From NCBI GenBank assembly GCA_963971535.1, contig OZ020590.1, forward strand, positions 151,518,034 through 151,582,033: 64,000 nt of DNA. The letters are read 5' to 3'. Positions 1 through 64,000 of this stretch are shown in pieces; position 1 is the first letter of the stretch; every line of letters starts with the position of its first letter. A model generated the notes under the pieces. That model saw only the letters and a list, made by a program, of their open reading frames with translations. It did no database searches and was not told where the DNA came from. This DNA comes from Notolepis coatsorum. Taxonomy: Eukaryota > Chordata > Actinopteri > Aulopiformes > Paralepididae. The position numbers were made by a program, and so were the translations under genes.

Positions 1-312
1 AAATGGAGGGGGGAAAAGACCAATAAAAAAAAAAAAAAAAAAAAAAAAAAAGATATTCACAGATTCGAATTTCCGCGTCAATAATTCTTAAGCGAAATGT
101 TTTTAAAACACAAAGGACACCTCTTTCCTATCGTAGTAAGGTAGACAATGAGCTACAACCTTACTTTCACCTAAACGAGGCGAGCCGGCCTCGGAGCTGT
201 ACATTTAATAATAATAATAAATTGATCTATATGTGCAGTCGGCCTTGACGAGGCAAGTGCGCAGCCAGGGGCCGTCTAAAAAGTGCAACACCGAAAAGAG
301 GCACTGCAAAAA
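1..312. other. Unassigned flank, no gene seen
   Basis: The stretch contains a run of A at 25-51 and a short ATA-rich patch near 209-222. I see no coding frame of note, no tRNA boxes and no match to a repeat found elsewhere in the window. It ends at the LINE-A tail. Confidence 0.5.
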
Positions 313-768
313 GATTGATTGATTGATTGATTGAAAAGTTTATTAACAGATTGCAGAATGGGTACAGTACAGTACAGCTCAATACATACAATTGTTAAGG
401 GGATGGAGACCAGAGAAAGACTTTCGTCTTGTTTACATCAGGGTCCCCCATTTTCAATTCATCATAACATATATGACATACATGACATACAGATAGACAG
501 TACTACTACATCTATACATTTATGACATATCAGATTTGCAAATACAGTACTGTTTGTGATACAAAAATGTCCAGAAAAAGAGTGTATATACATTTGGCGT
601 AGAAACTGTACATTGGAGGAGGTTGGGTGGGTGGGGTGGGGTTGGGTGGGTGAGGGCTGTACATTGGAGGTGGGGGGGGGGGGGGTTGGGTAGGGGACAC
701 ACACACATTTTACACTGTACATTGGAATACTGACAAAGCCTTACTTGGTCATTTACTGTACAACTAGG

Positions 769-1969
769 TTAGGACATTTGTAGGGGCCAGTTTCGAATTG
801 CAGTCTCACGTAGGTATTTTTTGAGAGTGTTTTTGAAAGTGGGTAGTGATTCACATTCCTTTAAAGCTTTAGGTAGGGCGTTCCACATTGATGTGGCATA
901 ATTGCGAAACGTGTTTAGTCCCTTGTTTGAGCCGAATCTGGGTTTTACATGATTTGTGGAGCTCCCTCTGGTGTTGTGATCGTGGTATTCACTGACCTTT
1001 GGGAAGTATTTTGACATGTACATGGGTACCTTGGTCGCGTAGTGTATCTTGTAGACCAGGCCCATTGCAAGTTGCTGTACTCTGTCGTCTACTCTAAGCC
1101 ATCCTAGGTTGTCAAAGTGGGCAGGGGTGAGGTGGGTTCTAGGAGTCAGGTCAAGCAGTAGTCTGACTAGCTTGTTTTGAGATGTTTGTAATTTGTTTTT
1201 AGTGCCTTTGAGTAGGGCTGGGCGATATAACGATAACGATAAATATCGCGATATATTTTAATAATCGATATCGAATATCAAAATTAAATTTTTTTTTTTT
1301 TTTTTTTTGTGACCTGCAACAGGGCAGTGGACAGACTTGTCTTTCTTGCCTGCAACTTAAAGTAATGGCTTTGCTTGTCCAAATGACAATACTGACCAAA
1401 TTGAGATTTATTTCTCTCTTGTCCATTTATTTTGTTTGCTTTCTAATTTAAAATTGGCGCTTTTTTGTCCACCAAAAAAGCGCCAAAAGATCGAAAATAA
1501 ACTAACAGAGCCAGAACTGTTCAACTCCTCTGGAGCCACAGCCAGCAGAGAAGCCGGTTTACTTTAGCTTTTAAACCAGCTGCAGCCTGAGAACTGGAGT
1601 GTGAGGGGATGTAACACTAAAGATGGCGGCAACGACAAAGAATTGCTGCAAAATAAACATACATCTGTTGTTTAAAAAAAAAAAATTAATACTTATAACA
1701 ATTCGATAATTATCGATATCGAGAAATAAAATAAAATTATCATATCGTTATCGCGATATGATTTTTTTCCATATCACCCAGCCCTACCTTTGAGGTGCTT
1801 TGGTACCATGAGGTGCAAGCATAGTCGTAGTACCCTTGAATGAGTGCTCCTGCTAGAGTCTTCAGGGTATTCTTGTTTACCAGAGAGGAGATCCGGTACA
1901 AGAATCGCGTTCGTTGGTTGACTTTTTTTATTACATTGGATGCCATTTTGTCACAGGAAAGATTAGCCT
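769..1969 (-). pseudogene. LINE-A ORF2 C-terminal region, interrupted
   Basis: This is the C-terminal part of the LINE-A ORF2 protein, downstream of the reverse transcriptase core. Two pieces are readable: 769-1204 (ending in RNWPLQMS and a stop) and 1795-1969 (including MASNVIKKVNQRTRFLYRIS). They are separated by the hAT element at 1213-1786 and its duplicated 8-bp target. The region matches the end of the ORF at 17254-18300, which serves as the uninterrupted reference. The catalytic domains are absent from this piece, so it cannot be active. The function of this C-terminal region in L2/CR1-like elements is not well defined. Confidence 0.8.
1213..1786. mobile_element. Non-autonomous hAT element, family 1, copy a
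   Basis: Terminal inverted repeats begin TAGGGCTGGGCGATAT and end in its near complement. An exact 8-bp target duplication, CCTTTGAG, lies at 1205-1212 and 1787-1794, which is the hAT signature. The interior is AT-rich with repeated CGATA motifs near both ends and has no transposase. The empty site is visible in the paralogous LINE-A copy near 17866. Confidence 0.93.
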
Positions 1970-2467
1970 AGCATGTGGGTTAAGTGATCATTATATGATA
2001 TTCTGTACCCGCAAAAAGCTAAAACTAAAGGCTGGCTGTCACAAAACAGTCACATCTAGAGACCTCAAAACCTACTCTAGCGAGGCCTTTAACCTTGAAC
2101 TGGAGAGTCTGGACTGGTCAGATGAACTCAATGGTACACTTGTTGAAGAAACTTGGCTTGGCTTCAAAACCAAATTTTCATCAATACTAAACAACATGGC
2201 CCCCCTAAGAACCACCAGGGTAAAAAATCGCGCTGAGCCATGGATGCACACTGAAATACTGACCGCTATGAAAGCCAGAGACAAAAAATGCTCTGAGTTT
2301 CGTAAAAGCCAGTCAAAGCTTACCAAAAGCACGAGCGGTGAACTCCAAGACCACGTGACTGAACTCAAACTAGAAAGAAACAGACTAAGAAATGACGTAA
2401 ACTCCATGATCAAAACTGCTAAAAAAAATTTCATCAATGACAAAACCGAGGAAAACAAAAATAAACC

Positions 2468-3053
2468 TAGGGCTGGGCGATATGGAAAAAAATCATATCG
2501 CGATAACGATATGATAATGTTTCATATTTCTCGATATCGATAATTATCGAATTGTTATAAGTATTATTATTTTTTTAAAACAACAGATGTATGTTTATTT
2601 TGCAGCAATTCTTTGTCATTGCCGCCATCTTTAGTGTTACATCCCCTCACACTCCAGTTCTCAGGCTGCAGCTGGTTTAAAAGCGAAAGTAAACCGGCTT
2701 CTCTGCTGGCTATGGCTCCAGGGGAGTTGAACAGTTTTGATTGATTGATTGAAAACTTTATTAACAGATTGCAGAATGGGTACAGTACAGTACAGCTCAA
2801 TACATACAATTGTTAAGGGGATGCAGACCAGAGAAAGACTTTCGTCTTGTTTACATCAGGGTCCCCCATTTTCAATTCATCGTAACATATGTGACATACA
2901 TGACATACCGATAGACAGTACTGCTACATCTATACATTTATGACATACCAGATTTGCAATTACAGTACTGTTTTTTTTTAAATTTCTATATTCGATATCG
3001 ATTATTAAAATATATCGCGATATTTATCGTTATCGTTATATCGCCCAGCCCTA
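2468..3053. mobile_element. Non-autonomous hAT element, family 1, copy b
   Basis: The termini are the same as in the element at 1213-1786. An exact 8-bp target duplication AATAAACC lies at 2460-2467 and 3054-3061. The uninterrupted target is seen at about 15339-15346 in LINE-A copy 2. It runs in the opposite orientation to copy a. About 220 bp of its middle has been replaced by a LINE-A 3' fragment. Confidence 0.93.
2736..2970 (-). mobile_element. LINE-A 3'-terminal fragment inside hAT copy b
   Basis: A GATTGATT tail is followed by the LINE-A 3' UTR, nearly identical to 313-545. It ends abruptly at a T-run near 2970. The flanking hAT sequence lost an internal block relative to copy a, so this was an insertion with target deletion or a later rearrangement. 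Confidence 0.85.
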
Positions 3054-4344
3054 AATAAACCACGTGAACTTTGGAAATTACTCAACAATCAACTAGGCTG
3101 CAGTAAAAAACTTAAAACCAGGTTCTCAAACATAAACATAAAGACGGACAACACGCTCATCACAGACAAGCTGGATGTAGCCAATTACTTAAACACTTTC
3201 TTCACAAACATAGCCACAACACTGGTAAACAAACTACCCTCCCACTCAGGGCAGTATGGGGTAGAACACATAGTAGCATACTACAGGAACCTAGGCGTCC
3301 ACAAAGACGACTTCAAACTGGAAATGGTAACTACAGATGAGGTACTCAAAAAACTGAGCGCCCTCCAACCAAACAAGGCCACTGGCCATGACAACATCCC
3401 CTCCAAATTCCTCAGAGACTCAGCAGCAGCCATCACCCCAGTCATCACACACATAATAAACCTCTCCATAAAACAGGGACACGTCCCCAAGGACTTCAAA
3501 ATTGCGAGAGTAACACCCCTGCACAAAAAGGGCAGCAAATTAGACCCGGGTAACTACCGCACTGTTTCTATCCTTACATCCATCTCGAAAGTCATGGAAA
3601 AAATAGTATACGAACAGATCGAAAAGTACCTCGCGGAAAAAAATCGAATCTACAAATTCCAATCTGGCTTCAGAACATCCCACTCCACTGACACATGCCT
3701 TCTCTACTTGAACGACCACATCAAACAAGAGGTGGACGCGGGCAAATACTGCGGCATGGTCATGCTGGACCTACAAAAGGCCTTCGACACTGTCAATCAC
3801 ACCATTCTGATTGACAAGCTAAAAGCAATTGGAGTTTATCAGTGAGCTGGATACAATCCTACCTGGAGGGGAGGGAACAGATGGTGGAAGTAAACGGTAC
3901 CCTATCCCCCCCCCTCACAGTGAGCTGTGGTGTTCCACAAGGAAGCATACTAGGACCGCTACTATTCCTAATTTATGCAAATGACATGTCGTCAGCTTGT
4001 GACTGCAACTTGTTCCTGTTTGCGGACGACTCAGCCCTGCTGGTCTCTGACAAGAACAAGTTACAGGTTGAAAAGGCCCTCAGCTCGGAACTAGGCAAAA
4101 TCTGCATATGGCTCGCCGACAACAAACTATCATTACACATGGGCAAAACAGAGTCCATTCTCTTCGGTTCAAATAACAAACTCAGCAAGACCGACGGCTT
4201 CTCGGTTACAGTGGGTGACAATTAGAGATGTTCCGATACCATTTTTTCCTTTCCGATCCGATTCCGATACCTAAGCTTTGGGTATCGGCCGATACCGATA
4301 CGTATCTGATACCAGTGCATACATAAAAAAAAAAAAAAAGTATA

Positions 4345-4376
<32 letters not shown>

Positions 4377-4478
4377 TTTTTTTACAGATACTGTTTTATA
4401 TATACTGTTTTTTAGTAATAACTAGAAAGTAATGGTATTTATTCAACAGGTGATTGTATAGATTTGTATTAGTATCAT

Positions 4479-5883
4479 TGTAACTGAGGGGTACAATTCC
4501 CTGACTGTATTGATAAGTATGGTATTATTAAACCACTACCGCTTGTACTTTAACTTCTGGCCATCCAGTACATGATATAGATATGATGAACACTTTCCCA
4601 CCTGATGAAACGAAGTCCACACAAATGTATAAATCGAATATTTTATATAGCAAAGGGTATATACAACGTTCACTTAATGACATTTATGATTTGAAATGCA
4701 CTTGTAAGGCAAATGAGTATTCATAGGTAAATCAACATTGAATGTCCAATCTCTGGTTACGCAGGGAGCAAGTATACAACCTGGTTCTTTAGGGAACTAT
4801 AGCGATGGTACTTAAATGATTATAGCTGGATACACTAAAGGGGGGGTCCCGCTGGTTGTAAGACAGTAGGGGGGGGGGGGGGGGGTTAGAAGAGCCGCTG
4901 GCGGTATCCCATCTGGCCGACGATTTCTTGGGAGAATTCAGAGTGCTGAACACGGTGCCCACAGAACCTCGGTCCACAGATGAATACAGCTGGACCCTCT
5001 GGTGGACGGTAGCTGCCGGTCCACAACGAAGAGACGTGAGGCGACCTCACTCGGGGTAGAGCGCCGTCTCACCTGGACTCCTCTCGGGGGGGGTAGTTCC
5101 AACACTCAGCAGTGTTGGCCGTTATCCATGGAATAATCAAAGCACCCAAAGCATGTAGATAATCCAAGCCGTGGAAGGCTCGCCGTCGTCCGGGTAAAGT
5201 AATCCAATGTACAGGTCCACTCGTCCTGGCCCGGAGCTCCTCGGATGCAAGCACCACACGTGGTCTGCCCAGCCTGGTTAAGACTCCAGATAACGTCAGG
5301 AACGATGGGGGGTACTGCTCACTTTATAACTCTAACCGAACGATGCACCATACATAATAGACTATTATTAACTTAATAGAAATACGTCCCACTCGACGGT
5401 ATAGTGCCAAACTATGACAATTCAACTATTAATCCACACGATGTCTCAATGCCTATTCTGAGGCCAAGTAGGCCATACTGCACCACACGTGCGTCGTGGG
5501 TGAGGCTTCACGTCTGTTACTAGGTTGGAGGGTAAAGGACTAATGGACTAAAAAGAAAGTTCTACTTTACTTGCGCCATATATATAGGCGCTGTGAACAA
5601 ATAGTACCATTCGTATTTCGCCAGACGTATTCCTACGCGGAACCGGGCTTGCCACGACATGTTTGTCGGCACGATTGAACTTGAACCAAGGGGCATGGCT
5701 GCTGGCGCCAGGTTCTCGTCCAATGGTAGAATGAAACTATTATGGGCTGTTAGTAGACTAAAAGGATATTCAGTGCATATTGTACAAGGAATATACAGGG
5801 GATATCAAACGATATACAAATACTATTAAATATATATCCATAAATAAATATATATATTCGGTTTAATCTGATCCTTCACAACA
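4479..5883 (-). mobile_element. Solo LTR of a BEL/Pao-type element
   Basis: The sequence starts TGTAACTGAGGGG and ends CCTTCACAACA, so on the minus strand it is TGTTG...TTACA. A 5-bp target duplication ATCAT lies at 4474-4478 and 5884-5888; the intact target is readable in the sister hAT at 31545. It is the same LTR family as 33762-35125 and more distantly related to the LTRs of the BEL element at 30000. An AT dinucleotide tract just before it (about 4351-4374) belongs to the host hAT. No internal region remains, which indicates LTR-LTR recombination. Confidence 0.9.
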
Positions 5884-6529
5884 ATCATTAATCAATGAGT
5901 ATGGGGCTGCAGGACTGCAGATATACCCTACTCTAGATCCACTCGCTTTGCACTCGTTACCAAGTGGCTCTGCAGATATACCCTACTCAGTCAAGGCTCC
6001 GGTGAAGTAGCAGAGGAACTGTTGTGATTTTTGCACAATAAATATTCAACATTCTCTTTTGAGACTCCGCCTCAGACTCTTATCATTTGGCACTAAAAGC
6101 TAAACATTGTCGCCGATATGGCTGTCCGCAACATGTCATTAATTGTGTACGCGACATGCAATTGTGCAATGACTACGTTAACGTGAGCTAGGTTAGCTAG
6201 CATAAGTTACCGGTATATGGAAAGACCATAGAAGACTGTAACGTTACTGGTGACATTGTGATTTAACTTGGAATACTCCTTTGCCAACTTGCTGTACTTT
6301 GCTTGCAGGTCTGCAGCCATTATTGCTGGATTACGAATAGCCCCAACTTTAGCCAAGGTAACGTCAAAGCTAGCTTTCGGTTAGCTGTTCACTGCTAATA
6401 ACACCAGCCACCAAGCGATCTCATCAGAGCTCCCCGTCAACAGCGCTCTGTCGGGACGATGGCATTTTAAGAAAGTATCTGCTCTGCTGTTAAAATGACA
6501 AATGGCAATTGACACTTTAATTCACGGTC

Positions 6530-7339
6530 GATTAATAATAATAATAATAACTTTATTTGTATAGCACTTTTCATATAGAGGTTGCAGTTCAAAGTGCTTC
6601 ACAACAGCAAAAAATACAGGCATAAGCGAGCATAAAAAGATAGACAGGTAGAATCACAGTGTTTCACATTAGGATCTAGCATCCCAATAGGCTCTCCGCT
6701 TACAGTTTTCAGTAACACAAATAGTAAAAATAGTTCAAAAAATTATAAAATAGAACGGACATAAAAAATACAGGCATGAGCGAGCATAGCAAGATATGGC
6801 AAATAACAGTGTTTCATATTAGGATCTAGCATCCTAATAGGCTCTCTATTCAGTAATACTCCTGTAATTCATGAACAAATAATCAGTGTTTCACATTTGG
6901 ATCTAGCAAATAATAAGAATAAAATGATTCAGTTTAAAAATAGTCATAAATAATCAGTGTTTCACATTTGGATCTCATCGTTGTTTAGTGTGTATGTGTG
7001 TTTATTGTGTTGTGTATGTGTGTGTGTGGTTGTACTTCAACTACTACTACTCTACAACTACCACTCCAGGACACAGTTAACCTAGATCTACTACTACTCT
7101 ACTCCAGGACACAGTTAACCTAGATCTACTACTACTCTACCTACTACTCTACTCCAGGACACAGTTAACCTAAATCTACCCCAGGACACAGTTAACCTAG
7201 ATCTACCACTACTCTACCCCAGGACACAGTTAACCTAGATCTACCACTACTCTACCCCAGGACACAGTTAACCTAGATCTACTACTACTCTACAACTACA
7301 ACGCTACTACAACTCGGTGTGTGTGTGTCTGTGTGTGAC

Positions 7340-7370
<31 letters not shown>

Positions 7371-7564
7371 CGGTGTGTGTGTCTTTGTGTGTAGTTTAAA
7401 ATGATTCAGTTTAAAAATAGTCATCAGTAAGAAGTAAAAAGTGCAATAACCGACACATGAATTTGATAGGCAGTGTAAAAGAGTAGGCAGGGTAAGAATA
7501 AATACAAGTTGTGTCAGGATATCCCTGATGTTTCCTCTTGCCACTAGGTGGTAGCAGATATCTA
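6530..7564 (-). repeat. LINE-B 3' UTR with internal tandem repeats
   Basis: Two or more copies of an approximately 150-bp unit (GTGTTTCACATTAGGATCTA at 6659, 6809, and shorter forms at about 6888 and 6957) are followed by a minisatellite at about 7060-7300. That minisatellite is built from CAGGACACAGTTAACCTAGA plus CTACTACTCTA spacers. A GT tract follows at about 7316-7400. No open frame is present. Confidence 0.75.
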
Positions 7565-9583
7565 TCAGTGGAATGCCTGAGCAAAGAGATAGGTTTTAAG
7601 CTGTCTTTTAAAGATGTCTAGCGAGTTGGCTTCCCTGATGTTTTGGGGTAGTTTGTTCCATAGTTTTGGGGCATAGTTGATAAAGGCTGCATTACCGATC
7701 CTCTTTTGACTGCTTCTGGGAGCCTCTAGTAGTCCAGCAGCTGATGATCGTAGTGTTCTTGCTGGTGTGTAATTTATTAGAGTGTTGGCGATGTAGCTAG
7801 GTCCCTGTCCATTTAGAGCTTTGTATGTAAGGAGAAGGACCTTAAAGTCAATTCTAAATGTTACAGGAAGCCAGTGTAAAGCGGCTAGGACTGGACTAAT
7901 GTGCTCTCTCCTTTTGGTTCTAGTTAGCAGTCGGGCTGCAGAGTTTTGGATTAGCTGAAGCCTCTCTGTGGTTTTCTTAGGGAGACCTGTGAAAAGCGCA
8001 TTACAGTAGTCTAACCGGCTAGATATGAATGCATGAATTAGCTTCTCAGCATCGTTCTGATTAATAAATGGTCGTACTTTTGCTATATTTCTGAGATGGA
8101 AGAACGATGTTTTCGTCACTTTGCTAATATGAGAATTGAAGTTCAGTTCTGAATCTATGATAACCCCAAGACTAGTGACCTCAGATTTGATCCAAGGGGT
8201 TAGTCCCCCCAGGTTCTTTATTAATGTTTCTTTTTTAGTTTTGGAGCCGATAATTAGAATTTCAGTTTTGTTCTCGTTTAGTTTCAGGAAGTTCTTACTC
8301 ATCCATTTATTTATTGCCAGTAAGCAGTCTGTAATGGAGCTAATCGCTGTATCATTTGGTTCAGCAGATATGTACAGTTGTGTATCATCCGCATAGCTAT
8401 GGAAATCTACATTATGTTCTCTGATGATATCACCCAGCGGTAACATGTAAAGGGAGAAGAGTAAAGGACCTAAGCAACTCCCTTGTGCAACTCCATAGTT
8501 GTTGTCGTATATATCAGACATGTGATCTCCCAGTTTAACATAGAATTTCCTCCCTCTGATGTATGTTTTAAACCAGCCCAGCACATGGTCTGAGAAACCG
8601 ACATGGTTTTCAAGACGATCGATTAGAATATCGTGATCGATTGTATCAAATGCTGCACTGAGATCCAACAGGATAAGGATGGAGATCTTATTCTCGTCAG
8701 AGTTTAGTCTGAGGTCACTGATTATTTTGGTTAGGGCAGTTTCAGTGCTGTGATATTTTCTGAATCCTGACTGAAATTCTTCTAAGATGTTGTTTTCTTC
8801 AAGAAAGGAATTTATTTGAACTGAAACTATCTTTTCAAGTACTTTACTAATGAATGGTAGGTTGGATATTGGACGATAATTTGCCATTTCATTACTATCC
8901 AAGTTAGGTTTTTTTAGTAATGGCTTTACAACTGCTGTTTTAAAGGCATCCGGGAAAATACCAGTCCTAAGGGAAGTGTTTATGATATCTAGCACAGGGC
9001 TTGAAACACTATTAAATACCCGTTTGAAGAAAGCTGTAGGTATAGGGTCAATGTCTGAGGTGGAGGAGTTACATTCTGAGACAGTTTTGCAGAGTACATC
9101 TAATGTGATGCATGTGAAACTTCTCATGGTTACATTGCACGGTTTGCCGCAATCAACTTTATTTCCATCATGAGTAATGCTGGCCCTGATCAAGGTTATT
9201 TTGTTGTTAAAGAATAGTGCAAGTTCTTCACACTTAACCGTTGATGACTGAGGAGGTGTAGGGGCAGTGTTGAGTAGTACATTAATAGTGGAAAAGAGGA
9301 TTCTGGAGTTTCCAGCATTTTCTGTAATGATTTTAGAGAAGTAATCTTTCCTTGCTAAGCGGATGGTTTTATTATAAGCAGTTAAAGCATCTTTGTATAT
9401 ATCACAGCATATGGTGGTTTTTGTTTTTCTCCATTTTCGCTCCGCTGCACGACATTTCCTTTTTTCTTTGTTGACCGTATTATAGTTTAACCAGGGCGAG
9501 GCTCTAGTTTTCTTCTTTTTCGTTTTTAATGGGGCGACAGAATTTAATATAGATGACATTGCATCATTGAGATTTTCTACCAT
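7565..9583 (-). CDS. LINE-B ORF2, reverse transcriptase and C-terminal part
   Basis: The open frame is 672 codons and makes the reverse transcriptase that copies element RNA at a nicked target. Motifs seen in order: DIDPIPTAFFK near residue 175, AVVKPLLKKPNLD near 225, NYRPISNLPFISKVLEKIV, FQSGFRKYHSTETAL, LLDLSAAFDTIDH near 310, GVAQGSCLGPLLFSLYM near 365 and catalytic SYADDTQLY near residue 397 (codons at 8384-8398). A C-terminal region (RLDYCNALFTGLP, LHWLPVTFRIDFK, LWNKLPQNIREA) is typical of L2/CR1 elements in fish. The annotated start is only the first Met of the open frame; the natural protein begins upstream with the endonuclease at 10421, separated by a frameshift near 9760. This is the best-preserved enzyme in the window. 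Confidence 0.9.
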   Translation of the reverse strand: MVENLNDAMSSILNSVAPLKTKKKKTRASPWLNYNTVNKEKRKCRAAERKWRKTKTTICCDIYKDALTAYNKTIRLARKDYFSKIITENAGNSRILFSTINVLLNTAPTPPQSSTVKCEELALFFNNKITLIRASITHDGNKVDCGKPCNVTMRSFTCITLDVLCKTVSECNSSTSDIDPIPTAFFKRVFNSVSSPVLDIINTSLRTGIFPDAFKTAVVKPLLKKPNLDSNEMANYRPISNLPFISKVLEKIVSVQINSFLEENNILEEFQSGFRKYHSTETALTKIISDLRLNSDENKISILILLDLSAAFDTIDHDILIDRLENHVGFSDHVLGWFKTYIRGRKFYVKLGDHMSDIYDNNYGVAQGSCLGPLLFSLYMLPLGDIIREHNVDFHSYADDTQLYISAEPNDTAISSITDCLLAINKWMSKNFLKLNENKTEILIIGSKTKKETLIKNLGGLTPWIKSEVTSLGVIIDSELNFNSHISKVTKTSFFHLRNIAKVRPFINQNDAEKLIHAFISSRLDYCNALFTGLPKKTTERLQLIQNSAARLLTRTKRREHISPVLAALHWLPVTFRIDFKVLLLTYKALNGQGPSYIANTLINYTPARTLRSSAAGLLEAPRSSQKRIGNAAFINYAPKLWNKLPQNIREANSLDIFKRQLKTYLFAQAFH

Positions 9584-9755
9584 TTCATTTAGAGAGCTGT
9601 CATGATTGTGTGGTTCATGTAGTCTGATAAGATCAATGAACTTTGATTCAGCTTTGTCGTTTAGGAGCCTCTTTTTAACTATGATTTCTTTTTTTGTTTT
9701 AGTAAGGGTTATTTGAGTATCAAAAAATATACAGTGATGGTCGGAGAGAGGTAAT

Positions 9756-10421
9756 TCAGTTATTGAGATTTGTTATGCTTAGCCCAGTTGTTGTTATAAC
9801 TAAGTCTAGTGTATTCCCAAGCCGGTGAGTTGCATTTGTTATATGCTGTATTAGGTCAAAGCTATCCAGTAGATTTTTTAGTTCCATAGTTTTGGAGTCT
9901 GTTTTCTTATTAAAATGGATGTTCAGGTCTCCATTTAGGATCACCTTATCATATCCGGTAACACATAGTGAGATCAGTTCAGAGAGCTCCTGTATAAATA
10001 TTGGTGAGTGTCTAGGCGGGCGGTATATTGTGACAATAATAGTTGATTCTGTTTTTAGTTCAATGGCAAGATATTCCATTGACATGAACTCGCCTAGTTC
10101 TGTGATTCTAAACAAGAGTTTTGAGGAGAAGATTGCTGCAACTCCTCCGCCCCTTTTATTTTTTCTGGGTATTTGAAAAAAGTTATAGTCTGGTGGACAA
10201 GCTTCTATCATTATTGATGTAGCTGTGTCATTATTTAGCCATGTCTCTACTAGGCAGATGCAATCTAAGTTATTTTCTTTAATCAGATCATTTACTAAGA
10301 ATGTTTTATTATTCAGTGATCTGACATTTAGGAAAGCTAATTTTATTTGTTGGACTTCTTTAGAGGAGGTCTGCTTTGGTTTGACCGTGATGGCCCTGAG
10401 GTTAATAGCAGGTAAACGCAT
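9756..10421 (-). pseudogene. LINE-B ORF2, endonuclease domain (frameshifted from RT)
   Basis: This is the N-terminal endonuclease/exonuclease/phosphatase-fold domain that nicks target DNA. Motifs visible: LAFLNVRSLNNK near residue 28, CLVETWLN near 57, RGGGVAAIF near 90, YRPPRHSP near 133, NGDLNIHF near 162 and TLDLVITT near 205. The frame stops at NLNN before the final SDHH motif, which is readable in another frame at about 9735-9747, so a one- or two-base indel near 9760 separates this domain from the reverse transcriptase. The more usual GDFN motif reads GDLN here. A product from this copy would be endonuclease only. Confidence 0.85.
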
Positions 10422-10499
10422 TGGTGGCGTATATTTTTCACCATGCCATTGGCTAGTTATGATTACTTGTATGTTTTTAGAGATGGCATGGTAATTGTG

Positions 10500-11255
10500 C
10501 TATACTGTACCGTACTGACTGCACTGTGCTTTCGGGGACATTTGATCAGACGAGATGGCCTTGTGTGATATGGGGACGGGGGACGGGGATGGGACGTCTT
10601 GTGCTGTACTTCGTGGTGAGATTGTGTCCTTCATGACTATCTCTCGTGCTGGTGTGAGCTTAATATTCTTGGAGGCCATCAAGGCATGACGCATGTTTGC
10701 TGATAGGAGCTTTGAACCTAAGCGATTTGGGAAGAAGCCATTTCTTTGAAAACGTTCTGGGTTATTCCAGAAAACATTGAAGTTGTCAATGAATTTCAGG
10801 CCGTGTACGAGACATGCAGCCCCTAACCATGAATTAAAATTTAGGAGTCGACTGAATGCTTCCTGTCCTCTGCGAAAGCATGCAATTGGTCCACTGATGG
10901 ACACATCAGTGTTTGTGTACACAGACTGATGTTTGTCTAGTGTGTTCATTAAACGTGTGAAATCGTCTTTCAAAGTCTCTGTGCCAGTCTTCTTTCGCAG
11001 GATGTCAAACGATCCAGAGTGAATGACAATTTTTGTTATTCCTGGTCTGATTAGTGTTGGAAGTTTTTCGGCTAGCTCTTTCACAGTTGTATTGTCTAGA
11101 CAGATATTTTCTGTGTTTGCCATCTCCACATACCTTGTTATGGAATCTCCAATCAGTATGCAGTCTATTTTCTGTGTGAGGTTAGCATTTTTCTTTTCCA
11201 ACAGTTTTGGGGCCGTTTGTTTTTGGGCTAGGCCTAGTCTGCTGGTTCTTTCCAC
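10500..11255 (-). pseudogene. LINE-B ORF1, SGNH-esterase half
   Basis: This is the second half of ORF1. It contains CILIGDSITRYV near residue 33, the GDS nucleophile block of SGNH/GDSL esterases, then VIHSGSFDIL (block III region) and a closing block reading NGFFPNRLGSKLL. CR1/L2-type LINEs are known to carry esterase-like ORF1 proteins, so the domain fits the clade. In that family the last block usually holds a catalytic Asp and His (a D-x-x-H-P-N arrangement); here those positions look like Asn and Phe, suggesting loss of hydrolase activity. It overlaps the N-terminal half in another frame at 11182-11255, consistent with one ORF1 split by a frameshift. Confidence 0.8.
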
Positions 11256-11970
11256 AGTCCTGTGGCCTTGGTGAAGCCTCGTTAGCCTTCATGTTAACGC
11301 TGGTCCCGTACCTTCGGCGTTGGCTACCGCGACGTTCTCGGCGCATGATAGTCTCTTCGCTGTTAGCCGTTCGCTCGGTCTGGGTCGTGTTTGCCAGCCG
11401 TGTCGCTAGTGGCTCTGTTTTCCTCGTCGTCTCGTCGTTAGCGTGTGCTTTGCTAGCATTAGCGTGAGCTCCGGCATGCCAGCTGTTTGCTTCGCTAGTG
11501 TTAGCGTGAGCTCCGGTATTCTTGCTATTAGCGTTGTTAGCGTGAGCTCCGTTACGCTCGCTGTTTTCTTCGTTAGCGTTGTTAGCTACGCTTCTATGTC
11601 TCTTTGCCTTGGGTGTTGATATGCGTGTTTCCGAGAGTAGGTTGAAACTATTTCCTGGCGGTACCGGGGGTGAGGTCCTGGATCGTTTATTTCTCCTTTT
11701 ATCCTTGTCGGTGATCCACTGCTTTGGTCTAGCTCCTTGGTTGTGCCAAGGACCGTCTTTTGGGTGGTGCTGTTCTGTAGTTACTAGCAAAGGCCAGTTC
11801 TCAATCATGGTATTGTTGGCTATATTTGTAGTAGCTTCATAAATAGAGTCAATGAGTTGCTCATCCTGCTGTATTTGGTACAGGGTAGAAACCCGAGCCT
11901 CCAGCTCTACAATCCTCTTTCTCATCTCCAAGCAATTAGTACATTCTGTGGGAGAGCCGAGTCCCGGCAT
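11182..11970 (-). pseudogene. LINE-B ORF1, N-terminal half
   Basis: The frame is 262 codons, starting MPGLGSPTECTNCLEMRKR. It opens with a short coiled-coil-like segment (RIVELEARVSTLYQIQQDEQL, roughly residues 19-40), followed by a Pro/basic region and a run of imperfect Ala-His-Ala-Asn repeats (AHANNANSKNTGAHAN, about residues 140-180), then a basic tail. It sits directly upstream of the esterase half, which follows in another frame. The likely role is RNA binding in the retrotransposition particle, by analogy with LINE ORF1 proteins. The Ala/Asn repeat derives from GCTAGC/GTTAGC-rich DNA at about 11440-11590. Confidence 0.7.
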
Positions 11971-12026
11971 CTTCCTTTATTTCTTTTCAGGTTAGGCTAA
12001 GCTGAAGCTAAGCTAGGTACTTAGCT

Positions 12027-12040
12027 GGTGGTGGTGGTGG

Positions 12041-12071
<31 letters not shown>

Positions 12072-12083
12072 GGTGGTGATGGT
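12027..12083. repeat. GGT/GAT trinucleotide microsatellite in the LINE-B leader
   Basis: GGT units, then GAT units, then GGT again. It lies in the 5' untranslated part of LINE-B, just upstream of ORF1. Confidence 0.9.
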
Positions 12084-12975
12084 GGCACGGGGCAGTTCCG
12101 TTGCCCTGGAGCTGTGCTATTACTCACACTGTCGTCTTCCGTCTCGTTAAAACTCAAAATAACAAGGAAAACCTTCCTCGTCTTTCATAAATATCCTTGC
12201 CTTCCGACATAGTCCTTTGTGTGTAGCTGATAAGACGGCTCGCTATTCCTCCCACGGAGAATCTTGCTACTCCTTTCGACTGTGGTAAAAAATCTGAATA
12301 GATAAGAAGATTCACAGTTCTGGAGAAGTACCATAGGAATTGGGAGTTAACGTACAGAGTAATTAAAGTTGAAAGGGCTGTAATAAATAATTATAATAGC
12401 GATAGGCAAAAGCAGCGGAGCGGAGCGACAGTAAAAGCAGCTTGCTTTGCTGAAGCAGGAAGTAGACTAATTAAGCACGTTTGTTTTATAATGCTCATTG
12501 CTCACTCAGCGAGTAGGGTATATCTACAGAGCCCAACGTCCGCAGTGTTGTTGATAAATTACGTCATATGGTATCGGAGCGCAACATTAGAGGGTACTCG
12601 CCGATACCGATACCAGCATTTTAGGCAGTATCGGCGGCATTTCCGATACTGGTATCGGTATCGGAACAACTCTAGTGACAATATTATCACAAGGAAAGAT
12701 GAAATTACCTACCTGGGTTCCATCCTAGAGGCTAATCTTTCCTGTGACAAAATGGCATCCAATGTAATAAAAAAAGTCAACCAACGAACGCGATTCTTGT
12801 ACCGGATCTCCTCTCTGGTACACAAGAATACCCTGAAGACTCTAGCAGGAGCACTCATTCAAGGGTACTACGACTATGCTTGCACCTCATGGTACCAAAG
12901 CACCTCAAAGGCACTAAAAAACAAATTACAAACATCTCAAAACAAGCTAGTCAGACTACTGCTTGACCTGACTAC

Positions 12976-13432
12976 GTCTTCTTTTTCTGTGTCTTCTTTG
13001 ATGTCAGTGAGTTTAAACCAGGATGAGGTTCACTAGTCTCCAGCCAATCATCACTGTCATCAGTATCAGTTCCAGTAAATCACCAGCTGGATCTAAGTTA
13101 CTGACTGGTTCTGATAATCCACAGTCCTCTCCATCAGGTTCTGTTTTCATCTGTTCTGTTGAGGTGCTGGCTAGAGGCTCTGTCTCTCTGTTTTCCTCAG
13201 TCTGGGTTTGGTTAAACCATGAGGACTGAGGTTTCTCTTCATCATGTTCACTCTTCACAGGGACAGGGTTGAAAGTGAACTTGATATCAGCCTCCTCCAG
13301 ACCTTGAAGCTGCTCTCCCTCCTGACTGGTCCAGAGTTCCTCCTGTTCCTCTTTAATCTGTAGGAGCTCTGGGTCCTGGGTTTGGTTAAACCATGAGGAC
13401 TGAGGTTTCTCTTCATCATCTTCACTCTTCCC
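12976..13432 (-). pseudogene. Fragment of the C2H2 zinc-finger gene's acidic region
   Basis: This is a near-identical copy of part of the exon at 27532-29237 (matching about 28370-28860). It encodes one copy of the unit [20 protein letters not shown], then [12 protein letters not shown] and [20 protein letters not shown]. It contains only part of the acidic N-terminal region and no zinc fingers. An internal deletion after LDPAGDL removes about 45 bases and shifts the frame. On its 5' side (13432) it joins LINE-C ORF1, and on its 3' side it joins LINE-A at 12975. It is non-functional as a transcription factor. How it moved is unknown; lack of its own target duplication argues for rearrangement rather than simple retroposition. 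Confidence 0.88.
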
Positions 13433-14350
13433 ACCACAACTACAACACCTCGGCTCCACTCCCAGGTCACACTCCCCATACTCATGCTCCCCACTACATC
13501 TACCACATCTCTGTCCCTTCCTACATTACCTAGCTATATGTCCAAACTCCTGGCACCTATAACACCTCAACGGTTTCGGCACAAACTCCCTAACCCTATA
13601 TGCCAAAAACCCTAAAAATACTCTCACCCTCAAACTGAATAACTATCGTCCCTGTCACCTCCTTCTTTACACCTCTCTTCATCCTATCTACACTCTTAAC
13701 TTTCCCATTACGTTTTTCACTCCTCAACTCTAACAGCTGCTCCATACTAACCTTAATTGGAATTCCACTAATCACCCCCTTGCACCCACCATCCCTTTTC
13801 TCCCCTACTATCACTACTCTACAGACCTTCACTTTGCCAATGCTCTTCATTTCCCTTGCCTTCTCTACCTGCACTACACTTACACACCCTATAAACAAGT
13901 TCCCATCGTCTAACACCTTTCCGTACCTTACCTCTCCTAACTGTGCTCTAATGAGTTTTGACAGCTGACTCGGCTCTATGTTCCTAACTCCGTCTACTCC
14001 CTCAAATCGCACCACTACATTCAACCCTACAAACTCCTTCTCTCTACCCTCATCCTCTGACCCACTCAAGCTATCTCCCCCATCTTTCTTCCTCCCCTTC
14101 CCCCCACTTTCCCTGCTCTTTTTCCCCACCTTTTCCCACACCTCTCCCTCGATTTCCTCTCCTACTCTACACTCCATATCACTAGCCATCCCCTCTCCTT
14201 CATCACGGCAATCACTGTTGGAATTGCACTTGCTTGCTCTACCCCCCCTGGCTCCCGACGTCGAACCCTGGGGGGAACTAGGGCCCGAAAACGGCGACAT
14301 GCTTCGTTCACTCCTACTCCTACTTCTAGCTCCCGACCTCAAACGATGTT
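13433..14350 (-). pseudogene. LINE-C ORF1 (gag-like, I/Nimb-type), truncated
   Basis: The ORF1 protein fragment starts MKHRLRSGARSRSRSERSMS at 14354. A Ser/Arg-rich and acidic N-terminus is followed by a conserved block (FVGLNVVVRFEGVDGV ... FIGCVSVVQVEKAREMKS ... ISGIPIKVSMEQLLEL). After a frameshift near 13600 come the first zinc knuckles (CYRCQEFGHIAR) and CSGEHEYGECDLGVEP. A TAA stop in the knuckle region near 13530 is absent from the sister copy at 43008-43778. It ends at the fusion with the zinc-finger fragment. Zinc-knuckle ORF1 proteins of this type coat LINE RNA. The clade assignment is from motif style and the 3' end of the sister copy. Confidence 0.8.
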
Positions 14351-15435
14351 TCACAGAAACAAAACTTGACTCATCTGTTCAGGATCCAGAGATAGAAATC
14401 GAGGACTATTCAATCATCAGGAGGGATAGGAACCAGTATGGAGGTGGTGTCTGTGTGTATATACACAAAGATACCAAATTCAGCAACCGTACTGACCTTA
14501 ACCATGACGAGATTGAAACTGTATGGATTGAAATCTTATTTGAAAGGGCAAAATCAGTACTAATAGGCACAATCTATAGACCACCAGAACAGAGTGGCTT
14601 TTATGACACACTTGATGGGTGCTTAACTGGGGTGGAGGGCGTAGAAAAAATCCTTATTGGGGACTGGAACACGGATATGCTACGTAAAGCAGCACCCGTC
14701 TTCAAGGCCTTCAGTAGATTTTCTGATCTGCACGGTTTCAGCCAGCTAATCACCCAACCCACAAGGGTGTGTGAATCAACCCAGACTACCATTGACCTCA
14801 TCCTGACCTCCGACAAGTCCATGATCTCCAATAAAGGGGTGATAGCATGCGGGTTAAGTGATCATTATATGATATTCTGTTCCCGCAAAAAGCCAAAGCA
14901 AAAGGCTGGCTGTCACAAAATGGTCACATCTAGAGACCTCAAAACGTACTCTAGCGAGGCCTTTAACCTTGAACTGAAGAGCCTGGACTGGTCAGATGAA
15001 CTCAATGGTACACTGGTTGAAGAAACCTGGCTTGGCTTCAAAACCAAATTCTCAACAATACTAAACAACATGGCCCCCCTAAGAACCACCAGGGTAAAAA
15101 ATCGCGCTGAGCCGTGGATGCACACTGAAATACTGACCGCTATGAAAGCCAGAGACAAAAAATGCTCTGAATTTCATAAAAGTCAGTCAAAGCTTACCAA
15201 AAGCACGAGCAGTGAACTCCAAGCCCACGTGACTGAACTCAAACTAGAAAGAAACAGACTAAGAAATGACGTAAACTCCATGATAAAAACTGCAAAAAAA
15301 AATGTCATCAATGACAAAACTGAGGAAAACAAAAATAAACCATGTGAACTTTGGAAATTACTCAATAATCAACTAGGCTGCAGTAAAAAACTTAAAACCA
15401 GGTTCTCAAACATAAACATAAAGACGGACAACACG
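14351..15435 (+). pseudogene. LINE-A copy 2, ORF2 endonuclease domain and linker
   Basis: The block begins at ETKLDSSVQDPEIEIEDYS and runs through the endonuclease motifs: RDRNQYGGGVCVYIHKD, GTIYRPPEQSGFYD, ILIGDWNTDM near 14650, TTIDLILTSDKSM near 14790 and the closing GLSDHYMIF near 14850. A Lys/Glu-rich linker follows. The true N-terminus of ORF2 is missing, because the element is joined to LINE-C ORF1 in the opposite orientation at 14350; an apparent 490-codon frame from 13978 is an artefact of that join. The block is open until the SINE at 15436. Expected function: target nicking during retrotransposition. Confidence 0.85.
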
Positions 15436-15676
15436 GGGGAGCTCCAGTAGCTCACCACGTACCTCGAGCGCTATTTCGGCGCCGGGGACAACCGTGCTCG
15501 TCACGGATCTGGGGTTTAGCGAGTTCGAATCCCGGACTGCAGCCGTGCCTTTCCCAGAGTGTCTTCCCCCCCATCTGTACCCCTTCAGCCTGTTTCTGTC
15601 GGTCATTCTCGACCAGAATAAATGCGATAAACGCTAAAAAAGAGCCAGGGGAATGGCCAAAGTTTAAAAAAAAAAA
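15436..15676 (+). mobile_element. tRNA-derived SINE with 15-bp target duplication
   Basis: Head GGGGAGCTCCAGTAGCTCAC with a box-A-like start, and a box B close to consensus at 15522-15532 (AGTTCGAATCC). A T-rich body and an A-run at the 3' end follow. Exact duplication AAGACGGACAACACG lies at 15421-15435 and 15677-15691. The empty site exists in LINE-A copy 1 near 3140-3155. The long direct duplication and A-tail indicate LINE-mediated insertion. Confidence 0.9.
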
Positions 15677-15691
15677 AAGACGGACAACACG

Positions 15692-16117
15692 CTCATCACA
15701 GACAAACTGGATGTAGCCAATTACTTAAACACTTTCTTCACAAACATAGCCACAACACTGGTAAACAAACTACCCTCCCAATCAGGGCAGTATGGGGTAG
15801 AACACATAGTAGCATACTACAAGAACCTAGGCGTCCACAAAGACGATTTCAAACTGGAAATGGTAACTACAGATGAGGTACTCAATAAACTGAGCGCCCT
15901 CCAACCGAACAAGGCCACTGGCCATGACAACATCCCCTCCAAATTCCTCAGAGACTCAGCAGCCGCCATCACCCCAGTCATCACACACATAATAAACCTC
16001 TCCATAAAACAGGGACACATCCCCAAGGACTTCAAAATAGCGAGAGTAACACCCCTGCACAAAAAGGGCAGCAAATTAGACCCAGGCAACTACCGCCCTG
16101 TTTCTATCCTTACATCC
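15692..16117 (+). pseudogene. LINE-A copy 2, ORF2 reverse transcriptase N-terminal part
   Basis: This continues ORF2 after the SINE. Readable from TLITDKLDVANYLNTFFT through the first reverse transcriptase motifs KATGHDNIPSKFLRDSAAA, INLSIKQGHIPKDFKIARVT and KLDPGNYRPVSILTS. It stops at DNA-transposon remnants at 16118. About 220 bases encoding the next motif (equivalent to 3585-3800 in copy 1, including the AFDTVNH block) are gone, so no active enzyme is possible. Sequence is otherwise nearly identical to copy 1. Confidence 0.85.
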
Positions 16118-17199
16118 AGGGCTCCAGACTAACTTTTTTCACCACCGTCCCAGAACCGTCCCGAAATACAATTTTAACCGTCCCAAAGTGAATGTAACCG
16201 TCCCAAAAATCAAATGTAGTTTCTTTACTTTGGTTTTGTCGTCTATAGTTGTTATTGTCATAAGAAACACCATTCAGAGAAGGGGAGAATAAATTGATTT
16301 AGTCAAAAGGCTCCCATGGTGGAAAGATTTCACAAGAATAATGATGATTAAAAATAAATGTAAAAAAAAGTGTTTAACAAGGTGCTAGTATAGGGATATT
16401 TGGTCAAGGTGCTGTTATAGTCAACCAATTGGAGCCATCTTGATTATTCCTTCCATAGGAAAATATATTTAAATGTATTTGTATTTTATTTCGTTTTAGT
16501 TTTTTTTGTTATTACAAATGTGTGTTTATGGTTGAAAATGTTAGAGATAAATAAAGATCAAATCTAACTGAATAAGTTATCCCTCTTCTAACAAGAAAAA
16601 CGTAGTTTAGCTTTAAACTATATAATGTCATTGCGTCCAGAGATTCCACCTTTGATAACTAAAGTAATGACACTTGACTAGTAATGAAACATGTCCCTTA
16701 GATCGCGCTGTCCTCCTGAGTCCTGGTCGATATTGATAACTGCTGCTAAATTCCAGCGGGCCCTCCTCACTGAATATGGATTCATTGTGTAGCTGCAGAG
16801 TGAAGTTTGCCTATAGCCTGTCGTCTATTTCTCCGCGTTCGTTTAGATAAATGTAACGTTATGCCAATTACCTCGCAATGGTAGTAACATTACGTGTTAG
16901 TATAGAATCGAATAGAAATCCTTTAATAATCAGTGGCAGTCTGCACGTTAGTCAGTAACGTTAGCTAGCAATAAGCAGCTATAACTAGAACGCGTCGATA
17001 ACTGTATACAGTTCCAATAGACTAACATTACACTTATGTGATTTAAATGTGTCCTCACCTTAGACTCAGGGGTAGTATTGCATTTGCTGGATGCAGTTCC
17101 CTGTTTTATCAAAAACGATTATACCGTGATATATACCGTTACCGTCTATGCTTCAAATAATACCGTGATATAAATTTTAGACCATACCGTCCACCCCTA
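16118..17199. mobile_element. DNA-transposon remnants with non-matching ends
   Basis: The left end reads AGGGCTCCAGACTAAC followed by repeated CCGTCCC motifs; the right end reads ATACCGTCCACCCCTAA preceded by repeated ATACCG motifs. Both resemble hAT termini of different families, but the two ends do not form an inverted repeat with each other. No coding frame of note. The LINE-A target lost about 220 bp between the two ends, so two insertions followed by a deletion is the simplest reading. Confidence 0.65.
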
Positions 17200-18300
17200 A
17201 ATCACACCATTCTGATTGACAAGCTAAAAGCAATTGGTTTTGATAGTTTATCAGTGAGCTGGATACAATCCTACCTGGAGGGGAGAGAACAGATGGTGGA
17301 GGTAAATGGTACCCTATCCCCCCCCCTCGCAGTGAACTGTGGTGTTCCTCAAGGAAGCATACTAGGACCACTACTGTTCCTAATTCATGCAAATGACATG
17401 TCGTCAGCTTGTAACTGCAACTTGTTCCTGTTTGCGGACGACTCAGCCCTGCTGGTCTCTGACAAGAACAAGTTACAGGTTGAAAAAACCCTCAGCTCGG
17501 AACTAGGCAAAATTTGCATATGGCTCGCCGACAACAAACTATCATTACACATGGGCAAAACAGAGTCCATTCTCTTCGGTTCAAATAACAAACTCAGCAA
17601 AACAGACGGCTTCTCAGTTACAGTGGGTGACAATATTGTCACAAGGAAAGATGAAATTACCTACCTGGGTTCCATCCTAGAGGCTAATCTTTCCTGTGAC
17701 AAAATGGCATCCAATGTAATAAAAAAAGTCAATCAACGAACTCGATTCTTGTACCGGATCTCCTCCCTGGTAAACAAGAATACCCTGAAGACTCTGGCAG
17801 GAGCACTCATTCAAGGGTACTACGACTATGCTTGCACCTCATGGTACCAAAGCACCTCAAAGGCACTAAAAACCAAATTACAAACATCTCAAAACAAACT
17901 AGTCAGACTACTGCTTGACCTGACTCCTAGAACCCACCTCACCCCTGCACACTTTGCCAACCTAGGATGGCTTAGAGTAGACGACAGAGTACAGCAACTT
18001 GCAATGGGCCTGGTCTACAAGATACACTACACGACCAAGGTACCCATGTACATGTCAAAATACTTCCCAAAGGTCAGTGAATACCACGATCACAACACCA
18101 GAGGGAGCTCCACAAATCATGTAAAACCCAGATTCTGCTCAAACAAGGGACTAAACACGTTTCGCAATTATACCACAACAATGTGGAACGCCCTACCCAA
18201 AGCTGTAAAGGAATGTAAATCACTACCCACCTTCAAAAATACTCTCAAAGAAGACCTACGGGAGACTGCAATTCAAAACTGGCCCCTACAAATGTCCTAA
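17200..18300 (+). pseudogene. LINE-A copy 2, ORF2 reverse transcriptase C-terminal part
   Basis: The frame is open for 348 codons from 17254 to the natural stop at 18300. It contains SWIQSYLEGREQMVEVNG, the GVPQGSILGPLLFLIHAN turn near residue 30, catalytic LFADDSALLV near residue 60 (about 17430), then LADNKLSLHMGKTES, ITYLGSILEANLS, and the C-terminal region ending ETAIQNWPLQMS. This is the best reference for the ends of all other LINE-A pieces. The upstream catalytic Asp of the AFD motif is lost to the adjacent deletion, so the copy is dead. The first codon is only the first Met-type codon after the insertion. Confidence 0.88.
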
Positions 18301-18725
18301 CCCAGTTGTACAATAAAGACCAAGCATGGCTTTGTCAGTATTCCAATGTACAGCCCCACCCAACCCCACCCCACCTACCCAACCTCCTCCAATGTACAGT
18401 TTCCATGTCAAATGTATGTCAGTATTCCAATGTACAGTGCCCCCCCCCCCCCCCCCCCACCTCTATGTACAGCCCCACCCCACAGTTTCTATGTCAAATG
18501 TATATACTCTTCTTCTGGATTTTCTTAGTATCACAAACAGTACTGTATTTGAAAATCTGGTATGTCATAAATGTATAGATGTAGCAGTACTGTCTATCTG
18601 TATGTCATCGTCATATGTGTCATATGATGAATTGAAAATGGGGGACCCTGATGGAAACAAGACGAAAGTCTTTCTCAGGTCTGCATCCTCTTAACAATTG
18701 TATGTATTGAGCTGTACTGTACCCA
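18301..18725 (+). mobile_element. LINE-A copy 2, 3' UTR
   Basis: The 3' UTR has repeated AATGTACAG motifs alternating with C-rich runs (18440-18458 is a long C tract). It is interrupted by LINE-D at 18726. The remaining tip lies at 20952-21004. Confidence 0.85.
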
Positions 18726-19214
18726 AGTTTCAAGTTTCAAGTTTCTTTAATAGTTGTCATACAGAAGTACAGAATACTTTTGTACAAAATGCTTCTTACT
18801 GTTGCGCTCCAGAGACTGTGCATGACAAGATAAGTATGAAATAAAAACATAGTAAAAATTAGAAGAAAAAAAAAAAAAGAGGTCACAGTGTTCAGTTTAG
18901 ACATATGTACAATGTTCGTAGACGTAGTTACCATACAATATACAATACTGTGCAGTGTACTAATATACAATACTATATAGTGCAAGGCATAAATGGACGA
19001 GGTGCAGTTTAGGTACAATTCACAGTAGGTGTACGAGTTGTAGTGCAAATCCTTTATCAATAAATATAAAGTGTAAGTGTGTTTGTGTGATCTAAAGTGT
19101 GGAGAGTGGGTGCTGCAGTGTGTTGTTTGTTTGAGTGAGTGTGTGTGTGCGTGTGGGTGTGTGTGCTGTGTGCATTTGATGGTTGTTGCATAGTGATTAT
19201 TGTTCGTTTAGCGA

Positions 19215-20609
19215 TTATTGTTCGTTTAGCAGCCTGATGGCCTGGGGATAGAAGCTCCTTCTGAGTCTTTCTGTGCTCGCCATAAGACTCCGGTATCGCT
19301 TGCCTGACGGCAGCAGTTCAAAGAGGCAGTTGTTCGGGTGGCTCGAGTCCTTAATAATTCTCTTAGCCTTCCCCTTGCACCGCTTGTTGTAAATGTTCTG
19401 GAGGGTGGGAAGCCCCCCTCTAATTGTGCGTTCGGCTGAACGTGTCACTCTTTGTAGTCTGCTACGGTCTTGTGCAGTGCTATTCCCAAACCAGGAGGTG
19501 ATGTTGCCGGTCAGGATGCTCTCTATTGTACATGAGTAGAAGTTCCTAAGGATCTTCTGACTGACTTGGAACTTCCTTAGGCGCCTGAGGAAGTAGAGGC
19601 GTTGTCGTGCCTTCTTCACAACACTGTCAATGTGTGTGGTCCATGTCAAGTCCTCGGATATGTGGGCTCCGAGGTACTTGAAACTGTTCACTCTCTCAAC
19701 TGGTGCCCCGTCGATGCTGAGGGGGCTGTAGTCCTTGACCCCCGACCTCCTGAAGTCCACAATCATCTCTTTTGTTTTGCTGACGTTCAGGGAGAGGCAG
19801 TTCTCCTGACACCACTGTGACAGGTTCTCTACCTCTTCCAGGTAGGCCCTTTCGTCGTTGGCAGAGATCAGGCCCACCACTACTGTGTCATCAGCAAATT
19901 TGATGATGGTGTTGTTGTTCCGCTGTGCTACGCAGTCATGTGTGTACAGGGAGTAGAGGAGGGGGCTCAGAACACAGCCCTGGGGGGCCCCTATGTTGAG
20001 CGTGATGGATGAGGAGGTGCAGTTGCCGGCTCTTACCACCTGGGGTCTGCCCGTCAGGAAGTCCAGGACCCACTGGCACAGGTCATAGTTCAAGCCCAGG
20101 TCCCTGAGCTTGGCTATGAGTTTGGAGGGGACTATGGTATTGAATGCTGAGCTGTAGTCGATGAACAGCATTCTCACATAGTTCCCCTTCCTCTTGTCCA
20201 GATGTGATGCTGCTGTGTGCAGCACATGGGCTATGGCGTCCTCCGTGGACCTGTTGGGGCGATATGCAAATTGCAGAGGGTCCAGGTTGATGGGGAGGGA
20301 GGAACAGATGTAGCCCTTCACTAGCTTCTCAAAGCACTTCATGGCTATGGAGGTGAGGGCTACAGGGCGGTAGTCGTTGAGGCAAGCGGGCGTAGATTTT
20401 TTGGGTACAGGGATGATGGTGGACTTCTTCAGACAGGTGGGGATGACGGCCTGTTCCAAGGACAGGTTGAAGATGTCAGTGAATACCGGGGCCAGTTGGT
20501 CGGCACAGACTTTTAGGACGCGGCCGGGGATGCCGTCCGGTCCTGCTGCCTTCCTGATATCCACTTTTTTAAAGATCCGTCTCACCTCATGCTCTGTTAC
20601 CCTGAACAC
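19215..20609 (-). CDS. LINE-D reverse transcriptase (Rex1-like), frame open after a poly-G frameshift
   Basis: The frame is 464 codons. Motifs in order: [20 protein letters not shown] near residue 20, [20 protein letters not shown] near 75, [13 protein letters not shown] near 115, [12 protein letters not shown] near 148 (the first catalytic Asp block), [21 protein letters not shown] near 207 and FADDTVVV near 240 (codons at 19884-19898). A C-terminal region follows ([38 protein letters not shown]). The apparent start is internal. Upstream sequence of the same protein is at 20643-20941 in another frame, the shift being at a run of 15 C (20628-20642). The endonuclease is absent. Confidence 0.88.
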
Positions 20610-20627
20610 TGAGTCTCCATCAGCAGA

Positions 20628-20941
20628 CCCCCCCCCCCCCCCATTGCCGTGGTTTGTAGGCTGGTGTTGTTATTCACAGCCTCAAACCTCGCATAGAAGG
20701 AGTTGAGATCATTTGCTAAGGAGATGTCACTGTTCAGTTTGAGGGGGGTTCCTTTGTAGTCTGTCATTGTTCTGAGGCCCTGCCACATGCCTCTAGAGTC
20801 AGCCTGTTCAAACTGAAGTTCAACTTTGTCCCTGTAACGCCGTTTTGCCTCTATTACTGCTCTCCTGACGTTGTATCTTGCCATCTTGTGTTCTTCCATG
20901 TTGCCTGTCACCAGCCCGGTGTTGTATGCTGATGTGCGCAC
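20628..20941 (-). pseudogene. LINE-D ORF2 linker upstream of the RT, frameshifted
   Basis: The encoded segment includes MARYNVRRAVIEAKRRYRDK, EQADSRGMWQGLRTMTDYKG and [14 protein letters not shown], which is the linker before the reverse transcriptase in LINEs of this type. It runs into the homopolymer at 20628-20642, where the frame is lost. Its 5' end at about 20945 is the truncation point of the element. Confidence 0.75.
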
Positions 20942-20951
20942 TTTCAGAGCC

Positions 20952-21004
20952 TACCCATTCTGCAATCTGTTAATACACTTTTCAATCAATCAATCAATCA
21001 ATCA
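20952..21004 (+). mobile_element. LINE-A copy 2, extreme 3' end
   Basis: ACCCATTCTGCAATCTGTTA is followed by an AATC repeat tail. It completes the element cut by LINE-D. Confidence 0.85.
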
Positions 21005-21577
21005 AACCGTTAGGGGAAACAGGGCTCGGATGCGGCAAATCCCATACCATCAACTCGTCAACATGTGAACACAAGTCGCAAATCTCACAACCATCGTCGC
21101 CCAAACTCCAATCGTCAACACTACCACCACAACACATCCGATATTTCGGCATTCCCAACCTCCTCCTTCCCTTCTTCCCCATCGCGCCGTCTCGTACTCT
21201 CAAGCCCCTATTTACAACATTATCGGCTTAGACCAGAGATATATCATCAAGGTACAAGGATAGCTGCTTACCTCTTATCATTCAGGATAGAGTAGACTGA
21301 GGTTAGTAGGAAGCAGCAAGTAAAGCCAGATACCATACGTCGCGCAACAAAACGTCACTTCCTCTTTCAAAATAAAAGACCTATTTACAATAGTTGGTTG
21401 TCCCAAATCATTCAGAATTTACAATAAACTAAAAACGGTAAACTAAAACAGCTGATCATTCTTCAAACCGTTACACAACTAATGCTGCTACTTCCTGATT
21501 GAGCCCCCCTCTGCGAGACACTCCTTGCCCCCTGCTGCCTGACTCTGTACTCCTTGGTCACCCGCTGCCCCCTTTAT
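21005..21577 (-). mobile_element. LINE-C 5' region, copy 1
   Basis: This block is nearly identical to 44589-45180. On the minus strand it contains a short frame, MRVRDGAMGKKGRRRLGMPK (about 69 codons) with several Cys residues, of unknown function. In both copies the LINE-A tail abuts it at the same point, opposite in orientation to LINE-C ORF1. I interpret it as the 5' UTR or first frame of LINE-C. Confidence 0.6.
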
Positions 21578-21701
21578 TCAATTCCCTAACCACCTCCTCC
21601 AATGTCAGACCTTCCATACCCAAATGTTGAACCGCTATCCTAACAATCATTTTAATTCTATCTGTTCTACCCTCAATCTTTGCCGCAGTATTAACTACCC
21701 C
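21578..21701 (-). pseudogene. LINE-C ORF1 C-terminal fragment
   Basis: On the minus strand this resembles the end of LINE-C ORF1 at 42830-42990 (the valine-rich region ending in a conserved G-M-x-G-L-T-like stretch). Only about 40 codons are present and no start or stop can be assigned. It is a remnant left between two other insertions. Confidence 0.5.
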
Positions 21702-22584
21702 TGCAGAATGGGTACAATACAGTACAGCTCAATACACACAATTGTTAAGGGGATGCAGACCAGAGAAAGACTTTCGTCTTGTTTACATCGGGGTCCCCCA
21801 TTTTCAATTCATCAGGATATGACATACATGACATACAGATAGACAGTACTGCTACACCTATACATTTTGACATACCAGACTTGCAAATACAGTACTGTTT
21901 GTGATACAAAAGAGTCCAGAAAAGAGAGTATATACATTTGACGTAAAAACTGTACATTGGAGGAGGTTGGGTACGTGGGGTGGGGTTGGGTGGGTGGGGG
22001 GCTGTACATTGGAGGTGGTTGGGTGGGGGGGGGTTGGGTAGGAGGGGTGGGTGGGTGGGGAACACTGTACAACTGTACAAGCAAAACTGTACATTGGAAT
22101 ATTGACAAAACCATACTTGGTCATTTACTGTACATTGGAGGGTTAGGACATTTACAGGGGCCAGTTTCGAATTGCAGTCTCCCGTAGGTGTTCTTTGAGA
22201 GTGGTTTTAAAAGTGGGTAGTGATTCACATTCCTTTACCGCTTTGGATAGGGCGTTCCACATTGATGTGGCATAATTGCGAAACGTGTTCAGTCCCTTGT
22301 TTGAGACGAATCTGGGTTTAACATGATTTGTGGAGCTCCCTCTGGTGTTGTGATCGTGGTATTTACTGACCTTTGGGAAGTATTTTGACATGTACATGGG
22401 TACCTTGGTCGTGTAGTGTATCTGGTAGACCAGGCCCATTGCAAGTTGCTGTACTCTGTCGTCTACTCTAAGCCATCCTAGGTTGTCAAAGTGAGCAGGG
22501 GTGAGGTGGGTTCTAGGAGTAAGGTCAAGCAGTAGTAGTAGTGTTACTGTATGTACTGTGTGGATTGATTGAACACTTTATTAA
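21702..22584 (-). mobile_element. LINE-A 3' fragment (minus), with ORF2 C-terminus
   Basis: The 3' UTR (G-rich runs at 21957-22060) is followed by the ORF2 end at 22152-22534 (MGLVYQIHYTTKVPMYMSKY ... ETAIRNWPL). The tail itself is missing at 21702. A second small LINE-A tip with the GATTGATT tail lies at 22563-22584. It meets the next plus-strand LINE-A head-to-head. Confidence 0.82.
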
Positions 22585-23189
22585 ATGGGCCTGGTCTACA
22601 AGATACACTACACCACTAAGGTACCCATGTATATGTCGAAATACTTCCCAAAGGTCAGTGAATACCACGCCCACAACACCAGAGGGAGCTCCACAAATCA
22701 TGTTCAACCCAGATTCGGCTCAAACAAGGGACTAAACACGTTTCGCAATTATGCCACAACAATGTGGAACGCCCTACCCACAGCCGTAAAGGAATGTGAA
22801 TCACTACCCACCTTCAAAACCGCCCTCAAAGAGCACCTACGGGAGACTGCAATTAGAAACTGGCAACTGTAAATGTCCAAACCCCCCCACCCACCCACCC
22901 CCTCCTAATGTACAGTCTCCTCCCCACCGTATGTATATATTTTCTTTTAGGATCTCTGGGTAACAGTACTGTATATTTGCATATCGTATATGTCACAAAT
23001 GTAACAGTACTATATACCTGTATGTCCCTATGTCATAAATATCATGAATTGAAAATGGGGGACCCTGATGTAAACAAGATGAAAGTCTTTCTCTGGTCTG
23101 CATCCCCTTAACAATTGTGTGTATTGAGTCGTACTGTATTGTACCCATTCTGCAATCTGTTATAATAATAAAGTTTTCATTCATTCATA
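22585..23189 (+). mobile_element. LINE-A 3' fragment (plus), with ORF2 C-terminus
   Basis: The frame from 22585 encodes MGLVYKIHYTTKVPMYMSKY through TAIRNWQL and a stop at 22872, followed by the 3' UTR and an ATTC-type tail at 23177-23189. It is 5'-truncated within the C-terminal region of ORF2. Confidence 0.85.
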
Positions 23190-23202
23190 CTACTGAGCAA
23201 TA

Positions 23203-24051
23203 GTGCTAATCAGATGTATGTACAGAGTTGTTGTATTAATATGTATCTATCCATATATATTGTGACATCCTCCAGGCACGAAGTAGTATACAAGTAGATT
23301 TCTTGAACTGATTTTAATGAAGCTTGTCCATTCTCCATCCAAACCGTAAATACATACACAATACATACAAATGATACCATTAGCAATTGAAAGCCCATCA
23401 AAAACGTAGCTAACATCAACCGTCAACATATAACAAAAATCATCATCCATAGCAATCAATACCTTATTGGCTGCGTGCCAGTATACGAGAACATCGATTG
23501 TGTTGTGTCTTTGTCCTTTTTCTTGTTATATTGTCTTGTGTTAGACAATTATTTTACTTGCTTGAATTGACCGCAAAGTCAAGACAGCCATCCATCAAGT
23601 CATGTCGGGTCTCAAAGAAAGGCGGAAACACGTCACCGGATATTAAGTGGGAAACAAGTCTTGTGAGACTAAATAATTGCACAAGCAAAAAGAAATCATG
23701 CGCCACTCATATTATCTATATAAACCCATATGAAATACAATCCTGAGTATTATTATTAATATGCAAAAATAAACGTATAAAATTGTAAGCGAATATAACT
23801 ATATTAACCAACTGTTAACCATAGCTGCATTTACATATATCCACATCTGTCTGTACATACCTGCATAGAATCCTTTGTATATCTGTAGATACTAGCCTCT
23901 ATCTATCTATACATTTTGTACATGTCCCTTACCTACTCTTACTAGTTACGCTGCTGGCCAGTATGACTTACTACCATAGTGTCTTTATACCTGTATCACT
24001 GTACATATTAATACTTAATACTACAACTCTGTACATACATCTGATTAGCAC
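23203..24051. mobile_element. Inverted-repeat DNA element flanked by TA
   Basis: Ends GTGCTAATCAGATGTATGTA and its reverse complement, extending about 45 bp with one small indel. TA lies on both sides (23201-23202, 24052-24053), which fits Tc1/mariner-type insertion. The 849-bp interior has no transposase frame that I recognise. The superfamily is inferred from the dinucleotide alone. Confidence 0.65.
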
Positions 24052-24053
24052 TA

Positions 24054-24178
24054 ACACTAATCAGTGGCTCAGGAGGTAGAGCAGTCATCTGGTAATCTGG
24101 AGGTTCCCAGTTCGATTCCCCTTCTCCCGGGCAGCTTGTCGAAGTGTCCTTGAGCAAGACACTTAACCCCTAACTTAA
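24054..24178 (+). mobile_element. tRNA-like SINE head
   Basis: GTGGCTCAGGAGGTAGAGCA (box A type) and CAGTTCGATTCC (box B type) are spaced as in a tRNA-derived promoter. GAGCAAGACACTTAACCCC follows, a phrase common in fish interspersed repeats. It is cut at 24175 by the TTAA-flanked element; 25648 onward may be its continuation, but I cannot confirm this. Confidence 0.6.
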
Positions 24179-24439
24179 AGTGGAGATGAAGCAGTGAGCA
24201 ATGTGATCCTAGTTTGTTTGTTGTGTACCTTGTGTAAGACAGGGTTCTATAATCAAATGTGAAATCCATCTTATTTGTCTGAAAAATATAATATAATATC
24301 CCTGTTTTCAACATGGGCGCCGCCATTTTGTTGCTGACGTCATGCCGTGGGTTGGGTGTATACACTCTGGTTAGCTGCCTATAGTGAATGGGTCAGTCAG
24401 CAAATAAAATGTTGCCTACAAAACAACGGGACCGCGGTG

Positions 24440-24720
24440 GTTCTGTTTGTATTGCTCCTGGCTGTTCAAACTAATTTTACCATATGAGAGAGAGGAAAGT
24501 TGGTTAATTTCCACAAACTACCAGTGAAAAAAACAGTGTTGTTGACATGTTGGCTCGGGCTGGCTGCACTCAGGCGGCGCGACCAGCCTGTTGGACAGGG
24601 AAGGAGGATCTGCAGAGAACACTTCATTGCCTCGGATTATGTTGTTGGGGTGGGATGTTTGTCCAGAAGACCACTAATCAGCTGAAGCCGGACGCGGTTC
24701 CCTCGGTCTTCGACAGACAG
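24440..24720 (+). pseudogene. THAP-domain remnant, left arm
   Basis: The zinc-coordinating signature of a THAP DNA-binding domain is readable in pieces: VCIAPGCSN at about 24447 (C-x4-C), VNFHKLP at about 24500, RICREHF at about 24606 (C-x2-H) and LKPDAVPSVF at about 24682, the conserved closing motif. A stop and a frameshift lie between the pieces, so no complete domain can be made. THAP domains bind DNA in P-element and Kolobok transposases and in host THAP proteins. Given the TTAA-flanked context I infer a transposase origin. The right arm holds the mirror copy. Confidence 0.7.
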
Positions 24721-25097
24721 ACCGGCGTTAGCTCTCGGGAGCGATCGCTAGCTAGTTGGCACCAGCCGGGGCCCGGCGTTAGCTCTCGCTAGCTAGTTAG
24801 CGTTAGCAACCGGAGAGTCGCGGAGCATTCAGCCTGCTGGCTACCTAGACCCACTTCAACCAGCGTCGCGGAGCATTCAGCCTGCTGGCTACACAGCTTG
24901 TCGGTGTGCTGGAGCCTCTGCAAGCTAACGGTAGCTGGCTCCAGGCTCCAGCACACCGACAAGCTGTGTAGCCAGCAGGCTGAATGCTCCGCGACGCTCC
25001 GGTTGCTAACGCTAACTAGCTAGCGAGAGCTAACGCCGGGCCCCGGCTGGTGCCAACTAGCTAGCGATCGCTCCCGAGAGCTAACGCCGGTCTGTCT

Positions 25098-25375
25098 GTC
25101 GAAGACCGAGGGAACCGCGTCCGGCTTCAGCTGATTAGTGGTCTTCTGGACAAACATCCCACCCCAACAACATAATCCGAGGCAATGAAGTGTTCTCTGC
25201 AGATCCTCCTTCCCTGTCCAACAGGCTGGTCGCGCCGCCTGAGTGCAGCCAGCCCGAGCCAACATGTCAACAACACTGTTTTTTTCACTGGTAGTTTGTG
25301 GAAATTAACCAACTTTCCTCTCTCTCACATGGTAAAATTAGTTTGAACAGCCAGGAGCAATACAAACAGAACCAC
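25098..25375 (-). pseudogene. THAP-domain remnant, right arm (mirror copy)
   Basis: This is the reverse-complement copy of the left-arm remnant, with the same breaks. The two encoded stretches (61 and 81 codons) are identical in translation to those of the left arm, so the arms are either very recent or kept alike by gene conversion. It shows the same C-x4-C, C-x2-H and AVPSVF features. It cannot form a complete domain. Confidence 0.7.
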
Positions 25376-25647
25376 CGCGGTCCCGTTGTTTTGTAGGCAA
25401 CATTTTATTTGCTGACTGACCCATTCACTATAGGCAGCTAACCAGAGTGTATACACCCAACCAACGGTATGACGTCAGCAACAAAATGGCCGCGCCCATA
25501 ATGCTAAATGCTTCAGAAATGTACACAACAAATCGTTTTTTCTTAGAAACTGCTTATTTTTATAACGTGACTTCTTCTGTGGCTTATCTAAATACTAATG
25601 TGATGCTATGAATATGTATTTATCGCACTGCTTCATTTCCACTTTAA

Positions 25648-25779
25648 CCCCATTGCAGTAGTCGAGGGAGGCGAGACGTGACTGTTGATTGGACGAGGAG
25701 TTGGGTGGCTTCATTTGTCAGCAAGGGGCGGATCCTTCTGCTGTTGCTCAGGAGGAACATTCCATGCAGGGCAGGGATA
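25648..25779. other. Unassigned stretch
   Basis: A short GC-rich segment between the TTAA element and LINE-A. No coding or structural feature is recognised. Confidence 0.4.
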
Positions 25780-26630
25780 CAAACTGGTGAGACTACTGCT
25801 TGACCTTACTCCTAGAACCCACCTCACCCCTGCCCACTTTGACAACCTAGGATGGCTTAGAGTAGACGACAGAGTACAGCAACTTGCAATGGGCCTGGTC
25901 TACAAGATACACTACACGACTAAAGTACCCATGTACATGTCAAAATACTTCCCAAAGGCCAGTGAATACCACGATCACAACACCAGAGGGAGCTCCACAA
26001 ATCATGTCAAACCCAGATTCGGCTCAAACAAGGGACTAAACACGTTTCGCAATTATGCCACATCAATGTGGAACGCCCTACCCACAGCTGTAAAGGAATG
26101 TGAATCACTACCCACTTTCAAAGAGCACCTACGGGAGACTGCAGTTGGAAACTGGCCCCTGTAAATGTCTAAACCCAACCCCCTCCAATGTACAGTAAAT
26201 GTCCTAACCCAATAATACACAAGACCCTCTTCTTGGGACCAAGTAAGGTTTAGTCGATATTCCAATGTACAGTTTTGCTTGTAGTTTCCCCCACCCACCT
26301 CCAATGTAGTCCACCCCCCACCTACCCAACCTCCTCCAATGTACAATTTCTACGTCAAATATATATACTCTCTTTTTTAGACTCTTTTTGTATCACAAAC
26401 AGTACTGTATTTGTAAATCTGGTATGTCATAAATGTATAGATGTAGCAGTACTGTCTATCTGTATGTTGTGTATGTTATATATGTTATGATGAATTGAAA
26501 ATTGGGGACCCTGATGTAAAGACGAAAGTCTTTCTCTGGTCTGCATCCCCTTAACAATTATGTGTATTAAGCTGTACTGTATTGTACCCATTCTGCAATC
26601 TGTTAATAAAGTTTTCAATCAATCAATCAT
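25780..26630 (+). mobile_element. LINE-A 3' fragment (plus), with ORF2 C-terminus
   Basis: ORF2 C-terminal codons from LVRLLLDLTPRTHLTPAHF to VGNWPL and a stop at 26164, then the 3' UTR and an AATC tail ending at about 26630. A small in-frame deletion lies near PTFKEHLRE relative to other copies. Confidence 0.85.
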
Positions 26631-27389
26631 ACACGGCACACTGAGGCCTACAGCAAACTGACTGGATCTTCCTTTATTCATTATGTTGATTGTACTGTAG
26701 CACTATTTTACTCTGTCCATTCTATTGCATAATTTTACTATCTATTCTATTCTACTATTCTATTATTGCACTGTATTATTTTACTCTGTCTATTGCTTTT
26801 TATTACAGGTTCAAAACTGTCAGGTATTAAACTGTGTGGGTATCAAACAAGAGACTGTCAGGCTTTAAAACTGTGTAGGAACCAGGCCTAGAACTGCACC
26901 CTGAGAGAGGGAACTGCACTCTGAGAGAGGGAACTGCACCCTGAGAGGGAACTGCACTCTGAGAGGGAGGTTCGAAGGGTCAAAGTGGGTATAAGACAGG
27001 AGGGAAGACTGTCAAGTTTTAAACTGTGGATACCAAACAGAGAAGGGGTAAAGACGACTTTGAACTGTTGAACAGTAATCCAGAACAATTTTATTGCACT
27101 GTAAAAAAAAAAATAATAATAATTTGCATGGAATAGCGCACAAACTAAAGTATGTAGAAATTAACTGGTTAGTCAATCTTGGACTATAAACAATGCCTGT
27201 CAAATGAGCCATACTATTGTCTCCATAGCTATAATACAGAACACACGATGGGTCCGCAAACATCGCTAAAATTGTGAATAACGCTGGTGCCATTGAGTAA
27301 AGATGGGAAAAGAGCGTGGCGGTCAATGAGTTAACAGGGACGGGGTTGAATGTGAACTAGATGAGGGAGGGAGGGACGTGAGTGTTTCT
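26631..27389. other. Unassigned stretch with a short minisatellite
   Basis: AT-rich sequence with CTATT-type runs (26700-26800). At about 26890-26972 there are four to five copies of a unit of about 20 bp, GAACTGCACCCTGAGAGAGG. No gene is seen. The end adjoins degenerate zinc-finger sequence. Confidence 0.6.
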
Positions 27390-27531
27390 TCTCTGGTGTG
27401 AATCCTCATGTGTGTCTTTATATATGCCTTCCGAGTAAATCCTTTCCCACAAACTTCACGACTAAATGTTTTTTTCCCGAGTATGAGTTCTGATATGTAC
27501 TTTTAAGTCACGTTTTGCACCAAATATTTTA
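27390..27531 (-). pseudogene. Degenerate zinc fingers after the stop of the ZNF frame
   Basis: Beyond the stop at 27532, finger-like sequence continues in other frames (IFGAKRDLKVHIRTHT, then VCGKGFTRKAYIKTHMRIH). A small deletion at the tenth finger put the stop into frame. The fingers show the C2H2 spacing but are interrupted by further frameshifts, so they are not expected to be translated. Confidence 0.7.
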
Positions 27532-29237
27532 TCACAGTGTGCAACTATAGGGCTTTTCCCCCGTATGGCTTCTCATGTGAATATTCAGGTGTCCCCGTGT
27601 AATATATCTTTTAGGACACAGGGTGCAACTATAGGGCTTTTCCCCAGTATGGCGTGTCATGTGAATATTCAGCTCTCCCCGTGTAATATATCTTTTAGGA
27701 CACAGGGTGCAACTATAGGGCTTTTCCCCAGGATGTCTTCTCATGTGAATATTCAGGTCTCCCTGTTTAATATATCTTTTAGGACACAGTGTGCAACTAT
27801 AGGGCTTTTCCCCAGTATGGCGTCTTATATGGTCTTTTAGGTGAGATTTTACACTAAATCTTTTAGGACACAGTGTGCAACTATAGGGCTTTTCCCCAGT
27901 ATGACTTCTCATGTGAATATTCAGGTCTCCCTGTCTATTATATCTTTTAGGACACAGGGTGCAACTATAGGGCTTTTCCCCAGTGTGGCTTCTCATATGT
28001 ACTTTTAGGTGACATTTTTGACTAAATCCTTTAGGACAGAGTGTGCAACTATAGGGCTTTTCCCCAGTGTGGCTTCTCATATGTGCTTCCAAGAATGTAA
28101 TGACAGTAAATTTCTTGCCACAAACAGTACATGTCATGTGAGTTTGAAAGTGAAGTTTTAAGCTCTCTGTGGGTTCTAAATGTTTTCCACACAAACCACA
28201 GTCACTAAGATGGACTCTAAGATGGGGCATTAAAGCTTTCCTTTTAGGAAAACATTTCCCACACACTTTACAGCTCCAGGTCTCACATGGTATTTGGTTT
28301 GATAATTTCACCTTGTGGGATGCAACCACAGAGCTCTTGAACTGGTTGCTGTTAGACAAACTCTGTCCTTTGTTTTTCTGTGTCTTCTTTGATGTCAGTG
28401 AGTTTAAACCAGGATGAGGTTCACTAGTCTCCAGCCAATCATCACTGTCATCAGTATCAGTTCCAGAACAGTGTGAAGAGAGGAGCTGGCCATCTGTAGT
28501 TGGTTCTAAATCACCAGCTGGATCTAAGTTACTGACTGGTTCTGATAATACACAGTCCTCTCCATCGGGTTCTGTTTTCATCTGTTCTGTTGAGGTGCTG
28601 GCTAGAGGCTCTGTCTCTCTGTTTTCCTCAGTCTGGGTTTGGTTAAACCATGAGGACTGAAGTTTCTCTTCATCATCTTCACTCTTCACAGGGACAGGGT
28701 TGAAAGTGAACTTGATGATATCAGCCTCCTCCAGACCTTGAAGCTGCTCTCCCTCCTGACTGGTCCAGAGTTCCTCCTGTTCCTCTTTCATCTGTAGGAG
28801 CTCTGGGTCCTGGGTTTGGTTAAACCATGAGGACTGAGGTTTCTCTTCATCATCTTCACTCTTCACAGGGACAGGGTTGAAAGTGAACTTGATATCAGCC
28901 TCCTCCAGACCTTGAAGCTGCTCTCCCTCCTGACTGGTCCAGAGTTCCTCCTGTTCCTCTTTCATCTGTAGGAGCTCTGGGTCCTGGGTTTGGTTAAACC
29001 ATGAGGACTGAGGTTTCTCTTCATCATCTTCACTCTTCACAGGGACAGGGTTGAATGTGAACTTGATGATATCAGCCTCCTCCAGACCTTGAAGCTGCTC
29101 TCCCTCCGGACCGGTCCAGAGTTCCTCATGTTCCTCTTTCATCTGTAGGAGCTCTGGCTGCTCCTGGCTCAGACTGGGGCTCCTCTCCTGCTGTTCAGGG
29201 GGAACCTCCTCTTCACAGACAGAGAGCTGTGGGGGGT
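27532..29237 (-). CDS. C2H2 zinc-finger protein, main exon
   Basis: This is a probable DNA-binding transcription factor exon, acting in the nucleus. The exon start at 29237 is chosen from a polypyrimidine tract followed by AG on the minus strand; a frame continuing upstream to 29262 is intron. The N-terminal third is acidic and contains three tandem copies of a unit of about 60 residues (core [20 protein letters not shown], then [20 protein letters not shown]). A spacer ([20 protein letters not shown]) follows, then nine complete C2H2 fingers. The last six share the linker [14 protein letters not shown]; one linker reads HPGEKPY. The frame stops in the tenth finger. The first exon is not identified, being perhaps beyond the BEL insertion, so whether the gene is intact is uncertain. 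Confidence 0.8.
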
Positions 29238-29309
29238 CTGGAGGGAGGCAGAATAATAACATGAATAGTTGTAATTGCTGTCACCATTGGAAAGCCACCC
29301 ATTTTAAGA

Positions 29310-29890
29310 ATTCACACATGTTCTTCCTGTGCCCCAGGACAGTTCAGTCAGTATGTTCTTCATGTGCCCCAGGACAGTTCAGTCAGTATGTTCTTCCTGT
29401 GCCCCAGGACAGTTCAGTCAGTATGTTCTTCCTGTGTCTCAGGACAGTTCAGTCAGTATGTTCTTCCTCGGTATGTACTGACATACTGACTGAACTGTCC
29501 TTGAGCACAGGAAGAACATACTGACTGAACTGTCCTGGAGCACAGGAAGAACATACTGACTGAACTGTCCTCAGGAAGAACATACTGACTGAACTGTCCT
29601 GGGGCACAGGAAGAACATACTGACTGAACTGTCCTGGAGCACAGGAAGAACATACTGACTGAACTGTCCTCAGGAAGAACATACTGACTGAACTGTCCTC
29701 AGGAAGAACATACTGACTGAACTGTCCTGGAGCACAGGAAGAACATACTGACTGAACTGTCCTGGGGCACAGGAAGAACATACTGACTGAACTGTCCTGG
29801 GGCACAGGAAGAACATACTGACTGAACTGTCCTGGGGCACAGGAAGAACATACTGACTGAACTGTCCTGGAGCACAGGAAGAACATAGAT
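29310..29890. repeat. 36-bp minisatellite that reverses orientation
   Basis: Units of GGACAGTTCAGTCAGTATGT plus TCTTCCTGTGCCCCA run plus-strand at about 29315-29465, then the reverse complement runs from about 29480 to 29885. The reversal point is about 29466-29490. Some units lack the middle GGGGCAC segment. It lies in the intron or upstream flank of the zinc-finger exon. Confidence 0.9.
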
Positions 29891-29929
29891 GGTGAAAAAA
29901 CGAGGTAGTTCACTATGTCGGCCGATGAT

Positions 29930-29999
29930 TAAAATGACATAAATGATGCAACATACAGATATATATCATGACATAAATGACATACAGGTATACAGTACT
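29930..29999 (-). mobile_element. LINE-A 3' UTR piece left of the BEL element
   Basis: ATGACATAAATGACATACAG matches the LINE-A 3' UTR on the minus strand. It continues after the BEL element at 40683-40800. The BEL target duplication GTACT lies at 29995-29999 and 40678-40682. Confidence 0.7.
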
Positions 30000-31291
30000 T
30001 GTTGTGAAGGGCCAGATTAAAGCTGAGAATCTACCTTTATTGTTTTATATACTTTGTATATTATTTAGATATACACGTTATATCCCTTTACCTGCGTTCG
30101 AACCATAGTAATATTCGCTCTCCTTATTGGATAGCGCCCTAGGCGCCAGCTCGCAAGCCCCCAACGTCAGGTTCAAAGACAAGCTCAGGCATGTCGTAAC
30201 ATGCCCGGAGACAGAGTATTGATCCCAGACAAGAACTGAGGTTTGGGACTAGATAATCACTTAAGTATATATACGGCGCAAGGTGCGCACAGCAGCACTT
30301 CGTTCGTCTAAACAAGCAGTGTGGCAGTTCGTCTAAAGTCTGTCTGTGTGAAGTGAGCAACCGTGCGTTGAGAACATGTGCGAATAGAATAGTAAAGTGT
30401 CAGAGTTTAATGCAGTAACGTCAAGTTCGACCTAGTTTAATGTGAAGTAAATAGTCGTTCATTTATTGTATATCGTGCAACCCAGTTCGTTCGTGTGTAG
30501 CATTACCCAGCGGTTCGTTGTGTTTAGCTAGTGAACCTTAGCCAGGGTGTGTGGCCTAAATACGTCGCCAGCACCCGAGGAGGCCTAGTCGGAGAACCGT
30601 TGGACATGTGCACAGGAGAACCAGCGGCGGCGATTGCAGAACCATTACTGGTTGGATTATATTGATTTGGAACGTGTTACCCGGAGAGCATTGTTGATTT
30701 CCACTATCGTTTGGGATTCAACCTCGTGAGGATTACACTCGGGCTGGCCTCATGGACAGAGGCTGGCTAGCTGTCATCATTGCTATCGAGCATTTGGATT
30801 ACAGTTATTGCTTTTGCTGCTGATCGTTGGATTTACAAGGACTGACTTCTGTACGTGGAGTCCCTTTATTCTTCATTGAATCAGACTGAGTATCCGAACA
30901 TTCCTTTATCCTCTAGGCCTTACAACCCTGGAGGGAACCAGTGTCTCCAGGCGGTACCAGCGTTGCCTTCTATAATTGCTATTATACGCCAGGTGGCGTC
31001 AACCTAGTACCCATCGTGGAATTCCTGCTATTCCCAGTGACTCATGCTACTGACTGACTTTATGCATATTCTTCGCCATACAAGCGCGACCCTAATTCTC
31101 ATTCTGTAACCTAATGTTGCATAATAATAAATTACCCTCAAATACTATTTCTTTGTCAATGCCGTGTTATTATGAGTGTTCACCATCTATATTCGATGTA
31201 CTGTCTGGCCAGTAATTAAGTACATACCTAGCAGTGGTTTAATCTATCACAATCTTTAATACAGTCAGGGTATTGTAACCCCTCAGTTACA
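30000..31291 (+). repeat. BEL/Pao 5' LTR
   Basis: TG...CA boundaries as for the right LTR. A TATA-like TATATATACGG is at about 30265-30275 and a polyadenylation signal AATAAA at 31126-31131, giving the expected U3-R-U5 order. These sites are read from sequence only. Confidence 0.92.
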
Positions 31292-31293
31292 AT

Positions 31294-31310
31294 TGGTCCT
31301 TCGAGCCGGA
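31294..31310 (+). promoter_or_regulatory. Primer-binding site matching tRNA-Tyr
   Basis: TGGTCCTTCGAGCCGGA lies two bases after the 5' LTR. It is complementary over 17 bases to the 3' end of vertebrate tRNA-Tyr including CCA, as I recall that tRNA sequence. Confidence 0.8.
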
Positions 31311-31347
31311 GGGTATCAGTGATATTTAATATAATATTAATATTAAC

Positions 31348-33057
31348 ATGGCCAGCGGTGAACACTCTCCAAGCGGCTCCCCCAAGCTAGAACGCCCGCA
31401 GCGCAAACGTCAGCTACCTCCATATCTGGAGGACTTCGCTTTCGTTTTACCCCCTAGCTTATCTAAACAGACATTAAATACGGATAAAACGGATAGTTTA
31501 AGCATGCCCAATCCTATCGACTTGGCGGCCCTGCCAGTAGAGACTAGAGATGTTCCGATACCATTTTTCCCTTTCCGATCCGATTCCGATACCTAAGCTT
31601 TGGGTATCGGCCGATACCGATATTTATCCGATACCAGTGCATACATTTTTTTTTTAATTATATAAATTATACTTTTTTTTTTTTTTTTTTCAGATACTGT
31701 TATACTGTTTTTTAGTAATAACTAGAACGTATAGTATTTATTCAATAACAGGTGATTGTATAGATTTGTATTAGTATCATTAATCAATGAGTATGGGCTG
31801 CAGCACTGCAGATATACCCTACTCCAATGATCCACACGGACATTAAACGGTGTTGCACTCGCTACTCAGTGGCTCTGCAGATATACCCTATTCAGTCTGT
31901 AAGCTAGTGGCAGATAGAACGTTCATGTTGTGATTTTTGATGCAAAATAAATATTCAACATTCTCTTTTGAAACTCCGCCTCAGACTCTTATCCTTTGGC
32001 ACTTGCTGTACTTTGCTTGCAGGTCTGCAGCCATTATTGCTGGATTATGTGAATAGCACCAACTTTAGACACGGTAACGTTATCAAGCTAAGCTAACTGA
32101 CCTAGCTCGTCTTCCCGCATTGCCATTAAGATAACGTTAGTAATAGTCAGCTAACGCTAGTCCGTAGCTACTTAACTTAAATACAATTCACCGTGGGTGC
32201 ATTATTGTTGATAGACGGTCACGGACAGTGTTAGGTCCTCGAGAAAGGACAGGCGATCATCTGATTTGATGTAACGTTAAAAGCGGATGTTGTTCCAACT
32301 AGCTATCTTTCCAGCTAATGCTATCATAACACCAGCCAAACACATCCCGATTCCCGTCCGAGCTCCCCGTCACACCGCACTGTCGGGGACAATGGAATTT
32401 AAGAAAGTGTATCTGCTGTTAAAATGACACAGCATCACACTTTAAAACATGTTCATTTTATAATCCTCACTCTCCGCAGGACTCGGCAGGAGATAAATTA
32501 CATCATGGGATCGGAGGCTAGAATTTACGTGTACTCGCCGATACCGATACCAGCATTTTAGGCAGTATCGGCGGCATTTCCGATACCAGTATCGGTATCG
32601 GAACAACTCTAGTAGAGACCCCAGTGGGTTCAAACGAAACTGACTTAGCTCACGGGGGGACCAAGTGGGACATGACGTGACTATACCTCCAGACAGCGTC
32701 ACCGGGATAGACCCCGGAGCGCTCCAGGATAAAGAAAGCGCTCCAGGGATAGACCCCGACGCACAACCAAGAGAAGAGTACCGTGCTCAGGAGATAGACC
32801 TCGGAGCGCGCCAGGAGAACAGATCTCCACCAAGCCCTGTCAGCACCCGATCACCTCCGTCAGTGTCATCCCCCAGCGAGGCGGACCAGAGACTGGCGCA
32901 AGCCTTGATCGCCACGCTGACAGCTGCAACGGAACGAGAGCGCCTCCACGCGCAACTCCAAGCACAAGCCCTTAGTGAGCGCGAACACTTTGCTACGGAA
33001 CGAGAGCGCCTCCAGGCGCAACAACTAAGTGAGCGCGAACACTCTGCTGTGGAATGA
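31348..33057 (+). pseudogene. BEL/Pao gag, N-terminal part, broken
   Basis: Gag packages element RNA. The frame begins MASGEHSPSGSPKLERPQRK and reads to the hAT insertion at 31545. After the hAT one base too few is present, the original frame stops near 32681, and a second frame takes over (DPGALQDKESAPGIDPDAQP). From about 32930 it encodes coiled-coil repeats of 18 residues with the core ERERLQAQQLSEREHSA. A TGA at 33055-33057 replaces an Arg codon in one repeat, probably a CpG C-to-T change. The C-terminal half of gag and the protease are not found before the pol-like sequence that starts near 33500. Confidence 0.8.
31545..32611. mobile_element. Non-autonomous hAT element, family 2, copy b (uninterrupted)
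   Basis: Ends TAGAGATGTTCCGATACC and TCGGAACAACTCTA. 8-bp target duplication GTAGAGAC at 31537-31544 and 32612-32619. The 1067-bp interior has no transposase. It serves as the reference for the copy at 4223-12674. Confidence 0.95.
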
Positions 33058-36000
33058 GAGCGCCTCCAGGCGCAACAACTGAGCGAGCGCGAACAACGCG
33101 AGCGCCTCCAGGCGCAACAACTAAGCGAGCGCGAACACTCTGCAGCGGAACGAGAGCGCCTCCAGGCGCAACAACTAAGCGAGCGCGAACACTCTGCAGC
33201 GGAACGAGAGCGCCTCCAGGCGCAACAACGGAGTGAGTACGACCGCATCAGACTGGAGGAGAGGCGCCTTCAGACGGAAGAGAACATCCAGCGAGAACAC
33301 GCCAATGCACAGCGCGAAGCAGAGCGCGACCGGCTGCAGGCGCAGATGATAGAACGATTGATCGCCAGGGCGACACCCCCTCTCTCCGCACGGAGCTCCC
33401 GGAGATCATCACGACAAGGGTCTAGGGCACCTTCCCCTACCCGACAAAGCAACCCGGGACCCGGCCAACAGGAAGAACCTGCCTACGTCTCCAAGCCCAA
33501 AAAAGACACAGAAAAACAAAGGACAGAGTTTGTACATGGGTACCTTGGTCGTAGGATAAACGAAGACGACACCACCCTCTTGCAGCACGTCGAGAGGCTA
33601 TGGACATTAGACGCGATGCCCTTTAAGAATGAAAAGAAACTCGTTCGCTCAAAGGAAGACACTTATACCATAGCCCTCCTCGAGCAGAAGACAAAGAGAG
33701 TCGAGGTCGACGGAGTGATGAGATACGCAACTCCACTCTTGAGGCGAGAGGGGATGCCCACTGTTACGAAGGATCAGATTAAACCGAATATATATATTTA
33801 TTTATTGATATATATTGAATAGTATTTGTATATCGTTTGATATCCCTTGTATATTCCTTGTACATATACACGGAATATCCCTTTAGCCTACTATAGCCCA
33901 TAATAGTTCATTCTCTTATTGGACAAAAGGACCAGGCGCCAGGGGACCAGCCCCTGACGTCAAGTTCAAAGGTACCGACGAGACATGTCCGTACTAGCCC
34001 CGGCTCCGCTCAGGGATACGGCTACCGAAATGAGAGTGGCACTATTTGTTCACCGTGCATATAAATATGGCGCAAGTAAATGTAGAACCCTTCTTACCCT
34101 TAGTCCTTTACCCTTCTACCCAACGTGAAGCCTCACCCACGATACCGCGTGTGGTGTAGTATGGCCTGTTTGGCCTTAGAATAGCATCGAGACCTCGTGC
34201 GAATTAATAGCTGAATTGTCAGAGTTTGGCACTGTACCGTCGAGTGCGACGTATTTCTATTAAGTAATAATAGTCTATCGTGTATGGTGCATCGTGCGGT
34301 TAGAGTTCTAAAGTGACCAGCATCTCCAACGCTTCCTCGTGTTATCTAGAGTCTTAACCAGGCTGGGCCGACCACATGGCGCCTTCATCCGAGGAGATCT
34401 AGACGAGGACCGAGGGACATGTACACTGGATTACCTACCCGACGACTGCTGAGCCCTATGCGGCTGGAATATATTTGCTTTGGTACTGTGATTTGTGGAG
34501 CGGATAATCGCCGACGCCTGTGAGTGTTGGATTTACCCCCGAGAGGAGTCAAGTTGAGTCGGCGCTCAGAGAGACTGAGGTCGCCTAGCTTCTTCTTCAC
34601 TGTGGAGCTACAGCCTACAAGAGAACCAAGGTGTATTCATCTGCGGATCAAGAGTCTACTGCACTGTCTTCTGTACTTGAAGTCTCCCTAGATATCGTTG
34701 ACCAGACGGTCTACTACCGACGGCTCTCCTACCCCCCCTACCGGCCTACAACCGGGAGGACCCCTTCCAGAATATCCTGCTATATCATTGAGAGTACCAT
34801 AGATCTAATTCCCTAAGAGCCAGGTTGTATACTTGCTTCCTGCGTAACCAGAGATTGGACATTCAGTGTTGATTTGCCTACGAGTACTCATTTGCCTTAC
34901 AAGTGCATTCAAATCATAAATGTAATAGTAACTATCATATGTACCTTTTGCTATATTAAATATTTGATTATTACCTTTGTGTGGAACCGATTTCATTGTG
35001 GGAAAGTGTTCATCATATTTAGATATCGTGTACTGTATGGCCAGTAGTTAAAGTACATAAAGCGGTAGTGGTTTAATGATACCATACTTATCAATACAGT
35101 CAGGGAATTGTACCCCTCAGTTACACCCACCCTCCACGCCTCAAAAGAAGCGACAGAACGCTATCTACTGAACACCGAGCGGCGTCTAGCCAAGGACCCC
35201 ACTCAAGCCACTGTGTACCGCACTGAGATCGACAAGCTGATCACAGCGGGACACATAAAGAAAATTGACAATCAAGAGGCCGACCAGACGACTGAATCCT
35301 GGTACGTGCCCCACCACAAGGTCCACCACAACGGCAAGGATCGCATTGTATTCAACTGCAGCTACCCGATCGGACTACAGAACCTGAATAAAGAACTCTT
35401 GCCCGGCCCGACACTCGGCCCCTCTCTCCTCGGCGTACTACTACGTTTCCGCCAACACAAGGTGGCCATCAGCGGCGACATCAAAGGGATGTTCCTGCAG
35501 GTGCGACTAGTGAAGGAGGACAAGCCCCTGCTGCGGTTCCTATGGAGAGAGAGGATCAACGATGAGCAACCATCCATCTACCAATGGGAGGTCCTCCCCT
35601 TCGGCACCACATGCAGCCCATGCTGTGCTACAGTCGCACTACAAAAACATGTGACAGAAGACCCTGAAGCTGACGAGGAGGTCAGACAAAGTGTAGAGAG
35701 GAGTTTTTACGTGGACAACTGTCTGCAAAGCGTCTCGACGCCAGAAGAAGCCGAAGCCCTCCTGCTCAAGCTCCGCGCCTCACTGATCAAAGGCGGCTTT
35801 GATCTCCGGCAGTGGGCCAGCAGTGACCCTCAAGTACTTCGCAGCCTCTCCCCAGAGACAAAGGCAGCAAGCAGCGAGACCTGGATGGCGACCACCCCAT
35901 GTGAAGCGCAGGAAATGACATTGGGCCTAGTCTGGCGCTTGAAAACAGACTCGCTCCAGTACAAGCACACACCCCTGACCCCGGAGCAGGGAAGGTCGAC

Positions 36001-37493
36001 ACCTCTACCGACCACCAGACGGAGCGTATACAGAACACTCGCAAGTCAATACGACCCGCTGGGGTGTATCCTACCTTACACCACTCGGGCGAAAATGATT
36101 GTGCAAGAGCTGTGGGACAAGGAACAGGGCTGGGACGACCCCATACCCGACCACCTAGCTTCCACCTGGAGAGAGTGGGAGAGAGAACTCAGCTCGCTCC
36201 AAAATGTGAACATACGCCGGAGCTACTTCCCACCCACAGTGCGGCTGGAGACGTGCCAGATGGACCTGCACGTCTTCAGTGACGCCTCGGAAGTAGCCTA
36301 CGGTTCGGTGGCTTACTTGCGGGCCCGAGAGGAGGGAGGAGAAATACACACAGCCTTCATCCTGGCTCGCTCAAGAATAGCCCCCCGCAAGCAACAATCG
36401 ATCCCGCGTCTAGAGCTCTGCGCAGCTCTGGTAGGTGCGCAACTCGCCACGTTAATCCAACGTGAACTCACCATCCCGGTGCAAAGAACAATCTTGTGGT
36501 CAGACTCCATGACCGTACTCGCATGGATCCAGTCCGATTCTTGTAGATACAAGGTCTTCGTGGGAGTCAGAGTCACAGAGATTCAAGACCTGGTAGGATC
36601 AGCGTGCTGGAGGTACGTTGACACCAAACAGAACCCAGCCGATGTCATCACACGGGGGATGTCCCTAGATGACCTCACACGTCCCAATATCTACAGTGAC
36701 GGTCCTGAGTTCCTCAAGCTCCCGGAGGAGGAGTGGCCTACCCCCACCCCACGGGAGGCTAGTCAAGAGGAGGCAGAGATCAAGAAATCTATGTTCTGTG
36801 GGCTGACGCACATCCCAGTCCCCACTGACCCTAACATAGACGACTGCCTAACCTTTGAGAGTGCGCAGCTAAAAACATTCCTGTGGCACCACCCTGAGGT
36901 TCCCCCCACTACAGACATTGACGCATCAAACTACGCAGAGGCAGAACTCCTTCTGCTACAGCGAGCCCAAAGAGACTTGTTGCCCGATGAGCTAGACTGC
37001 CTGCAGGGAACAAAGCCAATCCCTTCAGACAGCAGACTGCTCCACTTGGCCCCTGATCGCGACACCCATGGCCTCATCAGGGTGGGTGGTCGTCTGAGAC
37101 GGGCCCCGGACTTAACGGATGACGTCAAGTATCCTATCGTCCTCAACAGCCGACACAAGGTCACTGAGCTCATCATAAAGAAATACGACGAGGATGTGCA
37201 CCACGCTGGGGCAGAGAGAGTCTTCGCTGAGATCCGACGTCGTTACTGGATACTGCAAGGAAGAGAAGCAGTACGACGCTTCCAGCGGACCTGTCTAGAC
37301 TGTCGCAAGTGGCGAGCACAGCCCAGTATACCCATGATGGCCGACCTGCCTCCCTGCCGCCTCCGACTCGGCGAGAAGCCCTTTCACTCCACGGGCGTGG
37401 ACTGCTTCGGCCCGCTCTACGTGAAGAAAGGAAGAGGGACAGAGAAGAGGTGGGGCATTGTATACAAGTGCATGACCACCCGAGCAGTACACA
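33058..37493 (+). pseudogene. BEL/Pao gag tail and pol: RT, RNase H, integrase N-terminal part
   Basis: The gag coiled-coil repeats continue to about 33350, then a linker, then the region before the reverse transcriptase (FVHGYLGRRINEDDTTLLQH). A solo LTR interrupts at 33762-35125; it and one copy of its target duplication total 1369 bases, and the frame is the same on both sides once they are discounted. Reverse transcriptase motifs: RIVFNCSYP, VAISGDIKGMFLQV near 35470, LPFGTTCSPCCATVAL near 35600 and YVDN at 35707-35718. RNase H: VFSDASEVAYGSVAY near 36270, IPRLELCAAL, WSDSMTVLAW and KQNPADVITRG. Integrase zinc region H-H-C-C near 37200-37310 and the first core Asp (GVDCFGPL near 37395). 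The frame breaks near 37493, apparently by loss of two bases. Confidence 0.9.
33762..35125 (+). mobile_element. Solo LTR inside the BEL pol frame
   Basis: TGTTACGAAGGATC ... CAGTTACA, with the 5-bp target duplication CCCAC at 33757-33761 and 35126-35130. It is the same family as the solo LTR at 4479-5883 in the opposite orientation. No internal sequence remains. It is diverged from the host BEL's own LTRs. Confidence 0.93.
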
Positions 37494-38306
37494 GAACTCC
37501 TTCAGACCATGAGTACGGATTCATTCCTCATGTCCTTCTGGAGATTCACATCAAGAAAAGGAAAACCGTCTACGTTGTTGTCTGATCAAGGGGCAAACTT
37601 CAAAGGCGGAGAAAGAGAGCTGAGAGAGAGCTTCCAGGCCATGGGCCCAGGACTTAAGACCCACCTCGCTCCCTATCAGATCGAATTCCAGTTTAACCCC
37701 CCGAACGCCCCTCACTTCGGGGAAACCTGGGAAAGAGAAGTACGTTCCATAAAGACAGCTCTGTACGCCGTGCTTGGGGCCCAGACCGTGGCGGAAGAAG
37801 TCCTCACGACAGTCCTCACGGAGATCGAGGGAGTATTGAACTCAAAGCCCCTCGGTTACGTCTCAAGTGATGTAGCAGATGTCGACCCAGTCACCCCCAA
37901 CACTCTCTTGATGGGGCGGCTGGACCCTGCTCTTCCACAGACGGTGTACAGACCTGAAGAAGCGAACGGCCGAGGAATGTGGAGGTACAGTCAAATATTG
38001 GCTGACCAGTTTTGGAACAGTTTCCTCCTCCACTACCTACCGTCTCTCCAAACCCGTCAGAAGTGGGTAAAGGACAGAGACAACTTACAAGTGGACACAG
38101 TCGTTATGATCATAGACAAGTCACTACCCCGAGCTATGTGGCCGGCCGGCCGCGTAAGCAAAGTGATCACTGGTGCCGACGGGAAGGTCAGAGCGGCAGA
38201 AGTTATTGTCCAAGGGCGGACCTACACCCGACCCGTGGCGAGGCTGATAGAGTTGCCGAGGCTCCCTGACTCCCCTGATGACGATCATGACCCACTGACT
38301 TTGTAG
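37494..38306 (+). pseudogene. BEL/Pao integrase, core and C-terminal part
   Basis: This continues pol in another frame after the break near 37493. It contains the rest of the integrase core: SDQGANFKGGE near 37585 (second catalytic Asp) and FGETWEREVRSIKTAL near 37715 (catalytic Glu). It continues with the typical BEL/Pao region LTEIEGVLNSKPLG, PNTLLMGR and QLADQFWNSF-like text. The C-terminal SH3-like part (VDTVVMIIDKSLPRAMWPAG) and a stop at 38304 are intact. Residues of the D-D-E triad are all present across the two frames, but the split prevents a continuous protein. Confidence 0.88.
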
Positions 38307-38384
38307 ATTGCCCTACTCCTCACAACAGACATTGAGCAGTTGACTGGACTATTAATCTGTCTCCCTTAACTAATTAGGTGCGGA

Positions 38385-38400
38385 CTAATTAGGAGGCGGC
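38385..38400 (+). promoter_or_regulatory. Polypurine-like tract before the BEL 3' LTR
   Basis: AATTAGGAGGCGGC lies directly before the LTR start at 38401. Its position fits the plus-strand primer; the tract is short and includes pyrimidines. Confidence 0.6.
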
Positions 38401-40677
38401 TGTTGTGAAGGGCCAGATTAAAGCTGAGAATTAGGCCTGCCACGATAAGCAATAAATCGATTAATTGCCGCGATAATTAAAATGAATGCAATGATTTTGA
38501 CGGGCGCGATTAATTGCTATTTGCGCGTTTGTTTTAATTCATTGTGTCTATTCTACTAGCATTAACGTTACTCATACAAACAGAGTAAACACAGTTTTCA
38601 ATCAATCAATCAATAACAACATTAACGAGACCCTCGTTGTGTCTATTCTGCTAACGCTAACGTTACCTCTCATTGTGTCTATTCTACAAGCGTTAACGTT
38701 AGCTAGGCTGTCTATGCTAACGTTAACGAGCATTAGGCTAACAAGCTGTAACGTTACCAGTCGCGTCTATTTGCTAACGTTAGCATTAGGTAATAACCGG
38801 TTTAAAATGGATGGTGATTACCTCACGTTGTGTCTATTCTACTAGCATTAACGTTACTCATACAAACAATCAATAGCGAGTTATATTGATCACGCTATGT
38901 ACGATAGCCATGCTAAAACGCTAGCACAACATTAGCACCTAACCTAACAACAAGCCTTAACAAGTCAGCGATCTTTTTGCGAGACTAAACTCTCCGCTCG
39001 GTGGCAAATTGTGTTGATGTCGGTTTTGTTTAATCAATAAATGAGGCAGAATACACAGTGACTGTATCCTTTGTTTATTGCACTTGTGCCTGCTGCAAAC
39101 ATAATGATTATGAAATCCTAGAGACGCGTCTCTATTCAGTGGTCTGCGGTGTTTCACGTGACTTTTCTGGTACCCAAAAAGTACCTGAAATAATCACAAC
39201 AATACTTCCGGTCCGGTCGGTGGGCTTCAAAATAAAAGTCTTAAACACCGGAAAAGACGGAGCGGTGGGCTTCAAAATAAAAGTTTTGGGAAATAAATTT
39301 CTCCAAAAAAAAATTCTCTAACCGGTCGCAATAATATCGCTTATCGCGATATTTTCGGGGGCAATTAATCGCCCAGCAAAATGTGTTATCGTGGCAGGCC
39401 TACTGAGAATCTACCTTTATTGTTTTATATACTTTGTATATTATTTAGATATACACGGTATATCCCTTTACCTGCGTTCGAACCATAGTAATATTCGCTC
39501 TCCTTATTGGATAGCGCCCTAGGCGCCAGCTCGCAAGCCCCCAACGTCAGGTTCAAAGACAAGCTCAGGCATGTCGTAACATGCCCGGAGACAGCGTATT
39601 GATCCCAGACAAGAACTGAGGTTTGGGACTAGATAATCACTTAAGTATATATACGGCGCAAGGTGCGCACAGCAGCACTTCGTTCGTCTAAACAAGCAGT
39701 GTGGCAGTTCGTCTAAAGTCTGTCTGTGTGAAGTGAGCAACCGTGCGTTGAGAACATGTGCGAATAGAATAGTAAAGTGTCAGAGTTTAATGCAGTAACG
39801 TCAAGTTCGACCTAGTTTAATGTGAAGTAATAGTCGTTCATTTATTGTATATCGTGCAACCCAGTTCGTTCGTGTGTAGCATTACCCAGCGGTTCGTCGT
39901 GTTTAGCTAGTGAACCTTAGCCAGGGTGTGTGGCCTAAATACATCGCCAGCACCCGAGGAGGCCTAGTCGGAGAACTGTTGGACATGTGCACAGGAGAAC
40001 CAGCGGCGGCGATTGCAGAACCATTACTGGTTGGATTATATTGATTTGGAACGTGTTACCCGGAGAAGAGCATCGTTGATTTCCACTATCGTTTGGGATT
40101 CAACCTCGTGAGGATTACACTCGGGCTGGCCTCATGGACAGAGGCTGGCTAGCTGTCATCATTGCTATCGAGCATTTGGATTACAGTTATTGCTTTTGCT
40201 GCTGATCGTTGGATTTACAAGGACTGACTTCTGTACGTGGAGTCCCTTTATTCTTCATTGAATCAGACTGAGTATCCGAACATTCCTTTATCCTCTAGGC
40301 CTTACAACCCTGGAGGGAACCCAGTGTCTCCAGGCGGTACCAGCATTGCCTTCTATAATTGCTATTATACGCCAGGTGGCGTCAACCTAGTACCCATCGT
40401 GGAATTCCTGCTATTCCCAGTGACTCATGCTACTGACTGACTTTATGCATATTCTTCGCCATACAAGCGCGACCCTAATTCTCATTCTGTAACCTAATGT
40501 TGCATAATAATAAATTACCCTCAAATACTACTATTTCTTTGTCAATGCCGTGTTATTATGAGTGTTCACCATCTATATTCGATGTACTGTCTGGCCAGTA
40601 ATTAAGTACATACCTAGCAGTGGTTTAATCTATCACAATCTTTAATACAGTCAGGGTATTGTAACCCCTCAGTTACA
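38401..40677 (+). repeat. BEL/Pao 3' LTR, split by a hAT element
   Basis: 38401-38431 and 39403-40677 together give about 1298 bp, almost identical to the 5' LTR. The last base is followed by the target duplication GTACT. Confidence 0.93.
38432..39402. mobile_element. Non-autonomous hAT element, family 3
   Basis: Ends TAGGCCTGCCACGATAA and ATCGTGGCAGGCCTA. Target duplication CTGAGAAT at 38424-38431 and 39403-39410. The interior is rich in GCTAACGTTA-type motifs and has no transposase. A short AATCAATCAATC run near 38599 resembles only the LINE-A tail. Confidence 0.95.
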
Positions 40678-40682
40678 GTACT

Positions 40683-40800
40683 GTTACATTTGTGACATAC
40701 AAGATATAAGATACAGAGATCTTAACAGAAAATATATACATACGAGGGGGAGGAAACTGTACATTAGCAGGGAGTGGGTGGGTGGGTGGGAGGGGACATG
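40683..40800 (-). mobile_element. LINE-A 3' UTR piece right of the BEL element
   Basis: This continues the LINE-A sequence interrupted at 29999. G-rich runs at 40770-40795 match the family's 3' UTR. It is a diverged copy. Confidence 0.7.
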
Positions 40801-40858
40801 TGTATTGTGAATTGTGTATTGTGAAAGCCAAGGTAGGTGATTCAATAATGTTACTAGA

Positions 40859-41209
40859 TCAACTGATCTTTACATTCGATTTTTTTTTCAAATAGTCTAC
40901 TAGTACAAATGTTTGGATCAAAATGCTGATCGGTACTTCGTTCAGACGGGAGAGGAGGAGAGGGGGTGTTTGCCTCCTTTCCTCAGACAATTCTTTGCAC
41001 TCTTCTCCCTGATTTGTAATAGCTTTTGGCAATCTGAAGTACTCCAAATGCTTTTCCCGGTCCGACCGATTAGTACAGCCAAAAACACAACAATAATTGA
41101 CCCTTTTGAGCAACAATGAACAGGAACAGTTGCGAGTTCGGTTGCGTTGTAAACATTCAGTATCTCCAAAATGGTCGACTTCCGGTTTGATGACGCGCCG
41201 TGAAAACAT
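40859..41209 (-). pseudogene. THAP-like domain fragment
   Basis: The frame on the minus strand encodes VNYCCVFGCTNRSDREKHLE followed by YFRLPKAITNQGEECKELSE. This matches the start of a THAP domain: a CxxxC-type pair, then the F-R-L-P segment and the E-E-R-R helix. The later C-x2-H pair and the AVPTIF motif are not seen; after LLLSRLNEVPI the sequence is unrelated or has crossed a splice site. The leading codons upstream of VNYCC are probably not part of the protein. It could be a first exon of a host THAP gene or of a P-element- or Kolobok-like transposase. It differs in sequence from the THAP remnants at 24440. Confidence 0.5.
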
Positions 41210-41464
41210 AAGCTACTGTCTAGACATGTGTATGGCTGGGAGCTTTATACAATTAAACTCTTACACTAAACCAAAATAAAATCAAAACATTACTTGAAAC
41301 AGAAATGGTAAACTAGCGCCACCTGCTGAACAGAGCAGGAAATGCCACAATGCATAGAGTTAGCAGGTAAATTAATTTACATTGATAAACATAAAATATG
41401 CATGGAGCCACATACCTGCAGAAGACACATAAAACAACACCGCTGGAGTCTTCTGGTCGCTGCA

Positions 41465-41815
41465 CATCTTGCATAACTACATGTACAAAATTAAACAATT
41501 CATTAGTTTCTTCACCATAATAACTCATACCTACATGTACAAAATTAAACAATTCATTAGTTTCTTCACCATAATAACTCATACCTACATGTACTAAATT
41601 AAACACTTCATTAGTTTCTTCACCATAATAACTCATACCTACATGTACAAAATTAAATGCATTCGTTTTTTTCACCATAATAACTCATACCTACATGTAC
41701 TAAATTAAACACTTCATTAGTTTCTTCACCATAATAACTCATACCTACATGTACTAAATTAAACAATGCATTAGTTTCTTCACCATAATAATAATAATAA
41801 CTCAAAGAACAGAGA
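41465..41815. repeat. 54-bp minisatellite
   Basis: About six to seven copies of a unit built on ATAATAACTCATACCTACAT plus GTACAAAATTAAACAATTCA and TTAGTTTCTTCACC. Most copies are 54 bp. On the minus strand each copy can be read as 18 codons (FVHVGMSYYGEETNELFN). I see no other sign that it is a gene. Confidence 0.88.
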
Positions 41816-41949
41816 TAATGGAATCTGCATGGAATGGCCGTAGCAATCATTGCGAAATTTAACCTACCTATTAGTTACATTTAGCAGAAACGAGTGAAAT
41901 AAGGAGCTATATTTCAAACGGAAGCACCTCCCCTCAGCAGAGAGCGGCA

Positions 41950-42110
41950 ACTTCTTCTTTTTGAGGTTTAACGGCGGCCGACCACTTGTTAGGGTATTTG
42001 CCGCCATCTACTGGTATCCTTTACCTCCTACAAAATCCAATTCACCTCACCTTCATGGAGTGCAACTGTGACCACTGTGTTCCTGCTCTGCTTGAATAAT
42101 GGACACGGGA
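41950..42110 (-). mobile_element. I/Nimb-like LINE 3' end
   Basis: Read on the minus strand it contains GATGGCGGCAAATACCCTAA, GGCCGCCGTTAAACCTC and an AAGAAG tail, which is the style of the LINE-C 3' end at 42600. Coding sequence is absent. Confidence 0.55.
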
Positions 42111-42144
42111 GATAGGATGGACGGAGTACTTCTTTTCTTTATAC

Positions 42145-42410
42145 TGTCAAGCATAAGAAATATACAATGCCGTCAGACTTAAGCACATCCATGTTGGTAA
42201 GTACACACATCTCTCATCATTCAGGATAGACTGAGCTATATGAATCAGACATTAGAATATAAAACATTAGAAAATACATTAGAATAAAACATTAGAAAAT
42301 ACAATTGACCAAAAACATCACAACATACCTGTCAAGCATAATAAATATACAATGCCGTCAGCCTTAAGCACATCCATGTTGGTAAGTACACACATCTCTG
42401 TGGTAGGAGA
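42145..42410. repeat. Direct repeat of about 70 bp
   Basis: CTGTCAAGCATAAGAAATAT... at 42147 is repeated at 42329 with few changes through TAAGTACACACATCTCT. The units are about 180 bp apart. The sequence between is AT-rich. No gene is seen in 42110-42600. Confidence 0.7.
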
Positions 42411-42599
42411 AAACTCCAGTTAGAACACACACTTCTCAGCAGCGCCCGGTGTAAAGCCCCTCCCCCCATGAATACTAGTTTACCAACGTGCTCATATAAG
42501 AGTTCGCGAAAACGGCCAAATCTCTTATAAACAGATACACAACTGCACAACATCAAACCACTGTTCATAACTCGGTTCATTACTTGGAAACCTATTTAC

Positions 42600-43796
42600 A
42601 ACATTCTTCTTCTTCTTCTTCTTCCATGAGTTAATGGCAGATTGCGACCACAAAAGGCGCATTCCGCCACATACTGTACAATCCATTCAACCCCATAACA
42701 CACAAAACAAAACCCCATCCCTAACATCACCACCCTATCCAAACCTAATCTATGAGTCATTCATTGCCTCCTGTGGGCTGACTCTGGCTTTTTTGAACAC
42801 TCACCACCACCTCCCATAACTCTCTTACTTGATCACTCACAACAACCTTCTTCCCTAATTTCCCTAACTCCCTTGATACTTGCCCCATTGTCAACCCCTT
42901 CATACCCATGTCTAGTACTGCTGCTTCAACTACTAACTTTAACCTCTCTGTCCTACTGCTAACCATCACTATTGTATTCACTACTCTTGTCACAAATGCC
43001 ACTATCTTCAACTTCTCCCCCCACACCCTCTCTTTCTCCTCCTGTACTTGACCTCTACTGACAAATGCCCTTTTCTAAACCCCTGATCCTCACCTTGCTT
43101 CCCCTGATCCTCCTGCACTACCCTTACTGCCAAATGCCCTTCTCCTTCCTTACCTTGCTTTCCCTGTCCTACCTTCCTAACTGCCTCTGCATACGAAATC
43201 CTATCATCCCTTCTCACCTGCTGGACCACTACCTCTCGCTTCATCGCCTCACAACCCCAATACGCTACACTATGCTTCCCACCACAACTACAACACCTCG
43301 GCTCCACTCCCAGGTCACACTCCCCATACTCATGCTCCCCACTACATCTAGCACATCTCTGTCCCTTCCTACATGACCTAGCTATATGACCAAACTCCTG
43401 GCACCTGTAACACCTCAACGGTTTCGGCACAAACTCCCTAACCCTATATGCCAAAAACCCTAAAAATACTCTTGGACTAACCTCACCCTCAAACTGAATA
43501 ACTACCGTCCCTGTCACCTCCTTCTCTACACCTCTCTTCATCCTATCTACACTCTTAACTTTCCCATTACGTTTGTCACTCCTCAACTCTTCTAACAGCT
43601 GCTCCATACTAACCTTAATTGGAATTCCACTAATCACCCCCTTGCAACCACCATCCCTTTTCTCCCCTACTATCACTACTCTACAGACCTTCACTTTGAC
43701 AATGCTCTTCATTTCCCTTGCCTTCTCTACCTGCACTACACTTACACACCCTATAAACAAGTTCCCATCGGCTAACACCTTTCCGTACCTTACCGT
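42600..43796 (-). mobile_element. LINE-C copy 2: ORF1 and 3' end (I/Nimb-like)
   Basis: The minus-strand order is ORF1, short 3' region, then a GAA-repeat tail at 42604-42622. The 3' region contains GGCGGAATGCGCCTTTTGTG. ORF2 is missing entirely, so ORF1 leads directly into the 3' end. Upstream it is cut at 43796 by LINE-A in the opposite orientation. Confidence 0.7.
42757..43778 (-). pseudogene. LINE-C ORF1 with zinc knuckles
   Basis: The gag-like ORF1 protein of an I/Nimb-type LINE is thought to bind element RNA. The frame from 43778 encodes LFIGCVSVVQVEKAREMKSI, GVISGIPIKVSMEQLLEELR, then two zinc knuckles (CYRCQEFGHIARSC, CARCSGEHEYGEC) and a third CCHC-like cluster (CCSCGGKHSVAYWGC). 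A basic tail ends at 43008. A second frame (42757-43026: KIVAFVTRVVNTIVMVSSRTER, VLDMGMKGLTMGQVSRELGK) continues the C-terminus after a frameshift near 43015. The N-terminal third is missing. The sister copy at 13433-14350 supplies that part. Confidence 0.8.
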
Positions 43797-44588
43797 AAAT
43801 TACAAACATCACAAAACAAACTGGTCAGACTACTACTTGACCTGAACCCCAGAACCCACCTCACCCCTGCCCACTTTGACAACCTAGGATGGCTTAGAGT
43901 AGACGACAGAGTACAGCAACTTGCAATGGGCCTGGTCTACAAGATACACTATACGACCGGGGTGCCCATGTACATGTCAAAATACTTCCCAAAGGTCAGT
44001 GAATACCACAACCACTACACCAGAGGAAGCTCAACAAATCATGTTAAACCCAGATTCGGCTCAAACAAGGGACTAAACACGTTTCGCAATTATGCCACAA
44101 CAATGTGGAAAGCCCTACCCAAAGCTGTAAAGGAATGTGAATCCCTGCCCACATTGAAAACCGCTCTTAAAGAGCACCTACCACCCCCCTACCACCTCCT
44201 AATAGACAGTCTCCTCCCCACCGCATGTATATATTCCCTCCCCGCCGTATGTATATTTCCCTCCCACCCACCCACCCCCTCCTAATGTACAGTCCCCTCC
44301 CCATCATATGTATATACTCTGTCAGGATCTAGGGGTAACAGTACTGTATATTTGAATACCGCTTATGTCACAAATGTATCAGTACTAAATACCTATATGT
44401 CCCTATGCCATAAATGTCATGTATGTTGTGTATGTCATAAATGTCTATATGAATTGAAACCCTGATGGAAACAAGACAAACGTCTTTCTCAGGTCTGCAT
44501 CCCCTTAACAATTGTATGTATTGAGCCGTACTGTATTGTACTCATTCTGCAATCTGTTAAATAAAGTTCTCATTCATTCATTCATTCA
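43797..44588 (+). mobile_element. LINE-A 3' fragment (plus) inside LINE-C
   Basis: ORF2 C-terminus from about 43800 (KLQTSQNKLVRLLLDL-like), frame MGLVYKIHYTTGVPMYMSKY from 43926, then the 3' UTR and an ATTC tail at 44570-44588. The normal stop is lost: after EHLPPPYHLL the frame continues into the 3' UTR to 44285. Confidence 0.85.
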
Positions 44589-45180
44589 CCCTGGGGGGAA
44601 ACAGGGCTCGGATGCGACAAATCCCATACCATCAACTCGTCAACATGTGAACACAAGTCGCAAAAGTCGCAAATCTCACAACCATCGTCGCCCAAACTCC
44701 AATCGTCAACACTACCACCACAACACATCCGATATTTCGGCATTCCCAACCTCCTCCTTCCCTTCTTCCCCATCGCGCCGTCTCGTACTCTCAAGCCCCT
44801 ATTTACAACATTATCGGCTTAGACCAGAGATATATCATCAAGGTACAAGGATAGCTGCTTACCTCTTATCATTCAGGATAGAGTAGACTGAGGTTAGTAG
44901 GAAGCAGCACGTAAAGCGGAAGCCAGATACCATACGTCGCGCAACAAAACGTCACTTCCTCCTGAAGTGACGATTTCAAAATAAAATACCTGTTTACAAT
45001 AGTTGGTTGTCCCAAATCATTCAGAATTTACAATAAACTAAAAACGGTAAACTAAAACAGCTGATCATTCTTCAAACCGTTACACAACTAATGCTGCTAC
45101 TTCCTGATTGAGCCCCCCTCTGCGAGACACTCCTTGCCCCCTGCTGCCTGACTCTGTACTCCTTGGTCACCCGCTGCCCC
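44589..45180 (-). mobile_element. LINE-C 5' region, copy 2
   Basis: Nearly identical to 21005-21577, with small insertions (for example an extra AAAGTCGC at about 44660 and CTGAAGTGACG at about 44963). It holds the same short Cys-containing frame. It ends exactly at the LTR at 45181. Confidence 0.65.
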
Positions 45181-46083
45181 TGATGAAATATGACACGTAT
45201 CATGTAATTTTATAAGCGGAGACATTCTCCCATCACTACACTATATAAAGCTGGTTTTACGTCTCACTCTCAGACAAGAGGGCCACTCACAGATCAGTGA
45301 CCTGCAGGCTGACCCCTGGTACATGGTACCGTTCCTCTCACACAAACACACACACACACACACACCCTTGCTCTCAACACACACACACATCCACACCCTC
45401 AAAGCACACACACACACAAACCTACACACACACACACACACACAAACCTACACACACACACACCCTTGCTCACCCACCAGATTAGCCGATCACATAAATT
45501 CAACAGGATGCCACAAGCCAATGAAATACGACTGGGTCATTCAGTGGTCACGAAGTCCAGTCGCTATTAAATCACAGATCGTTATCTTAGACCCACACAC
45601 GCACCTACTTACACGTTAACGTGCGATACATGCACTCATGCACGCCGGACATACAGGCTGCCCAATACACAAGACACACAACGTGCACTGAGGAGAGATA
45701 CCACATACACACTGAACTATGGGATCGCTAATAAAGATCACCCCCAGAGCCAAGGGGGGACTTCACTTCACTTCACTTGACTTCACTTCGACTTTTTCTG
45801 CTTTGACTGGACTGAACAGACGGACTGGAGCGGAGGAGACATGCTGGACTGAGACAATGACTTGACTTTTATAATTTCCTTTAATATACTCAACCGGCCG
45901 GTTGTAACAATCTAGATTTCAAATTGTACCTTGCTATATTCACCTTGTATAAATACTTTGCTTATTCACTTTTATATTACATTGCTTGTTAAACTTTTTA
46001 TAATAAATACCTTCAAAAGTGTTTCATCTCTTATATCTTTAAGTATCTTTTACAACTTTCACGTTTGAGTCTAAAACGTGACA
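45181..46083 (+). repeat. Left LTR of the large LTR element
   Basis: TGATGAAATATGACACG ... AAAACGTGACA, 903 bp. TATATAA at 45243-45248, a CA-repeat block at about 45345-45472, and AATAAA at 45730-45735. Over the shared 700 bp the right LTR differs by a single substitution that I can see (near 45837 versus 63005). Confidence 0.9.
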
Positions 46084-46086
46084 ATT

Positions 46087-46103
46087 TGGCGTTCCTGGTG
46101 GGC
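46087..46103 (+). promoter_or_regulatory. Candidate primer-binding site (tRNA-Asn-like)
   Basis: TGGCGTTCCTGGTGGGC lies three bases after the LTR. It matches the 3' end complement of tRNA-Asn with one mismatch and one missing base, from memory of that tRNA. The position supports an LTR retroelement. Confidence 0.55.
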
Positions 46104-46429
46104 ATTCAATCAGACTTACCGACCTAGCTATTTACGGACGATATTGACTGGAAGACATCCACTCAGACAGAGGATCCACTTTCAAAGGTAAGCAGATAAG
46201 CCTGTTACGCAAAAGTCGAAATCTGCATAGTTAAAACAGCCGTTATGAGTGGATGCATTCTCAATTATTGTCTTGTAAATAGGTGGCTAAAAATAAAAGT
46301 AAAACCCATTGAATTGTGTTGTTGAAATGGATATTTGCAAGGTGCAATTTATAACTAGAACTTTTTTATTTAATTTTTTTTTCCCACTCACCACTCTCTC
46401 TTTTTTTTTTTTTTTTTTCCTTCTCTACA

Positions 46430-47060
46430 CTAGGCTAGAACCAACCCATTTATTTAAGTTAAGGGTAATCAGTTATTGAGTATAGACATAAAGTGGATTG
46501 CGGGTCTGAAATGCGGGAGAATTACGCCCATATTACGATTAAAGGAGCGATCGGCCTTTTCTTAGTCCTGGGATAGTGTCTCATTTGCATCAGTCGACTG
46601 CAATCCAAGTCTTCAAGATAAGCTTGGTCAAATTGCCAAGTTAGAGCAATAAGGGTTTGATTGTGTGGATGTGCTCGATGAAAAGCAGTGTGTTTTATAT
46701 TCTGTCCTTTTTTCCCCCCTCTGCTGTTGTTGTTGTTGTTTGTGTTGAATGGTAAGTCCTTCTCTGAAAGGCAATAAGTACTGTCATAGGTTAGAATGAC
46801 CCATTTTATTTAAGTTAGGGTTGTTTGTTTAAGTTAGAGCCACAGTGTACAGGGGCTTGAGTATGGCCGGAGTGGTTGAGTAGACAAACCATGGGATTGT
46901 GTAGGGCTGAAGTGCGTTGGAATTACGAATGGGTTACGGTTAAGGTTGATCGGCCTTAATTAGTCCTGTTTAGTCTCCTGATTGCGTCAGCCAGCTGCAA
47001 TCCTGGCCACGAAATAAGCTTAAGTCAATTGAAAAAGTTATGAGCTACGGTGAACCCATG
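46430..47060. repeat. Diverged tandem duplication in the LTR-element leader
   Basis: Two blocks, about 46430-46690 and 46790-47060, share the order TTTATTTAAGTTA, a GGATTGCGGGTCTGAA or GGGCTGAAGTGCG segment, GATCGGCC, AGTCCTG, CTGCAATCC and AATAAGCTT-like sequence. Identity is moderate. No coding frame is present. Its role is unknown. Confidence 0.6.
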
Positions 47061-49160
47061 AATGTGGTTAGCGTTTGATTTATGTTATACCGATGTTTCA
47101 TTTCTGTATTTTAATGTTGAATATTGTATTGTACAGGCTTCTTAAATTTTGAGTGTTGAGTAGTAGGGAATGGTGTATTATATTGAAATTAGTGTACTGG
47201 TGGTAGGGGGGCCATGTCCTGCTCTGCGAGGAGGGGTACTGGTTCAGCGGACTTTTGAACCTTCGAAGCGGCCGCGCGAGGGAGCGGGTCTGTGGAACCA
47301 GAAACGATTGAACCCTCTTCGCATTGCAGTTTCAGACTATGCATTGACGATTAGATGGATGTATCTAGTTCATTAACGATAGGCGGGTGTTATGTTATAT
47401 TATATTATTATGTTATGCTATATAAGCAGTTGTAGGAGCGGGTATTATATTACTGTATTGTATTATTATTATTTCTTTGGTCCGAGGCGCGGGGACTGTT
47501 AGTGCCGCTTGCGGTACATAGTAGATGTGTAATGTTGCAGGACCACGCACATAATTCACACAAGACTGCATTGATGAAGACGCACATGTTGGAATATAGA
47601 GCATACAATACTGGGACGCGCCGCCTATTTTATTGGGGCAACGTGCGCTCGATCGAGGCATGTTCCTGCCGGCGCCGGGGGCAACAGAGAACCACCGCGG
47701 GCTGTTGTTTTCTCCCGGACGATGTGCTCGGTTCAGCCGACATCCACGTCTTATTACCCGGCCCGGGGAAGAACGATATGCGCCGGGCGCGTTGTCAGGA
47801 TGGGGGGTGTGTGACATTGACAAGCGGTCACTGCACTAATCATAGAACGTTATGTTACTGGGATTGGGATAAGGATGCTGCGATTATTATAAATTAAGAG
47901 GACCAGAGGTGTTTTGTGTTTTTTCATTTGATAAATAGGTGGAGTTTTGGTTTGTGCTTGCAGCGCCGCCACGCTCCGATGCGAGACAAAGCATGCGTTT
48001 CGCTATCTATATAACGGCGAATTAGTGAGCGACCGTGAATCATAATTATAGGAATTTGACCCATTATTTGATTTTTAGTAGTCTTCCTGGGGTCCACCAG
48101 GAACAGTGATTATTATTGCGATTCTTTGTTTTTTAGAGATGGTACCAGACACATATTGCATGATGGTGAGATCGGGTTGAATGAAATTACGTGCGTGCAC
48201 GGTGGCGGAGGAACAAAAGTGGACAGGTGAATGAATGAGTGAATGGGAACTTTATTAGACGGATTACAGAAGGGGTACAATACGGTACGGCTCAATACGT
48301 ACAATTGTTGGGGGGATGCAGACCTGTGAAAGGCGTTTGTCTTGTTTCCATCAGGGTCTCCCACATATTTTGTATGCTTTGTAATAACAGTATGGCCTGT
48401 GTTCTTTGTGTGGTTCTGCTAAAAAAGACACAATGTAAACCTTTCTTTGTTTACTTTCAATGAAACCATAGAGCAGCCCCCAGAAGACCGATACGATTTG
48501 ATAAGGGACTTAAAAATGTCCAGCGCCTGTAATATTCGTTTTACATCATAACCATGAGATCTGTTTTGTGTCGTCACCCGAGTGAGAAGACGGGGTCTGG
48601 GCTAGAACGCTAATACATTCCACGTTTGGTCCTATGGAAGTAGATAGAAGGCGTGACTGGATATCTGAGCGATTGGTATGGATGTTTACAATCATAGTGA
48701 ATATCGTCCTTGCATTGCTCCCAAATCATGGACAATCTAGTCAATATAATCATGGACATAGTATATAGGCCTATAGCCTCTGCGGTCACATTGATTGGTT
48801 AGCGCGTTTTATTGTTGGAAGTACATCTAACGCAATGAACCCATATTCCCCACGGGGACAGTACAGGTGTTATTATTCTTGACGAAAATTGTAATTTAGA
48901 TTTGGCTATTATCCCTGTGATGGGAACTCAACGTGTATATACACTCATAAAATCGAATGGTTGTTAGTCAACATCCAGCGGACGTTGCTGTTTTGGTGGA
49001 ACTTGTTTTTAGTGGGTCTTAAGTGTCTCGGTATATATTTTCTTTGCAACTTTGATTCACTGATAAAACGATTTAATCACGACATCGCAACAGGACGCAA
49101 GCATGCGTGTATGGGGTTCAAGAATGTTGATATTTGTTCCACTTGCACGTATTCTAAGTG
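47061..49160. other. Internal region of the LTR element, no gene recognised
   Basis: Several short frames (up to 136 codons at 47413-47823, minus) have no recognisable motif and look random. A GC-rich patch lies at 47620-47800. A diverged LINE-A tip sits at 48226-48362. Confidence 0.5.
48226..48362 (-). mobile_element. Diverged LINE-A 3' tip
   Basis: GAATGAATGAGTGAATG tail, then GGGTACAATACGGTACGGCT and the family's conserved AAGGCGTTTGTCTTGTTTCC-type end. It is more diverged than other copies, and lies inside the LTR element. Confidence 0.8.
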
Positions 49161-49529
49161 ACTGCGGTCAAGTGAGCCGTCTTTTGCTTTTGCGTGGTCA
49201 AGTGAGCCGCTCTTGTTTTTCGAGTGCGCGATTAGTTCCAGGTTTACGGTAATGCATTAAAACAAGCCTGGGACGCTGTTGTAATGAACCGACGTGACTT
49301 TTGAACACAGTCTCACAAGTAGATCTTACAGAAATACTTAATATGACATTGAATGCGCATCGAATCAATAGGACGTTTAGTCTAATCAATAGGACGTTTC
49401 GTATGTGCAGTATTATTGAACATCGAATCAATAGGACGCGCAGTATATTCGATCACTAAACTAAAGCTACAGACAATTCCACAGAGGAACACTTCCGGTG
49501 AGGATTTCAAAGTAAAGGATGGCATGTGG
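49161..49529 (+). repeat. Left terminal arm of the palindromic element
   Basis: Unique-sequence arm. GGTCAAGTGAGCCG occurs at about 49166 and 49197. The AATCAATAGGACG motif occurs at about 49363, 49384 and 49426. The reverse complement of the whole arm is the right arm. Confidence 0.9.
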
Positions 49530-52500
49530 TTAAAAAAAGATTTTCCCATAAGCACCTTATGAAACTGCCATGGTTGTACTTAGTACCTCTTAGACTACGT
49601 GTACAAATTATATGAAATATTTTTACTGTGTACTTTTTGAGTAATTTGAGTTTCAAAGTCCCCAGAATCAGCATTTTCTACTAACTTTGATGTGGGATAA
49701 AAAAAGATTTTCCCATAAGCACCTTATGAAACTGCCATGGTTGTACTTAGTACCTCTTAGACTACCTGTACAAATTATATGAAATATATTTACTGTGTAC
49801 TTTTTGAGTAATTTCAGTTTCAAAGTCCCCAGAATCAGCATTTTCGACTAACTTTGATGTGGGATAAAAAAAGATTTTCCCATAAGCACCTTATGAAACT
49901 GCCATGGTTGTACTTAGTACCTCTTAGACTACTTGTACAAATTATATGAAATATTTTTACTGTGTACTTTTTGAGTAATTTCAGTTTTAAAGTCCCCAGA
50001 ATCAGCATTTTCGACTAACTTTGATGTGGGATAAAAAAAGATTTTCCCATAAGCACCTTATGAAACTGCCATGGTTGTACTTAGTACCTCTTAGACTACT
50101 TGTACAAATTATATGAAATATTTTTACTGTGTACTTTTTGAGTAATTTCAGTTTTAAAGTCCCCAGAATCAGCATTTTTGACTAACTTTGATGTGGGATA
50201 AAAAAAGATTTTCCCATAAGCACTTGATGAAACTGCCATGGTTGTACTTAGTACCTCTTAGACTACCTGTACAAATTATATGAAATATTTTTACTGTGTA
50301 CTTTTTGAGTAATTTCAGTTTCAAAGTCCCCAGAATCAGCATTTTCGACTAACTTTGATGTGGGATAAAAAAAGATTTTCCCATAAGCACCTTATGAAAC
50401 TGCCATGGTTGTACTTAGTACCTCTTAGACTACCTGTACAAATTATATGAAATATTTTTACTGTGTACTTTTTGAGTAATTTCAGTTTCAAAGTCCCCAG
50501 AATCAGCATTTTCGACTAACTTTGATGTGGGATAAAAAAAGATTTTCCCATAAGCACTTGATGAAACTGCCATGGTTGTACTTAGTACCTCTTAGACTAC
50601 CTGTACAAATTATATGAAATATTTTTACTGTGTACTTTTTGAGTAATTTCAGTTTCAAAGTCCCCAGAATCAGCATTTTCGACTAACTTTGATGTGGGAT
50701 AAAAAAAGATTTTCCCATAAGCACCTTATGAAACTGCCATGGTTGTACTTAGTACCTCTTAGACTACCTGTACAAATTATATGAAATATTTTTACTGTGT
50801 ACTTTTTGAGTAATTTCAGTTTCAAAGTCCCCAGAATCAGCATTTTCGACTAACTTTGATGTGGGATAAAAAAAGATTTTCCCATAAGCACCTTATGAAA
50901 CTGCCATGGTTGTACTTAGTACCTCTTAGACTACCTGTACAAATTATATGAAATATTTTTACTGTGTACTTTTTGAGTAATTTCAGTTTCAAAGTCCCCA
51001 GAATCAGCATTTTCGACTAACTTTGATGTGGGATAAAAAAAGATTTTCCCATAAGCACCTTATGAAACTGCCATGGTTGTATTTAGTACCTCTTAGACTA
51101 CGTGTACAAATTATATGAAATATTTTTACTGTGTACTTTTTGAGTAATTTGAGTTTCAAAGTCCCCAGAATCAGCATTTTCGACTAACTTTGATGTGGGA
51201 TAAAAAAAGATTTCCCCATAAGCACCTTATGAAACTGCCATGGTTGTACTTAGTACCTCTTAGACTACCTGTACAAATTATATGAAATATTTTTACTGTG
51301 TACTTTTTGAGTAATTTCAGTTTCAAAGTCCCCAGAATCAGCATTTTCGACTAACTTTGATGTGGGATAAAAAAAGATTTTCCCATAAGCACTTGATGAA
51401 ACTGCCATGGTTGTACTTAGTACCTCTTAGACTACCTGTACAAATTATATGAAATATTTTTACTGTGTACTTTTTGAGTAATTTCAGTTTCAAAGTTCCC
51501 AGAATCAGCATTTTCGACTAACTTTGATGTGGGATAAAAAAAGATTTTCCCATAAGCACCTTATGAAACTGCCATGGTTGTACTTAGTACCTCTTAGACT
51601 ATGTGTACAAATTATATGAAATATTTTTACTGTGTACTTTTTGAGTAATTTGAGTTTCAAAGTCCTCAGAATCAGCATTTTCGACTAACTTTGATGTTGG
51701 ATAAAAACAATTCTTCCCATAAGCACTTTATGAAACTGCCATGGTTGTACTTAGTACCTCTTAGACTACCTGTACAAATTATATGAAATATTTTTACTGT
51801 GTACTTTTTGAGTAATTTCAGTTTCAAAGTCCCCAGAATCAGCATTTTCGACTAACTTTGATGTGGGATAAAAAAAGATTTTCCCATAAGCACCTTATGA
51901 AACTGCCATGGTTGTACTTAGTACCTCTTAGACTACTTGTACAAATTATATGAAATATTTTTACTGTGTACTTTTTGAGTAATTTCAGTTTCAAAGTCCC
52001 CAGAATCAGCATTTTCGACTAACTTTGATGTGGGATAAAAAAAGATTTTCCCATAAGCACTTGATGAAACTGCCATGGTTGTACTTAGTACCTCTTAGAC
52101 TACCTGTACAAATTATATGAAATATTTTTACTGTGTACTTTTTGAGTAATTTCAGTTTCAAAGTCCCCAGAATCAGCATTTTCGACTAACTTTGATGTGG
52201 GATAAAAAAAGATTTTCCCATAAGCACCTTATGAAACTGCCATGGTTGTACTTAGTACCTCTTAGACTACTTGTACAAATTATATGAAATATTTTTACTG
52301 TGTACTTTTTGAGTAATTTCAGTTTCAAAGTCCCCAGAATCAGCATTTTCGACTAACTTTGATGTGGGATAAAAAAAGATTTTCCCATAAGCACCTTATG
52401 AAACTGCCATGGTTGTACTTAGTACCTCTTAGACTACCTGTACAAATTATATGAAATATTTTTACTGTGTACTTTTTGAGTAATTTCAGTTTCAAAGTCC

Positions 52501-53360
52501 CCAGAATCAGCATTTTCGACTAACTTTGATGTGGGATAAAAAAAGATTTTCCCATAAGCACCTTATGAAACTGCCATGGTTGTACTTAGTACCTCTTAGA
52601 CTACGTGTACAAATTATATGAAATATTTTTACTGTGTACTTTTTGAGTAATTTCAGTTTCAAAGTCCCCAGAATCAGCATTTTCGACTAACTTTGATGTG
52701 GGATAAAAAAAGATTTTCCCATAAGCACCTTATGAAACTGCCATGGTTGTACTTAGTACCTCTTAGACTACGTGTACAAATTATATGAAATATTTTTACT
52801 GTGTACTTTTTGAGTAATTTGAGTTTCAAAGTCCCCAGAATCAGCATTTTCGACTAACTTTGATGTGGGATAAAAAAAGATTTTCCCATAAGCACCTTAT
52901 GAAACTGCCATGGTTGTACTTAGTACCTCTTAGACTACCTGTACAAATTATATGAAATATTTTTACTGTGTAATTTTTGAGTAATTTGAGTTTCAAAGTC
53001 CTCAGAATCAGCATTTTCGACTAACTTTGATGTTGGATAAAAACAATTCTTCCCATAAGCACTTTATGAAACTGCCATGGTTGTACTTAGTACCTCTTAG
53101 ACTACCTGTACAAATTATATGAAATATTTTTACTGTGTACTTTTTGAGTAATTTGAGTTTCAAAGTCCCCAGAATCAGCATTTTCGACTAACTTTGATGT
53201 GGGATAAAAAAAGATTTTCCCATAAGCACCTTATGAAACTGCCATGGTTGTACTTAGTACCTCTTAGACTACCTGTACAAATTATATGAAATATTTTTAC
53301 TGTGTACTTTTTGAGTAATTTGAGTTTCAAAGTCCCCAGAATCAGCATTTTCGACTAACT
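49530..53360 (+). repeat. Left 167-bp satellite array (about 23 units)
   Basis: The monomer contains AAAGATTTTCCCATAAGCAC, CCATGGTTGTACTTAGTACC and AGTCCCCAGAATCAGC. The start-to-start distance measured at GATGTGGGAT is 167 at five successive positions (49689, 49856, 50023, 50190, 50357). A variant monomer with GATGTTGGATAAAAACAATTC occurs at 51693 and 53029. The array ends mid-monomer at CGACTAACT. Confidence 0.97.
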
Positions 53361-53372
53361 ATAAAAACAAAG

Positions 53373-56300
53373 TCAAAGTTAGTCGAAAATGCTGATTCTG
53401 AGGACTTTGAAACTCAAATTACTCAAAAAGTACACAGTAAAAATATTTCATATAATTTGTACAAGTAGTCTAAGAGGTACTAAGTACAACCATGGCAGTT
53501 TCATAAGGTGCTTATGGGAAAATCTTTTTTTATCCCACATCAAAGTTAGTCGAAAATGCTGATTCTGGGGACTTTGAAACTGAAATTACTCAAAAAGTAC
53601 ACAGTAAAAATATTTCATATAATTTGTACACGTAGTCTAAGAGGTACTAAGTACAACCATGGCAGTTTCATAAGGTGCTTATGGGAAAATCTTTTTTTAT
53701 CCCACATCAAAGTTAGTCGAAAATGCTGATTCTGGGGACTTTGAAACTGAAATTACTCAAAAAGTACACAGTAAAAATATTTCATATAATTTGTACCGGT
53801 AGTCTAAGAGGTACTAAGTACAACCATGGCAGTTTCATAAAGTGCTTATGGGAAGAATTGTTTTTATCCAACATCAAAGTTAGTCGAAAATGCTGATTCT
53901 GAGGACTTTGAAACTCAAATTACTCAAAAAGTACACCGTAAAAATATTTCATATAATTTGTACAGGTAGTCTAAGAGGTACTAAGTACAACCATGGCAGT
54001 TTCATAAGGTGCTTATGGGAAAATCTTTTTTTATCCCACATCAAAGTTAGTCGAAAATGCTGATTCTGGGGACTTTGAAACTGAAATTACTCAAAAAGTA
54101 CACAGTAAAAATATTTCATATAATTTGTACACGTAGTCTAAGAGGTACTAAGTACAACCATGGCAGTTTCATAAGGTGCTTATGGGAAAATCTTTTTTTA
54201 TCCCACATCAAAGTTAGTCAAAAATGCTGATTCTGGGGACTTTGAAACTGAAATTACTCAAAAAGTACACAGTAAAAATATTTCATATAATTTGTACAGG
54301 TAGTCTAAGAGGTACTAAGTACAACCATGGCAGTTTCATAAGGTGCTTATGGGAAAATCTTTTTTTATCCCACATCAAAGTTAGTCGAAAATGCTGATTC
54401 TGGGGACTTTGAAACTCAAATTACTCAAAAAGTACACAGTAAAAATATTTCATATAATTTGTACAAGTAGTCTAAGAGGTACTAAGTACAACCATGGCAG
54501 TTTCATAAGGTGCTTATGGGAAAATCTTTTTTTATCCCACATCAAAGTTAGTCGAAAATGCTGATTCTGGGGACTTTGAAACTGAAATTACTCAAAAAGT
54601 ACACAGTAAAAATATTTCATATAATTTGTACAAGTAGTCTAAGAGGTACTAAGTACAACCATGGCAGTTTCATAAGGTGCTTATGGGAAAATCTTTTTTT
54701 ATCCCACATCAAAGTTAGTCGAAAATGCTGATTCTGGGGACTTTGAAACTGAAATTACTCAAAAAGTACACAGTAAAAATATTTCATATAATTTGTACAG
54801 GTAGTCTAAGAGGTACTAAGTACAACCATGGCAGTTTCATAAAGTGCTTATGGGAAGAATTGTTTTTATCCAACATCAAAGTTAGTCGAAAATGCTGATT
54901 CTGAGGACTTTGAAACTCAAATTACTCAAAAAGTACACAGTAAAAATATTTCATATAATTTGTACAGGTAGTCTAAGAGGTACTAAGTACAACCATGGCA
55001 GTTTCATAAGGTGCTTATGGGAAAATCTTTTTTTATCCCACATCAAAGTTAGTCGAAAATGCTGATTCTGGGGACTTTGAAACTCAAATTACTCAAAAAG
55101 TACACAGTAAATATATTTCATATAATTTGTACACGTAGTCTAAGAGGTACTAAGTACAACCATGGCAGTTTCATAAGGTGCTTATGGGAAAATCTTTTTT
55201 TATCCCACATCAAAGTTAGTCGAAAATGCTGATTCTGGGGACTTTGAAACTGAAATTACTCAAAAAGTACACAGTAAAAATATTTCATATAATTTGTACA
55301 AGTAGTCTAAGAGGTACTAAGTACAACCATGGCAGTTTCATAAGGTGCTTATGGGAAAATCTTTTTTTATCCCACATCAAAGTTAGTCGAAAATGCTGAT
55401 TCTGGGGACTTTGAAACTGAAATTACTCAAAAAGTACACAGTAAAAATATTTCATATAATTTGTACACGTAGTCTAAGAGGTACTAAGTACAACCATGGC
55501 AGTTTCATAAGGTGCTTATGGGAAAATCTTTTTTTATCCCACATCAAAGTTAGTCGAAAATGCTGATTCTGGGGACTTTGAAACTGAAATTACTCAAAAA
55601 GTACACAGTAAAAATATTTCATATAATTTGTACAGGTAGTCTAAGAGGTACTAAGTACAACCATGGCAGTTTCATAAGGTGCTTATGGGAAAATCTTTTT
55701 TTATCCCACATCAAAGTTAGTCGAAAATGCTGATTCTGGGGACTTTGAAACTGAAATTACTCAAAAAGTACACAGTAAAAATATTTCATATAATTTGTAC
55801 AGGTAGTCTAAGAGGTACTAAGTACAACCATGGCAGTTTCATAAGGTGCTTATGGGAAAATCTTTTTTTATCTTACATCAAAGTTAGTCGAAAATGCTGA
55901 TTCTGGGGACTTTGAAACTCAAATTACTCAAAAAGTACACAGTAAAAATATTTCATATAATTTGTACACGTAGTCTAAGAGGTACTAAGTACAACCATGG
56001 CAGTTTCATAAGGTGCTTATGGGAAAATCTTTTTTTATCCCACATCAAAGTTAGTCGAAAATGCTGATTCTGGGGACTTTGAAACTGAAATTACTCAAAA
56101 AGTACACAGTAAAAATATTTCATATAATTTGTACAAGTAGTCTAAGAGGTACTAAGTACAACCATGGCAGTTTCATAAGGTGCTTATGGGAAAATCTTTT
56201 TTTATCCCACATCAAAGTTAGTCGAAAATGCTGATTCTGGGGACTTTGAAACTGAAATTACTCAAAAAGTACACAGTAAAAATATTTCATATAATTTGTA

Positions 56301-57404
56301 CAGGTAGTCTAAGAGGTACTAAGTACAACCATGGCAGTTTCATAAAGTGCTTATGGGAAGAATTGTTTTTATCCAACATCAAAGTTAGTCGAAAATGCTG
56401 ATTCTGAGGACTTTGAAACTCAAATTACTCAAAAAGTACACAGTAAAAATATTTCATATAATTTGTACAGGTAGTCTAAGAGGTACTAAGTACAACCATG
56501 GCAGTTTCATAAGGTGCTTATGGGAAAATCTTTTTTTATCCCACATCAAAGTTAGTCGAAAATGCTGATTCTGGGGACTTTGAAACTGAAATTACTCAAA
56601 AAGTACACAGTAAAAATATTTCATATAATTTGTACACGTAGTCTAAGAGGTACTAAGTACAACCATGGCAGTTTCATAAGGTGCTTATGGGAAAATCTTT
56701 TTTTATCCCACATCAAAGTTAGTCGAAAATGCTGATTCTGGGGACTTTGAAACTGAAATTACTCAAAAAGTACACAGTAAAAATATTTCATATAATTTGT
56801 ACACGTAGTCTAAGAGGTACTAAGTACAACCATGGCAGTTTCATAAGGTGCTTATGGGAAAATCTTTTTTTATCCCACATCAAAGTTAGTCGAAAATGCT
56901 GATTCTGGGGACTTTGAAACTGAAATTACTCAAAAAGTACACAGTAAAAATATTTCATATAATTTGTACAGGTAGTCTAAGAGGTACTAAGTACAACCAT
57001 GGCAGTTTCATCAAGTGCTTATGGGAAAATCTTTTTTTTATCCCACATCAAAGTTAGTCGAAAATGCTGATTCTGGGGACTTTGAAACTGAAATTACTCA
57101 AAAAGTACACAGTAAAAATATTTCATATAATTTGTACAAGTAGTCTAAGAGGTACTAAGTACAACCATGGCAGTTTCATAAGGTGCTTATGGGAAAATCT
57201 TTTTTTATCCCACATCAAAGTTAGTCGAAAATGCTGATTCTGGGGACTTTGAAACTCAAATTACTCAAAAAGTACACAGTAAAAATATTTCATATAATTT
57301 GTACAAGTAGTCTAAGGGGTACTAAGTACAACCATGGCAGTTTCATAAAGTGCTTATGGGAAAATCTTTTTTTTATCCCACATCAAAGTTAGTCGAAAAT
57401 ACTC
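53373..57404 (-). repeat. Right 167-bp satellite array, inverted (about 24 units)
   Basis: Reverse complement of the left monomers. Variant monomers start at about 53866, 54868 and 56371, which are separated by exactly 6 and 9 monomer lengths. The last unit, at about 57404-57550, is strongly diverged and links the array to the right arm. Confidence 0.97.
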
Positions 57405-57550
57405 ATTGTTCTATAAAAAGGACTTTGAAACTCAAATTACTCAAAGTACACAGTAAAAGTAGTTAATATTATTTGTGCAAGTAGTCTTGAGAAGTATTAA
57501 GTACAAACATGGCAGTGTAATAAACTACTTATGAAATAATAGAAATGAAC

Positions 57551-57912
57551 CACATGCCATCCTTTACTTTGAAATCCTCACCGGAAGTGTTCCTCTGTGG
57601 AATTGTCTGTAGCTTTTGTTTAGTGGTCGAATATACTGCGCGTCCTATTGATTCGATGTTCAATAATACTGCACATACGAAACGTCCTATTGATTAGACT
57701 AAACGTCCTATTGATTCGATGCGCATTCAATGTCATATTAAGTATTTCTGTAAGATCTACTTGCGAGACTGTGTTCAAAAGTCACGTCGGTTCATTACAA
57801 CAGCCTCCCAGGGTTGTTTGAATGCATTACCGTAAACCTGGAACTAATCGCGCACTCGAAAAACAAGAGCGGCTCACTTGACCACGCAAAAGCAAAAGAC
57901 GGCTCACTTGAC
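57551..57912 (-). repeat. Right terminal arm of the palindromic element
   Basis: Reverse complement of 49161-49529 with a handful of substitutions (for example CTCGCAAG for CTCACAAG type changes). It ends GACCGCAGT before TCTAAACTGG. Confidence 0.9.
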
Positions 57913-57925
57913 CGCAGTTCTAAAC

Positions 57926-59038
57926 TGGCTCTGTCGTCAGATGTCTGGATTCTAAATGCGACTGTTGCCTTATGATGCCTCGTGAGGTGGAAGGACAGGA
58001 AGGGTTTGCCGTATAGGATATGTATATGAAAGTTGTATTTTAGTCATAAGTCTTCTGAGGACGGAAGTAATTACGGCAGTATGGTTTCTTTGTTGACAGA
58101 TGTGAAGCTCGTCTGATTGCTGTCACTGTGGCGAGCTGTAGAAGGTCCTATAGTCATATGCGCGCGCGTGTGTGTTTACCGTTTGAATAATTAGGCATAA
58201 TTCTAATGAGAAATTAATCCTTGTATATTACTTATTCATTAATTAATTTATATTAATGAATGTATTGTATGTTCGGTCTGTCTCTGATGCTGAAGGCAGG
58301 TCTGTCTTCTAAGAGCGGTTTTGATCTCCATATAAGACTGGATATGTTTATAGCAAAAAAAAACAAAAAAAAAAACACACAGATCGGAGTTGCAAACAAC
58401 TTTTAAAAAAGCATAGAGGATAATGGGAACACATATTAGGCCTGTATGCATTATGCACCCATACATATTATATACGTTAGGGAGTATTTTTAAAGTGAAT
58501 CTACTATACAGCGGAGGTTTTGAGGCAGTTTTTTCCAAGGGGTTAATGCTCTACAACTAAAAGATCCCCTTAAGAGCGTTGGTTTTAGGACCTGGCAATT
58601 CGAGCTGCCCACTACTGGGACCTTGAGTGTAATACTCATGCACAGTTTTGCACAATCGGTTCATGTATAGGGAACAGGGGTTTTACTGCTCAGGACCAAT
58701 TTAAGCAGCAAGGCCAAGAGAGGCGGGCATGCATATACGGCTCACATTGGACCTTGGTCAGCGGCCCATAGTACCAACGGTGCTGCCCAGTTCGGGGCAG
58801 CCTGGAGTTTACAGAGGTCACCGCTTCTATCTGACATGAGTACCTCTCCTGGGAATACCGATTGCTCTTCCCATTTTTAAGAAAAATAAAGACGATAATT
58901 AAAATACTGAGATTAAGACAGAGTGCTGTCCAGCTTCACTCCAAAGAGATTAGTACTTTCGACTTGTTGAACTGCAGAATTACACGAGTTTAAATGAATC
59001 TTTGGATACTTGCAGAGTCCTGGTTTCACCCCCCCCCC

Positions 59039-59086
<48 letters not shown>

Positions 59087-62000
59087 TCTCTCTCTCTCCC
59101 TTCTCAAACTCAGCACAGAGGACACAGCTGTCCCGGGTGGGAAGAGGAAGCTGAGACATTTTTAGCTAGCTGCTCCTGTTTTCTGGGAGAAGTTAAGAGT
59201 GGCTATGGAGATTCCCCTGGGCGTTCCGATGGCTCCTGGTAGCAGTGCCGAAGGGACTAATCGACGCCTGCACCCGTTGGCCGTACACCCCACGGCCCCA
59301 CTGGGGGCTATAGGCCTTACGTCTAGGTCAGGCATTATAGCTCAGCTACAGTCAATGGGCGCGGAGAGATTTGTGTCAATATCAATCCGTGACCTAGCTT
59401 TCTTTAAAGAAGGAATGTTGCGAAATAGGGCAGGAGAAGGAAGGGTGATTTCGTTTCCCCCCCTCAATCCCCGTTAATCTATCTTGTGTTCCCTCTCTCT
59501 TAGGCCTAAGGGGGAGTGGGTGTAGACTGGATTTGGCTGAGATTGAGGGTAGAAAGGGAGGGAGCCGCCACTATTTCGTATTTGCCTAAATACGATACTA
59601 AGTGCATGTCTGTCTGTGGGTGCATGGTTCTGCGTTTATGATTCCAACTAAAACATTAACTAATTTTGTTTGTCATGGTTTATTGGGGGGTGCATGGGGT
59701 ACATGTGTGTCCTGGAGTATGGGTGTGATGCGTATGCTTGGTTCGATTACTGCATGTTTCTATGATTATGGTGGGAGACTGGATGGTGTTGCGTGTTTCT
59801 TTTTCTCCCCTTTTCCTGCTCTCCTTTAGGGAGGCCGTGACCCATCAATCATGCTGGTGTATACCCCTGGTCTGTAAAATGCTGTATAACTCAGTAGAAT
59901 ACTGTATACTCATTAGAATATATATACTCGGTGGAATACTGTATACTCATTAGAATGTATATACTCATTGGAATACTGTATGCTCGGTAGACTACTGTAT
60001 GCTCAATAGGTTAGACCAGCGTTGTGGACGCTGTTATTGTCTTGTCTTTTATAAATGTTTTTTTTGTCCCACGATTTGTGTCAGGATAGATCAATCAATC
60101 AATCTACAAGCCCTGACGCACACGCTGATAATCTCGCTAGCACACGCCCTTACGCTGGCGCGCACGATCACGACACACACACACATACATACACACACGT
60201 CACACACGTTGTCTGTACGCACACACAACCTAATACGAACACAGGCACACACACACACACGCACTCTATACACACACGTACACTGGCACATGAACACACA
60301 GACTCTGATACACACCGTTTCGCTCTCTCTCCCTATTTGGTCCTTATTTTACGTTATTTTAATTTTTTGGGTGTGGATTTTGTATTTTTTCTTTTGACTC
60401 TTTTTGGGTTTTGAGTCTGGTTCATTTTAAGTTTGCCGTTTTATTGTAATCTCTGTCTGGATGTCGTTTTAATGTGTTGGATTGATTGGTAATGTTGGCG
60501 GGGAGGGCCGCTGTTCTATTCTTCTCTCTCTCTCTCTCTCTGTGACTCTGGGACGGGCAGCGGACTTGATCCCACACGGACCCAATACTCAGCCATGGAT
60601 ATCCTCAGTCAAGGGGGGACGGGCCATGGTGGGACGGGCCATGGTGACTGTGGTGACAGCTGGACCACACTGACAGCATGGAGGAGAGGAGGTGGAGTAT
60701 GAGACATTGGGACTCTAAGTGGTGACGTTACATCCCCCGACGGCTCTGTGGTCGGGGTCCTGCTGGGCCTGGCGACCTGGGGTCATGGGCTGGCACGGAG
60801 CAGTGGTACAGAGGACCCCCCGCTGTGAAGCCATGGAGCGGTTTGGGCGAATACGGGTCTGTCTTTATCGGATATGTTTGTGTCGCTGACCATAGTGCTC
60901 TTATCATCCTGAAGGGTGGTTGCTGCTGCACTTACCGAGGACAAGGACTCGGCCGTTGGGATGGACGCTCACTGAGGTTGACAGAGGACGTGTGCCGCTG
61001 CTACATCTCTCTGTATCCTCCTGGACAGGCGTCTGTATCCTCCTAGAAAGTCATCTCTCAGTATTCTACCAAGAGCCATGGCAGTCCCCACCACGGTGCT
61101 ATTTCTCCTCCCCTCTTCTACTCCTCCTCCCCCGTTTATCCCCCACTGACTGTGCAGGATGTGGGGCTGTCCGTGACTGTGCAGGAAGTGGAGCTGTCCA
61201 ATGCCACGTATTACCAGGTCGTGATATCCAGATATGGGAGGAAGCTGTGACTGGTCTCTCCTCACCGGATGACACCGGGGGGAGAAGCCTCATATTATAG
61301 GACTCTGTCTCCTACTCTCTCATCTCTCTGTCCCTCTCTTGACCGCACCAAATTCTCTCTCTCCTCTGGGCCCCCACATGTAGGTGTCACACTCCACAAG
61401 TCCAACAAGGTGTCACACTCCACAAGTCCAGCAAGGTGTCACACTCCACAAGTCCAACAAGGTGTCACACTCCGCAAGCCCAACAAGGTTACGTATAGGT
61501 CTGATGTATTAGTGTTGGTCATCCCATACGCGCCGGAGAAGGAGCCTCATGTCATAGGCCTCTAGCCTTTTCTATCTCCTATTCTACTCTCTCTCTCATC
61601 TCTCTATACCGCACCAATTCATCTCTCTCCTCTGGGCCCCCCATTGTATGTGGTCACACTCCACAAGGTTGCGTACAAGTCTGATATGTAGAGCTGTGAT
61701 CCGTCGCGGACGTCGGCCGGCGGTGAAGTTTCGTTTTTCTTTTGTATTTTTCTGTTTTTTAGGGGGCCTTTTGGCGCCCTACGCCCTGGTTTGGGTTAAT
61801 ACACTGTTATGTTTTGTTATACACTGTTATGTTTTGTTATACACTGTTATGTTTTATTATGCACTGTTTTGATATCCACTATTATGTTTTATTATACTCT
61901 GTTGTGTTTTGTTATACACTGTTGTGTTATTATTATGCACTGTTATGTTTTATTGTGCACTGTTATTGTACGCTGTTATGTTATGTTTGACAGACTCACA

Positions 62001-62340
62001 GTGAGTCGGATGTGCTGTGAGCTGCGCCAAGGGCCGTTACCATAATAGCGGGACTATGGGACGATGTGTGCCTTTTATCCTCCAGTTATGTCATGGTATT
62101 TAAGCATGTTATTATTCATGTGTTCTTTATTGGCCGTACATTCTGGGCCGTTTGTCTCGGGAGGTTTTTTGGCCACATGCAGGACTCTGTTTGATGAAAA
62201 CAGTAGAGAGGTTGATGATTGTGCCATTTCTCTATTGACTCTTGTGGGTCGGCCGGTTGGGTGTATTTTTTATTATGTGGTTGTTTGTTGATAATTTTGC
62301 TTGAGGTCCCCCTTCTATTTCATTTTCTCCCTACCTGTGG
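57926..62340. other. Internal region of the LTR element, 3' part, no gene recognised
   Basis: The region holds simple repeats: CT tract 59040-59098, AC-rich tract 60170-60300, a 26-bp minisatellite (GTGTCACACTCCACAAGTCC) at 61384-61475 and a 20-bp one (TACACTGTTATGTTTTGTTA) at about 61800-61990. AATAAA lies at about 58886. No retroviral enzyme or envelope motif is seen in any frame. Confidence 0.55.
59199..59477 (+). CDS. Hypothetical 92-codon frame
   Basis: The frame reads MAMEIPLGVPMAPGSSAEGT ... GIIAQLQSMGAERFVSISIR ... GEGRVISFPPLNPR. It is not one of the low-complexity frames nearby and has an ordinary amino-acid mix. No family is recognised, there is no signal peptide or membrane segment, and no evidence of translation beyond the open frame. 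If the LTR element once carried accessory genes, this could be a remnant. It may equally be chance. Confidence 0.2.
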   Translation: MAMEIPLGVPMAPGSSAEGTNRRLHPLAVHPTAPLGAIGLTSRSGIIAQLQSMGAERFVSISIRDLAFFKEGMLRNRAGEGRVISFPPLNPR

Positions 62341-62357
62341 GTAGGGAGAGGGGGGAC
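62341..62357 (+). promoter_or_regulatory. Polypurine tract before the right LTR
   Basis: GTAGGGAGAGGGGGGAC ends directly at the LTR start TGATGAAATA. It is purine-rich as expected for plus-strand priming. Confidence 0.8.
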
Positions 62358-63061
62358 TGATGAAATATGACACGTATCATGTAATTTTATAAGCGGAGAC
62401 ATTCTCCCATCACTACACTATATAAAGCTGGTTTTACGTCTCACTCTCAGACAAGAGGGCCACTCACAGATCAGTGACCTGCAGGCTGACCCCTGGTACA
62501 TGGTACCGTTCCTCTCACACAAACACACACACACACACACACCCTTGCTCTCAACACACACACACATCCACACCCTCAAAGCACACACACACACAAACCT
62601 ACACACACACACACACACACAAACCTACACACACACACACCCTTGCTCACCCACCAGATTAGCCGATCACATAAATTCAACAGGATGCCACAAGCCAATG
62701 AAATACGACTGGGTCATTCAGTGGTCACGAAGTCCAGTCGCTATTAAATCACAGATCGTTATCTTAGACCCACACACGCACCTACTTACACGTTAACGTG
62801 CGATACATGCACTCATGCACGCCGGACATACAGGCTGCCCAATACACAAGACACACAACGTGCACTGAGGAGAGATACCACATACACACTGAACTATGGG
62901 ATCGCTAATAAAGATCACCCCCAGAGCCAAGGGGGGACTTCACTTCACTTCACTTGACTTCACTTCGACTTTTTCTGCTTTGACTGGACTGAACAGACGG
63001 ACTGGAACGGAGGAGACATGCTGGACTGAGACAATGACTTGACTTTTATAATTTCCTTTAA
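62358..63061 (+). repeat. Right LTR of the large LTR element, truncated by insertion
   Basis: Almost identical to 45181-45884. In the left LTR the sequence continues from TTTCCTTTAA into TATACTCAACC; here the same TTAA is followed by foreign DNA starting GGTGTCATGC, so an element with TTAA target choice has inserted. Confidence 0.9.
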
Positions 63062-63383
63062 AGGTGTCATGCAGTGCTATTCCTAGCACTATTTGGGCAA
63101 CTTTACACACTTCCTGTGAGTCTATGTAACACATGTGTAATTTTTATTCCAAAGATAATCATTGTTTTATATTTCTAATCTTGTACTCAAAACCAGCATT
63201 TTTCAGCCTCATGAAATCAGGCTATTATTGGCTTGGCTCCACCCACACTTTGAGTGACAGCCACCCACCAAATAGCTCCGCCCATCTCCCCGTCATTCCA
63301 TCCAGGTAGAGGTCTGAGGTCTTAGGTTTCAGGTTTTTATTTCGACACGCAAAAACATATACCGATTTTACTAACTAATACAA

Positions 63384-63497
63384 CATGGATGTACATTATG
63401 TTTGGGATCCAGAGAGCGACCCACAGTTTGATCCCGAAGAAGAAGAAGAAGGCGATTTGCTACAGCGAGGCTTACATTACATCGTTTCCGATTGGTA
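63384..63497 (+). CDS. Candidate first exon of a transposon protein
   Basis: From the ATG at 63384 the frame reads MDVHYVWDPESDPQFDPEEE and then EEGDLLQRGLHYIVSDW. The codons fit a short acidic N-terminus. A splice-donor-like GGTAAGTTGA follows at about 63493, inside the frame's last codons, so the exon probably ends there. No domain can be assigned from about 36 residues. Its position, about 320 bp inside a TTAA-inserted element, suggests the start of a transposase or accessory protein. The next exon would lie beyond the window. Confidence 0.4.
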
Positions 63498-63739
63498 AGT
63501 TGATTAATTGCACTATTAGTTACTTACTGTTATATAATAGTTGTGTACTTCTGTCGCGCGCGGCCCGTCGAAAACACACACTCACTAACGTTAGATTGTA
63601 CTGACACTAACCCCCAAACAACAGCGATCGAGGCTTACGTTACATCGTTTCCGATTGGTAAGTTGATTAATTGCACTATTAGTTACTTACTGTTATATAA
63701 TAGTTGTGTACTTCTGTCGCGCGCGGCCCGTCGAAAACA
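63466..63739. repeat. Direct repeat of 111 bp including a splice-donor-like site
   Basis: 63466-63576 and 63629-63739 are nearly identical, with one visible substitution (CTTACATTAC versus CTTACGTTAC). Both copies contain CGATTGGTAAGTTGATTAAT. The offset is 163 bp. Confidence 0.9.
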
Positions 63740-64000
63740 TTGGCGACCAGTCTTGCGCCGATTTATAGGCCAGAGGACAGAGGTTTGTTTACAAACCGAT
63801 GTACTTTCTAAGAGCTATATATATAATTTATAGTATTGCTATCTGTCCATTCTCATTGTCACTTGAGTGCATAAACCGTGCCTTCATAATGGCTTAAAGA
63901 AAATAAAAATCCATCGGTTGGTTGTCATTTTATAGCGTCGTGAATATATGGTTTATCGCACTTTTCGTCTCGTCTTTTTTCCCGGGAGCTAGATAATAGG

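Follow-up and report, generated by a model that had tools for sequence, protein, structure and literature searches.

The closest described counterparts of the element reported here are gadMor-hAT-1784 and gadMor-hAT-8043 of Atlantic cod and Tetris of Drosophila virilis. The cod elements are likened to it by description and unit length. According to the available part of PMC12368964, gadMor-hAT-1784 is non-coding and palindromic, has two inverted blocks of about 600 bp each with units of 167-169 bp, and is classed as a hAT-derived MITE; in gadMor-hAT-8043, units of ~167 bp all run in one direction. The same part gives mean insertion lengths of 0.9-5.8 kb and places elements of this type at inversion breakpoints. 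In Drosophila virilis, the non-autonomous foldback element Tetris has an outer flanking domain followed by a varying number of ~220-bp tandem repeats in each TIR, a middle domain enclosed by TIRs that reach 1,735 bp, an 8-10 bp TSD and three structurally complete copies; satellite arrays derive from Tetris, and longer free satellite-like arrays exist (PMC4079207, available part, which also names Galileo of Drosophila). Tm1 of root-knot nematodes has foldback-type composite TIRs of variable length, internal repeats of ~14 bp and a mostly 9-bp TSD, and includes MITE-like members as well as some that encode a putative transposase (Mutator/Foldback; PMC3169594, available part). Xstir and miDNA4 of Xenopus are satellites riding on MITEs (PMC9659126, available part). 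A literature search, outside of which most subscription journals fell, returned no prior publication on the present family.

How does the Notolepis element compare with these? The window, a stretch of 64,000 nucleotides of Notolepis coatsorum DNA, holds a palindrome of 8,758 bp (49161-57918) made of an arm, an array, a centre, an inverted array and an inverted arm (Table 1). In contrast to the cod elements as the available text describes them, Notolepis copies measure 2.8-31 kb, and each side of the window copy holds 23 monomers or more. Their arms, unique and 363 bp long, lie outside the arrays; they also have 8-bp duplications (32 pairs read) and per-copy centres. The element shares with Tetris a foldback structure with a flanking domain and tandem repeats in the TIRs; compared with that partial description, it is without a middle domain, is present in more than 100 copies and shows no free arrays in the part listed. 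Galileo, of the P superfamily, has a P-type (THAP) transposase and long TIRs with internal tandem repeats, and is like the Notolepis element in the latter. Tm1, as far as its source was available, is similar in its variable composite TIRs and differs in its TSD, its repeat length and its transposase-encoding members. Xstir and miDNA4 likewise have tandem repeats inside a non-autonomous DNA element; they are not known to be palindromic kilobase arrays. I consider it quite probable that the Notolepis element is a recently active non-autonomous cut-and-paste DNA transposon whose interior is rebuilt by break repair and which carries the satellite as cargo.

Table 1. Features of the window copy and its surroundings (positions in the window).
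Feature	Position	Strand	Remark
Enclosing LTR-retroelement-like element	45181..63061	.	Host of the insertion, not part of the palindrome
Left target-site duplication TCTAAGTG	49153..49160	.	5/8 match to the right one
Arm type A, 363 bp	49161..49523	+	Outermost 27 bp are the exact tip counted 212 times genome-wide
GGTCAAGTGAGCCG in left arm, 2 copies	49166, 49196		
CATCGAATCAATAGGACG-like repeats in left arm, 3 copies	49358, 49379, 49421		
Left array, 23 head-to-tail 167-bp monomers, the last of 164 bp	49524..53360	+	
Centre, 12-bp filler joining both arrays	53361..53372	.	Found in no other of the 13 centres read
Right array, 24 monomers of 167 bp	53373..57383	-	
Diverged edge monomer	57384..57555	-	Shares about 80% identity with the consensus monomer
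Arm type B, 363 bp	57556..57918	-	Six linked differences from type A
Right target-site duplication TCTAAACT	57919..57926	.	

Tandem Repeats Finder reported 167 bp x 23.0 at 97% for the left array (49524-53360) and 167 bp x 24.8 at 97% for the right array (53373-57523), with the consensus units of the two in opposite orientation. Self-BLAST gave a single inverted match of 4,216 columns at 97.0% (49161-53360 against 57918-53711). By these two methods, the palindrome with two inverted 167-bp arrays that an earlier note had described is real. Its left end, the arms of about 360 bp (363 bp each, with 6 differences), the counts of about 23 and 24 monomers and the central spacer of about 12 bp were all borne out; the right end had been placed at 57925 and lies at 57918, and the right array has an extra, diverged edge monomer. 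This edge monomer is absent from the left array of the window copy and present at 24 of 25 ends compared. The open reading frame list contains no frame of at least 90 aa between 49161 and 57918, and no transposase frame was seen in the sequence read, in agreement with the note. Two arm types, A and B, occur in the family; their linked differences are at positions 99, 106, 114, 155, 293 and 302 (6/363 bases).

The 27-bp tip occurs exactly 101 + 111 = 212 times in the 3.42-Gb genome and a monomer 30-mer at 2,828 + 3,082 = 5,910 places, while both counts are 0 in the controls (reversed, for the tip); thus, chance is excluded. Among the first 100 of the 212 tips listed, 76 form 38 inward-facing pairs, which span 2.8-30.9 kb with a median of 10.6 kb. 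The genome search for arms suggested in the note therefore yielded further arm-flanked copies with different monomer numbers. In that search, the highest score, over 369 bp, was attained by 35 of the best 40 of 498 candidates, including the window's own. The copies are called young because of these scores and because the LTRs of the host retroelement differ at 1 position in the 704 bp common to both (the right LTR is cut short at 63061). The other 24 of the first 100 tips have no exact partner. In 14 of the 20 of these that were fetched, arm, edge monomer and monomers follow one another (L067 being cut within these); in two (L049 and L052), the arm is interrupted by another inserted repeat, three (L050, L054 and L060) continue into different sequence, and L056 is a tip-only derivative, a 172-bp hairpin. 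An autonomous member was sought here and rejected, since those 14 show satellite ends and none of the other six is continuous from arm to monomers. In viral_contigs, neither the tip nor a 27-mer of the monomer had a match.

The note had also proposed looking for short flanking duplications. The table of target sites holds 32 pairs read at both ends, including L028 (left tip with one change, 6/8 by eye) and L074/L075; L056 (5/8) was left out. Perfect 8-bp duplications were found in 20 pairs and matches of at least 5/8 in 30; of 870 mismatched pairings, 27 matched at 5-6/8, and not one at 7-8. Three cases count against the transposon reading. Two pairs match at only 3/8, namely L010, which is located in a simple repeat and fits better with a one-base shift, and L074/L075, which is perhaps not a single insertion; and the window copy has an imperfect duplication (TCTAAGTG / TCTAAACT, 5/8) despite its young arms. 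In summary, 363-bp arms, mostly with an edge monomer inside, occur in inward pairs with 8-bp duplications, and the element is therefore mobile and apparently a non-autonomous DNA transposon; TIRs with a duplication of fixed length at many loci are what defines the non-autonomous TIR class. The suggestion of a transposon that carries and spreads a satellite gains support from the further copies and their flanking duplications.

Could the palindromes be fold-back artefacts of assembly, which are known to produce symmetric structures? The arms differ at six bases, the left and right flanks are not alike, and the 20 pairs flanked on either side by an identical 8-mer include some of 24 to 26 kb; an artefact is virtually excluded. 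The window copy sits between two near-identical LTRs of what reads, from its sequence, as a young LTR retroelement, as it would if the palindrome were a built-in part copied along with that element. However, when the 500 bp to the left and right of the window copy were compared with the flanks of the loci fetched, nothing matched apart from a 29-bp chance hit in an unrelated hAT locus. Other copies have 8-bp duplications of their own, and both results leave next to no room for a built-in origin.

Which superfamily does the transposon belong to? An 8-bp duplication fits the hAT superfamily, whose members have an nTnnnnAn target preference and a YARNG-type tip. Neither was seen here: T at position 2 and A at position 7 each stand at 25% (71 ends, symmetrised), and the tip is ACTGC. 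The long inverted repeats of the family, which consist of tandem repeats, vary in length between copies and enclose little or no middle, are those of a Foldback (FB)-type element. A hAT search, in which 150 of 10,698 candidates were scored, gave no arm in the 10 loci fetched, and a search for the KDZ transposase (Zisupton/KDZ) gave no match, its control likewise matching nowhere. No transposase was recognised by eye in L068-L071, and the frames found inside L012, L017 and L025, in sequence other than satellite, resemble LINE reverse transcriptase. It counts against the transposon reading that the hAT and KDZ searches and the copies read revealed no autonomous partner element.

Is the satellite confined to these elements? 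The first 100 of the 5,910 monomer places listed are all on C1, within three arm-bounded elements, and free long arrays without mobile ends (a classical satellite) were not found among them. The window copy holds 44 exact monomer 30-mers, and 5,910 of them over about 106 element-equivalents is not above what the elements alone would hold. A free satellite family into which a transposon pair inserted by chance would suit a monomer without visible derivation from the arm, but both of these distributions argue against it, and I regard it as very improbable. As for the origin of the monomer, a duplicated piece of the arm was considered and rejected (of 300 shuffles, 100 equalled the first local alignment score, 19, and 270 the second, 16).

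Between the arms, the 167-bp satellite forms a palindrome, which varies from copy to copy in its length and in its turn-round point. Left and right arrays tend to be more alike within an element than across elements: the longest exact left-right match is longer within than between elements (p = 2e-4 with the two strongest dropped, the pairings not being independent). In two A-A elements, one half mirrors the other over 2,806 and 4,215 bp, and in the window copy the longest exact match between left and right, 500 bp, exceeds that of 24 of 28 other pairings. In contrast, L022, a third A-A element, has no long mirror match (486 bp), and the left-right likeness of L012 is no higher than the median of its controls. 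Mirroring of the two arrays of the window copy was also sought by comparing left and right monomers, and no offset stood out.

Multi-monomer segmental duplications within the arrays and the variable array length are consistent with a foldback element grown solely by unequal exchange. However, unequal exchange between direct repeats keeps the turn-round junction, yet the 13 readable centres all differ in monomer phase. Thus, the centre appears to be re-made by end joining, and the unequal exchange put forward in the note, although it accounts for changes of array length, is insufficient alone; as the sole process it is improbable. Six of the 13 junctions have an overlap of 1-15 bp, six have a filler of 1-39 bp and one is blunt. 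The phases of the two arrays are at most 31 bp apart in nine of 13 copies (p = 0.02, with the 31-bp limit picked post hoc).

It may be that the same mobile element has its centre reset by palindrome instability, with replication hairpins or cruciforms being cut and end-joined independently of transposition. Long palindromes are fragile, the close phases are those that trimming of a near-perfect tip would give, and junctions like those seen, with microhomology or short filler, would also result if hairpins were cleaved during replication. Such instability alone does not explain how an entire half, arm included, came to be replaced (the 2.8- and 4.2-kb exact mirrors), and I hold it to be a serious but doubtful possibility. 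For the transposon rebuilt by break repair, I infer that the repair takes place within the element, probably after excision, and that the re-making of the centre is tied to transposition. A transposase supplied in trans would bind the arm repeats and cut at ACTGCGG... Breaks would arise inside the element, most likely as an excision gap or a broken palindrome tip, and their repair would copy satellite from either end, out of register. The two growing ends would then be joined with little or no homology, which would reset the centre and change the array length. Occasionally, one half would be replaced by a mirror copy of the other, turning A-B elements into A-A. It is quite conceivable, if somewhat short of probable, that the interior is regrown at each move by break-induced copying and end joining, the ends alone replicating faithfully.

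If transposon interiors are repaired by copying satellite, the satellite would therefore spread as cargo of the transposon ends. Satellite DNA would then arise as a side product of the repair that follows transposon excision and would travel with it as a long-range passenger, and more than 100 sites would produce and tolerate palindromes as long as 31 kb. This touches two old questions: the means by which satellites move from chromosome to chromosome, and the origin and survival of long palindromes. The family offers about 100 young, end-marked copies with private centres (13/13 read) and two distinguishable arms, and array growth, mirror conversion and centre re-joining are therefore directly readable in it. 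Since each centre examined has a new junction, it may serve as a natural experiment in satellite spread and palindrome formation. The case of the cod is also extended, in that large inverted arrays, present at many loci, readily lend themselves to inversions.

In the palindromic element, Tandem Repeats Finder gave a 167-bp unit in the window with 23.0 and 24.8 copies in opposite orientation, and self-BLAST of the window aligned one inverted repeat over 4,216 columns at 97%. The arms are 363 bp each and differ at six positions, the centre is 12 bp, and no open frame of at least 90 aa was listed inside the element. A diverged monomer adjoins the arm in the right array, while the left array has no such monomer. 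The palindrome sits inside an apparent LTR retroelement that has no long frames. Its LTRs have 1 difference in the 704 bp common to both, which makes the host young. The window also has a second, smaller pair of inverted arrays.

Coordinates of the features (window positions unless an arm is named)
Feature	Position	Remark
Palindromic element	49161-57918	8,758 bp
Apparent LTR retroelement enclosing the palindrome	45181-63061	right LTR truncated at 63061
Second, smaller inverted array pair	29318-29468 and 29481-29887	35-bp units, opposite orientation, 12-bp gap
Short-repeat insertion (TGTAGC start), locus L049/L068	arm position ~280	after GGACGC
Short-repeat insertion (TGTAGC start), locus L074	arm position ~127	after GGACGC

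Are there other copies in the 3.42-Gb assembly, where the window lies on contig C21? With the 369-bp arm, the top score at 100% identity was found in 35 of the best 40 scored of 498 candidates, the window's own included; this figure concerns the best matches and does not describe the family mean. The outermost 27 bp of the arm (the tip) occurs exactly at 101 + 111 places, and at 0 in a reversed control. I paired the tips on 100 listed of these 212 places, 76 of which formed 38 inward-facing pairs spaced 2.8-30.9 kb apart (median 10.6 kb). Arm plus array was found in all 20 stretches fetched around arm matches, among which L023/L024 and L025/L026 are the two ends of one element each, and the arrays face each other wherever the opposite side fell inside the stretch. 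Thus, arms with arrays are present at other loci, as the earlier note expected of a mobile element. I read the interior of L012, L017 and L025 as LINE sequence. By its LINE and retroelement content, the genome seems teleost-like. Seemingly the same short repeat, which has TAACCTTAACC repeats, was inserted in two different arms. In L068, from ~1550, one element end consists of a single monomer, one inverted monomer and then a GGGAGTGTGGGG-type minisatellite.

Target-site duplications were read at both ends of 32 pairs. Among the 30 tabulated, the 8-mers that adjoin ACTGCGG on the outside form a perfect duplication in 20 and match at 7/8 in four, at 6/8 in three, at 5/8 in two (the window's own being one) and at 3/8 in one (L010). 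The other two are L028, scored by eye at 6/8 and with one change in its left tip, and L074/L075 (3/8). Overall, 20/32 are perfect and 30/32 match at at least 5/8, while 870 mismatched left-right pairings gave 27 at 5-6/8 and none at 7-8/8; the flanking duplications foreseen in the earlier note do exist beside other arm-bounded copies. Duplications of 5-6/8 lie beside near-identical arms in the window, L009, L012, C6:190541439 and C6:11808874. C1:146395866, L025/26 and L020 each have identical 8-mers at their two ends, 24-26 kb apart, which supports the assembly across these palindromes and speaks against the worry that such structures are assembly artefacts.

The insertion site has no strong preference at 71 ends, though C/T is slightly over-represented at position 3, as is A/G at position 6. 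The target preference of hAT transposons, nTnnnnAn, was absent from these sites. Since neither tip nor target fits hAT features, the family was not filed under hAT. Four hAT matches of equal score with 660-aa open frames (C1:198863266, C7:87077703, C7:126178309 and C46:65976222) are possibly a recently active hAT family. In Atlantic cod, gadMor-hAT-1784, which is called a hAT-derived MITE, carries repeats of 167-169 bp in two inverted blocks (PMC12368964); the unit length agrees strikingly with 167 bp. Tetris shares the layout of an outer domain and tandem repeats, and has duplications of 8-10 bp (PMC4079207).

The satellite is cargo of the elements. A monomer 30-mer has 5,910 exact places genome-wide, balanced between strands, and 44 in the ~48 monomers of the window. 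The 212 tips correspond to ~106 element-equivalents (mean 12.4 kb) that would, by my arithmetic, hold ~70 monomers each, so no source beyond the elements is needed for the 5,910 places. The first 100 places (C1 up to 59.1 Mb) fall within three elements that have arms or tips at their borders, and no large free satellite arrays were seen among them in the assembled sequence, in agreement with the earlier proposal of a transposon carrying a satellite. L056 is a 172-bp derivative with tip sequence only, without satellite.

The arms are of two 363-bp types, A and B, with six linked differences. Among 25 ends compared, most type-A ends having been selected as such, 21 are A, three are B, of which one carries an additional change, and one is another variant; 24 have the same edge monomer, a diverged unit (~80% to the consensus) between array and arm. 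Exact 33-mers number 138 for type A and 46 for type B genome-wide. The 38 listed tip pairs comprise 11 A-A, 18 with a B end (17 A-B, one B plus neither), seven A plus neither and two neither; one B-B pair was found on C23.

The centre was readable in 13 elements (12 loci and the window), being elsewhere out of reach or occupied by LINE sequence. No two of the 13 centres agree in the phases at which the left and right arrays stop; there is an overlap of 1-15 bp in six, a filler of 1-39 bp in six and a blunt joint in one. The left and right phases of an element are at most 31 bp apart in 9/13 (p = 0.02, the limit having been set after the values were seen). The arrays contain multi-monomer tandem duplications. 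Growth by unequal exchange, as the earlier note suggested, accounts for array length but fails to account for the new centres.

Array kinship was measured as the longest exact left-right match in 15 elements (arrays or parts in hand) against 210 between-element pairings. The A-A elements L023/24 and L025/26 have matches of 2,806 and 4,215 bp, respectively; a third A-A element, L022, has one of only 486 bp. With L023/24 and L025/26 left out, the match in the remaining 13 elements is 316-710 bp, still exceeding between-element values (Mann-Whitney p = 2e-4; the pairings are not independent), and 0/5,000 re-pairings reached the mean. The own pairing is unmatched in 6/15 (L010, L019, L021, L022, L023/24 and L025/26), reached by one other pairing in L027, and reached by 3 to 18 of 28 in the remaining eight, L012 being the worst.

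Copying of the element ends is faithful, and a transposase supplied by another source would recognise them. End joining of a broken interior accounts for the new centres; it typically leaves microhomology and short filler. The main rival is ordinary palindrome breakage, which would also make new centres and is not separable from gap repair by static sequence. In mariner MITEs, microhomology-bearing deletions of internal sequence have been ascribed to abortive gap repair (PMC5490172), which is why this process is favoured here. Mirror halves, as in A-A elements, would then arise where the same arm was the source for filling both ends. The element interior is in rapid turnover, and it is most likely that abortive gap repair, working on the satellite arrays from both ends, remakes it.
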